Assembly (NCBI RefSeq): GCF_030253575.1
Contig: NC_080568.1
Coordinates: 29,756,001-29,820,000 of the forward strand
DNA length: 64,000 bases
Direction: 5' to 3'
DNA from: Rhododendron vialii
Lineage: Eukaryota; Streptophyta; Magnoliopsida; Ericales; Ericaceae
In this document: one piece after another, positions 1 to 64,000 of the stretch
How the letters are laid out: every line of letters begins with the position of its first letter
Numbering within the stretch: the stretch's first letter is position 1
Position numbers and translations under genes: made by a program
Notes under the pieces: generated by a model
Told to the model about the DNA's origin: nothing
Database searches by the model: none
Seen by the model: the letters and a program-made list of their open reading frames with translations, nothing else

Positions 1-280
1 GGTTTAGGCTCATTTTTCTCCTTTTTAGTAAAGTGTTCACACTTTTTGCACATATTACACAATTGCCATATGAGTTTATTTACTCTTAACAATTGTACAA
101 TAATGTCTCTGTGTTTTTTTTTTTTTTTAAAAAGAGAGAAGAATTAATACCAAAACTTTCCAAATTCTATGTTAATTTGAAGAATATATACATGGGAAAG
201 CGTTCTGGGGACACAAAAAAAGACCCTGTATCTCAACAGATACAACCATTGAAACCAATGGCTGAGATTAAAAGTTCACA

Positions 281-800
281 AAAAATTACTATTGGCCATA
301 AAGAATTACTCATAGCTACAAAGAATTACTCCTGGCCGCGATGAATTACTCTTGGCCGCAAGAATCACATTTGGCCGCAAAGAATTACTCGTGACCGCAA
401 AAATTACTTTTGGCCAATTATTACTTTTGGCTGCATCGAATTGCACTTGGTCACGAAGAATTACTCTTGGCCGCATCGGATTCCTTTTGGCCATTACGAA
501 TTGCACTTGGCCGCTACGAATTACACTTGGCCGCTTCGAATTGTTCTTGACCGCATCGAATTGCACTTGGCCAAGTGCAATTCTGTGCGGCTAAGTGCAA
601 TTCTGTGCAGCCAAGTGCAATTCGTAGCGGCCAAAAGTAATTCTTCGTGACCCAGTGCAACTCGATGCGGCCAAGTGCAATTCAATGCAGACAAGTGCAA
701 TTCGATGCGGTTACGTGCAATTCGATGCAGCCAAAAGTAATTCTTGGAAAAGATTAATTCATTGCGGCCACGAGTAATTCATTGCAGCCAATTCTTTTTA
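281..800. repeat. Head-to-head minisatellite of ~21 bp units
   Basis: About 15 diverged units read as AATTRCWCTTGGCCGC plus a short spacer in the forward direction from about 281 to 570. About 11-12 units of the reverse complement (GCGGCCAAGTGCAATT) follow from 571 to about 790. The switch point is a perfect 26 bp palindrome at 558-583. The whole block is therefore one imperfect inverted repeat built of tandem repeats. Open frames through it are produced by the repetition and show no protein family. Seen directly; its origin (foldback transposon end or satellite) is inference. Confidence 0.9.
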
Positions 801-989
801 GTCTCGATCGTTAGTTGCCGAAATGATATTCGAGTTGTCGGATGTACGATCCGACGGCTCGAAGATGCACAACACCTAAGCCAAAATCCACACTTGGGGG
901 CAAAACAAACTTATAAAAAACGTATCAAAGTATTCACACAATCCACTCAAACCTTAAGGAGATTCTCGTTGATTTTGTACTTTAAAATA
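801..989. other. Spacer without gene
   Basis: AT-rich unique sequence between the minisatellite and a Stowaway-like element; no coding or RNA signal was seen. Confidence 0.5.
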
Positions 990-1229
990 CTCCTTCTGCC
1001 TCAAATTCAAATTGAATGACATTTTTTCAAATTTGTGTAATTTTTCATTACTTATATCTTTCAATCTTTAATGTTTTATTTGAGTTTGAAAATTTTGTAT
1101 AATAGAATTAATCGACAACTATCAAACAAAATCCATATTGTATATTTTTTGAGATTCATATTGAAAGATATAAGGAAATGAAATTGATACAGATATCAAA
1201 AATTATCATCCAATTTAGGACGGAGGGAG
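990..1229. mobile_element. Stowaway-like MITE (Tc1/mariner type)
   Basis: The left end reads CTCCTTCTGCCTC and the right end is its diverged inverse GGACGGAGGGAG. A TA dinucleotide flanks each side (988-989 and 1230-1231). Length is about 240 bp, it is AT-rich and has no ORF. Ends of the CTCCCTCYGTC type with TA target duplication are characteristic of plant Stowaway MITEs. Confidence 0.75.
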
Positions 1230-1231
1230 TA

Positions 1232-1872
1232 TAAGAAGATTCTTGTTGATTCCTTATTTAAGGTACTCTTCTCCTTCCAATCTCTGTCAAACCATGGTGG
1301 TTTCAACCTTCAAGCAACACGAAAAAAAAAATAAAGTTCTAGAGTTTGGACAGATACCCAAGTTTTGAGAGTATTCTTCAAAGTCTAGGGTTTAATTTCT
1401 CACATGGTAAGTACTCTGAAATAAGTGGGGGGCCGTGACTAGCGTGGTCGCGCTAGCTCCCCCGGAGATTTGGATTGCACAGTCGGGTTCATTTAATGAT
1501 CTGACTATAGGACAGTTCCTCCATCACCCAAAAAAAAAAAAGTTCGATAAAAAACTAAAAAGTAAGTTACAGAAAAAAGCAGTTCTAAAGACTTAAATTA
1601 ATTTGTTTCTCCCTTGCTATAAATCGTGGCTCAAGTCTCCAACTGAGAACAACCAATGCTTCTCCCGCCAAAAGTAACGTGTTGGGCATGCACATACCTC
1701 ACCCAATACTGCACCCAACAATCCTCCACAAGCTTTTCCCCCTATAACTGATCTCATTTTCTGTAACTTTTCCCCCTTTCTTTTTGTTTGTTAATACTAC
1801 TTTTTCATGTGTTACACAAACCCACCTATAAAAAAATCCTTGCTTGTATAAGTATCTATCCATATGCATATA
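1232..1872. other. Intergenic, upstream of the protease gene
   Basis: No gene is visible. The first 50 bp after the MITE resemble the 40 bp on its other side (AGATTCTYGTTGATT in both), so the MITE may lie inside a small duplication. A GC-richer patch at about 1428-1510 ends in an A-run at 1528 and could be a retroposon scrap, but I cannot name it. Confidence 0.4.
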
Positions 1873-2128
1873 GAGCCCGTTTTGTTATCGGATATGCGTA
1901 ACAGATTGGACTATATATCTTAAGTGACCATATACCCGGAGTTTGATCAATTTCTTTTCCTGGCTCGGATTAAACATTCATCGGATAAATAATCCCACCC
2001 CCCCAAAAAAGAAAAAAACAATAATAAATAAATACAATAACATGAGAGGTGTAGTACTATTAGTCCGATAGGTATATGTTGTACGGGATTAATAACCCTC
2101 AACCATTAGTCGTCAAACAAACGGGCTC
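1873..2128. mobile_element. Small MITE with GAGCCCGTTTTGTT ends
   Basis: The left end GAGCCCGTTTTGTT pairs with the right end AACAAACGGGCTC. ATA is found on both flanks (1870-1872 and 2129-2131). It is 256 bp long, non-coding and rich in GGATTA/TAATCC words. A second, partly similar segment follows to about 2370 and ends in AAACAAACAGACCCC, probably a relative. The pair lies within a few hundred bases of the protease promoter. Confidence 0.65.
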
Positions 2129-2435
2129 ATATGGTCTATTTATTTAATCGCATGTAAGCATCGAATTGAACCATATATTCAGAGTGAGCGCACGGGCTAC
2201 ATTAACTGCACATCGGCCATATAATCCCACAAAGTTTTGGATTATATGATGTAATGGGAGGTGTGGTGTTATTATTATTATTAATCTGGTCCGATTAATC
2301 TCATTGGACTACACATCTCATGGGATTATACATCCCTTCATTGTTAATCGCGTGAAACAAACAGACCCCTATAGCTTTACCAACGGCATTTCCATTCCCA
2401 ATCTCTTAAGCTTTTCATTCACTGTTCTTGTCTTC

Positions 2436-2443
2436 TATATAAA
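2436..2443 (+). promoter_or_regulatory. TATA box of the cysteine endopeptidase gene
   Basis: TATATAAA lies 40 bp upstream of the ATG at 2483, so the 5' leader would be only about 15-20 nt. Position and sequence fit a plant core promoter. The transcription start is not visible. Confidence 0.6.
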
Positions 2444-2482
2444 GCAAGCCTCAATAGTCCCCAAAACTCCCATCTTGCGGCA

Positions 2483-4410
<1,928 letters not shown>

Positions 4411-4899
4411 GCATTTGAATCACATTTAGGCTATAGCTTTGGTTCTTGACTCAGCTGTTAGTATTCTCTATTAATGTTGTATTCCCCACATAAACCTATA
4501 ATACTTGTCTCCAACATTTGATGCTTGTGTAATTTCACATCTGTTCATATTTGTATGTGGATCTCATCATGAATTAAATCGTTCTTAATTTCCTCACTAG
4601 CATAAGTTTTAGTACACAAATTTCATATTTCCATCTACATACTCTCACCATGGTAGAAACAATGAAGAAACAGTATAATCTGACATTTATTTCACTTAAA
4701 CATTCACAACAACAGTGACACCAACACTGATATGGCCACGGTAGAACAGCATAAACCATGGCACTTAATTAGTTATTTTACTTGAATGAATATGCCCATA
4801 GTTATATTCTCACAACATAGTTTATGAACCAGTAAATACCAAAATGCCCGGCAATAAGTAGATCAACCAAGTTGGGAACTTTTCAAAGCACATACTTCG
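4411..4899. other. Convergent 3' spacer
   Basis: This 489 bp stretch lies between the stop codons of two convergent genes (protease + and MSRA -). It should hold both 3' UTRs and poly(A) signals; AATTAAAT-type words occur (for example about 4572). No other feature is seen. Confidence 0.6.
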
Positions 4900-7800
4900 T
4901 CAACCATAGCAGCGAATTGGGTCATTGCAGCCCTTTGCAGCTGACTGTTTCGAGCCTTGACCTCCACCTTTCTCCAAATATTGCTGGTGGTATTCCTCTG
5001 CTCTATAGAATCGCTTTGCTGGAAGAATTTCAGTCACGATCGTCTTATCCTTCAACTCCTTCTGCTTTGCTTCCATTGTTTCTTGTGCTAAACGAGCCTG
5101 CTCTTGGTTGTAGTAGTATATCCCTGAACGGTATTGCGTGCCAACGTCACCGCGCTAGCACAACACAAAATGTCCATGAGTCAAACTTTGGTTTGCAGCC
5201 CAATAACTCAGAGGCAATAATAAGCATGAACTAACATATGCATGCTGCTTAAACTTACATTGTATGAGCAGTTTTAACTCACTACAACTCCATAACAAGG
5301 TCTCAGAAATACTATCAAGGCGTGTTATGAGGCACACATGTAGCAGTTATAACAAAAAAGAAAAGAAGCAAACATTAGGACATATTAATGAAGAGAGATA
5401 AACCAATACAATTTTTTTAATCCAAATATGTGCCAGCTAAACCAAATAGGCAAATACGAAAGGATAATATGCGGTAATAACTAGTAATAAGCACTAAAAC
5501 AGTTGTAACTTGTAACTACAAAGTACATTTCAAAAAGAAATTCATACAGTCGCAACACATGTGCGCAGCAAAAAGATTCATTTACAATTTTTACCAATAT
5601 GATAAGTCAAAAGTTAACGTAATTAAGAAACCATTCCTTTCCAGCGGAACAGGTGAAACCTACTTACTTCTCTATGACTGATATGCAACCCAATAAATCC
5701 TTCATAGTTGACCTATACAATCTTCCACAACTTCATTTATTTAAGAAACCATTTCTTTGCAGTGGAACATATCAATACCTACTTCTCTATACACTTATTC
5801 ATCCCAAGAAACTGCATCCCCAAATCTGCTTTCATGAGAGGAAATTGCCTAACTATAAGTTAATGTTTTTTTTGCCAAAATACGATGCGACCTGCCTTAC
5901 TGGTCCCCTTCTCGGGATTGGAGAGGGTATATTATATAAAATTAAGTACCAGAGAGCCAATTTGAAGAAGTCAACCACAAGATAATAATACTCCAACCCA
6001 AAACAACAAAGAACAATTAACAAACAATGTCAGTATTTAACCAATATAAACAGTAGTATCGATATAGGACCAAGAATTGGAAATAAATCATCCCGGTTAA
6101 CAATTTAGATGTCACACTTGTCTATGCCCCTTGTATTTTCACACCTTATACGACACTAACTTTATCATTTTGATGAGCCCCATATAGCAGAAGCAAGGCA
6201 ACGGCATGACACGTTTAAAGATTGGCCGGGCTGGCCCAGCCCGGCCGTTTTTGGGCCCGTGGCACAAGCACTGCACTTCACCTGTAGACGCCGAGAGGAC
6301 ACGAACACAAGTAACTGTAATTCTTATGTTTCATCATATATTGACAACTTTGATTCAGGTTTTTCATTTTTGGGTTTCACAAAGTCAAGCTTAGGCATGG
6401 GCATGAAAGTAGGAACAACTCGGGCACAACCCGTCAAAGATTGTGGCATGCCGACATACCAGGTTGGTCCCAGACTTGGAGTATTCTGACATAACATAAC
6501 ACGATATGATTGATAGATGCACTATGCTAGCATGGCATGAAGCACGTTAGGTATCAAAATAAACGGCTTGGGCCAACATGGCACGACTCATTTAACAACT
6601 CTTAAGTCTCTAATCGCACCCTAATCTTTTATAAGCTCTTACATCATACTGATACTTCATTAGATGTGTACAGAGTCATATAAGAGCATCTCCGACCCTT
6701 AAAATTTTGAAATCTTGAGTAAAAGCTTCAATTGGTATGAATCGCTCCCATGGATAAACTCAACCTAAGCATACACTTGAATAAAGCTTAATTAATGGCA
6801 TAATTGTAAATTGTAAAGAGCAAAAAAGCCTTAAAGAACTTCGAATAGTTTAAGGCTCATTTCATTTGGTTCAAAATTTGAGTAAAACACAATCTGGTAT
6901 GAGTTTGGGTGAAGGACTAGAATGCGTTTAAAGGAGCTCCTCAAAAATTGGTTTGGAATGTCTTTAACGTTTAAAGGAGTTGCCCAGATTATGGTTTCGA
7001 GTGAATTTAAAGGGTAAGGGCTACAGAAGGTCTACACCCTCTAAAAGATTACACTCCAAATTAAGCCTTATGTCCCAATCAACTGAGATCAGCATAAGCG
7101 ATTACACTCCCAAAAATGAAAAAGCGATTACGCTCCCAAAAATGACAATCCTCACCCGGTATTGGTGCGCTAGGGGCCCTATGGCATAATACCTCTTGCT
7201 GGCAAACTAAAGAAACCTAAATCAAACTACAGATATAAAATTACATTACCCAAGTAATCTAAACTTAGATCTTCCTCTTTCTTCACATCTCCAATTTTGA
7301 CCAGAATTCAGTTTCAGAAAAAAAATAACTAAAATTGAAACCTAGAATTTGAAACTTACAGTCATGTCTACTACTCTGAACACTTCTTTTTCAGTTTTCT
7401 ATCAACTCCTTCGATCCATACAGGGCTTTAATTCAGGACTATAGAGGATCAGTCTCAGGATTAGTCCGGATTAGTCGAGGTGCGCGTAAACTTACTTGGA
7501 TACTTTAAAAACTAATCTTTTTTATCTTAACGCTCGTTTTGAGGGTAACTCACACTTTTCTTCTTTTCTCCCATTATTATACACTAATCTCAATTCAAGA
7601 TTTTTCTCTTTTTATCTTCCGCATAAGACAATTTGCGCACGCATCGAGCGCGCCTGGGCGTATAGTATGTATAGATGTAGAACAAGTACCTGGCGATTGA
7701 GAGTGGTCGGATCGTGCCGGTCCCAGAAAACGGCGAGGAGGTTAGCGTAAGGACAGAGAGACGGGTCGAACTGGATCCGGACGATCTCAGCGTGCTTAGT

Positions 7801-8007
7801 GGATCCGGTGCAAACCAGCTTGTAAGTCGGGTCGGGCACGTGACCCTGCGAGTATCCGACCTCCGTCTTCACCACTCCCTCCACGCGCTGGAAGGCCAGC
7901 TCCACTCCCCAGAAGCACCCGGCTCCGAACTGGGCGAATTCCAGCCCGGGTCCGATCGGACTGTCCGTGTCGGGTTCCAGGGCCGGGTTGGTGGTGTTTC
8001 CTGCCAT
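4900..8007 (-). CDS. MSRA: Peptide methionine sulfoxide reductase A, cytosolic type
   Basis: Two exons on the minus strand. Exon 1 (8007-7690) encodes 106 aa with catalytic Cys31 in GAGCFWG and ends at DPTTLNRQ. Exon 2 (5154-4900) encodes 84 aa beginning [11 protein letters not shown] and ending [11 protein letters not shown]. Together they give 190 aa, normal for plant cytosolic MSRA. The phase-0 junction has a GT donor after 7690 and an AG acceptor at 5156-5155. The C-terminal cysteines (182 and 188) are the usual resolving pair. The enzyme reduces the S-epimer of methionine sulfoxide in proteins, recycling through disulfide exchange with thioredoxin. The open frame extends seven codons upstream of 8007 without an ATG, so MAGNTT is the start; no transit peptide is present. 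The 2.5 kb intron (5155-7689) holds repeats but no gene. The paralogue cannot be stated. Confidence 0.95.
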
Positions 8008-8030
8008 TGTAGCCGTTCTTTCTTCCAAAT

Positions 8031-8033
<3 letters not shown>

Positions 8034-8071
<38 letters not shown>
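8034..8071. repeat. (GA)n microsatellite in the MSRA 5' leader
   Basis: About 19 GA units end roughly 27 bp upstream of the MSRA start codon, giving a CT tract in the sense strand of the gene. CT-rich leaders are common in plant genes. Length is likely to vary between individuals. Confidence 0.9.
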
Positions 8072-8072
<1 letters not shown>

Positions 8073-9251
8073 GACTTTATTGTGTGGAGTGTGGCGGTCC
8101 TGGTGGATATTGCATGTGGATGTTGCATGGATATTGTTCCTAGCCTACTGCGTATTGTAATTTATAGGTGATTGATTTTGTGGGTAAATGCGATTGTTCG
8201 AAGTTACTACTTCGAACCTCTCCTCCACTTCCGGCCAGATACAACCTTGCCTTTAAAAGAGCAAGTGCAGTAAAATCAACAAATGACAAAATCGAAATCG
8301 AAATCGAACGGACCGGTTTACACACCACATTTGTGGCGATCCAACCAAATTCCTCGGACATTCACGTGAGCCCCACATATGGGACCCACATGCAAGGCCG
8401 TCTCTGAACATTTTTTGGGGGTCAGAGATAAACGTCAAGGTTGAGAGCTCTTTCGTTTTCGTAGTTGTACAAGGAGATGAAATAAATAGTAAATCAATTT
8501 AAAAAATGAAAATATTAAATTTTCAAAAATATTGATCATTACAATAATGGAAAGTATCAGTTAAATATAAGTTTTCTTACATATTTCGCGACAAAAGTAA
8601 TAAATACGCTAACATAACAAGATTTTTTTCGTTATAATACCATATAAAATTTGGGGGCCCAAGGTGCTCGCCTTCCTTTAGGGACATATTTGCCCTCATG
8701 GTGGGACCCACGTTTATGTGAGAGGGGTGTTGTTGGACCTGTTCTTAATTATGTTGTGGTTTGGTTTCAAATTCGGTTACGGTTCAATATTGGTGTGATT
8801 ATCATGTAAAACCAAAACAGAAATTGAAGCGATCGATTTTTTCATTATTAAAATCAAAACCATAAACAGGAGTTAAAAAATCGGTTAAAAACATCTCAAA
8901 CGTTTTGAAGTTGACCATCGATTTAAATGAGATCGCCATCTCTAGGGAATAGAACCTATGCTATTGAAACTCTCTAAATAATTCTCAAGGCCTGTATTAT
9001 TTATTACTAGTTTTAAATTGAGATTTCATAGTACTACTAATTAGAGGGAATATTCCAAAAATTGATCTAAAAAGCACGTTAAAAGTAAATTATTGATTGA
9101 CAAAATAAGCTCTACTTAGCCACACACAATGTTGGTTGAACTTGGAACCTTTCCTTGCCGGCCGGGCAGATGCAACCTTGCCTTTGGACCAGTTCCTTGG
9201 TCAACAAGTTTCTTGGTCAATCAAAACAAAATTATTCAAGTCTTAACCCCA

Positions 9252-9460
9252 AGGGTTGGCCAAGTAATCTTGGGCTGAGACTCTTAGGGGTTTCTTCCCT
9301 CCTAAAGTTTTAGATTCGATTTTCTCTGTCAATAACTCTTGGGGCCACCTTACCCTCATGCATTAACATGTGAAATGACTGTAAGAGAGTTTGTAGGGAT
9401 TAGTCCGAGGTACATGCAAGCTAGCTCGGGACTCTATACATTATCCCAAAAAAAGTAGGG
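9252..9460 (+). mobile_element. SINE-like retroposon fragment
   Basis: The 5' part carries a box-A-like word (GGCCAAGTAATCTTGGGC) and a box-B-like AGATTCGATTTTC about 45 bp later. It then has a conserved tail (TTAGTCCGAGGTACATGCAAG) and ends in an A-run at 9452. The tail resembles those at about 7460 and 12415. tRNA-derived SINE structure is inferred; no clear target duplication was found. Confidence 0.45.
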
Positions 9461-12239
9461 AGTATATATGTATATTAATAAGTCTTATTTATGTCATTGG
9501 ACAATCAATTTTGTTTTTTTTTGTTCTTTATCACCTCTGTATCTACATACGGGCACATTGATAAGTTTTTTTTTTTTTTTTTGGTAATGCGAAAACCCAT
9601 ATATTGTCCCCATTAGCAAATGTTTTTTGCCAGCTTATTGTGCGCATATCAAACTAATCCAATTCCTCCCGCAATCTTTTCTATGAATGCGCACGAGGTG
9701 AGGTAGCCCAAAACTTACGCAAAAGTTAACAAAGGACCACTGGTTTTTTTTTTCTTGCCAAATGAATGATGACAGTGGGTTTGTGGGTTAGAATAGTACT
9801 ATTTATTAAGGGTTTTGAATTGAAAATACACCAAAAAACAAAGTGATGCTACACGACTACTCAAGCCAATTGTCATTTTAGTTCTCATGAATTTTTTTTT
9901 ATTCGATCTGTGAGTTTGTTTATGTTCATAAAAAAGGTAATAGAGCTGCACACGATTGTACTCAGAGAGTCCTGTCTCGTGGAGTATCCACTGTTTGGAC
10001 CTCCAATGTTTCCCCATGGAGATTATCTTCCTCAGATGTTTAGGCTTCAAACCTAACAGATGAATAAAATTATATTTCCTTTTGCCAAAAAAAAAAAAAT
10101 GGAATATCAATTCACTTGACGTAGACGTGTAGCCCAAATTTTTCTTGTACTAGTATTTAGGTGTTGGGAGATTCTGTGTTTGATCTGATAGTAAAACCTC
10201 GACACCTTTATACTAATCTAACTCACTATGCCATAAACGATGTCTCACAAAGGAAAAAAAAAAAAGTAGAGAGGAATATCACTCATTTTTCACCGATTTT
10301 AACGGTAAATTCCACCAACTTTAATGGTTAACATTGACTTTTTATGGTTATATGATCTATCTATCAATCTATTCATAACCATACTACTCCACTACATACT
10401 AAGCACGTGTATGACACACGACATACTCTGTTATTTTTGAAAAAAAAAAAATAGAAAATCCTACATATATTCAACTCGGCCACTAATACTCTCTCTCCCT
10501 CTAATACTGTAAACTAAAAGGAGGTGATAGAATTTTTACATTTAATGTTAAATTGTGAATCGATGTGATTAGTGTCATGAAACATATAATTTTTTCGGGC
10601 TTCTGTGCATAGTACCGGTACGCACTTGTATCTCGCTAAGGAGTATGACCCTTTTTTATTTACTTGCAAGTCTAGGTAAAAAAGTATCGGTCTCTCTTTA
10701 ATGATGCATTTTTAGATTGGGCTGAAGTTCTTGGGAATCAAGTCTAATTACTTGGACTGGCCCGTAATTTAGCCTATCTGGAACTTTCTCTATATATCTG
10801 TACTCAAAATTGCGTACCTTCACTTGGGCCGGCCACGCTTAAGGCTACTGCAGCCCCAAGAATGGGCTCATTTGGGAGAGGAATTAAACTGGGCTGTAAG
10901 AAAACCGAGTTGAGCTTTGAGTTTATCAAGTGAATTGGTCTGATTCCAGGCCTTGGATCTTCCGGACCCAAGGAAACGGCATATTCTCAGGTGTCGTCTC
11001 GGTCTCAAAACTCTGCGCATGGTCTCTAATAATTTTTTTTTCTCTAGTTATCTCTTTTCACTTATTATTCTAAAAAATCTCCCTCAAAACCCAAACCGAA
11101 CAGAGCCTTCGAGTCTCTGTGACTTTTTGTACTGTATCTCTTTGGGTAACTGCATAACAATTCTATTTTGGAGTATTCTCAGGTCTATGGCCGATTCGGG
11201 CTTTGATGTTGAGCTTGTGAATTCTCGATTTGATATACACGCAAGGCCAGCATTTGACAGAGTATTCGCATCTGGCGGGAGAGCAGTAGAAAAAATGGTT
11301 GCGTGAGCGATCTAATGTCCAGTTCAAAAAAAAGAAAAGAAAAAAGAGTGATCTTAATGTCCCATTGTAAACATGTAATTTATACTGCATTTACCATATT
11401 TGGGTTTGGACAGCATCCAACGGTTTGCGCGATCTTGACCGTCCAAAAATGTTTTTAATAGTCAAATCTGTCGAAAGATCTGTTGTCCAAGAGGAACTTT
11501 AACATATTTGAATCAATGGTTACCAAGATGCGGCTGCTTTCTGCAGTTTAGATTTGGATTGCAGAGAAGCCGAATCCTGATCATATGTATGTGATCACAA
11601 TTGAACAATCCACATTAATGGCTCCAATACATTGTGACAAGTGATACTTGCCCCCGGTGCTAAGGTTTTCTATTCAAGGCACAAGAATTACTATTTTTAG
11701 ACCAAAAAAAAAATTCAGATACTTCTTTGCTAGTATCTCTCACAGGATGCCGTATTTTTCTGATAATTAAAAGGCAGGACATAACTGATTATTTCTCGAA
11801 TGAATCAAAGTTCTCTCCATTTCTTAGACGGGTTGATCATCACTCATAACTGTAACATAGCCGAGTCAACACATCTTTATCTCGAATTAGAGAAAATTAA
11901 AAACTCTTCTAATCAGTGGAAGTTTACAAGGTGTAAGATTTCGGATTTCGTTGACGTGTTCCATCTTTAATGCGTCGAAATGAAAATTTTCAATCCCTCA
12001 ATACAATGGACGGATTCTAGTTCTTCAAAAGTTCAATATTAGAAGGACCATTATTATGTTTCTTAGTGTCTCCCTGTAATAACTACTCCTATAATAATTA
12101 GTAGGTGATCAGGGGACAATAAAAGTAAGCAAAAGATAAAAAAAAAGGGATGTAACCATGTCTACAAATAGTATAAAGTTTATGCGTTTGGTAACTTTCA
12201 CCTCCCACGAGTGTTTTACATTTTTAGTCAAGCATATGA

Positions 12240-12472
12240 TGGAGATTTAACCGCAAGCTCAAGTGGTAGTGGAGACGAGCTGTAATTGTAAATCTGGACA
12301 TTGAGTTTGAAATCTGGCAATATGTTGGTGTCAGGCCGCAAGAGAAAAATCTCTTGTGAATCTCTTAGTCTAGGTGTAAATGACTTGCCTTTGACCGAAT
12401 TGGGGAGAGGAATAATTGAGGTGCGTGTAAATTGACTCGGACACCCCGACCGCCGAAAAAAAAAAAAAGGGG
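12240..12472 (+). mobile_element. SINE-like retroposon
   Basis: The box-A-like AAGTGGTAGTGGAGACGAG is followed by a box-B-like GAGTTTGAAATC. The tail GAGGTGCGTGTAAATTGAC, ACTCGGACACC ends in a run of 13 A at 12457. It shares the tail family with the copy near 9430. Target duplication is not evident. Confidence 0.5.
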
Positions 12473-14142
12473 GATGGCATATTTCACCATGCCAAAAAAG
12501 TTCTTTTTGACATTGACCAAACGTGGCACCGGCTAATATTTCAATATCATGATAACAAATTAAAGGAGCTTCAAGAATTTTTTTTTTGATTGCACAAAAG
12601 ATTTTTTTGGACAAGCATGCAAAAAAAGGTTACCCTCTGGGGACTGCGTCATGATGTCAATGTACCTCTTCTGTGAGTGCTAATGAGACCATTTCATTAG
12701 AAAGGTATCCTAGGCTTCTCAGAAAGAGCCTAAAAAAAACCAAGGAATCTAATAATGTATTATGAAATTTTGTTGGGGTCCATAAGAAGATTCCATTTAA
12801 GTTGTAACTGAGACGGTGGGAGTGCCCTCCAGTGCACCATGGCCCAATATCGCCTTAGGCCTCTAGTGCACCACTCTGAAATCATGGTAATAAAAAGTGC
12901 ATTGAAAAATTGAAATTGTGTTTATACATTTATGGATAAGCATTTGAAGATTTTTGGTGAATCACAATTTGATTCCACAAACAAACCAACTTATGCGTCG
13001 AGTGCCATTTGAGCTCGGAAAGGCTAACAAGTGAACAGGAGGAGAGCCAGGATTTTCGTGAAGTGGGGCCAATCTCTAGTTAATTCTTTTTCCTACTTGC
13101 TAATAACAAAATTGATCTGCCAACGACAGAAAAACACTAATTACCTTTAGGGAATTAGGGGGCGGTTAATTTATGTGAAAAAAAGATCACTATCTATAAA
13201 AGATGCATGAAACCTTTGAACGTGCATTGAAATTCCAAAAATGTGTGTATTACCCATTTCTACTGGACGGTAATTAGCAAAATCGTAGATTTAAAAGGAG
13301 ATCTAGATAACACTGTAAATTTACCTGGGGACATTTCATCACATTTTGTGGGGTGAAATTCCGAAAACAGAGCAAAATTTGAGTTGATGAATGAAGAAAT
13401 TCAAAAGTAATGCTGATACGGTATCAAGTTTCTGAGATCACACATTGATGAGCATCCAAAGAGATTCTGGGAAGGGATCGCATGCGCATTTAGGGATCCA
13501 ATTCTCATAGTTCTTTAGCAAAAAAATTAACGGACCAACTAGGGGTCCGATCTCTTCTGTCTGTCTCGAAAACCCTTGTGTCTCCGTGCCGAGGGATTTT
13601 TCGGCCATTGAATTATGTGTGTGTGTGTTTTTATTTTTTTATTTTATTATGGTTTAAATTCAAAGGCCAGATAACCTCTCGGCACAGACGTACAAGAGTT
13701 TGCGACACAGAAAATCCTGGCTCCCCCAACTAACTCAATCCTCGAACTTGTTTTGCAGAAACCACCTGGAATGCTCGGATCAACCTTACAGTTTTTAGCA
13801 TCATCAATTGTGCATGGGTTGTAAACTCATGGATGAAGTTCGCTTTTCTGCCCCAGGCAAACATAATTTAAGCTCTCGTTTAAATGGAAAAAATTAAGGA
13901 ATCAAATAAAAAAGCAATCACTACACCAAACATGTGGTAGTATATATATAATCTGCCAAACCTTTACACTCTTCTGGAGTTTCTCTACCAGCCCACTGAC
14001 CCCTTAATAAATGGTTGGAGAAAAAAGAAACCGACCATCTACTTTTATGAAATAACCGAACATCCGGGCCAGCTTGCGAAACCGACCACCACACTCACCA
14101 AAACACGCATTTCATAAACACACGGCAAACACCACCAATCTT

Positions 14143-17100
14143 TTAATTCCAAGATGATCGATCTGTCATCTCTTGTGCTTCATGATCCTCCTCTAATTCT
14201 CTCTTCCCCTTTGGAAGAGACAAGGAAGATATTGCTCTTGCTGATACCACTTTCCTCACCAATAGCTTCCACCTCTCATCATCACCACCACCACCCTTTT
14301 TCTCTTCTTGTTCTGCTTTCATTTTGAATTGCCTGCCAAATATATCACAACAATATTAATCTCATTTACAAACATAACTAAATAAATCGCCAACTGTTGC
14401 ATCCAACACATGCACCATGGATATGGGACTTTAGGGTCAATTTGTTTAATGGAACTAAAATGAAGGGGTAGATACGTAATCCCATGAAATATTTATTGTC
14501 ATGAGATTCATAGTAAAGAATTAATAATATCACACTAGTATGTTGTCTATGTACTTATTTTGCGGGATTATATATCCAAGTGTAAATTAATTGATCACAA
14601 TGGTGACAATTTTAACCATACTTCAGGTCGATCAAAAAATAAACTATACTTTAGATATAGGATTATTTGGGATATATAGTTCAATCATGATGCTCGTGGC
14701 GGATCAAAACAAACGGATTTTGAATCGTTGTTAAAGGTTGGCACGTGTCCGATCTAATCCAAGGAACCATAATGTACCAAATTTTCGCCCCAAATATCTT
14801 CACGTGCCAAAATGATTAATCAGTGGAGTAGATAGTAACACAAAAGTCTTGCCTATTTGGAAGACTTGTGGTTCTAAATTTCTAGTAGTCATTGAAAGCC
14901 TAACAAAACAGGAGTTTCTTTCATGATTCTCTTGCATACACATAAATGCAGTGAAAACAACTCAAATCTACTTAAACTTCTCCTGAGGACAGGAAGATTG
15001 AGAGGGAAAACTAAAAATGGAGAAAAACAATGAAATGAAATTGGGATTTATAAAGAGTTGGGGTAGAAAACAGCTTGTCCGCGGTGTAGAGGTGCTCTAA
15101 GTGATCGCAGCCGTCGGATGGAGTTTTTAATTGTCCAGATTTGTTTTCAATTTATAGCCGGTAATGAATGATTATGACCTGTAATAAATTCAACAAATCT
15201 GAACCATTGATTTTCAAGATGAACGGTTCAGATAGAACCGTCTGGTTCTTGGGGGAAAATGGGCTTCATGTATTTCCTTTTTAGATTTGTTGGGTTCGTC
15301 CCCACTTCACTTCAAACCATTATGTGTCAATATCATTATCAGAGCACCCACCACGCACAGATATTCTTTTTTCCTTTTTGGCGATTGTTCGGGTTCACTT
15401 TCACGCAACTCAACTAATCTCTTTTTTACTACGCCCGGCCTAGGAAATTTATAATAAATTACTTTCTTGTGACCTGATTTTGAGTATCGAACCTTAATCT
15501 ACAATGTGAGGAGCAAATCCACCGATCCATCGGACCAGCCCTTGGGGCTCCCACGCGCAGAATATCTGCCGTTCATGATTCCCCGATTTGGACAGCCGAC
15601 AGAGGGGGGTTCAGGACCGGTCTACGCTTTAGGACAAATGTGGGTTCGTGAGAATTGAAGAATCAAAACCGACAAACCGACCCTTTTACCTAAAAAATCT
15701 TGAAAAAACATATCCCAACTTACGTTTTTAAGGAGAAGTCTACTCACGCTCTAATTTTTTACAATCAAATTTACAACGGATTTATAACGTTGATATTTGC
15801 CGATATGATAAATGTATGATCAGAACGCATTTATAACTAACTCGCATCGAAGAAAAATGTGTTCCGATTGATTAGTATTTATCGATATCAGATAACTATG
15901 AATTGTCGTGATTAATATTTTTAACGTGCTCTATAAAATAAACGTTCTCAATCATCGAAATGATGGAAGCTGTATACTTAATGTGGCAAATCGGTTGTAA
16001 ATTTGAGTATGTTTGTACAATTGTTTGTGGTGCTAGTATTTTTGGTAAAATTGAGGTTGCATTCTTGTAAACTTATTTATCTTTTTCGTTTTGTATATTT
16101 TGTTCGTATTTTTTGAATTTTTGTTAGATTCGCGTCGTATTTTTTGAATTAAATATTTACCTCGATGAAAAGAGTCTAAAAAGTAAAAAATTATGACCAA
16201 AAACCAAAAAAAGATCATTAAAGATGAAAAAAATACCAAACATCTGTCTTTTTTTGTTTATAGAGTCGTTCTATACGAATTTTTTTCAATCTCACTACAC
16301 GTTTTATACTTTTCTGATTTTTCTCGTCGAAACGAATGATTAATTCCAAAAATTACGACAAAAAATTCAACAGAAAATTGTGAAACGTAAAAAATACCGA
16401 AAAAAGTCACACAAAAAAATTTAGGAGAACGCAATCTGAGGATGGAGTTGTAATTACCGGCAAAGGGGGACCCTGCAAAAAACGGGTTGATCACAGATGG
16501 AGGAATGGAGCCTGAAGAGCTGCCACATGCGATTACACCGCGAACACCCTCCTCCACCCACCCTCTTCCTACACGTGGCGAAGTGCCGAATGAGCAGCTG
16601 CAGCCCCTCGCACGTGGCGAACTTGCCACACGGGCCCCTGTCTTTCGCGGGCTCCACGTCGCAAGGGCCCACGCTCGTGCACCCTTCCGCGCATATGTGC
16701 TCCAGGCACTCCATCGCCTCGCTCAGCTGCGAGTACAAGCTCTGCTCGTGTATGTGTCTTCTCCTCCTTTTCTTCCTCTGTTTTTTAACGACACCGATAT
16801 TAGTAATGACCAATGGACCAAAAATAAAAAATAAATTATGCGTTTGTGTGTTTGTTAATTTGACCGTAATCTCAATTAGTATCTGTATTCACAACCGTCC
16901 GATATAAGACCAACGTGCATCGGACAACTACGACAAAACTCATAACTATGTCTGTAAGTAGCAGAGCTCAAAGAACAATGCCCATTACTAGTTTTTAGTA
17001 CTCCTGTAGTTTGGGTTCAGACATGTACCAATTGAAGTTCGTTAATGAATTGTAGAACTTGAAGCTCGAGCAAGGGGTCGTGATCCTGAACGAATTTCCA

Positions 17101-18261
17101 ACCCTCCGTCTTCTCCACAGATTTGATGCTGTTGAAAATTAATTTCATGCATCTGAGGTGAAGACTCGGTGCATCGCAGAGTTGAGCCAGCTGGATCATA
17201 TCGATCACATTGTCAATTGTCAACCGCTCAGTTAAAGCTTTGGAGCATATCCGCTTCAGCTGAGGCACCAAGAATGCATGAGATAGAGCTAGTAGATGAA
17301 TTCCGTACTTGTCCAGCTCTTCCTCACTGCACCTGAAATGGGTATTTTTGTCATTTTTGAGCAAGGTTTTACAGACAAACAAACAGCGTACCTTGGAGAT
17401 AATAATGGAGAGAAACAATGGTTCAATTTTTATAATGCAAGTCCATCCATTAACAAACAGTGTATCTAAAATCATAAAAAATATCGTTAATACATATGTG
17501 AGGCTCTAAATGTGTCACGTGTGATTGAAGTAAAGGACAAGGCCACGTGTGATGAAGTAAAGAACAACGGACGGCTATGATTCATTTTAAATTATAAATT
17601 GTACTTATTTATAAAAAATAACTCAGATTCTTGTACTAGTAACTTATAAGCAACATTCTCAAAAAAATAAAAAAATAAAAAAAACTTACTATACTATATA
17701 ACAAAGGAAAATGGGCATCAGCCATGAGAAAGACTATCATTGGATCCATTCAAATATTGAAATTGATTGATTAACCAGATTTCTAGTTTTTATACGAGTT
17801 TGACGTGCAAATAAGATTAAAATACATGTTTTCAGCATAGGGGCGGTTTTACCATAAGTTTAGGGGGTTTAAGCAAAAATTCACTAAAAAAAGATTATTT
17901 TTTTACAAATAAGTTAACTTTTCTTTAATATTATCGGCACTGGATCACTGGCGTGGATTTAAAATAAATGAAAATCCAACTAAATTTAGGTAGTTTAATA
18001 ATTTTTTTTAATCGTTTTTTTGAAGAATCGTGGTGGGATATTGTATAATACTAGTAGTGCTATATGTTGGAGTATCTTTTCTTTTTATAAAACAAATAGG
18101 ATTTGTATGTACATTTTCTTTTTGCATATAGTAATATATTTCGCCAAGTTAAAGTCTATTTTTGGCATTGAACTTTCCCATCGTTGAATAGAAAATTGTC
18201 ACCGCTGGAGCCGCCCCTGTTTTGGCGTTCACAAGTTTTAGTTACATATTTTACTTTTAGC

Positions 18262-18309
<48 letters not shown>

Positions 18310-19155
18310 TGACTTGGCGGCAGAAAGAAATCGAAGGAACACGGCAACGGCTTTGCAAGGAACGCCGAGTATTCGAACGGTGGGAGGTGAACTACTCCGG
18401 TGATTACGTGGCCGGTTTATCATGCTTTCCAGTACTGGAGACGCTGAAGCCTAGCATTACGAGAAAAACTAGTTAGACTATTTCGAAATCCAATTCATGA
18501 AAATTGCAGAGTTTGTTGATTTCATTCAGTCTTTCAGAATGAAAAAATAGAAATCAATAGTAACTTATGGGGGAAAAAAAACAGAGGAAATTAAGCATTT
18601 CAATCCACGGTTCTGATAGCAGCTTAATCAGTTGTTAAAACTCAACTTGAATCCAATAACTTGAAGACAGATAACAAAATCTTCAAAAGCCATGTTCTCA
18701 TATTTAGTTTAATCCCTTTTTTTAAATCCAGAATTGATTTCATTAACAACAATCTTAATTACTGATCAAGCTGGATTATTATTCACATTTAGGTGAGAGA
18801 CACGATCCAGGGACGAAATAGCGACATGGAGTTGATGTACCTTTCTCGGTGAGTAATTTTTCAATTTTTGATCCTAAGCCAACAATTTGTTGGCAAGCGG
18901 ATTCGATGGACTTGAACGTTTGAAAAGTTCTATATCGAAGCTTCAGTTTGACATTTGTTTTTTGCTTTGATTAAGCGATCATTAGGTTGCGGAGAAAAAG
19001 GATCAAAACATAAAATTTCAACAGCGTACCAGGACACTACGGTGCGCCGGGATGCGCTGTCCGCCGGAGGTGACAACGTGGACATCCAGCGGCTCGGCAG
19101 GGATTTGATCGGAGTATACAGGAATCGGCGACGGCCAGTTATTCGTCGGCGACAT
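14143..19155 (-). CDS. BTB/POZ and TAZ domain-containing protein (BT family)
   Basis: Five exons on the minus strand, 19155-19030, 18450-18314, 17332-17029, 16777-16458 and 14332-14143, join in frame to 358 aa, close to the family size of about 365. The BTB domain spans about 22-130 (LDVHVVTSGGQRIPAHRSVL across the exon 1 end). A BACK-like helical part runs to about 189. The TAZ zinc finger lies at about 203-298 with the expected His/Cys series (LIRHFATCRKR, GCSRCNRMWQL, CRVPLCRQFK). The C-terminal WKLLVRKVVSARAIS is the calmodulin-binding segment of the family. Family knowledge: plant BT proteins act as CUL3 adaptors and transcriptional scaffolds responding to nitrate, sugar and hormones, in nucleus and cytosol. 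An in-frame stop just upstream makes the ATG at 19155 the first usable start. Start choice and BT1-BT5 assignment remain open. Confidence 0.93.
18264..18307. repeat. (GA)22 microsatellite beside a 5' splice site
   Basis: Twenty-two GA units lie inside intron 2 of the BT gene. In the sense of the gene this is a (CT)22 tract starting about 6 nt after the GT of the donor at 18313-18312, an unusual place for a pyrimidine tract. Confidence 0.95.
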
Positions 19156-19259
19156 GGAAAGGTCGAGTGGGTTCCGAGCGTCTGCTTCGAATTTTGCGAG
19201 TCGGCCGTCCAAGTGTCCTCTTCGTTGGCCTCGTGGTTGTCATTTGAGAGCTCTCTGCC

Positions 19260-19265
19260 TTTATA
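19260..19265 (-). promoter_or_regulatory. Likely TATA box of the BT gene
   Basis: On the minus strand CTATAAAGG lies about 105 bp upstream of the ATG at 19155. A transcription start about 30 bp downstream would leave a leader of about 75 nt. An ATG at 19243 opens a 34-codon frame overlapping the main start; it matters only if transcription starts further upstream. Confidence 0.45.
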
Positions 19266-19937
19266 GACAGCAAAAGAAATGTTTTTCATTTTTTTTAATG
19301 AAAAAACCAAACTAATGTTTATGTGGGCATAGCATTGTCACATCCCACGTATTGGAGGTTTCTAGTAGTCGTGAGAAGAATCCGGCTCCACTGGTTGGGG
19401 TCGTTTTTATTTTTAATGATTTAGATTTGTTGATAAATTGTTACACGTAAGAAAAAAAATTTACCGGTAATTCATAGATCTAGATCATTTATTGTAGAGA
19501 TGGATCAGATAAAAAAAATATTATTGACAAATGAACGCTTGATACGAGATTACTTCATGACTGCACAAAAGTTGGATCCAATTAGAAGATCTAACATATG
19601 CGGGCCATTAGCATGTTTTTGTCACCACGTCATTCTGAAGTACTAAGAAATCATGGCTATTTGGTGAGGATGAAGGAGATGAAGTTTACAATGACAACGA
19701 TAGCAGGGTCGAACAAAATCAAGATTTTGATGGAATTTGAGTGTGTTTGTGGGGTGATGAAGTTATGAGAGAGAGAAGGGGGAGAGAGTTTGACGTCGGG
19801 AAGAAGGTCGCCGATAGAGGGGGTGGCGGTGTGGGAGAATGGAAAATGGGTAATGAAGAGAATAACGATGAGTGAGAGAAAGAGCGCCTAACGGATTGCT
19901 GACGGAAGGTTTTAACTGCTATAAGCCACATACTTTG
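19266..19937. other. Upstream region of the BT gene
   Basis: AT-rich sequence with no gene. A GA-rich stretch lies at about 19765-19885. Probably includes the promoter of the BT gene; no specific cis element could be assigned. Confidence 0.4.
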
Positions 19938-20847
19938 ACGGCCCGTTTGGATGCAGCCATGACTCCCCTCCATAGCTAATTCATCCGGATTAGAGGATGA
20001 TTTGACAGATTTGGCTGGGTTTGGATGCCAAATTCCACCCCTCCGTAGCTCATCCCCCCTCCATATTTCTCTCCCCTTATCCGGATGGGGTTTGAGGTGG
20101 GCATAGCTAATCCGGCTTTATCCTCTTGAATTTTGACCATTTTACCCCTCCTCATCCCCTTCCCCCAACGGCTCTCTCTCTGCTAACAGAGACAGGAAAC
20201 AAGAAGAAGAAGAAATCACCACCAACACCACCACAAAAACTCACACCAAAAAATATGTATGTATATGTAGAGAGAGAGAGAGAGATAGAGTGACGTACCT
20301 GTTTTGGGGTGGGTTCTGTACAGATCGAAGAGAGGGAGAGAGAGAGACGATGGTAGTGGCTAGGTGCAACAACTTTTCTTCTTTTTCTTCTTCGATTCTG
20401 TCCGTCTGTCTGTCTCTTTGTCTCTCGCTCTCGCTCTCTCATGTCCATGTGTGACCATGTGTTAAATTAAAAGGCACACATACTTAAATCATGAAAAGAA
20501 TGAAATTTATATCTTACAATTTTTAAATTATATAATTTATTAGTAAAATAAATTATTATAGCTTAAAATTTTTGAAAAGTAATTAAATATATTGAGTTTT
20601 GCAATTATATAATTAATGTTATGCATAATAAATTTTGGGACTACACAAGGGCAAAAGAGTCATTTGACAATTTTTGCATCATCCATCCAACCTTATCCCC
20701 CATCATCCAAACCAACTACTTTTTAATCCCCCTCCATAAAAGTCACATCTATATGAGCCCACCCTTCATAATTAATTTCACCTACTATCTTATCCCCTTT
20801 TTATAAATATAATCCCCCAAAATTATACCCGCATCCAAACGGGCCGT
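19938..20847. mobile_element. 910 bp TIR element with possible captured leader
   Basis: The left end ACGGCCCGTTTGGATGC pairs exactly with the right end GCATCCAAACGGGCCGT. Subterminal sequence is rich in CATCC/GGATG and CCCCCTCC words. No transposase is encoded. The middle (about 20160-20445) differs: read on the minus strand it is a CT-rich, 5'-UTR-like block ending CCAAAACAG before GTACGTCAC, which looks like an exon with a splice donor. Flanks TGA and TTA would fit a degenerate 3 bp Harbinger duplication if the ends begin at CGGCCC; this is uncertain. Confidence 0.7.
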
Positions 20848-20874
20848 TAGGGGGGTTAAAGTTGCTAGAATAGA

Positions 20875-20899
20875 GTCCAACTCTAGAATAGAGTTGGAC
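20875..20899. repeat. Short perfect hairpin
   Basis: GTCCAACTCTA and TAGAGTTGGAC flank a 3 nt loop. A third half-copy (CCAACTCTAGAATA) follows directly. Function is unknown. Confidence 0.8.
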
Positions 20900-21362
20900 C
20901 AACTCTAGAATAACAAAAGTGTCCAAGTTCTACGGGGGCAACTTGAAAATCAGTCATAGTTAAAGGGGGGCTTATTTTAACTCACCACGCGCGTGGGGTA
21001 TTTGTTTGGTAGTGTCTAATTAATTTCCTCCTTTGCTCCTTTATAGTCCTTACCTCATTTTAATTATAATTAATTTTGTTCAGAGTGTCCCTTGTTCTTT
21101 TTGGCGCGACACCTACACCTATGCCCACGTCGTCATCCAAGACGCCGGAAAGCAGGTGCCACGGAAACCCGACTCATGCGTCACTCATTACGTGTCCGGA
21201 GTCATAAATTAGTCAAGCCCCCCTTTCGCCCGGCCACTTGGCACTTTTTCGTGCGCTATTTTTTTTGTTTTTTTTTTTGATCGGCATATTTTTGTTGTTG
21301 TTAGACTTGAGTGAAATTTTACATCGGATCGTTCGTCTCAACGAGAAAAATCGAAAAAATAA

Positions 21363-21407
<45 letters not shown>

Positions 21408-21682
21408 TAGAAAAAATTCATATAAAACAACAAAATTGACCTAAAAGGCTTATTATTTCTTTATAAGACGGTCTTTTAGTGTCTTTTTCGTCGTCTTATA
21501 GTAATTTTATTTTGAATATTGGTCTTTATTTTTGTAATTTTTTGATTTCTACGAAGGGTGTGAGGTAAATATTTGATCCAAATTTAATAAGAATTAAAAA
21601 AAAACATAAAAACACACGAGCCGAAAAAATTCCTAAAAAGTTAGGTCAAAAGGGGCCTTTTATTATTAATGCAATATTATTT

Positions 21683-22012
21683 GCATGAGTCGCATAGTAC
21701 TCCCGACGAGCCACGTCTCAACAAAACTTGAGGAATACACAGGATAATAAATTTTAAGGGCTAGCTCTAACTGAGAATTTTAAATTTGATCGACATGGCA
21801 GGCTAGTTGATGAATGGACATTTGAAACAAATTCAATCCAATATTTTGCATGAGTCATATGCTGCTTCTGACAAGTCATGTTTCGACAAAACTTATATAT
21901 AACAGATAAGCATGGTAATACATTTTTAGAGTTCTAACCAAGAATTAGTAATTGCAAATTTAACATAGCGTGCCAGTTTGATGAATTGACATTTGAAACA
22001 AATTCAACTTTA
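21683..22012. repeat. Diverged tandem duplication, period 165 bp
   Basis: Two copies start GCATGAGTC at 21683 and 21848 and end with GACATTTGAAACAAATTCAA. They have drifted noticeably, so the duplication is old. Non-coding. Confidence 0.8.
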
Positions 22013-22244
22013 AGGTCAATTGCTTAATTGGCATTTGACATTTTCCCCCTCCTGCCAAACTTGGTATTCGGCAAAATAAGAGGCCAAATTTATTTAATTA
22101 CTTTGTTCTCCAAAACTCAATTGTAAAATGAAAGATTAGATCGAAGTGGAAATATATACAACAATCGTCGGTAAAGTGTTCGTCCAGTCGACCGAGCCAT
22201 TCGTCTTGGTTGAGATACATCTAGTGCAGAAATTTAGGGAAAAA

Positions 22245-22540
22245 TGAATTTCAAATCATTTGACACAGGTGAGTTCTTTATTATTATCTTAAACTACAAC
22301 GAACGGCTTTAAATACATTTATTATTTGTTTTTTTTTATGCCCACTAGTCGACCGTAGCCATGGCCCATGTGTATTGGTTAAGATATACATAAACATCTT
22401 AATTGGAAAATGAAGAATGTTAGATACGTGGATTATCGTGAAGGGATTTAGACACAAATATATTTCAAACCGTCCGACAGGGATGATGAGTTCTTTATTA
22501 TTTTGTTGGACTGCATCGAACAACTTTAAATATTCCGAAT
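22245..22540. repeat. Diverged direct repeat, ~220 bp apart
   Basis: The stretch around 22245-22317 (GAGTTCTTTATTATTATC) recurs around 22460-22535 (GAGTTCTTTATTATTTTG). CGACCGAGCC / CGACCGTAGCC upstream also recurs. An old tandem duplication of about 220 bp is likely. Confidence 0.6.
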
Positions 22541-23839
22541 AAATGCATATGATATAGTAGTTTGGGGGCACTTATTTCCCATTGGAAGGTGGAGATAAAA
22601 TCAGTACTACGACTATATATAGTAGCAAGAAACAAATATATTAACGGTACTTTATGAATGACGGGGCCGACGGTTGCACGTTTGACGCAATGGCCGAAGG
22701 CGGTGCGGGGCGGCGGCTGGCTGATTAAGTCTAAGAAACTTTTTTAATCACAATTATTATACGCATGCACATTTAGTTGATGTTACGTGGAAAACGATGT
22801 TTTCATCTCACATGGTTAATTTTTAATGGTGAGGTGTGGCTTTGCTCAAGTTGACCATTGTACTGGCCATTTTTGGCCACTTTTCGGATTCACGTTGATG
22901 ATCGATGCGTTCATATTGTAGAACTTGTGGGTAGCTAAACAGAGCACATTTATCTATTAAAAAATGAATTCTTTGATCAATGTGCCCAAGTCGGTTTTTC
23001 AAAATAAAGCTGCTATGTTTAGGGTATCTATAGTTATATGATCAACTTCATTTATTTTGTGAAATTATAATCAACGAGTACTGCAATATGTACGAATCCA
23101 ATTATTAAAGTGGGTCCAGAAAATTGCTGAAAAAATGGCCGGACTGTACGTGTCCAATTACAACATGAGGGGTCTAGTCCGAATTAGAAGGCTATTCTTT
23201 TTGGATTTTGATATTTGCACTCCACTTTTTACTGATGGTGCTTCACTTTGTTCATGAAGTTACTAGTAACTTCACGTTAAAAGTGGAGCACGAAAATCAG
23301 TTTCCTTTCTCTCTTTTTTGGTCAAAAATTAGAAGGCTATTCTTGAAAATTGACATTCAGTCATGGACTTCAAACAGGGGACGAAGTAGACAATTCAGAT
23401 AGACGGACTAAGCAATTTTACATCAAATAATATTGGGATCTTGTACGGCGGCCAATACAGCCGTCCATTTCAGCAATGGATGGCTCGGATTTTAATCCGA
23501 ACAATCGACGACTCTGATCAATAGGAGTTCGAATTAAATCCCAGCCATTGGCATCAAAATAGACTGCCGAATTGGCCGCGCTTACAACCCTTGTAGTGTG
23601 GGATGCACTACAGGATTTCCAAATTCGTGATACAAGTATCATACCTGTGCTATGCATGGAGGGAAGGAAAAAAATTCTATTTTGTTTAATGTTATTTATA
23701 GCTACGGGTAAAGTTTTGTTATTATTTTTACCCGTCATTGATTTATGATTTAACATTAAATGTAAAAGTTTTAATGAAAGATTGTTTGAGCATAAAAGGA
23801 ACTTTGAAAGCTTTTTCTAACCCCTTTATATTTAACTTA

Positions 23840-24112
23840 CTCCCTCTGTCTCTTTTTAAGTGTCCTATTTCGTAACTCTAACTTATTAAAAAAAACATCA
23901 TCATTATACCTTTCACATCAACTTTTTCCTTCACTTTCTCTACTTACCCATCATCATTATACTTTTACTCACTAACTTTTCAAAATAGAATTTACTTTTA
24001 TGGACAAAAATAGACAATGCACCAACTTTTACCCAATAACTTTACAAAATGGACACTTATTAAAGGACAACCCAAAATGGAATAGTAGACTCTAAATAAG
24101 GGATAGAGGGAG
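23840..24112. mobile_element. Stowaway-like MITE
   Basis: The left end CTCCCTCTGTCTCTTTTTAA pairs with the right end AGGGATAGAGGGAG, and TA flanks both sides (23838-23839 and 24113-24114). It is 273 bp long, AT-rich and non-coding. It is clearly related in its ends to the copy at 990-1229. Confidence 0.9.
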
Positions 24113-24689
24113 TATTGTATTTAGCAAATTGTAGGGGAAAAAAGGAGATGAAAATGAATGTTATTTGGAGAATGCCACATAGACAACTTGATTTTATTTT
24201 CGGAAACTACATTTGCTTAGTATAAAGTATAGATTTATTTTATTGTTGTTTATCTGACAATAATATCAAACAATAAGCCAAAAGCTACTGTGTATATTTT
24301 ATCAAAATTTGACTTGCATTACAAAAGGATCAAAGAATAAGCTAGAAACAATAGTGCATTTTTTTAAATCAAAAGTTGACTTACACATGCATCGTGTGTG
24401 ACCAACCTATATTTACTAGTAGGGAGCACACGGTTCACGTGTCTAGATGCCCCAAGAATTTTTTTTCTGCTTTTTGGCCCCATTCCCTCTAAATTTTTGG
24501 TTTGGTATTTTTTCGGCATTTTTCTCTCTTCGTAATTTTTTGTTCATCTTTTCGTCGTAACATTTGAGATTATTCCTCCATATCATTGAGAGAAATTGTA
24601 AAAGTATAAAAATGTGGACCATAATTGAGAGATTTATATGAGATGACAAAAATACAAAAATACAAAAAATGCTACAGCAAGTTGTTTGA

Positions 24690-24865
24690 TATTTTTTTTG
24701 CCTATAGTTTTTTTTTTTTGTGGCCATAATTTTTGAATTTTTAGAATCCTTTCATCAAGACAAATGATTTATAAAGGTATTTTTTTTGCCTATAGTTTTT
24801 TTTTTTTGTGGCCATAATTTTTGAATTTTTAGAATCCTTTCATCAAGACAAATGATTTATAAAAA
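24690..24865. repeat. Near-identical 88 bp tandem duplication
   Basis: The unit beginning TATTTTTTTTGCCTATAG at 24690 is repeated at 24778 with almost no change, so it is recent. The unit contains the word TCATCAAGACAAATGATTTA, which belongs to a dispersed family also seen near 16325, 21335 and 59785. Confidence 0.9.
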
Positions 24866-25142
24866 AAAATAACGTCAATCATACCAAAACTCATAAAAGA
24901 TGAAAAAAATCTAAATTTTTTAGGAAGGATGAGATCTAAAATGGTGTGGGGCAGTTTGGCCCAAATAGGTTTCGTCCTGGGCTTTTGGACTAGGAGTGTC
25001 CATCATACGGAAATTGGAAAGAAACAGAGAGAGAACACGATCTCAAGATATTTCAAAAACAGCGTCGTATCATTTACCCAAGTCGTGGTCCTCCAACCTC
25101 CTGTTTAAAGAGGGTGAACAAAATTTTTCTCGAACTGTATTC

Positions 25143-25390
25143 ATCTTATTAAAGCTCGTGGCCTCCTATATCGCGATTACAGAACGAGAGCTCACAATCT
25201 TCCAAACGACGTGGCCCCACAACCTCCTAGAGCCTTCTATTCACATGTCATTCCACGTAAACATGTGGTGTTGGAAGGCTGAGCTGAATGTGGTCTTATG
25301 TGAATGTGTGGTGTTTTGATCTTATTAAAGCTCGTGGCCTCCCATATTGCAATTACAGAACGCGAGCTCACAATCTTCCGAACGACACCA
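25143..25390. repeat. Direct repeats of a ~65 bp segment
   Basis: A segment starting CTTATTAAAGCTCGTGGCC at about 25145 recurs at 25321 with a few changes. Related scraps (AACCTCCYGT, CACAATCTTCC) continue to about 25700, giving a decayed array. Non-coding. Confidence 0.75.
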
Positions 25391-27615
25391 TGGCCGTGCA
25401 ACCTCCCGTCTCCAACATGCTAAGGTCACAATCTAACAAAACAGCATCGTATAGTGCTAGAGTCGTGGTGCTCCAAACTCCTGTTTCCAAACGGGTCCTG
25501 CTAAATACAACAGCGAATTTGCTACACGTATCCAATTCATAGGTAGGAAATTGTTGGAAAAACCCTTTGAATTGGCTACTTGTACCAAATTCACAGTTGT
25601 ATTTAGCAGCACCCTTCCAAAATGCAAGATTTTAATCTCTACATAAAACAACAACGTGTGTTGCACAACCTCCCGTCTCCGAGGTCACAATCTTCCAAAA
25701 CTGCACCGTACAGTGCTTACATCGGGGTGATTTACTCTAGCGTCTTCCAAACGCGAGTTCAAACCTTCTGTGGATATCCAAACAAACAGATGAGAGTAAG
25801 TGATTATCCAAACAAATACTCCTATATTTCAAACTTTGGTAATCTTACATATGAAGTCCAAGAGATTATGTTGAGGACTTCAACAGACTTGAATTTTCAT
25901 ATGTCCGGTTCCAAGAGACAACAATAACAATAATAAGAGTAACCAATATCCCCAATCAACGGGGATATAGGAGGATAGGACATGAGAGTAACCTGTCTTC
26001 ATTGAATATATATGTACAAAGTGGCTGTCCAAAAATGACTTTTCATTGAAATAGCGGCCTCCTACCTTCAAAAATCAAGATACTTTAGGGACGTCATGCT
26101 GTGGAATAATGACACAAATCAAACTCAGAACGCATCAAAACACCTTTGCTTCTTTCATTTAAAATCCAAAGCATAAGTACGTAATGCTCAAGGTTTCCAA
26201 TTTGAAGACAGAGCTAGGGAGCAATTTTGAAGGGTGGTTTGATGTTTGAATTATTGCTCGGAGCAACCAAATGGTACCTACATCCTCGCGTATCTATTTT
26301 TACTTTGGTGTTTGAATATATCTCGGAGATGGTCTAAGTGGATTGTCAGTCAATGAGTGGTAGCTACTAGTATATGAGCATTGCTACAAACGCAACATAT
26401 TGTTCAAGAAGTTGTACAATGCTCGCATGTACTATCTGGCATCACATCACAGCTAACAGTATGAAAAACAACCAATCCAGTGACCCAAATAAAGAGGAGT
26501 CATTTTAAACTCCAGTAGAATCCTTGTAGGACTTCTCTCTTTTCTTCAAATCCACCAAAGATATTCGTTGTCCGTGAGGTAGACCGCTTTGGGGATCAAA
26601 TGATTCAAATCGCGTCACAACAAAACCCAAATTCCCCTTGTGAAGTTTCTTTGGCTTATGGATACATTGCTTGGTCTACAAGGACTAGAGCTTTTATCTC
26701 TCTAAAATAGTGTCTTAATAACAAGGTATCTGTCCTTGAAGAACATGAGAACATATCACTATCAGATCCACAAACTTCACTTGACCCATGTGCAGAATCA
26801 CACGATGAATCAGAAAGCCATGCACACGTAGGGCGTGTTTGATAGCAGGTTTTGTTTGGAGGGGATTGGTAATGAGGTGGGATTAGGGTAGGGATTGATA
26901 AGGAGAAGGGATTGGTAAGGAGATGGGATTGATAATGAGTATGTTTGTTTTGCACCGGATTGAATGATAGGAGTATTATCTACCATATTTGTTTAACATG
27001 GGATAGGATTGGATTAAAATATCTATTTCCATTTTTACCCTTATGCAAAATAGTAAAAAAAAATGAAGCAAAATTTAACTCTTCTATTTTTCCCTGTGGC
27101 TGTTATATAGGTATTGCAAAAATAAAAATATTACAAAATTTAACTCTTCTATTTTGCAAACATAGAATGAGCTTGAAAACGGAACAAGTACTTGAAAACG
27201 GAACAAATCCATGCACTGGACATGCTACTAGAATAGTCCACCAAAACAATTGAACTACAGCACTCCTCATGACAGTCATAATGTCGAACCTGCAGGCCAA
27301 CGCCTGGAATAGCAGGTCCAATAATAGCAACAACACAGCACAACTACTGGACTGTAATAGCAATCTAAGCAACAAGTAGGAAACTGCAGCAAAACAAAAA
27401 CAAAAAAAGGAAACTACCCAGTTGCAGATTGGTCACATGTCCACTAACATACTACAACTTTCCAAAAAATAAAAAGGAAACTACTCCATCACTTGGTCAA
27501 TGAGAGAACCACATCACTTGTTTGCACTGCCATTTCTAAATCACATCAAAATAATACTTGAAACAACCAATACAAACAACAAACATAATAATAAACAGTC
27601 ATTTTAAATAAATAA

Positions 27616-27655
<40 letters not shown>

Positions 27656-27658
<3 letters not shown>

Positions 27659-28010
27659 GAATTTTCAAGTAAGGGATCCCTCATTTTAACAAAATGAGGG
27701 ACTTTCATTTCCCGATCAAATTTTGAAAATCCGAACCGTTCAATGTGTGCAGAACGTAATTTTAAGGGTTCTTGCGAGAAATCAGCAAAAAAAATGACCG
27801 AAAAGGGCGTCATCTGAGCAGTTTTTTTTAACCGTTCAATGAAAACTGCTCGGATGAAGCCCTTCCCGGTCATTTTTTTTGCTGATTTATCACGGGGACC
27901 CTTAAAATCACGTTCTGATCACTTTGAGCGGCTCGGATCATTGAAATTCAATCGGGAAGGAGAGTCCCGCATTTTAATAAAATGAGGGATCTCTTACCGG
28001 AACCTAACTC
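27656..28010. mobile_element. Foldback MITE inside a TA repeat
   Basis: The two halves, each about 175 bp, are imperfect inverse copies (GGGATCCCTCATTTTAACAA against TTAATAAAATGAGGGATCTC). The centre is near 27833. (TA)n lies on both sides, 27621-27655 and 28011-28022. It is non-coding and nested in the Harbinger element downstream of ORF1. Confidence 0.85.
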
Positions 28011-28022
28011 ATATATATATAT

Positions 28023-28190
28023 ATGCATCTTACAAAATGAGGCAATAACATGCCAGAGGGATCAATTTGCTCATTCCCATATACATGCATCTTACAAAAT
28101 GAGGCAATAACATGCCAGAGGGATCAATTTGCTCATCCCTATATATATGCATCTTACAAAATGAGGCAATAACATGCCATAGGGATATCA
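28023..28190. repeat. Three tandem units of 62 bp
   Basis: The units begin ATGCATCTTACAAAATGAGG at 28023, 28085 and 28147 and are nearly identical; the third is incomplete. They lie between the foldback MITE and the stop codon of ORF1. Confidence 0.92.
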
Positions 28191-28328
28191 TCCCATTAGT
28201 GTAGCATAATCCTACTTGAAGTCATACTTAATCTTACAGTCATCATAGTTATAACAAGTTCAAGTTCATATTATCCCAATAACATCATCGTTTTGAATCC
28301 CCCAAAAGCTAAGACCATAGACATCCTT

Positions 28329-29357
28329 CTAGATGGCCCCTGCCAGCAAAAGCGCGACCCACCCAACTTGATCCTCCTTTGGAAAGCTAAAAAACAAGTC
28401 CACGCGTTGGGCCTCTTGGACAATTAGAGTGGCAGCCCTCAACCTTTGTTCCCAGTCAAGTGGGTGGTCCATAAGTTCAGCATTAACTTGTTTCCTCTGT
28501 AGGGAGAGGTCCTGAGCATACCCTATCTTGTGACCTATCTCACCCATTCTAGTGTTGGTGTTTTCGAAGAATGTCCCAAATGCTTCAGCCATGTCAGAAA
28601 GTCCCTTAGTTATCCCATCGGCAGCTCTTTTCCTTTTCTTACCAGCAACATTGGAGGAAGGTGGGACAAAGGACTGTCCGCCATGTGAGTTGCCCACATT
28701 AGGTCCCTCTGGCATGGAATAATCCATGAAACTTGTACCCAAACCAGAAGTAGGACTCTCATATCCAAGTTCTTCAGTGGCAGCCTCCCTTTCCATTGCA
28801 GCCATTATATCGGCCGGTCCCTCAGCTAAGTCCTCATTTGCCCTATCATTGCCAAACAAGTGCAGCCATTCTTCAAAGTACGGATGAGGCTTATTTCTCA
28901 TTCCTTTTGCATCAGAATGACTCTACACAAGCGGAAACATACAATGCATTAACTTAAAATCTAAACAACGCGCTAGCAAATTAATAGTTGAGTGTAAGAG
29001 GGGAATGAATTTTACCCTCACAAAGCTTTCCCAGACATCATCACTATCAACCAATATCATCTTTTCCGTGTCATCCCATCCAAAACCACTTAATTTCAGC
29101 ATGTCTTGCAACAGATGGTATTGCTTCCTCCATGCCTTAATTTTTGAATCAATATGAGGATGAGCCCTCAAGTTTGTTCCCGGGAATGCTCTTATGATCC
29201 TTTTCTCACACTCCCCATAAAAGCCAGCCTTAAATTGTCCACAATCTAGCTTCCACTTACTATCCTCATTGACCAAGTCCCTCATACAACCGATGAGGAA
29301 TTCCTCCTCCCTTTTTGACCAAAACCTTCGAGGTTGTTTGCCACTTCTCTTACTCAT
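28329..29357 (-). CDS. PIF/Harbinger ORF1, Myb/SANT-like DNA-binding protein
   Basis: Two exons, 29357-29016 (114 aa) and 28922-28329 (197 aa), join in phase 0 to 311 aa. The N-terminal half is a Myb/SANT-like domain of the type common in plant transposon ORF1 proteins: RRFWSKREEEFLIGCMRDLV, then KIKAWRKQYHLLQDML and WDDTEKMILVDSDDVWESFV. The second exon starts SHSDAKGMRNKPHPYFEEW, has a basic GKKRKRA nuclear signal and a helical C-terminus. Family knowledge: this protein binds the element ends and brings the transposase into the nucleus. The frame is open and both splice sites are canonical (AGG/GTAAAA and TAG/AGT). Host Myb/SANT-like genes domesticated from such elements exist, but its location beside the transposase within the same inverted ends makes it the element's own gene. 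Confidence 0.88.
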
Positions 29358-29698
29358 ACCTATTTTTCAGTCCATAATAACATAGGAATGAAACAGAAAT
29401 ATAAAAGCAGAACTTAAACAAGAAAAAATTTGCAAAATCATGAACATAAACGCAGAGCTTAAACATTACTGAAATAAAAAATTGCAGATTGGTCGAGTGA
29501 ATAAGCATCAATCTCTCTAACATCACATCGAGTAAACATCATTTTCTGCACCAGAATATGACGAAGCAGTAGGTAGAACATCACAAAGTTTACATATTTA
29601 GCGACATTAACAGCTTTCAGCAAACATAGATCTCCAATTACAAATTAAAATAACCACTAGGAAGCTCAAATTTTCATCATCTAGCTAAGAGGTTGGAC
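29358..29698. other. Element-internal spacer
   Basis: Non-coding sequence between the ORF1 start and the nested hAT element. It should hold the ORF1 promoter. No clear TATA box was assigned. Confidence 0.5.
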
Positions 29699-30530
29699 CA
29701 TAGTTTTAAATATCGGCCGATACGGTACGTATCGGCCGGTTCGTACCGGTATTTGGGACTCCCGGTTCGGATATAGGCCGGTATAACGGTGAGACTGAAA
29801 TTCACAGGCAAACCGGCCGATTCCTGATACGTATCGATATGTAACCGATTTTTGGACCGGTTCGGCCGGTACTGCCGGTAAGTATCGGTTCGGGAAAATT
29901 AAAAAAAAAAAACAGAAAAATGGTTGATCCATTAGCTGAATGTGTACTACAATATGAGGCTAAAGATTAGGCATGCGACTAGAAGAAGTGATGAGGAGAG
30001 AGATGATCATTTTAATCCCATTAATCTTGATTACATCTTTGACGAGGATGATCCATTAGCTGAATGGTTGCAAGAGGAAGAGCACGCAATATTGGATGAT
30101 GTAGACAATTCAGAATGGTTGGATACAGGTGATACGCAGAATCCCCAAAATGTAGACCTATCTGAAAACAGTTCAAGTGGAGGTCGTGGTTTGAGTCCAT
30201 CTGGTAGTGGCAGTGAGGATGATGATGGTCCTAATGGTTGGGAAACACAAGATAATATAGTTGCATTTTTCTCATATTTGTAAAATCTTATTGAGTTGCC
30301 GGTTTTGATAAATTATCGGATATTTCACGTGAAGAGAATGGGCTATTACATGTCATAAATTAATTAAAATGTGATAATTTAAGCCAATGTTTGGGGCAAA
30401 AGTATATTTTTCAAGTTTTATACATGATGATTTTTAAAAATTCACGACCGCGACACCCGATTCCCGCGACGTATCACCGATATGTCCCGATACCGATATA
30501 CCGCGACCGATACCGCGATTTAAAACTATG
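29699..30530. mobile_element. Nested non-autonomous hAT element
   Basis: Perfect 13 bp inverted ends CATAGTTTTAAAT / ATTTAAAACTATG are flanked by an exact 8 bp target duplication GGTTGGAC (29691-29698 and 30531-30538), the hallmark of hAT insertion. Subterminal DNA is packed with CGGCCGATA / TATCGG-type motifs on both sides. It is 832 bp long and retains only the tail of a transposase frame. It is inserted 22 bp past the stop codon of the Harbinger transposase, so it does not interrupt coding sequence. Confidence 0.95.
29942..30283 (+). pseudogene. C-terminal remnant of a hAT transposase
   Basis: The frame reads YYNMRLKIRHA and then DDHFNPINLDYIFDEDDPLA and EWLQEEEHAILDD, the type of acidic tail found at the C-terminus of plant hAT (DUF659-type) transposases. 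The DDE/RNase-H core, BED finger and dimerisation core are missing, so it cannot transpose anything. The word GATCCATTAGCTGAATG occurs at 29921 and again at 30049, probably a scar of the internal deletion or a small duplication. Orientation is opposite to the surrounding Harbinger genes. The family assignment rests on the short tail motif. Confidence 0.6.
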
Positions 30531-30559
30531 GGTTGGACACATCTCTAGCTCTCTTGAAA

Positions 30560-31969
30560 CTAAGCAACATTGACCCCACCATTTTGACCCCTATTTGCTT
30601 GCCACTCATTGAACATTTGATTTGCCAATGTGGCTCTCCATTCACTCCATTGGTCAGAGGGCTCAACCACATCAATGTACTCATCGTCTTCCTCATCTGG
30701 TTGTGGCAGGGGTGGTTGCATAAATTCCTGCGCGAAAGGATCATTGGGCCTCTCACGAGTGATTAGATTGTGAAGAAGGCAACAAGCAGTGATTATCCGA
30801 CATTGAGTTCTGATTGGGAAGAATGAATGCGACCTAAGGATAGCCCACCTGGCCTTACGTATGCCAAAAGTCCTCTCAACGACATTACGTGCTGAAGCAT
30901 GCTTCATGTTGAAGAACTCTTGGGGGGTAGTAGGGGCAGGACCACCTATGTAAGTGGACAAGTGGTAACGTTGACCTCGATAAGGTGCTAAGAAACCTTC
31001 CCCATTAGTGTACCCCGCATCTACAAGATAATAGTGACCTGTTGAATTTTTAAAGCAATAAGTACGAGTTATTAATGTGGTTATATATACATTACATTAG
31101 TTTGTGGGAATTCATACCAGTTGGCACTTTCAACCCGTTTTGCCTACTGACAGCATCTCTAAGAACTCTAGAATCCGATGCGGATCCTTCCCATCCGGGC
31201 AACACATAAATAAATTGGGTGTCTGGGGCACACACACCCAATACATTGGTAGCAATTTCACCTTTCCTCGTTCTATACCTTGGTTTATCTACCGCAGCAA
31301 CACGAACATCAATATAGGTCCCATCTAATGCCCCGAGGCAATTCTATGAAGACAAAAAAACTAAGGGTCAACCAACATACAAATGAGATACAGTTTGAAA
31401 ATTGTGTTAAACAAAGTGTTGCTACATTTTAAAAAGTATACCTGAAACCACTTCCACCTTTCATCATTGGAGTTTGCCGGCACTGGTTCTGGTACCTTAA
31501 GAAGGACGTCTTGGAGCCGTATAACAGCCTTAAGCACGTCATTGAAATACCTACTTACGGTTTGACCACTCCTTGTAAAGTCAAACTTAATCTTACGATT
31601 CTTTAAGTGGTGTGCAAGTGTATATAAAAATATCCCAACTTTCTCCTCCACCACAACGAACTTCGAATCAGTTAATCCAACACCTCTGACTAGTGTACAA
31701 AGCCTCATGAATGTATGAATATCCACTCGAAGTTGTTCGTGACAATTTACCTCACTATTTCGGATCAACCTATTTAAATTGTCTAATTGGTTTCGAAAGG
31801 GATGTGGTGACCTTTCGACATCCAACCTATCTAAACTCTTGCTTAAGGCAATGTGTATGACTACGACAAACAAAGAACAAGCATGATTGATGGAGGCGAC
31901 AAGATGTTGAAGGGCTATGAATGCATGAATGAGACCCATCATGCTATTTGGTTCTTCATTATTGTCCAT
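30560..31969 (-). CDS. PIF/Harbinger DDE transposase (HARBI1-like nuclease)
   Basis: Three exons, 31969-31442, 31343-31118 and 31038-30560, join in frame to 410 aa over canonical GT-AG introns. The N-terminal exon has the helix-turn-helix-like region and [33 protein letters not shown]. Exon 2 starts [15 protein letters not shown] and contains [18 protein letters not shown]. Exon 3 has [20 protein letters not shown] and [17 protein letters not shown]. The predicted catalytic triad is Asp183, Asp233 and Glu306, and Asp258 sits in the conserved VDAGY motif. The enzyme would cut and paste the element at TWA sites together with ORF1. No stop or frameshift is visible. The ATG at 31969 ([11 protein letters not shown]) was chosen; one 22 codons upstream is also open. 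Confidence 0.93.
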
Positions 31970-33429
31970 CTTAAAAATCACAAACCAATGAAAACAGGAG
32001 TTAATCATGGGGCAAGTAGCTAATGAAATCAACACTTTTTGTTAATGAGCAAATTGAGGTTTGAGATTCACATTTGCTTCAGAACAATGCAAGTGCATCA
32101 TGCACTAAATCAACAAAAGAATTTTTCTTTCGCTCAAACTTTCTATATCAGTAATTATAAATTCAACTCCAATGAAGAAAGTTTGATAAGTTGAGTTGGA
32201 TTAAGTTGGTGTACATTGTTCTGAACAAATAAGATTTTCCTATATCTGGGATGCCAAAGAAATTACTTCCCTACACACTAAGCAGCTGCAGAAATTAAGT
32301 ACGAACTGTGAACCCTAATACTTACGAATCAGCAAACCTTATGCCCCCTGGGTTTATCATGTAAGATCAGAATGAGGGAAATTGTGCAGTAGATGTTTCA
32401 ACATTTTTTAATGAGTTAAAATAGCAAGATCATCAAATTGTGAACAAACTAAAAACATGAATAATCATAGTACTTAAGTTTTCCCAACCAATAAAGCCTA
32501 ATAAAATAGAGAGAAAAAAATTAAGCCAATACCCAAATAACTTATGAGGTAGAGAATACAGAAGGTTCCAAACAGGCCTCATGTTAAATGAAAAATATCA
32601 TTATTGGAAAAAACTGAGAAAAAAAAAACCAAATATGGGCTAAAGTTCGAGTAACTGGTTCAGGATGTAGCTTAAACATTGGTTGAGAATGGAGCTTAAA
32701 CATTACTGAAATGGGGTTCCTTGATTTTGTCAGAGCAGAATTTGATGTTACCTTCCAAAAACCCCAAAATTTATGAGGTAGAGAATACAGAAGGTTCCAA
32801 ACAGGCCTCATGTTAAATGAAAAATATCATTATTGGAAAAAACTGAGAAAAAAAACCAAATATGGGCTAAAGTTCGAGTAACTGGTTCAGGATGTAGCTT
32901 AAACATTGATTGAGAATGGAGCTTAAACATTACTGAAATGGGGTTCCTCGATTTTGTCAGAGCAGAATTTGATGTTACCTTCCAAAAACCCCAAAAAAAT
33001 TGCACTAGATTGCAAGAAATTCCAACGGAAGAATGGTACTTTACCGCCGTTCGTAGAGCAAAGAGTTGCCGGTGGAGAGGACGATCTGGAGGAGAAGACG
33101 ATGCCTTTTTCAGCGCCGCACTTCTTGCTCTGGAGGAGAAGACGCGCGAATTTGGTTCTAGGTTTTCTTCATTTATATAGATAGATGAGGGTACTTGTGT
33201 CAATCTTTGTAAAAAAGGAGGGCATAAAAGTCTTCCAACACCTATCCCAGGGGGATAGGATTGGTAGTAACACCCCCCCTTGGGTTGGGTAATCCAGCCA
33301 ATCTGTGGGATTCACAATCCCATGGGACTCCTAATCCCTTCCACCAAATTCAAACCAAACAAACAATTTCAAGTCCAAACCACTTTATTAGTCCAATCCC
33401 AAGTCCTTAACTGGCTATCAAACATGCCC
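31970..33429. other. 5' non-coding part of the Harbinger element
   Basis: This stretch holds the putative transposase promoter and the right inverted end. A tandem duplication at 32542-32997 is listed separately. A GAAGAAGACG-rich stretch at 33030-33175 has open frames but no recognisable family. Confidence 0.5.
32542..32997. repeat. Tandem duplication, period 229 bp
   Basis: Two almost identical copies start TTATGAGGTAGAGAATACAG at 32542 and 32771 and each ends CCTTCCAAAAACCCCAAAA. The near identity indicates a recent event inside the transposon, upstream of the transposase start. Confidence 0.93.
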
Positions 33430-34708
33430 TTAAATAACATATATGATACCAAATTTTAGCCGGGGAATTTTCTCCTTCAAAACACCATCCAAGAGTATTG
33501 AGTGTGCAGAAAATTACAACACGAAGCACATATTTAGTAATAGAAACTTTTAAAACGAAGATTTAAGGACTCATTGAGGTTAAAAATCACGCATTAATGT
33601 ATTGGATTATAGAAAAAGTAAAACATGAAAAAATTTCCATTACATTCTGCAATGGATAGCTAAGAACACTTAGTTCAAAAACTTAAAGTTGCAAGGAATA
33701 ACCTACCCGACACTCATGCCTTCTTCAATATCAGTCAGGGAAACTTTGTCCCCAAGCTCAACAACAAACTGCAGCCATCAAAAGAAAAGATACGGTCAGT
33801 AGATGTTGTATTTATGAATGGAAGTTTCAACTAAGTCTGTTCCCACATAATTAGACTATCTAAAGAAAGATATTTCATTGCTAAAAATATAAGAATATCG
33901 CTTTAAAGAAGAAAGCAGATAGAAGTATGAGTGCACACCAAAGAAAGAGCATATCCAGCAAACTGACTAGAGGACCATGGAAAATACACCTTTGCAATTT
34001 GCTTAACATTTGTAATGTACTTTGCATCTTCAGTGTTTGGGTTGATGATCTTCGTGCACCTTGCCACCTGTTTGCTGAGACCATGAAATTGTTATTACAA
34101 TCAATTACCAAAAACAGAAAAGAAAAAAAATTAGTCAAGTAGCTAGAAACCATACTTGCAGGGGTTGCTCCTCCTGCATCATGTGCTTATCAGATACAAG
34201 ATCCCATTGGCTGGGTGCAGCTAAGCCAGTGTCAGACTCCTTGATACCTATGGTAAGAGAGAGACCAAATTTTTAGTTTCAGTATACTCAGGTTCAGATT
34301 CCATTTATCCGAATAAAGAAACATATAAGGATAATATAAACTTTTCCATAAGGTGATTTGGCAAAGAACTTGCCATAACACTAATCAAAGCTTAGTTAAA
34401 GGACACTCCATTATCCAGCCTGGAGAAGGATACATACCGCACAAATCATTGACCTTTTTGGCCATTTCCTTGATTTCCTTCTCCACTTTCTTGATGCTGG
34501 TAGAATAAGGTCCCAAACCATAGAACCAACTTAACAGAAACACAGCAGCAAATAAGATGCTGCAACCATTGCTCCATCAAGCTACTTTAACAGAAAACAC
34601 TTCAACAACATAAATATTAACAATATTCCAAGACACAAAAGGGAACCCAGTTGATAGCAGCAAGAGAAACAGCAATACCACATGACCAAAACAGAAGGCA
34701 TATGAATA

Positions 34709-35087
34709 AACAAGAAGGGGGCTTGGGGTGAAAGAAACACAGAATTTTTCACAAGAAAGTTTGTTGGAGGTGGAAAGTGATGCAAGGGAAAGCCTTTGTT
34801 CCTGGAGGACACCCCTTCTGCAGAAAACAAAAAGCCTTGTGACAAATGGATCTGTCAAGAACCGTGTTCCTGGAGGAGACCCCTTCGTATATAGTTGTTC
34901 GCAGGGCTGTGCCCCTAATCTTTTCTCTCTTTTTTTTCGGGTAGTTTCGAATGGTTTGCTTGTGTGGATTGATTATATTGGTTGGGATTCCCAAGGCTAT
35001 GCCGTTGGTCCACGTTGCTTGCAGTTTGGTCCGTTTGTTTCGTAATGTAATCAACTTACCCGAAAAAGAAAAAAAAAGAAAAGAAAA
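34709..35087 (+). mobile_element. Retroposon with poly(A)-like tail and 11 bp target duplication
   Basis: GCATATGAATA occurs at 34698-34708 and again at 35088-35098. The 379 bp between end in an A-rich tail (AAAAAGAAAAAAAAAGAAAA). This is the signature of LINE-driven insertion. It lies in intron 1 of the RPT1 fragment, antisense to it. A long open frame spans most of it but matches nothing I recognise; it may be a LINE 3' end or a retrocopied transcript. A word TGTTCCTGGAGGA is repeated at about 34798 and 34865. Confidence 0.75.
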
Positions 35088-35327
35088 GCATATGAATATC
35101 TTAAGACCCCAACAAACTGGCAATATCAGAACATCATCCCAATCGTGCAACATTAAAAGAACTTTCAAATGGTTATTATTTCATTACTTGAGATCCAAAG
35201 ATAGAATTTTTTGTCTATCAATGTCAACAAACAAAGGATGAGATTAAAATGAAAAAACTATAATTGAGATACAAAGTAGTCGATAATCAACAGAATCAAA
35301 ATACAGAGAACAAATCTAGCAAGAACC

Positions 35328-35530
35328 ATAAGTTTTGAGAAGAGCGATGTCCTTGTCGAGTGAGCGAGGGTTTAAGAGGGAGAAAGGCAGTACATAAGTT
35401 TTGAGAAGAGCGATGTCGTCCTCGTCGATTTGGCAAGGGTTTAAGAGAGAGAAAGACAGTACATAAGTTTTGAGAAGAGCGATGTCGTCCTCGTCGAGTG
35501 GGCGAGGGCTCTTCTCATCCTTGATCTCAC
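35328..35530. repeat. Triplicated 66-69 bp segment of RPT1 exon 1
   Basis: Copies begin ATAAGTTTTGAGAAGAGCGA at 35328, 35394 and 35463 (plus strand). The copy at 35463 is the original coding part (IALLKTY). Each copy reads [11 protein letters not shown] or a shortened form, and the frame stays open to a TAG at about 35316. Confidence 0.92.
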
Positions 35531-35549
35531 CTTCTGGATCACCTGCCAT

Positions 35550-37182
35550 CGATTACTATGACCTGCGAATTCTCTCTCTTGATATGCTTTTTTCTTGAGA
35601 AACAAACTAAATGAGGTCTGGTCCGAGTTGAATCCTCTCTCTCCAAATTTTGAGGGAACCTGTATTTTATAGGGAAAAAAACCCGAAACCAAAGCCTTTC
35701 CACTGCTCAAGGAAAAGCCACAGAGCCATTCATTGCATTCAATAAATAATGGCCCATGCACACATGAAATTATATAATTGCTTTTATCTCTCTTTATTTT
35801 TTTTGCAAATGCATTATCACATAGAGCAAAAACCCAACATGCCTCTCAACTGCAACGCCAGTAGCAACACAAATCACTGTTTTTTTTACTTTCTGTGTGT
35901 GTGCTCGCCAATCGTGATCCCCATTCATCCCTACCTGTTTCATGCCTCCAACTCTTGAGCTCTGTTTGATCAATCTGGTTTGCAGAACAGTCTAATGTCG
36001 CAAAACTTGACTTGAATGTGAAAATCCCGAGCCCACAAATGAATTCAGAAGGGTCTAAAACCTGTGTAGGTACTAAACTACAACTTTTTGCAATTTTAAG
36101 GATTCAATTGCATGGAACAAAAAACATTAAGGGGTAAACCGCAATGATGGAATTCTGTCAGGTTAAAGTCAAACATAAACATTTGATTTGACCGGTGAAA
36201 TGCCAAACCGGGTCAGGCCACTGGGTCGTGTTGATCGTGTTGCGTCGGGTACAATGGATGATTTGGTTGCCAAACCGGGTCAGGCCACTGGGTCGTGTTG
36301 CGTCGGGTACAATGGATGATTTGGTTTCCATCTTCTCCACTACTGCAAGTTTCAGAAAAGGTTTTAAATAAGTTATTCACTTGAATAGTTGACCCATTAA
36401 TTTAATTTAATGTTGCAATTACCATTTTGCCCATCAAACTATTTGTGGGATAAAAGTAGGGAGGGGCAAAATAGTAATTTCACCTACACCATTTAGCGCT
36501 AAAACCCGAAACCAATCGTAAAAACAAGATAAGTTATTCACCCTAGTCAAAACGGGAAACACCCCTTAAAAAAAAGCTAAAAGCAACAATCACACGCGAG
36601 AATAATTCTACAACTACAAACATGCACACCAACATTATACACACACACACTCACCTTTATTTGTGGGCCCCACACACCCTGGGGGAGTAGCGTGTTTGTA
36701 TCTCCGTGTGGCTGTTGCAGATTTAAGGTTTGGGCTTATGTTTTATCTGGGTTTTTTAGATGGTGTGTGCCTACAAATCGATGCCTTTCTAACCTTCTTT
36801 CACAGTCAGCATGTTCAACAACCTCAATTACCTCTTCTGTGAAAATTCCAAAGACGCCCAACCGCAAGGGAAATGTAGCTGATTCCATGGACTTACGCAA
36901 TTGTAAAATCACAATATACAAACAAACTACAGGGGGTCAAAATATCTATAGACCATTATAAGATACCCAGCCACTTCTCTTATGTATAACACAACATCCG
37001 AAAACCACAAAACAGACAAATATTGAAACTACTATTTAGTGTATATGAAAAAGGGCATACATCCAACACTCTCTTCATCTAACAATCCATAATATCTACT
37101 TTCCACTCTATTAACTCAGGAGAATTTAATGGGTGCACCTTTTCATATAGCAACAGTAGGCACTACGAGCAAAGTGAATTAC
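35550..37182. other. Intergenic between two gene relics
   Basis: This should include the old RPT1 promoter. A short duplication at 36201-36330 is listed separately. A minus-strand frame at 36921-36736 could be a terminal exon of the relic upstream, but nothing confirms it. Confidence 0.4.
36201..36330. repeat. Tandem duplication, ~68 bp
   Basis: TGCCAAACCGGGTCAGGCCA starts at 36201 and 36268. The second copy lacks about 9 bp (GATCGTGTT). Both end ACAATGGATGATTTGGTT. Confidence 0.9.
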
Positions 37183-39452
37183 CTCGAGCACTTTCCACTC
37201 TAATAACTCGGACACGGCTTTGAATATTTCACAAGCAAGGATATCTAGTTCAACAAATGGGACGCCAGGCATGAGACGACTTAGGTGCTCGAAATTGAAG
37301 AGTCCCCAACATTCAAGAAAGAAAGTGTCCCTTACGCAACAACAGTTGTTCCAGACCAATTCCATGATTAGGTGCATTGCACAATCTCTCTGGTTAAAAG
37401 GACAAACAAATTAAGAACCAGATATATAGGCACCACACACAGCAATCAGTTTCATGTGCTAACAGTTACTCGCAATGAAATATATCAAAAGGAAAAGTTT
37501 CAATGTCGATCCAAAAGGCAAAGTAGTGGACTGGCCAGCCCCTAAAGACATGATTTAAGAGCCAAACCATAGTGCTCTATAAGCATACAAGTATAACGAG
37601 AGACAATCCTTGTTGACCAAGTGTGCTGATTATTGTGTCCTCTTTTACATGCCCTGGGTTTAAGGCCAAACCATAGTGCTCTATAAGCATACAAGTGTAA
37701 CGAGAGACAATCCTTGTTGACCAAGTGTGCTGATTATTGTGTCCTCTCCAAGTAGTATCTTTTTTTTCTTTTCATTTTTGTCTCTTTTCCTTTTTTCTTG
37801 TACTTCTTTTAAGAATCAATTGAAGTTTTTCTGGATCCTATAAATCCTCTAACCACCAAATGAACAAAAATCATGCATATAACTTTCATGTCAATTTTCA
37901 CACTAAACGTCCTATGAAATTGTTTTCTTGACGTTTCTATTTACAAAAACAGCCTAAAAGGTAGTTTATTTGTCGAAAACAGCAATTAGTGCAATCGCAT
38001 GGAACACAAATAACAAAGATTATCGTGAATCGAACAGTTCATCAACAATTCTGTACCCAAAAAAAATTCACCTATATATTTGCACCAACTTTGTCTAAAT
38101 CCTCAATTGAATTGCAAATGAATTCAAATTCGTAAGATTTTGACCACTTTGTAAGAAACCCCTAGTTAACATATTTCACTAAAGAAAGGTATACGGATAG
38201 AATAAATGTATCTAGAACCACCACAAAAGGGTGACTTTACATCGGTGATGAATGTCGCAATCCACTTTTCTTTCAAAATATACACCCATTTTAACATGTC
38301 TTAGGTGAAGCTATGTTCCATGGATTCTTTCAGATGTAACATATCAGTATCAGACACTCACCCCTCATGTAGAGGGATGGAATCCCTGTTCAACATATTA
38401 CCTTAGAAAGCCACCAAGCACGCGTATTTTGCAATACGCATCCACAGAAGTTTCATACTGTGCTAACAGTTTTGTTGAAGTAGCAGAGAATATTTTCCTA
38501 AGAGATAGATTGTAGGTGATTCCCACTACCTTCAGTGGTGGATAATGCTTCATGAGGGTAATGGCGCATTCTGTTAAGACTTCAGATACACCCGCGTCCT
38601 ACATACATGGAAATCATATCATCAAAGCATTGCATAGCTGAAAATTTATCCTAAACTAGTCTACATAGTAGAGCAATGAGAAAAAGACAAAAAAGAGAAG
38701 CACAAATCCTTCTAATATACGGACACAATTTTAAGTTCAAATAGAGAAGATTGTAATCAGATACCTCAAACATCCAACTGCGCTCAGCCATCCATACCTA
38801 TACCAATATAGATGGAGACAAATCAAGTAAGCTCTCAAGTACAACATCAAACCTTTTCCGATATTGAGTAGGTCCAAGTATGAAGTAAATTTTAACAAGC
38901 CTAGGGGGTTCCGATTTCAAAGGGAACCACCTAGATGAAAAATGACCAAGAGAACATTTGCCTTGGGAATATTCTGATGAGAGTCGGGCTGTTATCTCCA
39001 TTGGTGCACAAATAGATGTTTATACTACAGTTACTTTGCCAATGTGTAAGTGAATGTGAAAATGGCAAGAGTACAAGCAGTGTCTTCCAGTCGCAGTTGT
39101 AGCAGTTACCTCTAAGATGTTATTAACATCACATTCGTAAAGAAGGCGGAAATCTTCCACTATCTCCCCTTTGGCAATGGCCAGTATAGCAGCATTCACA
39201 GTCTATAGAGAATCAGAAAAACCGCACAGTCAACTTAGTGAAAACATCCATTTTGCACAAAATCAACAAACTCAAATCAAGCTTAAATTTAATGTCAAAT
39301 ATACATGTACTTTTTCAGATGAACCATAGCCACAGCCAAATATTGTATATTGCATTCAGAGGCACACAAACCTTGTATGAGCAGAATAATGCCTTCGTAA
39401 ACTTCAGACGCTCAGCATTCAACTCTTCCTGGTGCATTTGGATAGAATCTTC
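37183..39452 (-). pseudogene. Unrecognised multi-exon gene relic
   Basis: Several segments with exon-like splice borders line up on the minus strand: 39452-39372 (27 aa, EDSIQMHQEELNAERLKFTK), 39202-39110 (31 aa, TVNAAILAIAKGEIVEDFRL), about 38995-38765, 38598-38402 (DAGVSEVLTECAITLMKHYP) and 37389-37183 (69 aa, TFFLECWGLFNFEHLSRLMP). The first four connect in phase 0. The third contains an in-frame TAG at 38798-38800 between SPSILV and VWMAERSWMFE, and the fourth does not join the fifth in frame. The product looks alpha-helical. I do not recognise the family and assign no function. It could be a pseudogene, a gene with an unusual intron at the TAG, or a 5'-truncated copy, since no start exon is evident. 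Confidence 0.55.
37561..37752. repeat. Tandem duplication, period 109 bp
   Basis: GCCAAACCATAGTGCTCTAT begins at about 37561 and 37670. The copies are nearly identical over about 85 bp to GATTATTGTGTCCTCT. They lie in a presumed intron of the gene relic. Confidence 0.9.
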
Positions 39453-41426
39453 CTGCAAAAGGAGCAGAAATTAAGGGCAATCAGCGAGGCACTTTGTTGA
39501 AACATCAAATTTTAAATAAAAAAATCACGTTCAGTTGAACAAATCTATGACCTTGATCATAGTGTAAGTTATGCACCTGAAATCAACTGAGGGTTGCCTC
39601 TCTTTTTTTGGACGTATCAAATGCTAAAAGAACCAAGCACTATGCATACAGACTTATGCAAAAAGTTTATAGTGGCCCTGGTTCATCATAAAATTCATTG
39701 GAATTCACAAATTGCCTCCCCATATCACATGCTTACAAATTACAATGCATGTGTGAACTATGGAAGCACATGAGATTTGGAAGAACAAAAATTGGTTTGT
39801 GGAAGTTACCCACAAAAAGAGTGGTCAGCCGTCAGCTTGACAGCTTGCGACACACAAACGTGGGGTACTCAACAAATAAACTCCTCGTGTGCATTCTAGC
39901 TAAAAAATGAAGACATGGGTTTCTTAACTGCCCACAATCCCACCCAGTGGAGTGGAGTACTGGTTCACCTAAAAACGTAGTTGGGTGGTTCATTACTCAT
40001 TAGTCAGAGGAGAACAATGGAGAGGAAAAAATACAGAGAGAGTAAAGTCCAAAGAAGAAGGAAGAACGAACCAGTTCTCTCTCTCTTTCAATAAAATTCC
40101 CATTTCTTCTCTCACTATCGATTTGCTGGAGTTACCATCTTGTGTTAGGTGTTAAAATCCAATACATTTTGGGCTTGAAGATTTACTGATGCTAAAAAAA
40201 TGTGTGGGACGGCGCAAAGTTGAAATTCTGTTGTCTAACAATTCAGCCGCGACAAAAGCTGCCGAACAGTGTAAAGTTTAAAGCATTGCCATACACTTAC
40301 ACTGGTTCGGTCCCATAAAAGCCGCCGAATGGTGTAAAATTACATCTTTTTGCTGCCAACCGATTCAACCACTACAAAAGCCGTTGACAGGATCAAATGG
40401 AAAAATTCAAGTACGCTACAAGCCGGCGTAAGCAAATTAAAATTCAGCCGAATCAGCCCCACAGGCTTTGTTATTTTGCCTCCCACGGCTTATTACACAT
40501 TCCATGTGTTCTATAAAATTAAGTTGTTAACAGCTTTAAAAATCTAAGCATTGAGGTGGCTTTAAATAGCCACAAAAAGAGCTATTCGTTTGACTTGCTA
40601 CGGCAAAAATTGTGATATCATAGTGAAGAATCATGTTTGGCCTTAATAGAAATAAAAAAATCATCCATGTCATTCAGGAACACAGCCTATCAAGGCACTT
40701 ATCAAAAAAAATTACTGAGAACTAAGGCCTCCCAAAAAGTCTTTCATGCAAAAGAATGAGGCAGTACAAAATCATGAATTCATGAATGCATACGCTGTTA
40801 CTTGTCCCTTCTATGGGGTCATAGAAAAATACAAACCATTCAAGTCCAAATTCCGAACTCCGTTGACTTGATTCCGAATCAAACTCGGATACAAAAGCAA
40901 CCCATTCACATGAGCACAGTCATAAACTTTGTGCATTTCAACCGTTCACCAACAAAAATCAGATTCCTAAATCGAAACTACGTTGACTTGATTCCAAACT
41001 AAAATCGGGTACTAAGGGTACCCATTCAAATGGGCACAGACATAAATTTTGTGAACTTTACATGTTCACCAACAAAATAAAATGTTCCCAAAATTGGAAC
41101 TACATTTGCTTGATTTTGAATCAAATGCGGATAAGTAAGCAACCCATTTAAATGCATGCAATCACAAAATTAAAATGATTTAGGACCGGCATATGATTGG
41201 TATAGGAGTGCGTGCCAACCTGGTTGAGATATGCTCTTCACAGTGATACCGCAATTCCTATGTTAATAAATATAACAGTCCTGCTATCCGCAGGGACAAT
41301 TTGCAGAGAACCACGCAGAGACAAACGCATTTGGCCCCATTTCGGGTCCCGAAAAAATCTAAAAAAATATCCATAAATTTTTGAATATTATTTTATGGAG
41401 CCCAGTAAAAAATCAGCTTGATAAGT
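39453..41426. other. Gene-poor region
   Basis: No supported gene. Three diverged repeats of about 121 bp occupy 40840-41180, with GTTGACTTGATTCC or relatives at 40860, 40981 and 41102, followed each time by a CCCATTYAMATG word. A looser repetition of ACAAAAGCYGCCGA words lies at 40250-40390. Confidence 0.6.
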
Positions 41427-41490
41427 ATTACTTTTGGATTCGTAGGGGCGAAACTGCTCAGTTCGTCCTTACGAATCCAAAAGTAATATG
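41427..41490. repeat. Hairpin with 21 bp stem
   Basis: TATTACTTTTGGATTCGTAG on the left pairs with CTTACGAATCCAAAAGTAAT on the right around a loop of about 20 nt. It may be the end of a small foldback element; no target duplication could be placed. Confidence 0.75.
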
Positions 41491-41594
41491 ATCAACCACA
41501 TATTTTTTATTCGAAAACGGCACCTCGAAAAAGTAGGCCAAAACATTTTTGGACAGATAGATAATGGACTCGGGGTGCTGTAGTGAAATACTAA

Positions 41595-42729
41595 GGGGGG
41601 TGTTTCGTAACCTTTTAATTTCAGTTTTGATTTTTGTTTTCATCACTTTTTTGAAAACTAAAAAAGAAAACTTGTTTGGTCATATTTTTACTTTTTTGTT
41701 TTTAAAAAACGTTTTTAGAATTTCTGAAAATTATGAAAACTAAAAAAAGGAGTTTTACACTGTTTTAAAAACAGAACTTCGGGAGTCGAATGGGCCATCG
41801 CGGCTACATCTCTCTCTCTCCTATTCGATGGCTTCGAAGCTGGCTCAGAAGCGAGCTCCCTTGGAAGAAGATCCTCCTTCCAACAACCGCCGCCGCCGCC
41901 GCGACAAAAACCCCAGAACCCAACTCGCCGTCGGACTCCAACTCAGGATTCGACTCCGAAACTCCCTCGGCCCAACCCTCTCCCAGCGCCTCCGATTTCA
42001 CCATCAAGCCCATGGAAAACCCAAAAAAACCCACTTCTAAGCCCTCCGCCAAACGCCCCGTTACAGAGACTGATAATGGCAAGAAAAAGAAGGCCAAGGT
42101 TGAGGAGGAGGAGAAGAAGTCCGGTGGCTCAGTTAATCGGTTGTGGAGCAAGGATGATGAGACTGTGATACTTAAGGGGATGGCTGACTTCCAGTTGAAG
42201 AAAGGGGCAGACCCTTTTTCACTCATGGGTGAGTTTCATTAGTTTATTAGGAAATCCTGTCGAAGTTTCGAGGAGTCAGTTGATGGATAAGGTTAGGAGG
42301 CTGAAGAAGAAGTACGAGATCAATGCTAGGAAGGGGAGAAGGGGGCGGACCCGGGTTTTTCGAAGCGACATGGAGAAAATTATGCAATTGGTCAAAAAAA
42401 AATAAAAATTTGGTGGAAGTAGAAAGTTAATCAACTAAAAAGACCAATCATATTGGTGTTAATTGTTTGAATGTGACATCTTCAAGAAAATATATATATT
42501 TTTGTTTGTGGAACTTTTTTCTTTCATTTTTTCTAATTTCAGTCAATTTGAAGAATAAAAACAAAAACAAAAATGATACTACCAAACATGTTGTGTTTAC
42601 AGTTTTTATTGTTTTCAAAAAGATTATTACCAAACATGTTTCCTGTTTTTGTTTTTATGAAAAACATAAACCTGTTTCTATTTCTAGTTTTTTGAAAATT
42701 GAAAACTGAAAAGGTTACCAAACGCACCC
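41595..42729. mobile_element. Pack-type Harbinger/Tourist element carrying a GeBP copy
   Basis: The left end GGGGGTGTTTCGTAACCTTT pairs with the right end AAAGGTTACCAAACGCACCC; both continue into AAAACTGAAA-type subterminal sequence. TAA lies at 41592-41594 and 42730-42732, fitting a 3 bp Harbinger duplication (one extra G at the left border). Instead of a transposase it contains a degenerate host gene fragment (41828-42405). An element that encloses captured gene sequence between its inverted ends is a Pack-type transposon. Confidence 0.8.
41828..42405 (+). pseudogene. GeBP/Storekeeper-type (DUF573) transcription factor fragment
   Basis: The frame from 41828 starts MASKLAQKRAPLEEDPPSNN. It then shifts to another frame that reads SPSASDFTIKPMENPKKPTS, KKKKAKVEEE and [27 protein letters not shown], ending at a TAG (42240-42242). 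A second shift recovers [20 protein letters not shown] and a stop at 42405. The order (acidic/proline N-terminus, lysine-rich nuclear signal, LWS-DE-x-ILKGM helix, KVRRLKKKY helix) is that of the plant GeBP/Storekeeper DNA-binding domain. No introns are seen, but most genes of this family lack introns too, so a retrocopy cannot be told from direct capture. Two frameshifts and a stop make it non-functional. Confidence 0.82.
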
Positions 42730-42732
42730 TAA

Positions 42733-43345
42733 GAGCATCTCCAATCCAATACCCTATTTGAGAGTATCAAAATACTCTATTTTTATTCATAAAGTGATTT
42801 TAGAGGAAATCACTATTTCTATTTACTCCAACCACAAATCCTCTATTTTTCCCTCTAAAATTTTCCTCCAAAATTAACCTCTACCAATTCCCTCTAAAAT
42901 TAGCTACAGGTTTGAATAATATAGCTACTAGTTTTTAGTTTTAACTACTTTAATTAAAATGGCACATTCCATTAGCCACTGGCTTCATATAACCAAAAAA
43001 AACAACCAAGACAAAAATACTTACAAAACCTGTGAAATGTACTAGAAGTTAAGCACAAGTCCTGTGGAATTAAGTTGATATTGTAGAAGTGTAGACAGTG
43101 TTAAAAGGTTGACATAAACGTGCAAGGGTGAAAGGATATGGTTAACATAAACAAAATCTCATAAAGATACAAATGCCAATTTAAAAGGTGAATAGTGTTA
43201 TAGAGGGAATCTTCCATATTTTCTCTCATTCTCTAAATATGGAGGATCAAAATCTCATCCTCTCAAATAGAGGAGACTTTAGAGGATGGGTTGAAGGAAT
43301 TCCATACTCTCAAATGGAGGAATAGAGCATGGGTTGGAGATGGTC
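42733..43345. mobile_element. MITE with GAGCATCTCC ends
   Basis: The left end GAGCATCTCCAATCCAA pairs with the right end TTGGAGATGGTC. TAA precedes it and TAC follows. The 3 bp before it is also the right flank of the Pack-type element, so the two abut. Subterminal words ACTCTCAAATGGAGG / CCTATTTGAGAGTA are mirrored. It is 613 bp and non-coding. Confidence 0.8.
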
Positions 43346-45590
43346 TACGAGTGCATATCTGAGGTGTTGAACACAAATTTCGAATCTGCAAAAAAGACCA
43401 AAAAAAATGTTGAACAAGAGTTAATATTTTATTGATGTATGAAATTAGGGTTTATAATCTCTAAGGTATTTTCTAATCAAAGAAAATAAAGTTTTCTGAT
43501 TCTTATCTTCGGTTGTTAAAACGAGAACTTGATGCTGTTTGTGGAGAAGTTGATGACTTGGGTTGAAACTTCTTCGAGGCTTTGAAGCTTCGATTCGAAG
43601 AACTTCTTGGGCTTGGTTTTGATCTTCAGAGCTCTAGAGTTTGTATGCTTCAATGTGTAGATGGATCCAATATGAGAGGGAGCACCTCTATTTATAAGGA
43701 CATGGGATGGAGATTTCGTCCCTAACCTTCCATATTGATCTCTTTAAGTATTTCTTTTATTGAATTTAAAAATAATAATGAGTATTTGATAATTACCTTT
43801 TCTTTTCTTTTCTTTTAGAAAAATGTAATTATATATAAAAAGATATATTATTATTCACCAAGTAACCTAATTTGACTGGCCGGACTTAATAAAATAATAA
43901 CTGTGTCATTTTGACGCGTGGTACTATTTGATTGATCCATTTACATGCCTTTGACTTTTGACCATGGACACTTGGCATTAGTTGATTGGCCCGTCCATGA
44001 AACTTTGACTTTGACTTTGACTTACAGGCATTTGACAACATTTGATTGGCCAATTTGTATGCCCTAGCAACACGTGACAATCTGTGGTAGGCTAGAATTT
44101 TACATGCTTACATGAGATCCCAACATCCAAGGCGGACGCACATGGGTACAAGGGAGGGTGGCCAACCCCACTGGCTGCCAAATTTTCCTTGGGATAGGTA
44201 TAATTTTTATCCCATTTTTACTAATTTGACCCCAAATTTTCATAGGAATCTATATAATTTAGCTATTTTGACCCCACAAAAAATTTCTAAGTTGCTTCAA
44301 CTTGTTTTAAGTACATAGAAATCTCAAGCGTTCTCTTCTTTTCGAAAGTTGATAATGCTAGAAATGAGACCATCATGTATTATTTTTCAAATATAACAAT
44401 TCTTTTGAGGCCAATTATGAGGAAAAAATGAATTACTAGTGCATATTGATCTTATAATTAACCTTTTAATTTAGTTATTTTTGGACTTGTGCATAGAAAA
44501 ACTATATTGCATATGAATCCAATTTTTGACCCCATTGACCACAAACCAAAATTCTTGACGGCCCTGCCAACATCAGTCCCGCATCGACCAGATTACAAAA
44601 GCTACCTGTGAGGGAGTCTTATATATATTGAGCACCACCTGCCTCAGCTGCGAGCATGAGCTAGCGACGCTACCGAGCTGCTGTGAACCGAGCTCGAGCT
44701 TGGCGAATGGGTAGCGAGCCGAGCTTGAATGTGCCAAAGCTCGGCTCATTTGCAGCCCTAATCACAAAGAAATGGGAAAGATACAGAGAGAGAAATTGAT
44801 CTCAGGATATTTTGAGAACGGCATTGATTCACCGAAGTCGTCCAGACTTTTAGCCCGACGAGGGCCGACTTAGTGGAAGTATTTTTCATGCAAAAATGCA
44901 CTCAATATATGGTCCGTTGCTTATCGATCAGAGTTGGTATTGTTAGCACTAAAATGGTCTGCTTGTAGTGGAAAGTCGGCCCCTCTGCAAAATCCCACGA
45001 CTTGCCAAGGAAACGATACCTGTTCGTTTGTACTCCATGTGGTTAGCAGAAAGCGGGCCGGAAACAAGTACACTGAGCTTGAAGTCCTTTCGAACTTTTC
45101 GATTTCTCCGCGATGTTCTTGATCCCTAACGATTCACTCAAGATGTCGATCTGGATGGGATGATTGATCGGGTGTGATGCTAGCTACGATGTAGTAACAA
45201 ACTGCTTATTTTGAAATATGATATAACTCTTTGGCGTGCCAAAATAACTAGATTTCCTTGCTCTATGAACTCTTACGGTCCAACTTCACAAGATCGTCTC
45301 CAACAATATCTTCATTTGTTTTTTTTGACCAAATTGTGTTAGTTCTTGATTCCGCATGTGGCACGCTATGTTCTTCTTCAATCATAGGAAATGCTACAGT
45401 GTTGGAACTTAGAAGTGAGAAAAGCTCAGCGATATTAACAATAGCGAGTCTAATGCTAGCTATGTTGATGAGCAAATTAACGATTAGAAGGACGAGAGAG
45501 GGGAAAGGCAATACTACCGCGGTTCCCTTAGTTAAGGATTCGTTGCGAATATACCTAATGGAGTACTGCAGAACATTACCATAGCTTTGA
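43346..45590. other. Gene-poor region
   Basis: No gene is supported. At about 43925-44060 there are several TTTGAC / TTGAC words (W-box cores), probably chance plus local duplication. At about 44690-44760 a scrap rich in CGAGCTCGAGC and GCTCGGCTCATTTG resembles sequence at 48095-48350 and is likely an old transposon end. Confidence 0.45.
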
Positions 45591-45600
45591 GATACAAAAA

Positions 45601-45994
45601 TGCTACAGGTACCGAAATTGGGGGACCGAAATCGGACCGACGGCCGCCGGCGGGCCGTCTCCGGCCACCGGACGGCCGATCCGAGCCGTCCAAAAATTCT
45701 AAAAAAAAAAACCGAGGAGGCCGGCACGGGAATCAACGTCATCCGAGGTGTGTAGGGTGCTTGATCGGAGCACCCATTTTCGTGTGTATATGTGTATATG
45801 TGTATATACACACGAAAAGGGGTGCTCCGATCAAGCACCCTACACACCTCGGATGACGTTGATTCCCGCGTGGGCCCCCTCGGTTTTTTTTTTTAGAATT
45901 TTTGGACGGCTCGGATCGGCCGTCCGGTGGCCGGAGACGGCCCGCCGGCGGCCGTCGGTCCGATTTCGGTCCCCCAATTTCGGTACCTGTAGCA
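45601..45994. mobile_element. Near-perfect foldback element
   Basis: Two arms of about 190 bp are almost exact inverse copies, from TGCTACAGGTACCGAAATTG at the left end to its inverse at the right. They are separated by a short (GTATAT)-type centre near 45800. The arms are GC-rich, unlike the surroundings, and so similar that the element is young. GATACAAAAA is found at 45591-45600 and at 46002-46011, with 7 bp (ACACTCA) between the right arm and the second copy. A Mutator-like foldback MITE is plausible. Open frames on both strands are mirror images, not genes. Confidence 0.9.
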
Positions 45995-46167
45995 ACACTC
46001 AGATACAAAAAGATATCATTCACCAAATTCTCTTCTAGATCAAGCATCAGTATACATAATCTAGACCACGAGACGCAATGATCTTGGCCTATAAAAGTGA
46101 GAAACTACTGAGCATTCTTTTCAGGATATATTCCAGTTTTGAAGGATCAAATGAGTCATGTCTCTGA

Positions 46168-46313
46168 GGTCGGTTTGGATCTTGGATTTAGGGAGGCTTT
46201 GCAGAGTGGAAAGAAAAGAGAAAGGACCGTGAAGCCAAATCTTTCTTTCCTTTCCCTTGGCTTTTCGTCTCCCTTCCTCAACCCATTCCCAAATTCAAGA
46301 TCCAAACACAGCC
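46168..46313. mobile_element. Short Tourist-like MITE
   Basis: The left end GGTCGGTTTGGATCTTGGAT pairs with the right end TTCAAGATCCAAACACAGCC, and TGA flanks both sides (46165-46167 and 46314-46316). It is 146 bp. The interior GGAAAGAAAAG / CTTTCCTTTCC is also mirrored. Non-coding. Confidence 0.8.
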
Positions 46314-49300
46314 TGAGAGCATCAGTGCATTTCAAACCAGATGGGCGTTTGCATACATTAGATCAGCAACTATAAATCTATATGGGTTTTGCTTGTTTGA
46401 AGTGAGAAGCTTCTTGGTAGTCGAAACAGGAAGGAAAAAACAAGGAAATTCTTCCTTGAACGGATCTGATCTTACCAAAGGTTTTTTGAATGTGTAGCGG
46501 ATACAGACACAGATTAGTCTCGTCTTTTTAGCTCACAATCATTTTGGCTTGTAAGTACAGAAAAAAGTCGCGGCCATGTTGTTCTGAGGAAATTTCTGAA
46601 TAGAAGATATGTGCGAAATCCATCATCGCCTTATGTGCCATAGCCGAGGCATGATGTGCCCGAACTTATTCATTTTGGGAAGGTTGATATTTGGCTCCTC
46701 TCATTCTCAACTAAGATGCCCATCATTTTGCTAATTGATTTCTAATAAAAATCTCACCGATATGTCTTTCTGACCGGGTTTCTTCGTAGAAATTCTGTCT
46801 GTATATCAGTTCCTTGCACGATGGACGACACAAGATGGCACAATGCACGTACATGAACTTACACACAGTGACATGCTTTGGTCTTGTGAAAGTTATAATT
46901 GCAAGTACGGAAGATAAAGCGAATACTACGTCTCCTTTCCCTCAGCTGCCTCTTGAAATCGATAATCAAGCAAAGCTTAACCTAATTTATCGCGTGCTAT
47001 TACGATGCCGATAATAACGGAATTTTTGTCATGATCCTCACCTTTTTGTTTAAAGCTGTGTCGACTTGTTTATTAGCTACAGATTCACCAAAAAAAAGGT
47101 TTCATTTTCCTCGTGTAGGTGAATCAAAAGCCTGGAGGAAGAACAAATGTTATTTTCTGAAACTTTTGGACTTGGGAGTAACATTGTGGACCCTGAAATG
47201 TGCCCTTCACAAGCTCGGATTCAACTCCGCTTAAACCGCAGTGATGGATTCCCGCTGGGACCTGATCAGTGAGCTTATTTATTGATCAAGCTCAAGGTAG
47301 GTTGATTCAACATTAATTTATTTTAACTAATTCCTTACCCGAGAATGGTTCTGTGCACCATCCGAGCCGTCTGTTCGGCACTCCAACAGTCCGTATCTCA
47401 TTTCGGCCCCGTGTAGCATCTGAGTTGTTTAATGTTTAGATGAAATATGGATCCTTGGATTGTCGAACGGACGGCTCGTGCACCAATTGCACAGGATGCC
47501 CCCGAGTATATAGAATGCTCCATTTTCCACTCTGTCATGAGTCAAGGTAAGAGCCATGGGTCAAGGTTAGACTTTATGTAGCAGCATCAAACATGTTGCG
47601 TTGATATGCACTATATACATACAAGTAAGCATTGAGAGCCTCAAGCGTTAGTCCAGTTGAATGGTGATTTTGTTCCTCGCACGATATACCAGGTTCGATT
47701 TTTGGGGTCGGGCCGCAACATAGCATAATCTCACTTTGGTTCCCCCTCAGTTTGGCAAGATTACCACTTTAGTCTCTCCGCTTCCAACTTTGCTTGCCTC
47801 ATTAATAGTTGATGGCATGGCAGCTTCACTCAAATGCAAGGGGTTGACCGTCACAGTCGAAAGCGAAATGATCAAATTGAAAGGGGAAGGGTCATGGTAT
47901 GATGAAAAAGATCTTGCTTCACAACAAAGCAACTTGCATTTATAGAATTCTAACCCTTCCATCAATTCAAAATTAGGGTTTAATCTTTGTCAAATGATAA
48001 CGTCAAAATTATTTTTGTTAATGTCCAAACTTAAAAGGACTCGTATCATGTGTAGAATACAAGGTTCTTGTGCATTAGTCAATTATTGACATAAGGGGTG
48101 CAAACGAGCCAAGCTGAGCTTTATAGGGTTTGATCTCGGCTCTTTTGCTAAATGAACCAAAACCTCGAGTTTGGGCTCAGCTCGTTTATAGCCCGGTTCA
48201 TTTACTTAATAAGCCTCTATAAACGAGCCGAACTTTTTCGAGTCGAGCTTTATAGTGTTGGGATCGACTTGTTGACTAAATGAGGCTTAAACTCGAGCTC
48301 GAGCTCAGTTCGTTTACTAAACAAGTTGAATTGAGCCGAGTCTCGAGATGCACTGTTCGTTTGTCAATTTCACATGAACAAAGCAGTTCAGATTTTATCA
48401 CTTTCCGTAAATCTTAATTGGTGCCCGTGATCAGCCGCGCATTGCGGACACCGGCTTCAACATCTGAAAAGGTATCAATCTTCATTTTGTTAGGTCTATT
48501 TTTGCTAGTTGTCTGCCACATGGTGTGAAAAGCTCTTTATCCATTTCATAACTGCAAAGTTCAAGTAATTGAATCAGCCCCGCAATCAATGTTTTGATGT
48601 TGAGCTCTTTGATGGAGGTTTTTTCTTTATTTAATAACTGGATATCGGGCCAACTTGCACGCACGTCCACTAATTCCAGGATCGTAAAGTTAACGATTGG
48701 GCAAACTCTCCAATGGCTCCAAAATTTAGAATGTTTGACCTATGCAGAATTTGAACATATATATGACCTCATGGAAGACATACTTATTTGTTTTCTCATT
48801 CATGCATGGCCAATATCTTGAGGTAGAGAAACCAATGCATACAGATTTAAAGTCAACTAGTAATTCACAATGTTTATGACCTTTTAAGTCCTTTTTCACA
48901 TCAGCCCAAGCTCTATTCTGCAGTGCACACAACCACATGACATGGCATTTCTGCTATCAAAAAATACAAGAACTGCACCCCCTTACACATCCATTTACGC
49001 ACCAGCACTCGCAGGTGTGTGGGGCCCACATACATTGCACACATCCAGTGCACACGCTTGTGATCGTGTGGATGTGTAAATGGCTGGAGTTCTAGCATTG
49101 CTCTTCTGCTATATGGCATGGCTTGGGAGAATTGATGGCATTTGTCTGGAAGCTCACAATTGCTTTTATATATTGTAGCCTTTTCATTAGTACTATTTTC
49201 TTCTCGGCATAGAAAAGAACTTATCATCATCATTTGATTGTGTCATCGCATGGTGCTGCATGTTTTCTGATCAATTTCTCGTGCCTTGCAACCTACGTGA

Positions 49301-50232
49301 GTTTCTATGGTTTTCTTTTCTAATCGGAGCAAATCGGGAAAGGCTTAACGGGTGTGAATACACCCAAAGACGAAGAAGAGCGTAGTAAACGACGAAATAC
49401 TTATGGCAAAGATACGGAAGTACAGAACCTTCGTGAAGCAACTTATTAGCGTTTTTTTTTCCTTCTTGTTGTGCCTTTTCTTCCGTATTATGAGCACTAG
49501 AGATCGATTTTCATAATTTCCAATCTTATTTCTTGGCCTGCAGACAGAACCGGAAAAGTATCGAATGTTGATGCAACTTTTTTTTACTTTAATTTTGGAG
49601 GTAACTTTTGGTGCAGCTCTGTCTAAAGAAGATCTCAATGGCATGTGCTTTTCTTTCCCCCTTTTGTCCCATCAAATCCCTAATTTCCTCTCTGTTAAAT
49701 GCTTCAATGGCCCCTACCCAACCGACTTTGGGCCCTGTACTCTATAACTCCATAACTACTGTCAACTTTCTACTGGAAAACCACTGCACATGTGGTTTCT
49801 ACTGGAAAACCACTGCACATGCGGTTAGTTCGTTACGCTTCCTTGCAAGGTATAGGTCCTCAGTTCGAGTGCTCATCGAAAAGGTACTCGAGTCATGTTC
49901 TAACCACTCGCCGGAAAAAAAGAAAAAGAAAGAAGAAGCTCTCTACTGCATTTACATTTAACTTTAAAATTTATTATAATGAATTTGTGGGGGTGAGTTG
50001 GGTTAAAAACTTAAAGAGCATTGGTTTGTTAATGGTCAAAATGGTTAGGAGGTGTCTGATGGGGCCCTTGATAACTACTACAGTATACGGTTGTGTTTGG
50101 CTTAATCAATCTTCTGGCAATTAAATTTGTATTAAAAAATAGAGAGAAACTTATTTACGGAGGTTCCGTCCATTCATGCAATTAATGGTTGAGATTCGTT
50201 TTCAATTTTGACTAGTCACAATTAATTGTTAT

Positions 50233-51501
50233 TAGGGGTGAAAAATTGACGGGTTTGGGCAAAAATTGGTAAATTGCAAGTGGGTAGAGTCTTTAATGGG
50301 TCATTGATCCATTAATTATGAGTCTAATTATTCATACCCAACTCAACCCATTTATTTAAAAACAAACCCTATCCGTCCATTAGCCCGATTACATACTATA
50401 TACTAAAATGATCATATTACCCTTGTAAATTTAAAGGACTAAAATACCATGTACACTAAAATTACCATACTATCCATCTACTGTAAAAATGACCAAATTA
50501 TCTCTGTACATTTAATTATCATATTGATCACTCTTATTTGTTACAAACGGGTGGGCAATAATTGGTCTAATTATAAAGAAAGAAAGCTTCACTTCCACTT
50601 CCTTTTTGTAGTCTCTGGAAAGACCAAAATAATTCTTTGCATTTTTTCATTTTCTGGTTCTTTCAACTACTGGTGGACAAAAGTCTCTGGAGGGAGTCCC
50701 TGAGTTGAAGTCAGAGAATGAAGTTGGAAAATGACTAGCAGCCACTTTTTTTTTTAGCAGTGTGGCCACGTCTACATTGGTATAATCAATGGTCCAAGTT
50801 TTATACTAGATGAGATAGTCCAAATCTGGACCATACGTTAGAATAATCAATGATTCAGATTTGTTCAAAAAAAAATTTTCCCTCAAAGATCCTTATTGTT
50901 AAGGCGGTAAGAGACAAGTCTTTGAGCAAATTCGAACCATTAATTGCAACAAATAGCAATGAATAATCCAGATTTAGACTGCCTTGTCCAGTCCAAATTA
51001 AATACCAGATAGAGTCAAATTCTGTATGAAATTTACCCACATTGAATGGCGCAAACACAAAATTATTTGAATCTGTATCCAATTTTGTAGGCTCTTTAGG
51101 TCCTCTACCATCTCTAGATCATCCCATTCGTTTTTCTTGTGGCAAAGTAACAAAAAAATGATCGATCAAATTTGAAACCTTAAACAGGAGTCCCCCTTGA
51201 ATGCATGGATAGTGCTAAACACAAATTTGGGGGGGGGGGGGGGGGGGGGGGGGTTGGGTTGTGGGGTGAGAGGTGACAGAGGGAGGAGAATCAGGAGTAG
51301 ACTAATGAAGGGTTTTTGTCAATGAAGGTTTTTTTTGTCATATTCATGAGTTATTGAATCATTTAAGTTGATCCAATTAATAACTGAGTTAGATGGGTTT
51401 GACCCATTTTAACCTAACTAATAATTGGGCTGTGTTGGGTCTGTTTTGTAGTGGGTGGGTTTGGGATGATTAATGAGTTTGGGTTTAATTTGTCATCCCT
51501 A
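50233..51501. mobile_element. Possible hAT-like element
   Basis: The left end TAGGGGTGAAAAATTGACGG and the right end TAATTTGTCATCCCTA resemble the inverse ends of hAT MITEs, with mirrored GGGTTTGGG / CCCAACTCAACCC words inside. I could not find an 8 bp duplication, so boundaries are tentative. A poly-G tract lies inside. Confidence 0.4.
51229..51253. repeat. Homopolymer of 25 G
   Basis: Twenty-five consecutive G residues are followed by TTGGGTTGTGGGGTGAG. Such long G runs are rare in AT-rich plant DNA and can fold as G-quadruplex. The exact length is also the kind of thing sequencing gets wrong. Confidence 0.9.
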
Positions 51502-52011
51502 ATTTTTACCAATCACAATTGGTTTTCAATTCGGACTGTTCAAAAATATGTTGGACGCGCGCGATTGAATTCCGTAAATCATTTGTTACGAAAAGCTCCG
51601 TAAAGAAGTTTTTATGTTAAAAAATTCCATGCATTGAGCCCAGCGATGACCTCTGATTTGTATTCCTTTCTACTCAAGTTCATTCACTTTTATATAGTGT
51701 TTCCGTTTTGCAGCAGCTCAACTTCCCTAATCACTGAATTCATTTTATTGGTATTTCTCACTTGACTTACTATCTGTGTCTGTTTCTCTTGTCCTCCAAG
51801 CACTTTGTTCTTACACAACACATCTATATTGACGAATATATGTCTGTGGATGGCTTCAAGTACGGGTAATTCATTAGTACATGCATATTGGGCATAATAA
51901 CGAATTTGACCGTGATATCATGACGTAACAGTGTCATGACTGGACAGGAATATAAAATAGCTGTTGTGACTACAATTTAAAATTTTGTTACCCTTGCATT
52001 CCATGTTATTT

Positions 52012-52013
<2 letters not shown>

Positions 52014-52045
<32 letters not shown>
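52014..52045. repeat. (GA)n microsatellite
   Basis: About 15 GA units followed by GATA units lie about 180 bp beyond the pectate lyase stop codon. Confidence 0.9.
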
Positions 52046-52049
<4 letters not shown>

Positions 52050-52225
52050 TAGATTCATAAATCATAAGTATTAGATATCCTAGCAGTAGATATTGGACTT
52101 CTTGTGCCCTACTTTTCCCTCCTCTCTAGTCCAATTTCCTCTATTTTCTGCTAACTTGGTGCCAAATTAGAATTTTCAAAACACCCCCAAATTTTCCAAA
52201 GCAAAAAAATGGGGTCGGGTTTCGA

Positions 52226-55200
52226 TCAACAGCGGGAACCCTTTCTGCAGTTCAGTGCACCTGCGCCGATTGTCATTGAACCGACGACGGAAGATGGCCT
52301 TGCACCCAAACTTGAGGCTCTGGCATAACTTGATGAAGCTCCAGCACCAGATGGGGTGAAATATGCGCCGTTCAACATCAGGTCTCCTTCTGATCTCCAA
52401 TTCCAGTGCTTCCATTTACTCTCTGGTGCATCCTCATGTTTGGTCACCTAGTAAAATATAAAAATGATGGAAAAACATTTAATTTTTTGAATAATTTCAT
52501 TGGAAAATATTCACCTAGTAGTGTTTGAATTTACCTAAGGATATCAGGGAAAATCACTATCACCTTTTTTACTAGAAAACTAGGGGATATCTAGCATATT
52601 TTTTTTGGGCTTTATACATTACATATCTTCCTTTGTCTCATAATTTTAATCCTTTTTAGAAAATTGTGTCATTTTTTGAATTCAAAACTATAAATAAATT
52701 GTGTATAAGCTATTGAATTTTTTTTTTTTTAAGAAAGGCTTTCCATAGAGTATTAAAATAATGGCTCGAGAGAATATTTTATTGAATTTTTTTATTAAGA
52801 AAATGGCATGACTTTTTCATAAAGTGCTAAAATAACGGGACTAAGGGAGTCCATGAGGCGAAAAAAACCCGAGTTTGATTATGAATTAAAAAAATTGCAT
52901 GGAACCATTGTATCGAAAACCCTTTTTCCTACATTTTTTTGCAGTCAAACTCGCTGATAAATTTAGTTTGACAAATGTCAAATCATGTGATTGAGAAAGA
53001 AGAAAAAGAGTTTTGAGGATAAGCGAGGTGTTGCCTTGTTTGAAAGAAACAAGGAATGAGGCCTTTAAAAGGACTCGACGAAGAACCTTAAGATTGATCT
53101 TCTAAATATTAGTTAAAGTATGAGTAAGCTATGGTTCAAACACATAAGAACATCAAAAAGTAAAATGGACAAAAGAAACAAGGAATGAATATGGTATATT
53201 TGTCTCACCTCTTTGCTGAATCTGTTATTAGGGGCAAGAAATCTGTTGCCTTGGCTATTGATAGTGGGGGAAGCACTCCCTCCAATGGCATACATTTCCC
53301 AATGGGTGTAGTCATTGTTCACCACATGGAAGTAACCATGTCTACATCTGCATGTGTCAAGAAAACATCATTAATAATAAAATCTAGCGGCGTCTATTAC
53401 ATTTAAAAATGAGAGAAGCACAGCGAGAGTCGTGTCATTCTATACGAACATTCTGTTTCGACACGTTACGCTGTGATTCATCGTTGTGTAACAAAAATGA
53501 CATGTACTCTCCTCACCATATCATTTCTCAAAACCCATTTTAGTAACCCAATATGTTTTTTTCTAATCATAAATACACTTTTTAGTCCTTCCTTATGAAA
53601 AGGGTTCTTTCTCATAATGAAATTGAAAAATAAGTTTCAAAATCGGTCATCAAACAAAATTTCACGAAAAAGAAAGTGTTCGCAATGTCTAATCCTTCTT
53701 CCGTATTTGATTTTATTTATAACTCGGGTATCCCGACCCAACTTACGCATTCTTGATTTGGTACTTTACCTTGGCATTCTTTGAACAAGACCTTCCCCAA
53801 AGTGATTAAAAGCAATCGTGACTTGCATATTCTTATCCTGAGAATACGAATCGCTGTGGCCCAGCAGCATGACCTTGTCATGGTGCGTCATGTAATTGTT
53901 CGAAATGGTGATAGCCGTGGACCCATGAATCGCATCAATCAGCCCGTCCTTACAGTTCGACAACGAGCAATGGTCCACCCACACGTGGCTGCCCCCGAAG
54001 ATCGACACCCCGTCGCCGTCCGATACCGTCCTCCACCCGTAGTGCCGAGGGGAGTCCCGCACCATAGCGTTCCCTCCCTGCTTGCAATCGTGGATGTTGA
54101 TCCCGTGTATGATGATGTTGGTCACGAATTGCACGGTGATGCACGGCCCTCCCGCAATGTGGACGCTCGATCCCCGGCCGTCGATCGTCTTGAACGAGTT
54201 CATGATCAGTTCTTCCTTCAGTTTGATCACCATGTCGCGCGCGAAGATGATCCACAGCGGCTCGTCTTGGATGACTGCGTGGCGGAGGGTCCCGGGTTTG
54301 GGGTTCACCACGTCGTGGTCGCTGGAGTCGGTGACCACGTAGATTTTACCGTCTCGTCCTCCAACGGCATTCTTGCCGAACCCAATGGCGCAGTCGGCGA
54401 GCCGCTGGCGGTTTTTCTCCCACTTTGAGTCGCACCGCCAGCAATCGTCGATGGGATTTCCGGTCCCGCATGAAAAATATCCCAAGTTCCTCCTCGATGC
54501 ATTGATGCTCCTGTACATGAGAAAATGTTACGCATTCAAATATTAATAGTGTAGGAAATTTGACAGTGGAGATTTTGTAAATATTTAGAATCTAAATTTC
54601 TAGATTCAAAAATTACAAAAGACTACTAGCTTTCGTATGGCATTATTTATCATAATAATACTATGATTGGTTAATTAATTGGAACGAAATGGCCACTTTT
54701 TGGAAGCTCGTTTCCTTTCAATTGTTTAAAAAATGACGGAATGTACTTCTTCTTTTTTTAAAAAAGAAAAAAGAAGAAGCATCATTCAGCATTTTAGGGT
54801 CTTTCCATTTTTTTGTTAATCATTTCACCCAAACAAACACTACCTCTGAGTATTTTACTTATAATTAACTACCTAGGTACATTAATGAAGTCATTTTGGT
54901 AGTATACATACGTACATAAACAGTATTTGGTTTTTGTTTAATTCGATAGGCTATCAATTTAATTGGGACCCCGTAAACAGGTGGTGATAGGCTATCAATT
55001 TAATTGGGACCCTGTAAACAAGTGGTGAAATTAGTTTCCAAGAATCAATCGAGAATGCGTAAACTAACTCGGACACTTGAGTTATAATAAAAATAATGTC
55101 GAGATTACGTATACTCTTACCTGTGTACATCTTGTACTACTAGCTCAGGGTCTTGAACTTCTGAGGAGGAAATGAGTGCGGGGGTTAGGACAGAGAGGAG

Positions 55201-55233
55201 GAAGATGAGAGAGAGGAGTGAAGGACTTGCCAT
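52226..55233 (-). CDS. Secreted pectate lyase (PL1 family)
   Basis: Four exons on the minus strand, 55233-55121, 54510-53770, 53347-53209 and 52447-52226, join in frame to 404 aa, the usual size for plant pectate lyases. Residues 1 to about 23 are a signal peptide ([20 protein letters not shown]). The family hallmark [20 protein letters not shown] follows. The beta-helix core has [20 protein letters not shown] with calcium-binding acidic residues. The catalytic segment [13 protein letters not shown] spans the exon 2/3 junction (Arg282, Pro284, Arg287). The enzyme cleaves de-esterified homogalacturonan in the cell wall by beta-elimination and needs calcium; such genes act in fruit softening, pollen growth or cell separation. 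All splice sites are GT-AG and no defect is seen. Intron 1 contains a small tandem duplication. The paralogue cannot be named from sequence alone. Confidence 0.96.
54949..55028. repeat. 40 bp tandem duplication in pectate lyase intron 1
   Basis: TAGGCTATCAATTTAATTGG begins at 54947 and 54987; the copies differ by only a few bases. It lies well away from both splice sites. Confidence 0.85.
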
Positions 55234-55354
55234 TTCCCACTCTGTCTCTCTCTCTCTCACTCTCTCTGTGTGTGGGGTAGAGAGAGAAAGCTAGAGACAG
55301 TGGGATGGGGGATACCGGGATAGGATGATCACTTGGGAGGACTAAAATGGAGGG

Positions 55355-55362
55355 TATATATA
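55355..55362 (-). promoter_or_regulatory. Likely TATA box of the pectate lyase gene
   Basis: TATATATA lies about 120 bp upstream of the ATG at 55233 and reads the same on both strands. The leader between is CT-rich in the sense strand (a GA/CT tract at about 55242-55290), as in many plant genes. Confidence 0.55.
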
Positions 55363-56034
55363 AAGGGCTTAGACTGAACACGTGGGGTCATGCACCGCAG
55401 CGGCTTCGTGATTACTGGTTTTACGGGGGATTCCCTTTTTTTACGGGGGGATTCCCTTTTGCCCCTTTGGCCTTTGGTCGGTTTTTTGGTAGCTAAAGGC
55501 AAAAGCCCATTGATGATATAACTCCAGACACAATTGTATTTACATGTAACTGTGTGATACACATCAGTCCACAAACATCAAACGGTTGTAGCACTAGCAC
55601 TAGGAGCACAATACGACTCCGAACACAACTATATTCAGAGCCGTTAGATGTTTGTGAGCTCACGTACATCGAACAACTTCGGATACAATTATGTCCGGAA
55701 TTGTGTTTGCAATATAGTTCAAAGTCCATATTAGTTGTAGGCTTGTGCCACTACAGTTGACAGTTTATCACTCTCTCTCGAGATCCCTAATGTGTATAAG
55801 AGTTTGAAATTTTCAAGGTGCTATCAATTTTTATGGGTCAGTCTATATACGCAGTTGTGTTCCGACTTTTAAATGGTCCCCTCATTGTTAAAGGTGAAAT
55901 TAATCTTCTAAACTTAGTTGAGGTGCGTATAAACTTAACCGAAGATTATTATAAAAAATGCATTGCCCAACCATAAACTGGGACTCTGTAGCTTCTCTAT
56001 CTTCGATTTAAATTTCTCATGGTATAATTTCTTC
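55363..56034. other. Pectate lyase upstream region
   Basis: No gene. A near-tandem pair TTTACGGGGG(G)ATTCCCTTT lies at 55420-55460. Imperfect repeats of CACAAYTRTATT / TACATGTAAC words run from 55520 to 55720 on both strands. Specific regulatory sites could not be assigned. Confidence 0.4.
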
Positions 56035-56050
56035 GCCATGCACATTGGTT

Positions 56051-56326
56051 TCTTGTTTTGTTTTTTTATCAGAAAAATGGTGGGAGGAGGCAACCAGCGT
56101 AGCAATCTCCCTTGGGCGTGACCATAAGAGCTCCTTACCCGTTGTAGAATGTCTGGTTCAAGCCATAGCTATTGTCCGTGAGAACAGGCTGTCACCATAA
56201 CACCACCTAGGTACAGAATGACAAGTGAACAAATCCCACATTCCATTGTCACTGACAAGACTCGAACCGGAGTCCTGCCTAGGAATAAAGGAGGCTTTTG
56301 CCATCCAAGCTACCACCATCGGTGGT
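56051..56326 (-). mobile_element. tRNA-derived SINE
   Basis: Read on the minus strand it starts near a box A (GATGGTGGTAGCTTGGATGG) and has a box B (CTCCGGTTCGAGTCTTG) about 40 bp later, the spacing of a tRNA promoter. It ends in an A-rich tail (AAAAAAACAAAACAAGAAA). A 16 bp target duplication GCCATRCACATTGGTT flanks it (56035-56050 and 56327-56342, one mismatch). Length is 276 bp. Not a functional tRNA, since the cloverleaf cannot be completed. Confidence 0.88.
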
Positions 56327-56342
56327 GCCATACACATTGGTT

Positions 56343-59300
56343 GATTAGCTCAATTTTGTATTGGAAGTTTTACATCTCCATTCTCCAACCTCTTTAATTC
56401 CCACCTTGAAGTTTCTCAACTTTCTATTTGTTCTCAAGTAGATCACACCCCACCATCTCTGACTTTTTTTAATTAGACCACCTAAATGATTATATCATTG
56501 ACTATCGTTGTATTGATACTGTGGTCGACAGTGGTCTACCCAATTCAGAACACATCGAATAATTATAAATAACGGAGACATTCCAAATCGAATAGCATGT
56601 CAACAATATTATGAGACGGATGAAGTAATTGCTTTCAAACATATGAACATCACAATTATGGTATGTATTCGGAGAAAATATTCCGAAAAGATCGTTCACA
56701 GAAATAAAACTATATACATGGATGAAATTCATTTCGGATGTGATTCATACAACACGAGTTCGCTGTGAGATTTACCCCCTACATTGATGTGGGTTAAAAA
56801 TTCGTTCGAGTACAAAATGTTTTTGGAAATTGATAGGACATCATGGTGTTCATAAGTGAGATTTTTGTACAAAACCCCAGGATTTCCCCTCCTGTTTGTA
56901 CAAGTAACAATTTCACCAAATTCAATTCTCTTATTACCTATAAGGTGAGCACGATATGACTCAACGAAAATCATTAGAGAGAAGATAGATGTTTTTAGCC
57001 ACTCATTAATGAAAGCAGTACATTGGTCATTTTTAATTGCTAGACTAATTTGTCTGCAGGGGATAAAGTGTTGAGGAATATTGTTTCGGGATCGTGGAGC
57101 ACTCCAATTATGGATGACAAATGTGATTTTCAAAGTTTTACCGTCGTTTTATCTCTAAATTTCCAATCACGATATTTCTTCACGCAAATATATCAATCAA
57201 ATTAACAAGGCTATAATATCAACAGTTTCGATCGTTATTCGGGTACGCCTATAATATAAACGGGCCCTTATTACTTAGGGGACAAAATATCAACTAATCA
57301 CTACGGTCATGCATGTGCTTGGGTTATGGTTTTAATCATACCAGGCGTTTAATGTCTCGCCAGGTCTCATCATATTTTGTTTATTTCACTTTAACTACTA
57401 GTAGTAAGTGCTTTTGGACCTGGTGCGCGCAGGCCAGGGCTAAAATTAAACTTACACCATCATTGTTCGCCATTTAATTAAAACTTGTTCAAATATCGTT
57501 CACACCAAGTAAGCATCATATTCATAGGATATTGATTGAAACGTTTTTAGAAAGCCTTCATTGTTAAAATTAAAACAAATGGGCAATTGACGGAAAAACG
57601 AGGCCCATACTATGGTTGAGTCGGAGTTGATTCCTTTTTTTATATCATTAAATATGGATTCGATTTTGCTTAAAATAATTTTTTACCGATGAGCACAAAA
57701 TATTGACACATAGAAGCTTCATATCATATGCGTTAGTCTTTAATTGCGCGTAATTGGTTATGATTATCATCTTTCTGTGAATTATTATTTTTTGCAGGAA
57801 AAGATGATAATAATATTATGTGAGCCGTTCAACTTAATTAATTAGCACAATTACTCTTTTTACTCTTCAGCCACCAGATTAGGTTGGAATTGCAATTAGG
57901 TGGCCTTTGGTTGCTCATGATGGGCCAAAGAGGAAACTTTAATGTGGTTAGTATTTTGGTAAGGAAATTAACAATAGCCGACTAATTAGAGTTGGGGCAG
58001 TGTTTATATAAGGATTAGCAGGGTTTTGTTTTGGAGGCATTCACGGCTTTGGAGGAACGAAGACCACGGCTGTGGCTGGAAAAAGAGGGGAAAAAAAACC
58101 TCGCTCGGTGAGAGAGGCTAGACGACTTTTAGACGAGGGTTGAGGATGCATGAAACCCTCATGTTTTTTGGTAATTATTTGGTTAGTTACTCTTTATTTA
58201 CTTTCTGAATCCATGCTTTAATTAATCGAACAATCATTCTTGTCTCATCAGAATAATGTTAGTAATTTTGGATACGGATTCAATCATGTTTTTTCCATGA
58301 GCTGTTATTCAACTTTTGATTTCAAGCACCGGATATCTTTGTGATTTATTTTCGAATGGATACGTACGATTTTTTTTGGTCTTGAACATTAAGGCGAGGA
58401 AGAGTGTACATAAGTTGTTTTTCTAAGAGGTCGTAACGAGGATATTTTCCACGGTAATAGAGTTTAGACCACCAAATTATTGGGAAGAAAAGTAGGGAAA
58501 TAAATAAGAATTCGTTAGTAATCGCTATATATGACTACATGATCAGTACTGTAGATTCTGAATCCTTTGTTTGGATCCCTTTTTGAAGAAAAAAAAAATT
58601 TCAACTCAAAAAATACTTAAAGAGACAATGTGGAACAAGTTTCAGAGGCAAAAAAAACTTGGCTTGCGAGACCACCGTAGATCTACCTTTGAAATAGGAG
58701 TTAATATCGAAGGAATCATTCATTCTCAGACAATAACAATAACCAAGGTTTTAACCTACGTAAAATATAGTATATCGGAGCATCTCTAGATTTTAGTCTT
58801 TTATTGACATAAAACTCAAAATTTGAGGGAGAGTGATTAAAAAAATCTCTAATCAATCTTGCTAACCTCCATCCACTGAGCGAAAGATAATAAGTGTATA
58901 ATGACAAACAGATTTGGATATCAATATATATTTTACCGATATCAATACATTTTTTTCGAATGTTGATACACTTTTTATCTAGTATCCTACAGTTAATGGG
59001 CGGAGGTTAGCATTTTTCTTATGATAAGAAAAGACAACCAAACATGAAACTTGCCATCTTGTATCTCAATTTGTTTCTTATTCCGTTCACTTTCCTCTTA
59101 AAATAAGTACTCATTTTTTAAATTAAATCTTATATATTGTGAGAGAATAACCTTTTTGATAAATTTGAAAATAAATACTTAAAAATAAGAACTTTTATCT
59201 ATTGGAATGACTTGTATAGTTACTATATATTAGTTGAAGCTTCTACGTAAATTTTCAGTTACAACCAAGCAGATAAGTCTGGGTTCATGGGCCGTGAGAC

Positions 59301-60188
59301 CCAGCCCGTAGAACTGGCGTTCCTACTTCACTTACGTGGGCCAGAATCAGAAATAGGCCCAATAATCCAACACAACACCGATTTGTATCACTTATTACTT
59401 TCTTGGGCTGGGCTGGACGGCAGCCACGACTACTTTTAAATCGGGCTTGTCGGGACCCACCACCCGGGCTTGGATAAACCGCAAATCCTGTAGTCAATGG
59501 TCAAGGACCCACTATAATTAAGGCAGACTTATTGAAAATTTATAAATCTGAAATTTATTTTGATATTTTTTATTTTTTGTTTAGTTTTTTGTTGTAATTT
59601 TTAGACTAACTTGTTCGTCTTTATCGATAAAGTATAAAAATATGGACTCATGTTGAAATAATTCAAATAAAACGGTATTTTAGACAAATAAGATAGTTGT
59701 TTGATACTTTTTCGTCTTTAGTAAACTTTTTTTTTTTGGTTTTCCGTTATAATTCTATACTTTTTAGACTTCTCTTGTCGAGATAGATGATTAATCCCAA
59801 AAAATCACTCAAATCTAATAAAAATTCAGAAAATAATTAAGTTTAGAAGAAGGAAATTGATTTTCGTAATCCACTTTGTACGCAGGCGCTTCATGTACAA
59901 AGTGGAACGCCTGCGTACAAAAATGAAGAGCCAAAATCAGCATCCTATACAGAGTACGGGAATAGTTTAGGGCTAGTTCTAGAACACCTTCTTAAAAAAT
60001 AAGTATTTATTTCATATTTTTAAATTAAAAAATAATGTAGATAAGAATTTTTTTTTTGTCACTGTATCTTTTGAGATCTTTGAAAGAAAATCTATATTAC
60101 GTATTTTTAGATTTCAATAAGCTTATTATTTTTTAACTTAAAATTACATTCTTAAAAATATAAAGACTTATTTCTCGTTCGGGAACCT
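56343..60188. other. Gene-poor region
   Basis: No gene is supported; short open frames at 56502-57133 lack family resemblance. The stretch 59560-59830 contains another copy of the dispersed repeat with TCTTGTCGAGATAGATGATTAA. At 59888-59930 two short inverted pairs interlock (CCACTTTGTACGCAGGCG, then GTACAAAGTGG and CGCCTGCGTAC). Confidence 0.45.
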
Positions 60189-60197
60189 CTGCGCTAA

Positions 60198-60979
60198 GGA
60201 TCCGGGGGCTTTGCTGTGCCATGAGGCACAGTAGCGCCTACCCACACCCAAAACTGTGCCGTTTTGAATATAAAAAAATTTTAAGTTATCTATTTGCAAT
60301 CCCAGAAACGTGATTATAAGAGCTTTAGAGATAAAATTTAATTATGTCTTTTTAGAATAATATGATCAGAATAAAAATATCTTTACACTGGTTCAACCTG
60401 ATTGAAAATTGGATCAGTTAATTTTTTGACCATATTTTTTAATATATAAACGTTCTAAAAAAATTAAGTGCTCAAATTTTTAATCCGTTTGAACAAGTAC
60501 GAAGATCTTATTATTCTGAACATATTATTCTAAAAAGGCATAATTAACTTTTGTCTTTAAGATTTTAATAATCGTGTTTCTGTTCCACAAGATTCTAAAT
60601 AAATAGCATATACTTAATTATGAGAATTCTAGAGATAAAAGTTAATTATGATCCTTTAAAATAATACGTTCAGAATAATAAGATCTTCGTACTTATTCAA
60701 ACGGATTAAAAGTTTGAGCACTTAATTTTTTTAGAACGTTTATCTATTAAAAAATATAGTTAAAAAATTAACTGATTCAATTTTCAATCAGATTGAACCA
60801 GTGTAAAGATGTTATTCTGATCATATTATTCTAAAGAGGCGTAATTAAATTTTATCTCTAAAGCTCTCATAATCACGTTTCTGCTCTATAAAATTGCAAA
60901 AAAATCTTAAAATTTTTTTTATTCAAAACGGCACAGTTTTGGGAGTGGGTAAGCGCTACTGTGCCTCGCCCCCGGATCC
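60198..60979. mobile_element. 782 bp foldback element with 9 bp target duplication
   Basis: The element runs from GGATCCGGGGGC to its inverse GCCCCCGGATCC (apart from one or two changes). The two halves are inverse copies along almost their whole length, with the centre near 60588. It is flanked by an exact 9 bp direct repeat CTGCGCTAA (60189-60197 and 60980-60988), the size typical of Mutator-like insertions. The ends carry GTGCC / GGCACAGT words and the interior is AT-rich. No protein is encoded. Confidence 0.92.
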
Positions 60980-60988
60980 CTGCGCTAA

Positions 60989-62975
60989 ATTTTTTGTGGT
61001 CAAAACAGTCCCCGGGAAAACGGAAAACGGGAAGGACCACACTATAGGAGCCACTCGCTGCGCTGGAACTCGTAAATCCCCCGGTCTTTCGGGTCCTTTG
61101 GAAAATTCGGAGAATTTATTTTCCGAGCGTGTCGTGCACGTGCTTTGCAAACAGTGGGACGTGCTAGAGTAGTGATTTCTTCCCCAAGACCAGAGTTGCA
61201 GCTTTTTGGCACCCGCCTCTCCCCCTCTCTCTCTCTTCCTTCATTTCTTCTCATCGTTTTAATGAGTATATGTTTTTTTGGAAAATTCTAACATTACACT
61301 TGCTTACAATTTTACATACCCATTCATACACACATATTCATAAAAGGGTGGGACCCATATACATTGAGTGTATAATGTGTGTGAAATTCATCTTTATTGT
61401 GAGTGTAGGTATATAAATGAATGTGTAAATAGATATGGTAGTATAATGATTGATGTTTTTTTTAATCCGCAATTTTTATAGGAGTATATTACATCGTTTG
61501 TCTTGACCACTAAAATTCATACTTCCTTTTTTTTTTTTTTTAAATGCACTTTATTTTTTGTATTAAAAGACTAAAAAAATGGAGTGTAATTATAAAAAAA
61601 TGAGCTTAAAATTCATTTTTTTAAATTATAAAATGCAAGCTAAAGACACCAAAAGAAAGTCTTTTTTCATCTTTTCCCAATTTTTTGTTTATACTTTCGA
61701 ACGTTTTTCAATTAGAGTAGAAAAAAGTTGGCCAAAATCTTGTCAAAATTAAAATAAAATAACCAAAAACACCCAGTGAAAAGATCCTAAGTTTTAGGCA
61801 AAACGGGTCATACTCCCTTTCTGATATAGATAAGACTTATCATCAATAATTCAAAATAAACTCTACACGTAATTGTGTTCATAATCGTTCAATGCTCATG
61901 AACCAATGTATTCAGAGGTTACTCATGGGGTGTTCGGCCACCAACTTATTTGTTTTTCCACTTCTCATTTTCAACTTCTGGGTGTTTGCAAAACTTATTT
62001 TGGAAAAATGAGTTTTTGTTTTTAACAATAGAGACGAAAAGTGAGAAATAGGAAAAAATGTACTTTTTAACTTCTCATTTTCCACTTCTGATTAGCGTAA
62101 GAGAAGAAAAAACCAAATTATCCTCTATATTTGGTTATAGGACTTTTTTAGGGTGTTCATTGAAATATTTTAGAGCAAAAAATTTATTATGACCATTTAG
62201 GATAAAATAATCAGAAAAGTAAAATTTTTGCATCGGCTCAAACGAATTGAAAATTTGAACAATATATAAATGGTGTAAAAAGTTTTGTGTGTGTAGATAT
62301 ATTTTAAAATGAAAAAATAAAAAAATTATTTTAAAAAATTAATTAAACCATTATTTATACATATTATATCCCATAATAAATAAATAAGGCAACATGGTAA
62401 AAAACTAAGTCATAATTCATTTTTATCACATATTTTCCAAACACATCAAGTTGCAAAATGCATTCTGTACATATCATCCAAACACTCTATCAAATTCAAA
62501 CTATATTCTGAACAAAAGGCCAAAAAACCAAAAAGTTAAAAATGAAAAAATGAAAAATAGGTTTCCAAATACCCACTCAATAATTTAAGGGTAAATGACG
62601 GCCCAGGATGTGTTTTGATAATTAATACCCATTAAGGACATATTAAAAATATTTGTTAATACTGAAAATGTCTTTGGCGGGTATTAATTATCAAAACAAG
62701 TCAATTGGCAATCATTTCCCATATTTTTAAAATCCTGTGAATTGACATTCTGAGCGTGTCTACACGCGTTAAACACGGACGTGCTCCCTCTCTCCCCAAA
62801 ACCAGAGTTGCAGCTTTTTGGCTCCCCCGAACTACCTGAAACCTTCTCACATCAAAATCCCCAAACTACCCCTCCGGACTCTCTCTCTCTCTCTTCTCTC
62901 TCTCCAGAATCTCTGCAGAAAGGAGGGAATTTACTCTCACGCAATTATCAATACTACACGTCTGACTCTGTGCTC
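60989..62975. other. Upstream region of the right-edge gene, with duplicated leader-like segment
   Basis: A segment at about 61120-61245 (GAGCGTGTCGTGCACGTGC ... CCAGAGTTGCAGCTTTTTGG and a CT-rich run) recurs at about 62753-62910 directly upstream of the ATG at 62976. The 1.5 kb between the copies is AT-rich, includes a Stowaway-unlike repeat at 61275-61440 and has no gene. Confidence 0.6.
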
Positions 62976-63262
62976 ATGGCTCCCTCTGCTTCTGCCCTCC
63001 TCAATCACCGTCACAATTATCGCCCCCAGCATTTACTCACATTTACTATACTGCCACTGCCCTCCCGTGCCCCTCCCTCTACCTGTAGTAGTAGTAATCT
63101 ACTCTACAATCTACCTCTGTCCCCCCTTCAAAGCTCAACCATCAATGCCTCTGCTTCCCGTTTTAGGGTTAGGGTTTGTTCATCCTCCTCCTCCGCCGCG
63201 TTTCAAGCCCTAATTTCAGACTCCGTGGACTTCGATGGGCTTCGATTCCTCCAGTTTTGCAG
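62976..63262 (+). CDS. First exon of a gene leaving the window, probably plastid-targeted
   Basis: An ATG at 62976 opens 95 codons (MAPSASALLNHRHNYRPQHL at the start) ending at a donor-like TTTTGCAG/GTTTGTG at 63262-63263. The N-terminus is very rich in Ser, Pro, Leu and Arg and poor in acidic residues up to about residue 70, as in chloroplast transit peptides. It then turns into AAFQALISDSVDFDGLRFLQ, the likely start of the mature protein. The upstream leader is CT-rich with many stop-free codons but no earlier ATG in frame. The remaining 738 bp to the window edge look like intron 1. I do not recognise the family, so no function is given. Targeting is inference from composition. Confidence 0.55.
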
Positions 63263-64000
63263 GTTTGTGCGCGTGTGCGTGTGTATGCGTTGTTTCAAAC
63301 TTGTCGTTTGGCTATTGTTTGTTTTTTCCGATATATTCTTGTATTTTTTATATGTTTATTTTATGGTTATTTCGATTTTGGGAGGTAGTTTCGATTCCTC
63401 AAGTTGCATGTTTGTGCGGCTTTCATATTTGTCGCTTCGCATTGTTTGTTTGACCCTTATCGTGTTTTTAAATGGTAATTTTTTCTGTTGACTGATTTAA
63501 AATAGGAGATTCTCTCTCTAGAAACCCTCACTCTCTTCTCTCTAAACTTCCTTACCTCTTTGGGTCTTTTTTTTTTTTGTAATTTAGAGTTCTGGAGCTT
63601 GGGTGTAGTGAAATGGTTAGACTTTGAATTTTTCTTCTTCTATGTTTCTTATGTTCAAATCCGTAGCTGTCACTGGTGAATGACACTTTGTTGTTTCTCT
63701 ACTGTACTCCTGTTACAGGTAAGAAGAAGAGATATTATTTTATAAAGATGCTGCATTGGACTGTACTTTCTTTGCTGTTCAGGTTTTGCTTTTAATTTCT
63801 CATTTAGAAGATTTGTAGCTATTCTGATGACGAACAGAGGGAAAAATGTGCCTTTTTTCTTTCTAAAATGTTGGTTGAATTTTGTTGGGGTATTTTGTTG
63901 TCAATGTTGTGTTAGTCGAGATGAGTGACATTTTTGCTGTTAATATTGGGTTAGACTGGGTAAGCGACATTTTTTTTCTGTTGATCTTGGGTTAGTTGGG
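63263..64000 (+). other. Probable first intron of the right-edge gene
   Basis: T-rich sequence with no convincing exon. Possible splice signals (TTACAGGTAAG at 63714-63724 and TGTTCAGGTTTTG at 63775) exist but no coding segment supports them. Confidence 0.4.

Follow-up and report, generated by a model that had tools for sequence, protein, structure and literature searches.

A PIF/Harbinger DNA transposon with apparently complete transposase and Myb/SANT genes in a plant genome

A 64-kb stretch of plant DNA (the window) very probably carries a PIF/Harbinger DNA transposon in which a transposase and a Myb/SANT ORF1 protein are both fully encoded between recognisable ends (26831..33429, both genes on the minus strand). 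Direct observations comprise the ends and the 3-bp target duplication, empty sites and an insertion elsewhere, the coding integrity of both genes, and a short family that amplified recently and has nearly identical ends. By analogy with Ping/Pong and Harbinger3, the ORF1 protein would bind the element ends and recruit the DDE transposase, which would excise the element and insert it at a short target, producing a 3-bp duplication. The insertion was presumably catalysed by the element's own two proteins, and the window copy may still be able to mobilise itself or the short family. The superfamily is an ordinary one; the copy is unusually well documented and well preserved, and represents a known kind of element, not a new one.

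The element is bordered by 16-bp inverted ends, GGGCGTGTTTGATAGC on the left (26831..26846, plus strand; pairing is imperfect over 22 nt, 86%) and GGGCATGTTTGATAGC on the right (33414..33429, minus strand). Both read GGGC[AG]TGTTTGATAGC and contain the G(N)5GTT motif that, together with a length of 14-25 bp, is described for PIF/Harbinger terminal inverted repeats (TIRs) (PMC2213677). A scan of the window found these two sites, with 0 mismatches each, and no other; at a limit of 3 mismatches, at least two end sites also appeared in 16 of 100 shuffled windows, which makes the ends weak evidence if the window is taken by itself. Genome-wide (13 contigs, 532.6 Mb), the exact 16-mer GGGCRTGTTTGATAGC occurs 57 times versus 0 for the reversed control. 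The flanks of the element are mismatched, GTA on the left (26828..26830) and TTA on the right (33430..33432). Two paralogous empty sites on contig C8 carry a single TTA (L081, CACAC-TTA-AATAAC) or TAA (L080, CACAC-TAA-AATAAC) at the insertion point, and the mismatch is therefore best read as one later substitution in an original TTA. A second copy, on contig C2, is flanked by TAA/TAA in surroundings unrelated to those of the window, and together with the two empty sites it proves the boundaries. The earlier note, which had both ends surviving at 26831 and 33429, was right on this point. TTA in L081 and TAA/TAA at the C2 copy agree with a 3-bp TWA duplication. Identical 3-bp flanks were found in 9 of 10 elements for which both were read (TAA in five, TTA in one, TTT in two, ATA in one); hence TWA is not strict in the wider set. 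The empty sites and the dispersed copies, C2 and short ones alike, are marks of transposition.

The C2 copy differs from the window copy at 76 of 5104 aligned bases (1.49%). This copy is dead: both genes contain premature stops, and ORF1 is interrupted by a ~12-kb insert that we call CACTA-type from its ends. No transposase copy closer than this one was found among the 40 of 88 candidates scored, which leaves two close copies of the genes in that set, and the next transposase lineages are at most 79% identical to the window copy in exon 3. A 3.1-kb element at C12:17789788-17792883 has exact ends (67-71% identity at the ends) and no match to the transposase or ORF1; it is an older relative.

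The transposase gene consists of three exons on the minus strand: 31442..31969 (open frame, splice check), 31118..31343 (splice check, Pfam; D183 and D233) and 30560..31038 with the stop (splice check, Pfam, residue conservation; D258 and E306). Its introns are GT-AG, as are all three introns of the two genes together, and the spliced frame encodes 410 aa free of stops and frameshifts. The protein matches the IS5-related DDE domain DDE_Tnp_4 above the Pfam cut-off (E=2.1e-26). A search of solved-structure sequences returned one match, which is not a transposase (E 0.43). The earlier note had assigned the DDE triad to Asp183, Asp233 and Glu306; the first and last of these stand. The sequence does contain D233, but the second catalytic Asp is probably another residue. 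All 30 readable loci of 33 keep D183 and E306, and all four acidic residues are kept in the four Streptomyces plasmid relatives fetched from 11 records. Conservation failed as an arbiter between the two candidates: it is slightly higher for D233 (29/30, one Asn) than for D258 (27/30, one Asn and two loci where overlapping matches give Ser and Asp), which does not decide between them. D233 lies in the context SASDSR; D258 lies in LVDAGY, 48 residues before E306 (47 between). This spacing favours D258, as does its fit to what we take to be the IS4/IS5 N3 motif. The residue also follows a strand-like stretch, where the second catalytic Asp stands according to the description in PMC4482050. On these grounds D258 is the more likely choice, and we infer a D183/D258/E306 active site. 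A literature search for DD47E together with Harbinger gave no match.

ORF1 has two exons on the minus strand, 29016..29357 with the Myb/SANT-like DNA-binding domain (open frame, splice check, Pfam) and 28329..28922 with the stop (splice check, comparison with C2). Once its GT-AG intron is removed, it encodes 311 aa and likewise has no stop or frameshift. The domain matches Myb_DNA-bind_3 (E=4.7e-9, 37.5 bits versus a cut-off of 23.6), as expected of the second PIF/Harbinger ORF. Three solved-structure sequences were matched (best E 0.22), none of them a transposase. Between the window and C2 copies, ORF1 shows 5 synonymous differences in 189.5 sites and 10 nonsynonymous in 743.5 (one being a stop in C2), and no clear constraint is apparent from them. 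For the transposase the figures are 9 in 269.5 and 6 in 960.5 (again with one stop in C2), and these speak for the transposon reading; for 9 of the 18 differences in the transposase region, the direction of change could not be assigned. The indistinct ORF1 constraint and these unpolarised differences count against it.

The claim that both proteins can be spliced intact thus held, a missed frameshift was looked for in both without one being found, and copies with matching ends as well as empty sites exist in the genome. Open frames and present ends together support autonomous coding capacity. Rarity of intact copies, which the earlier note had used as an argument, does not serve: of 150 scored genome-wide matches to the last transposase exon, taken from 326 candidates that include the one in the window, 100 lack an internal stop. 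PIF transposase exons with an open frame are common across the genome.

That the two genes are instead a domesticated host pair of the ALP1/ALP2 kind is highly improbable. ALP1 is indeed related to PIF/Harbinger transposases, but it carries DGA where DDE stands, as reported in PMC4671723. An ALP1/ALP2-like pair would have no TIRs or mobility and an altered triad, whereas the window element has TIRs and a target duplication, keeps the conserved acidic residues, carries nested inserts, and is matched by empty sites and by a second, decayed insertion.

Three later changes, none of them described in the earlier note and none present in the C2 copy, have lengthened the transposon from ~5.1 to 6.6 kb. 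An 832-bp insert (29699..30530; empty in C2) is flanked by the 8-bp GGTTGGAC at 29691-29698 and 30531-30538, and this duplication is the basis for calling it hAT-like; the one ORF checked in Pfam gave no match above cut-off. A foldback MITE of ~405 bp (27608..28012, ends blurred by TA repeats) was recognised by its inverted arms 316 bp past the ORF1 stop, with dozens of similar genomic copies among 40 scored candidates. A 227-bp tandem duplication lies upstream of the transposase (32542..32996; a single unit in C2). Growth of the element weighs against the preferred reading, given that larger elements excise less in yeast, as reported in PMC10288884. The hAT-like insert also weighs against it, lying between the genes, 29 bp past the transposase stop and 341 bp ahead of the ORF1 ATG, where the transposase terminator and ORF1 promoter would be. 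Its position, the tandem duplication and the death of the only other close copy found among the candidates scored suggest a coding-complete but functionally silent relic, in which this insert or host silencing ended expression and the frames have not yet decayed. We give this reading an even chance: both frames are open, the splice dinucleotides of all three introns are intact, and a TATA box candidate, TATATAAA (33172..33179, minus strand; consensus match), lies upstream of the transposase in a stretch also present in four short copies. A silent relic is compatible with the PIF/Harbinger assignment and competes with it on activity.

The earlier note had also seen the element as a possible source of mobilising activity for Tourist-like MITEs nearby. 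None were found above chance in the window (strict scan, 0 versus 0 in each of 20 shuffles; loose scan, 2 versus 0-3 in 20 shuffles). A short family does exist, elsewhere in the genome. Five 668-bp copies with common ends are 98.5-99.4% identical to one another and all have perfect 3-bp duplications, which points to recent mobilisation. Over the terminal 60 bp they match the window copy at 93-95% on the left and 97-98% on the right. With a likeness of only ~93%, they descend from a different parent, to which the window element is merely related, and this counts against the preferred explanation. It is about equally probable, either way, that another PIF transposase moved the family, from a lost or unassembled parent of its own or from another PIF lineage. 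The ~93% ends, the lack of anything closer than C2 among the candidates scored and the many open PIF transposase exons elsewhere agree with this; yet all five copies share the 16-bp ends, save one base in one right end, and the next lineages are distant in exon 3. That the window element drives the family is only possible. A more specific and rather doubtful proposal is that no other coding-complete member of the subfamily is left in the genome and that the window copy supplies in trans the proteins that recently amplified the 668-bp family, which has lost its own parent; the two would form a cross-mobilising orphan pair like Pong acting on mPing.

Overall, the transposon leaves knowledge of PIF/Harbinger unchanged. 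The plant genome gains a candidate source element whose ends are exactly defined, together with a second copy at a measured divergence, empty sites and a small, young family of short substrates, and the pairing of an autonomous element with a short family becomes a directly testable question here.

Among known systems, MtPH-A5/A6 of Medicago truncatula, as described in PMC2213677, share several features with the window element: the transposase lies upstream of ORF1 and mostly has two introns, the core elements span 4-6 kb, and internally deleted derivatives occur. The MtPH-A5 TIR, GGGKGYGTTTGTTTGAGGGTT, shares G(N)5GTT, but the window TIR continues differently, as GATAGC; the likeness is one of structure and TIR. 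PePIF1 of Phalaenopsis, in the account of PMC6327408, has a three-exon transposase (427 aa) with DDE, a two-exon Myb/SANT ORF1, a 3-bp TTA duplication and MITE-like copies, all comparable to ours. It differs in that ORF1 is named first, in its 19-bp TIR (GGGYCYGTTTGGGGCAGCT), in its 66 putative autonomous copies versus two close copies here, and in MITE-like copies mostly of 200-300 bp versus 668 bp. For Ping/Pong/mPing of rice, activity is proven, whereas for our element it would be a prediction from sequence; the reports (PMC2836001, PMC10288884) describe the same two-protein requirement, with one protein carrying the DDE domain and the other the Myb domain, and a similar short element that is mobilised in trans.

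The earlier note placed inverted ends at both borders of the PIF/Harbinger element, and we located them there: the left end, GGGCGTGTTTGATAGC, lies at positions 26831–26846 of the window (G000:C12:29756001–29820000) and its inverted partner forms the right end at 33414–33429. In a scan of the window allowing up to 3 mismatches, at least two sites were also found in 16 of 100 shuffles, so the end pair by itself is weak proof, and it is other copies that supply the proof. First-look searches for relatives of the left and right ends gave 644 and 126 candidates, respectively, with 40 scored for each. Genome-wide (532,647,506 bases in 13 contigs), the exact 16-bp terminal inverted repeat occurs 57 times (versus 0 for the reversed control) and forms 11 facing pairs within 20 kb, two long copies among them. 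The second long copy (C2:7875575–7892703, opposite strand) has TAA on either side and flanks unlike those of the window copy, from which it differs, indels excluded, by 1.49% (34/2029 and 42/3075 bases). The right flank of the window element has two matches on contig C8 (88% and 83%); these paralogs (G000:C8:35513553 and 35523559) lie about 10 kb apart and served as empty sites. In both (L081 and L080), the left flank is continuous with the right flank, the right-flank match covering about 600 bp at 83–88% and the left-flank match only about 115 of the 600 bp compared, at 79%. Since a single TTA (L081) or TAA (L080) stands in place of the window's GTA-element-TTA, the insertion most likely duplicated TTA, with a subsequent one-base change in the left copy.

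As the earlier note had claimed, both proteins can be spliced without a stop. The transposase (exons 31969–31442, 31343–31118 and 31038–30560, minus strand) yields 410 aa and the Myb/SANT protein ORF1 (29357–29016 and 28922–28329, minus strand) 311 aa; all three introns are GT-AG, and internal stops are absent from both products. The transposase carries DDE_Tnp_4 (E = 2.1e–26) and ORF1 Myb_DNA-bind_3 (E = 4.7e–9), both over the curated Pfam cut-offs. From the proposed catalytic triad of Asp183, Asp233 and Glu306, D183 and E306 were borne out; by inference, the second Asp is more probably D258 than D233. D233 is kept in 29/30 and D258 in 27/30 readable loci (33 loci in all), with D258 ambiguous in two more, and conservation is no help in this choice. 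The promoter candidate TATATAAA (33179–33172, minus strand) is a consensus match only.

The C2 copy is dead because both of its genes carry premature stops and ORF1 exon 1 holds an insert of about 12 kb, flanked by a 3-bp TAC duplication and judged CACTA-type by its ends (CACTACAAGAAA and TTTCTTGTAGTG). The reading frames of the window copy are open, and the element is not pristine. Relative to the C2 copy it carries a foldback MITE (about 27608–28012; dozens of genomic copies, 40/4229 candidates scored), a 227-bp tandem duplication and, where C2 retains an empty site, an 832-bp insert (29699–30530) that appears hAT-like from its 8-bp GGTTGGAC duplication; minus these, it would measure about 5.1 kb. 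Because the hAT-like insert sits between the two genes, 29 bp past the transposase stop and 341 bp ahead of the ORF1 start, it may disturb transposase termination or the ORF1 promoter, which is the best ground for doubting activity. On C4, three stretches (G000:C4:13772316, 13780303 and 13788290) each match a portion of this insert at 99% identity and follow one another at intervals of 7987 bp, which suggests ~8-kb units arranged in tandem.

When the long copies are compared, the transposase has 9 differences over 269.5 synonymous sites and 6, one of them a stop, over 960.5 nonsynonymous sites; the corresponding figures for ORF1 are 5 over 189.5 and 10, again with one stop, over 743.5. Polarisation with two outgroups left 9 of the 18 differences in the transposase region ambiguous. 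It assigned 4 to the window copy, of which 3 are synonymous and 1 is nonsynonymous, and 5 to C2, made up of 2 synonymous, 2 nonsynonymous and 1 noncoding change. These counts are too few for a firm claim of constraint on either gene. At 7e–9 per site per year, 1.49% would correspond to about 1 million years, and to longer in a woody plant.

Among the matches scored for the transposase gene (55 matches, 40/88 candidates scored), a single further copy is close, and the next relatives lie on C7 (74%, over a partial match) and C11 (72%); for ORF1 (12/12 candidates), the sole close copy is C2, followed by C8 (69%) and C7 (68%). Short relatives share the ends. Both ends were found by pattern within the stretch fetched in 6/11 short-copy loci; in the other five, one end is absent, diverged or beyond that stretch. 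Of the six with both ends, five are 668 bp long, 98.5–99.4% identical to each other and flanked by perfect duplications, TAA (4) or TTA (1); the remaining one, of 730 bp, is about 84% identical to these five and has TTT. A sixth copy of the 668-bp type is interrupted by roughly 2 kb of inserted sequence and likewise has TTT. Related elements at L072, L076/L077 and L079 have 3-bp duplications of TTT (two) or ATA (one), not TWA. In the 668-bp copies, 338 bp belong to the left end and 269 bp to the right end, separated by about 61 bp that are mostly unmatched in the window element. These end portions are 92–93% (BLAST) or 93–94% (MAFFT) identical to the window copy. By sequence comparison, they derive from a putative sister element, which was not found in genome searches (40/88 transposase candidates scored). 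As their mean pairwise difference is about 1.0% versus 1.49% between the long copies, they would, if rates are equal, have moved later than the long copies diverged.

Two further expectations of the earlier note were not upheld. Tourist-like MITEs, supposed to lie nearby, do not exceed chance in the 64-kb window: a strict scan gave 0 (0 in each of 20 shuffles) and a loose scan 2 (0–3 in 20 shuffles). Nor are open PIF transposases rare in this genome: 100/150 scored last-exon matches are stop-free (326 candidates, the window's own counted in). At least 350 aa align to the transposase with no stop in aligned columns at 9/29 fetched genome loci, two of which have one TAG each by the last-exon scan, with frameshifts partly checked.

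Elsewhere, the window holds host gene pieces of a papain-type protease (2375–2941), a methionine sulfoxide reductase (7612–8076), a GeBP-like protein (41769–42242, just under cut-off) and a pectate lyase (53766–54527). An array of ~20-bp repeats at 281–745 also matches itself in inverted orientation, and an 88-bp unit repeated twice at 100% identity (24690–24863) is probably a recent duplication. At 45263–46038, two overlapping ORFs on opposite strands encode almost identical peptides (RESTSSEVCRVLDRST...), as expected of a long inverted repeat.

Overall, the window element is a genuine, coding-complete PIF/Harbinger with proven boundaries and insertion, and activity is a candidate property. 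In yeast, bigger elements and those with changed ends move less (PMC10288884); hence the 668-bp copies would be favoured over the 6.6-kb window element. The element adds one more member to an already known kind. For Ping/Pong and Harbinger3, two-protein cut-and-paste, in which ORF1 binds DNA and the DDE protein cuts, is established (PMC2836001); here homology suggests that ORF1 would likewise bind DNA and the DDE transposase would cut.
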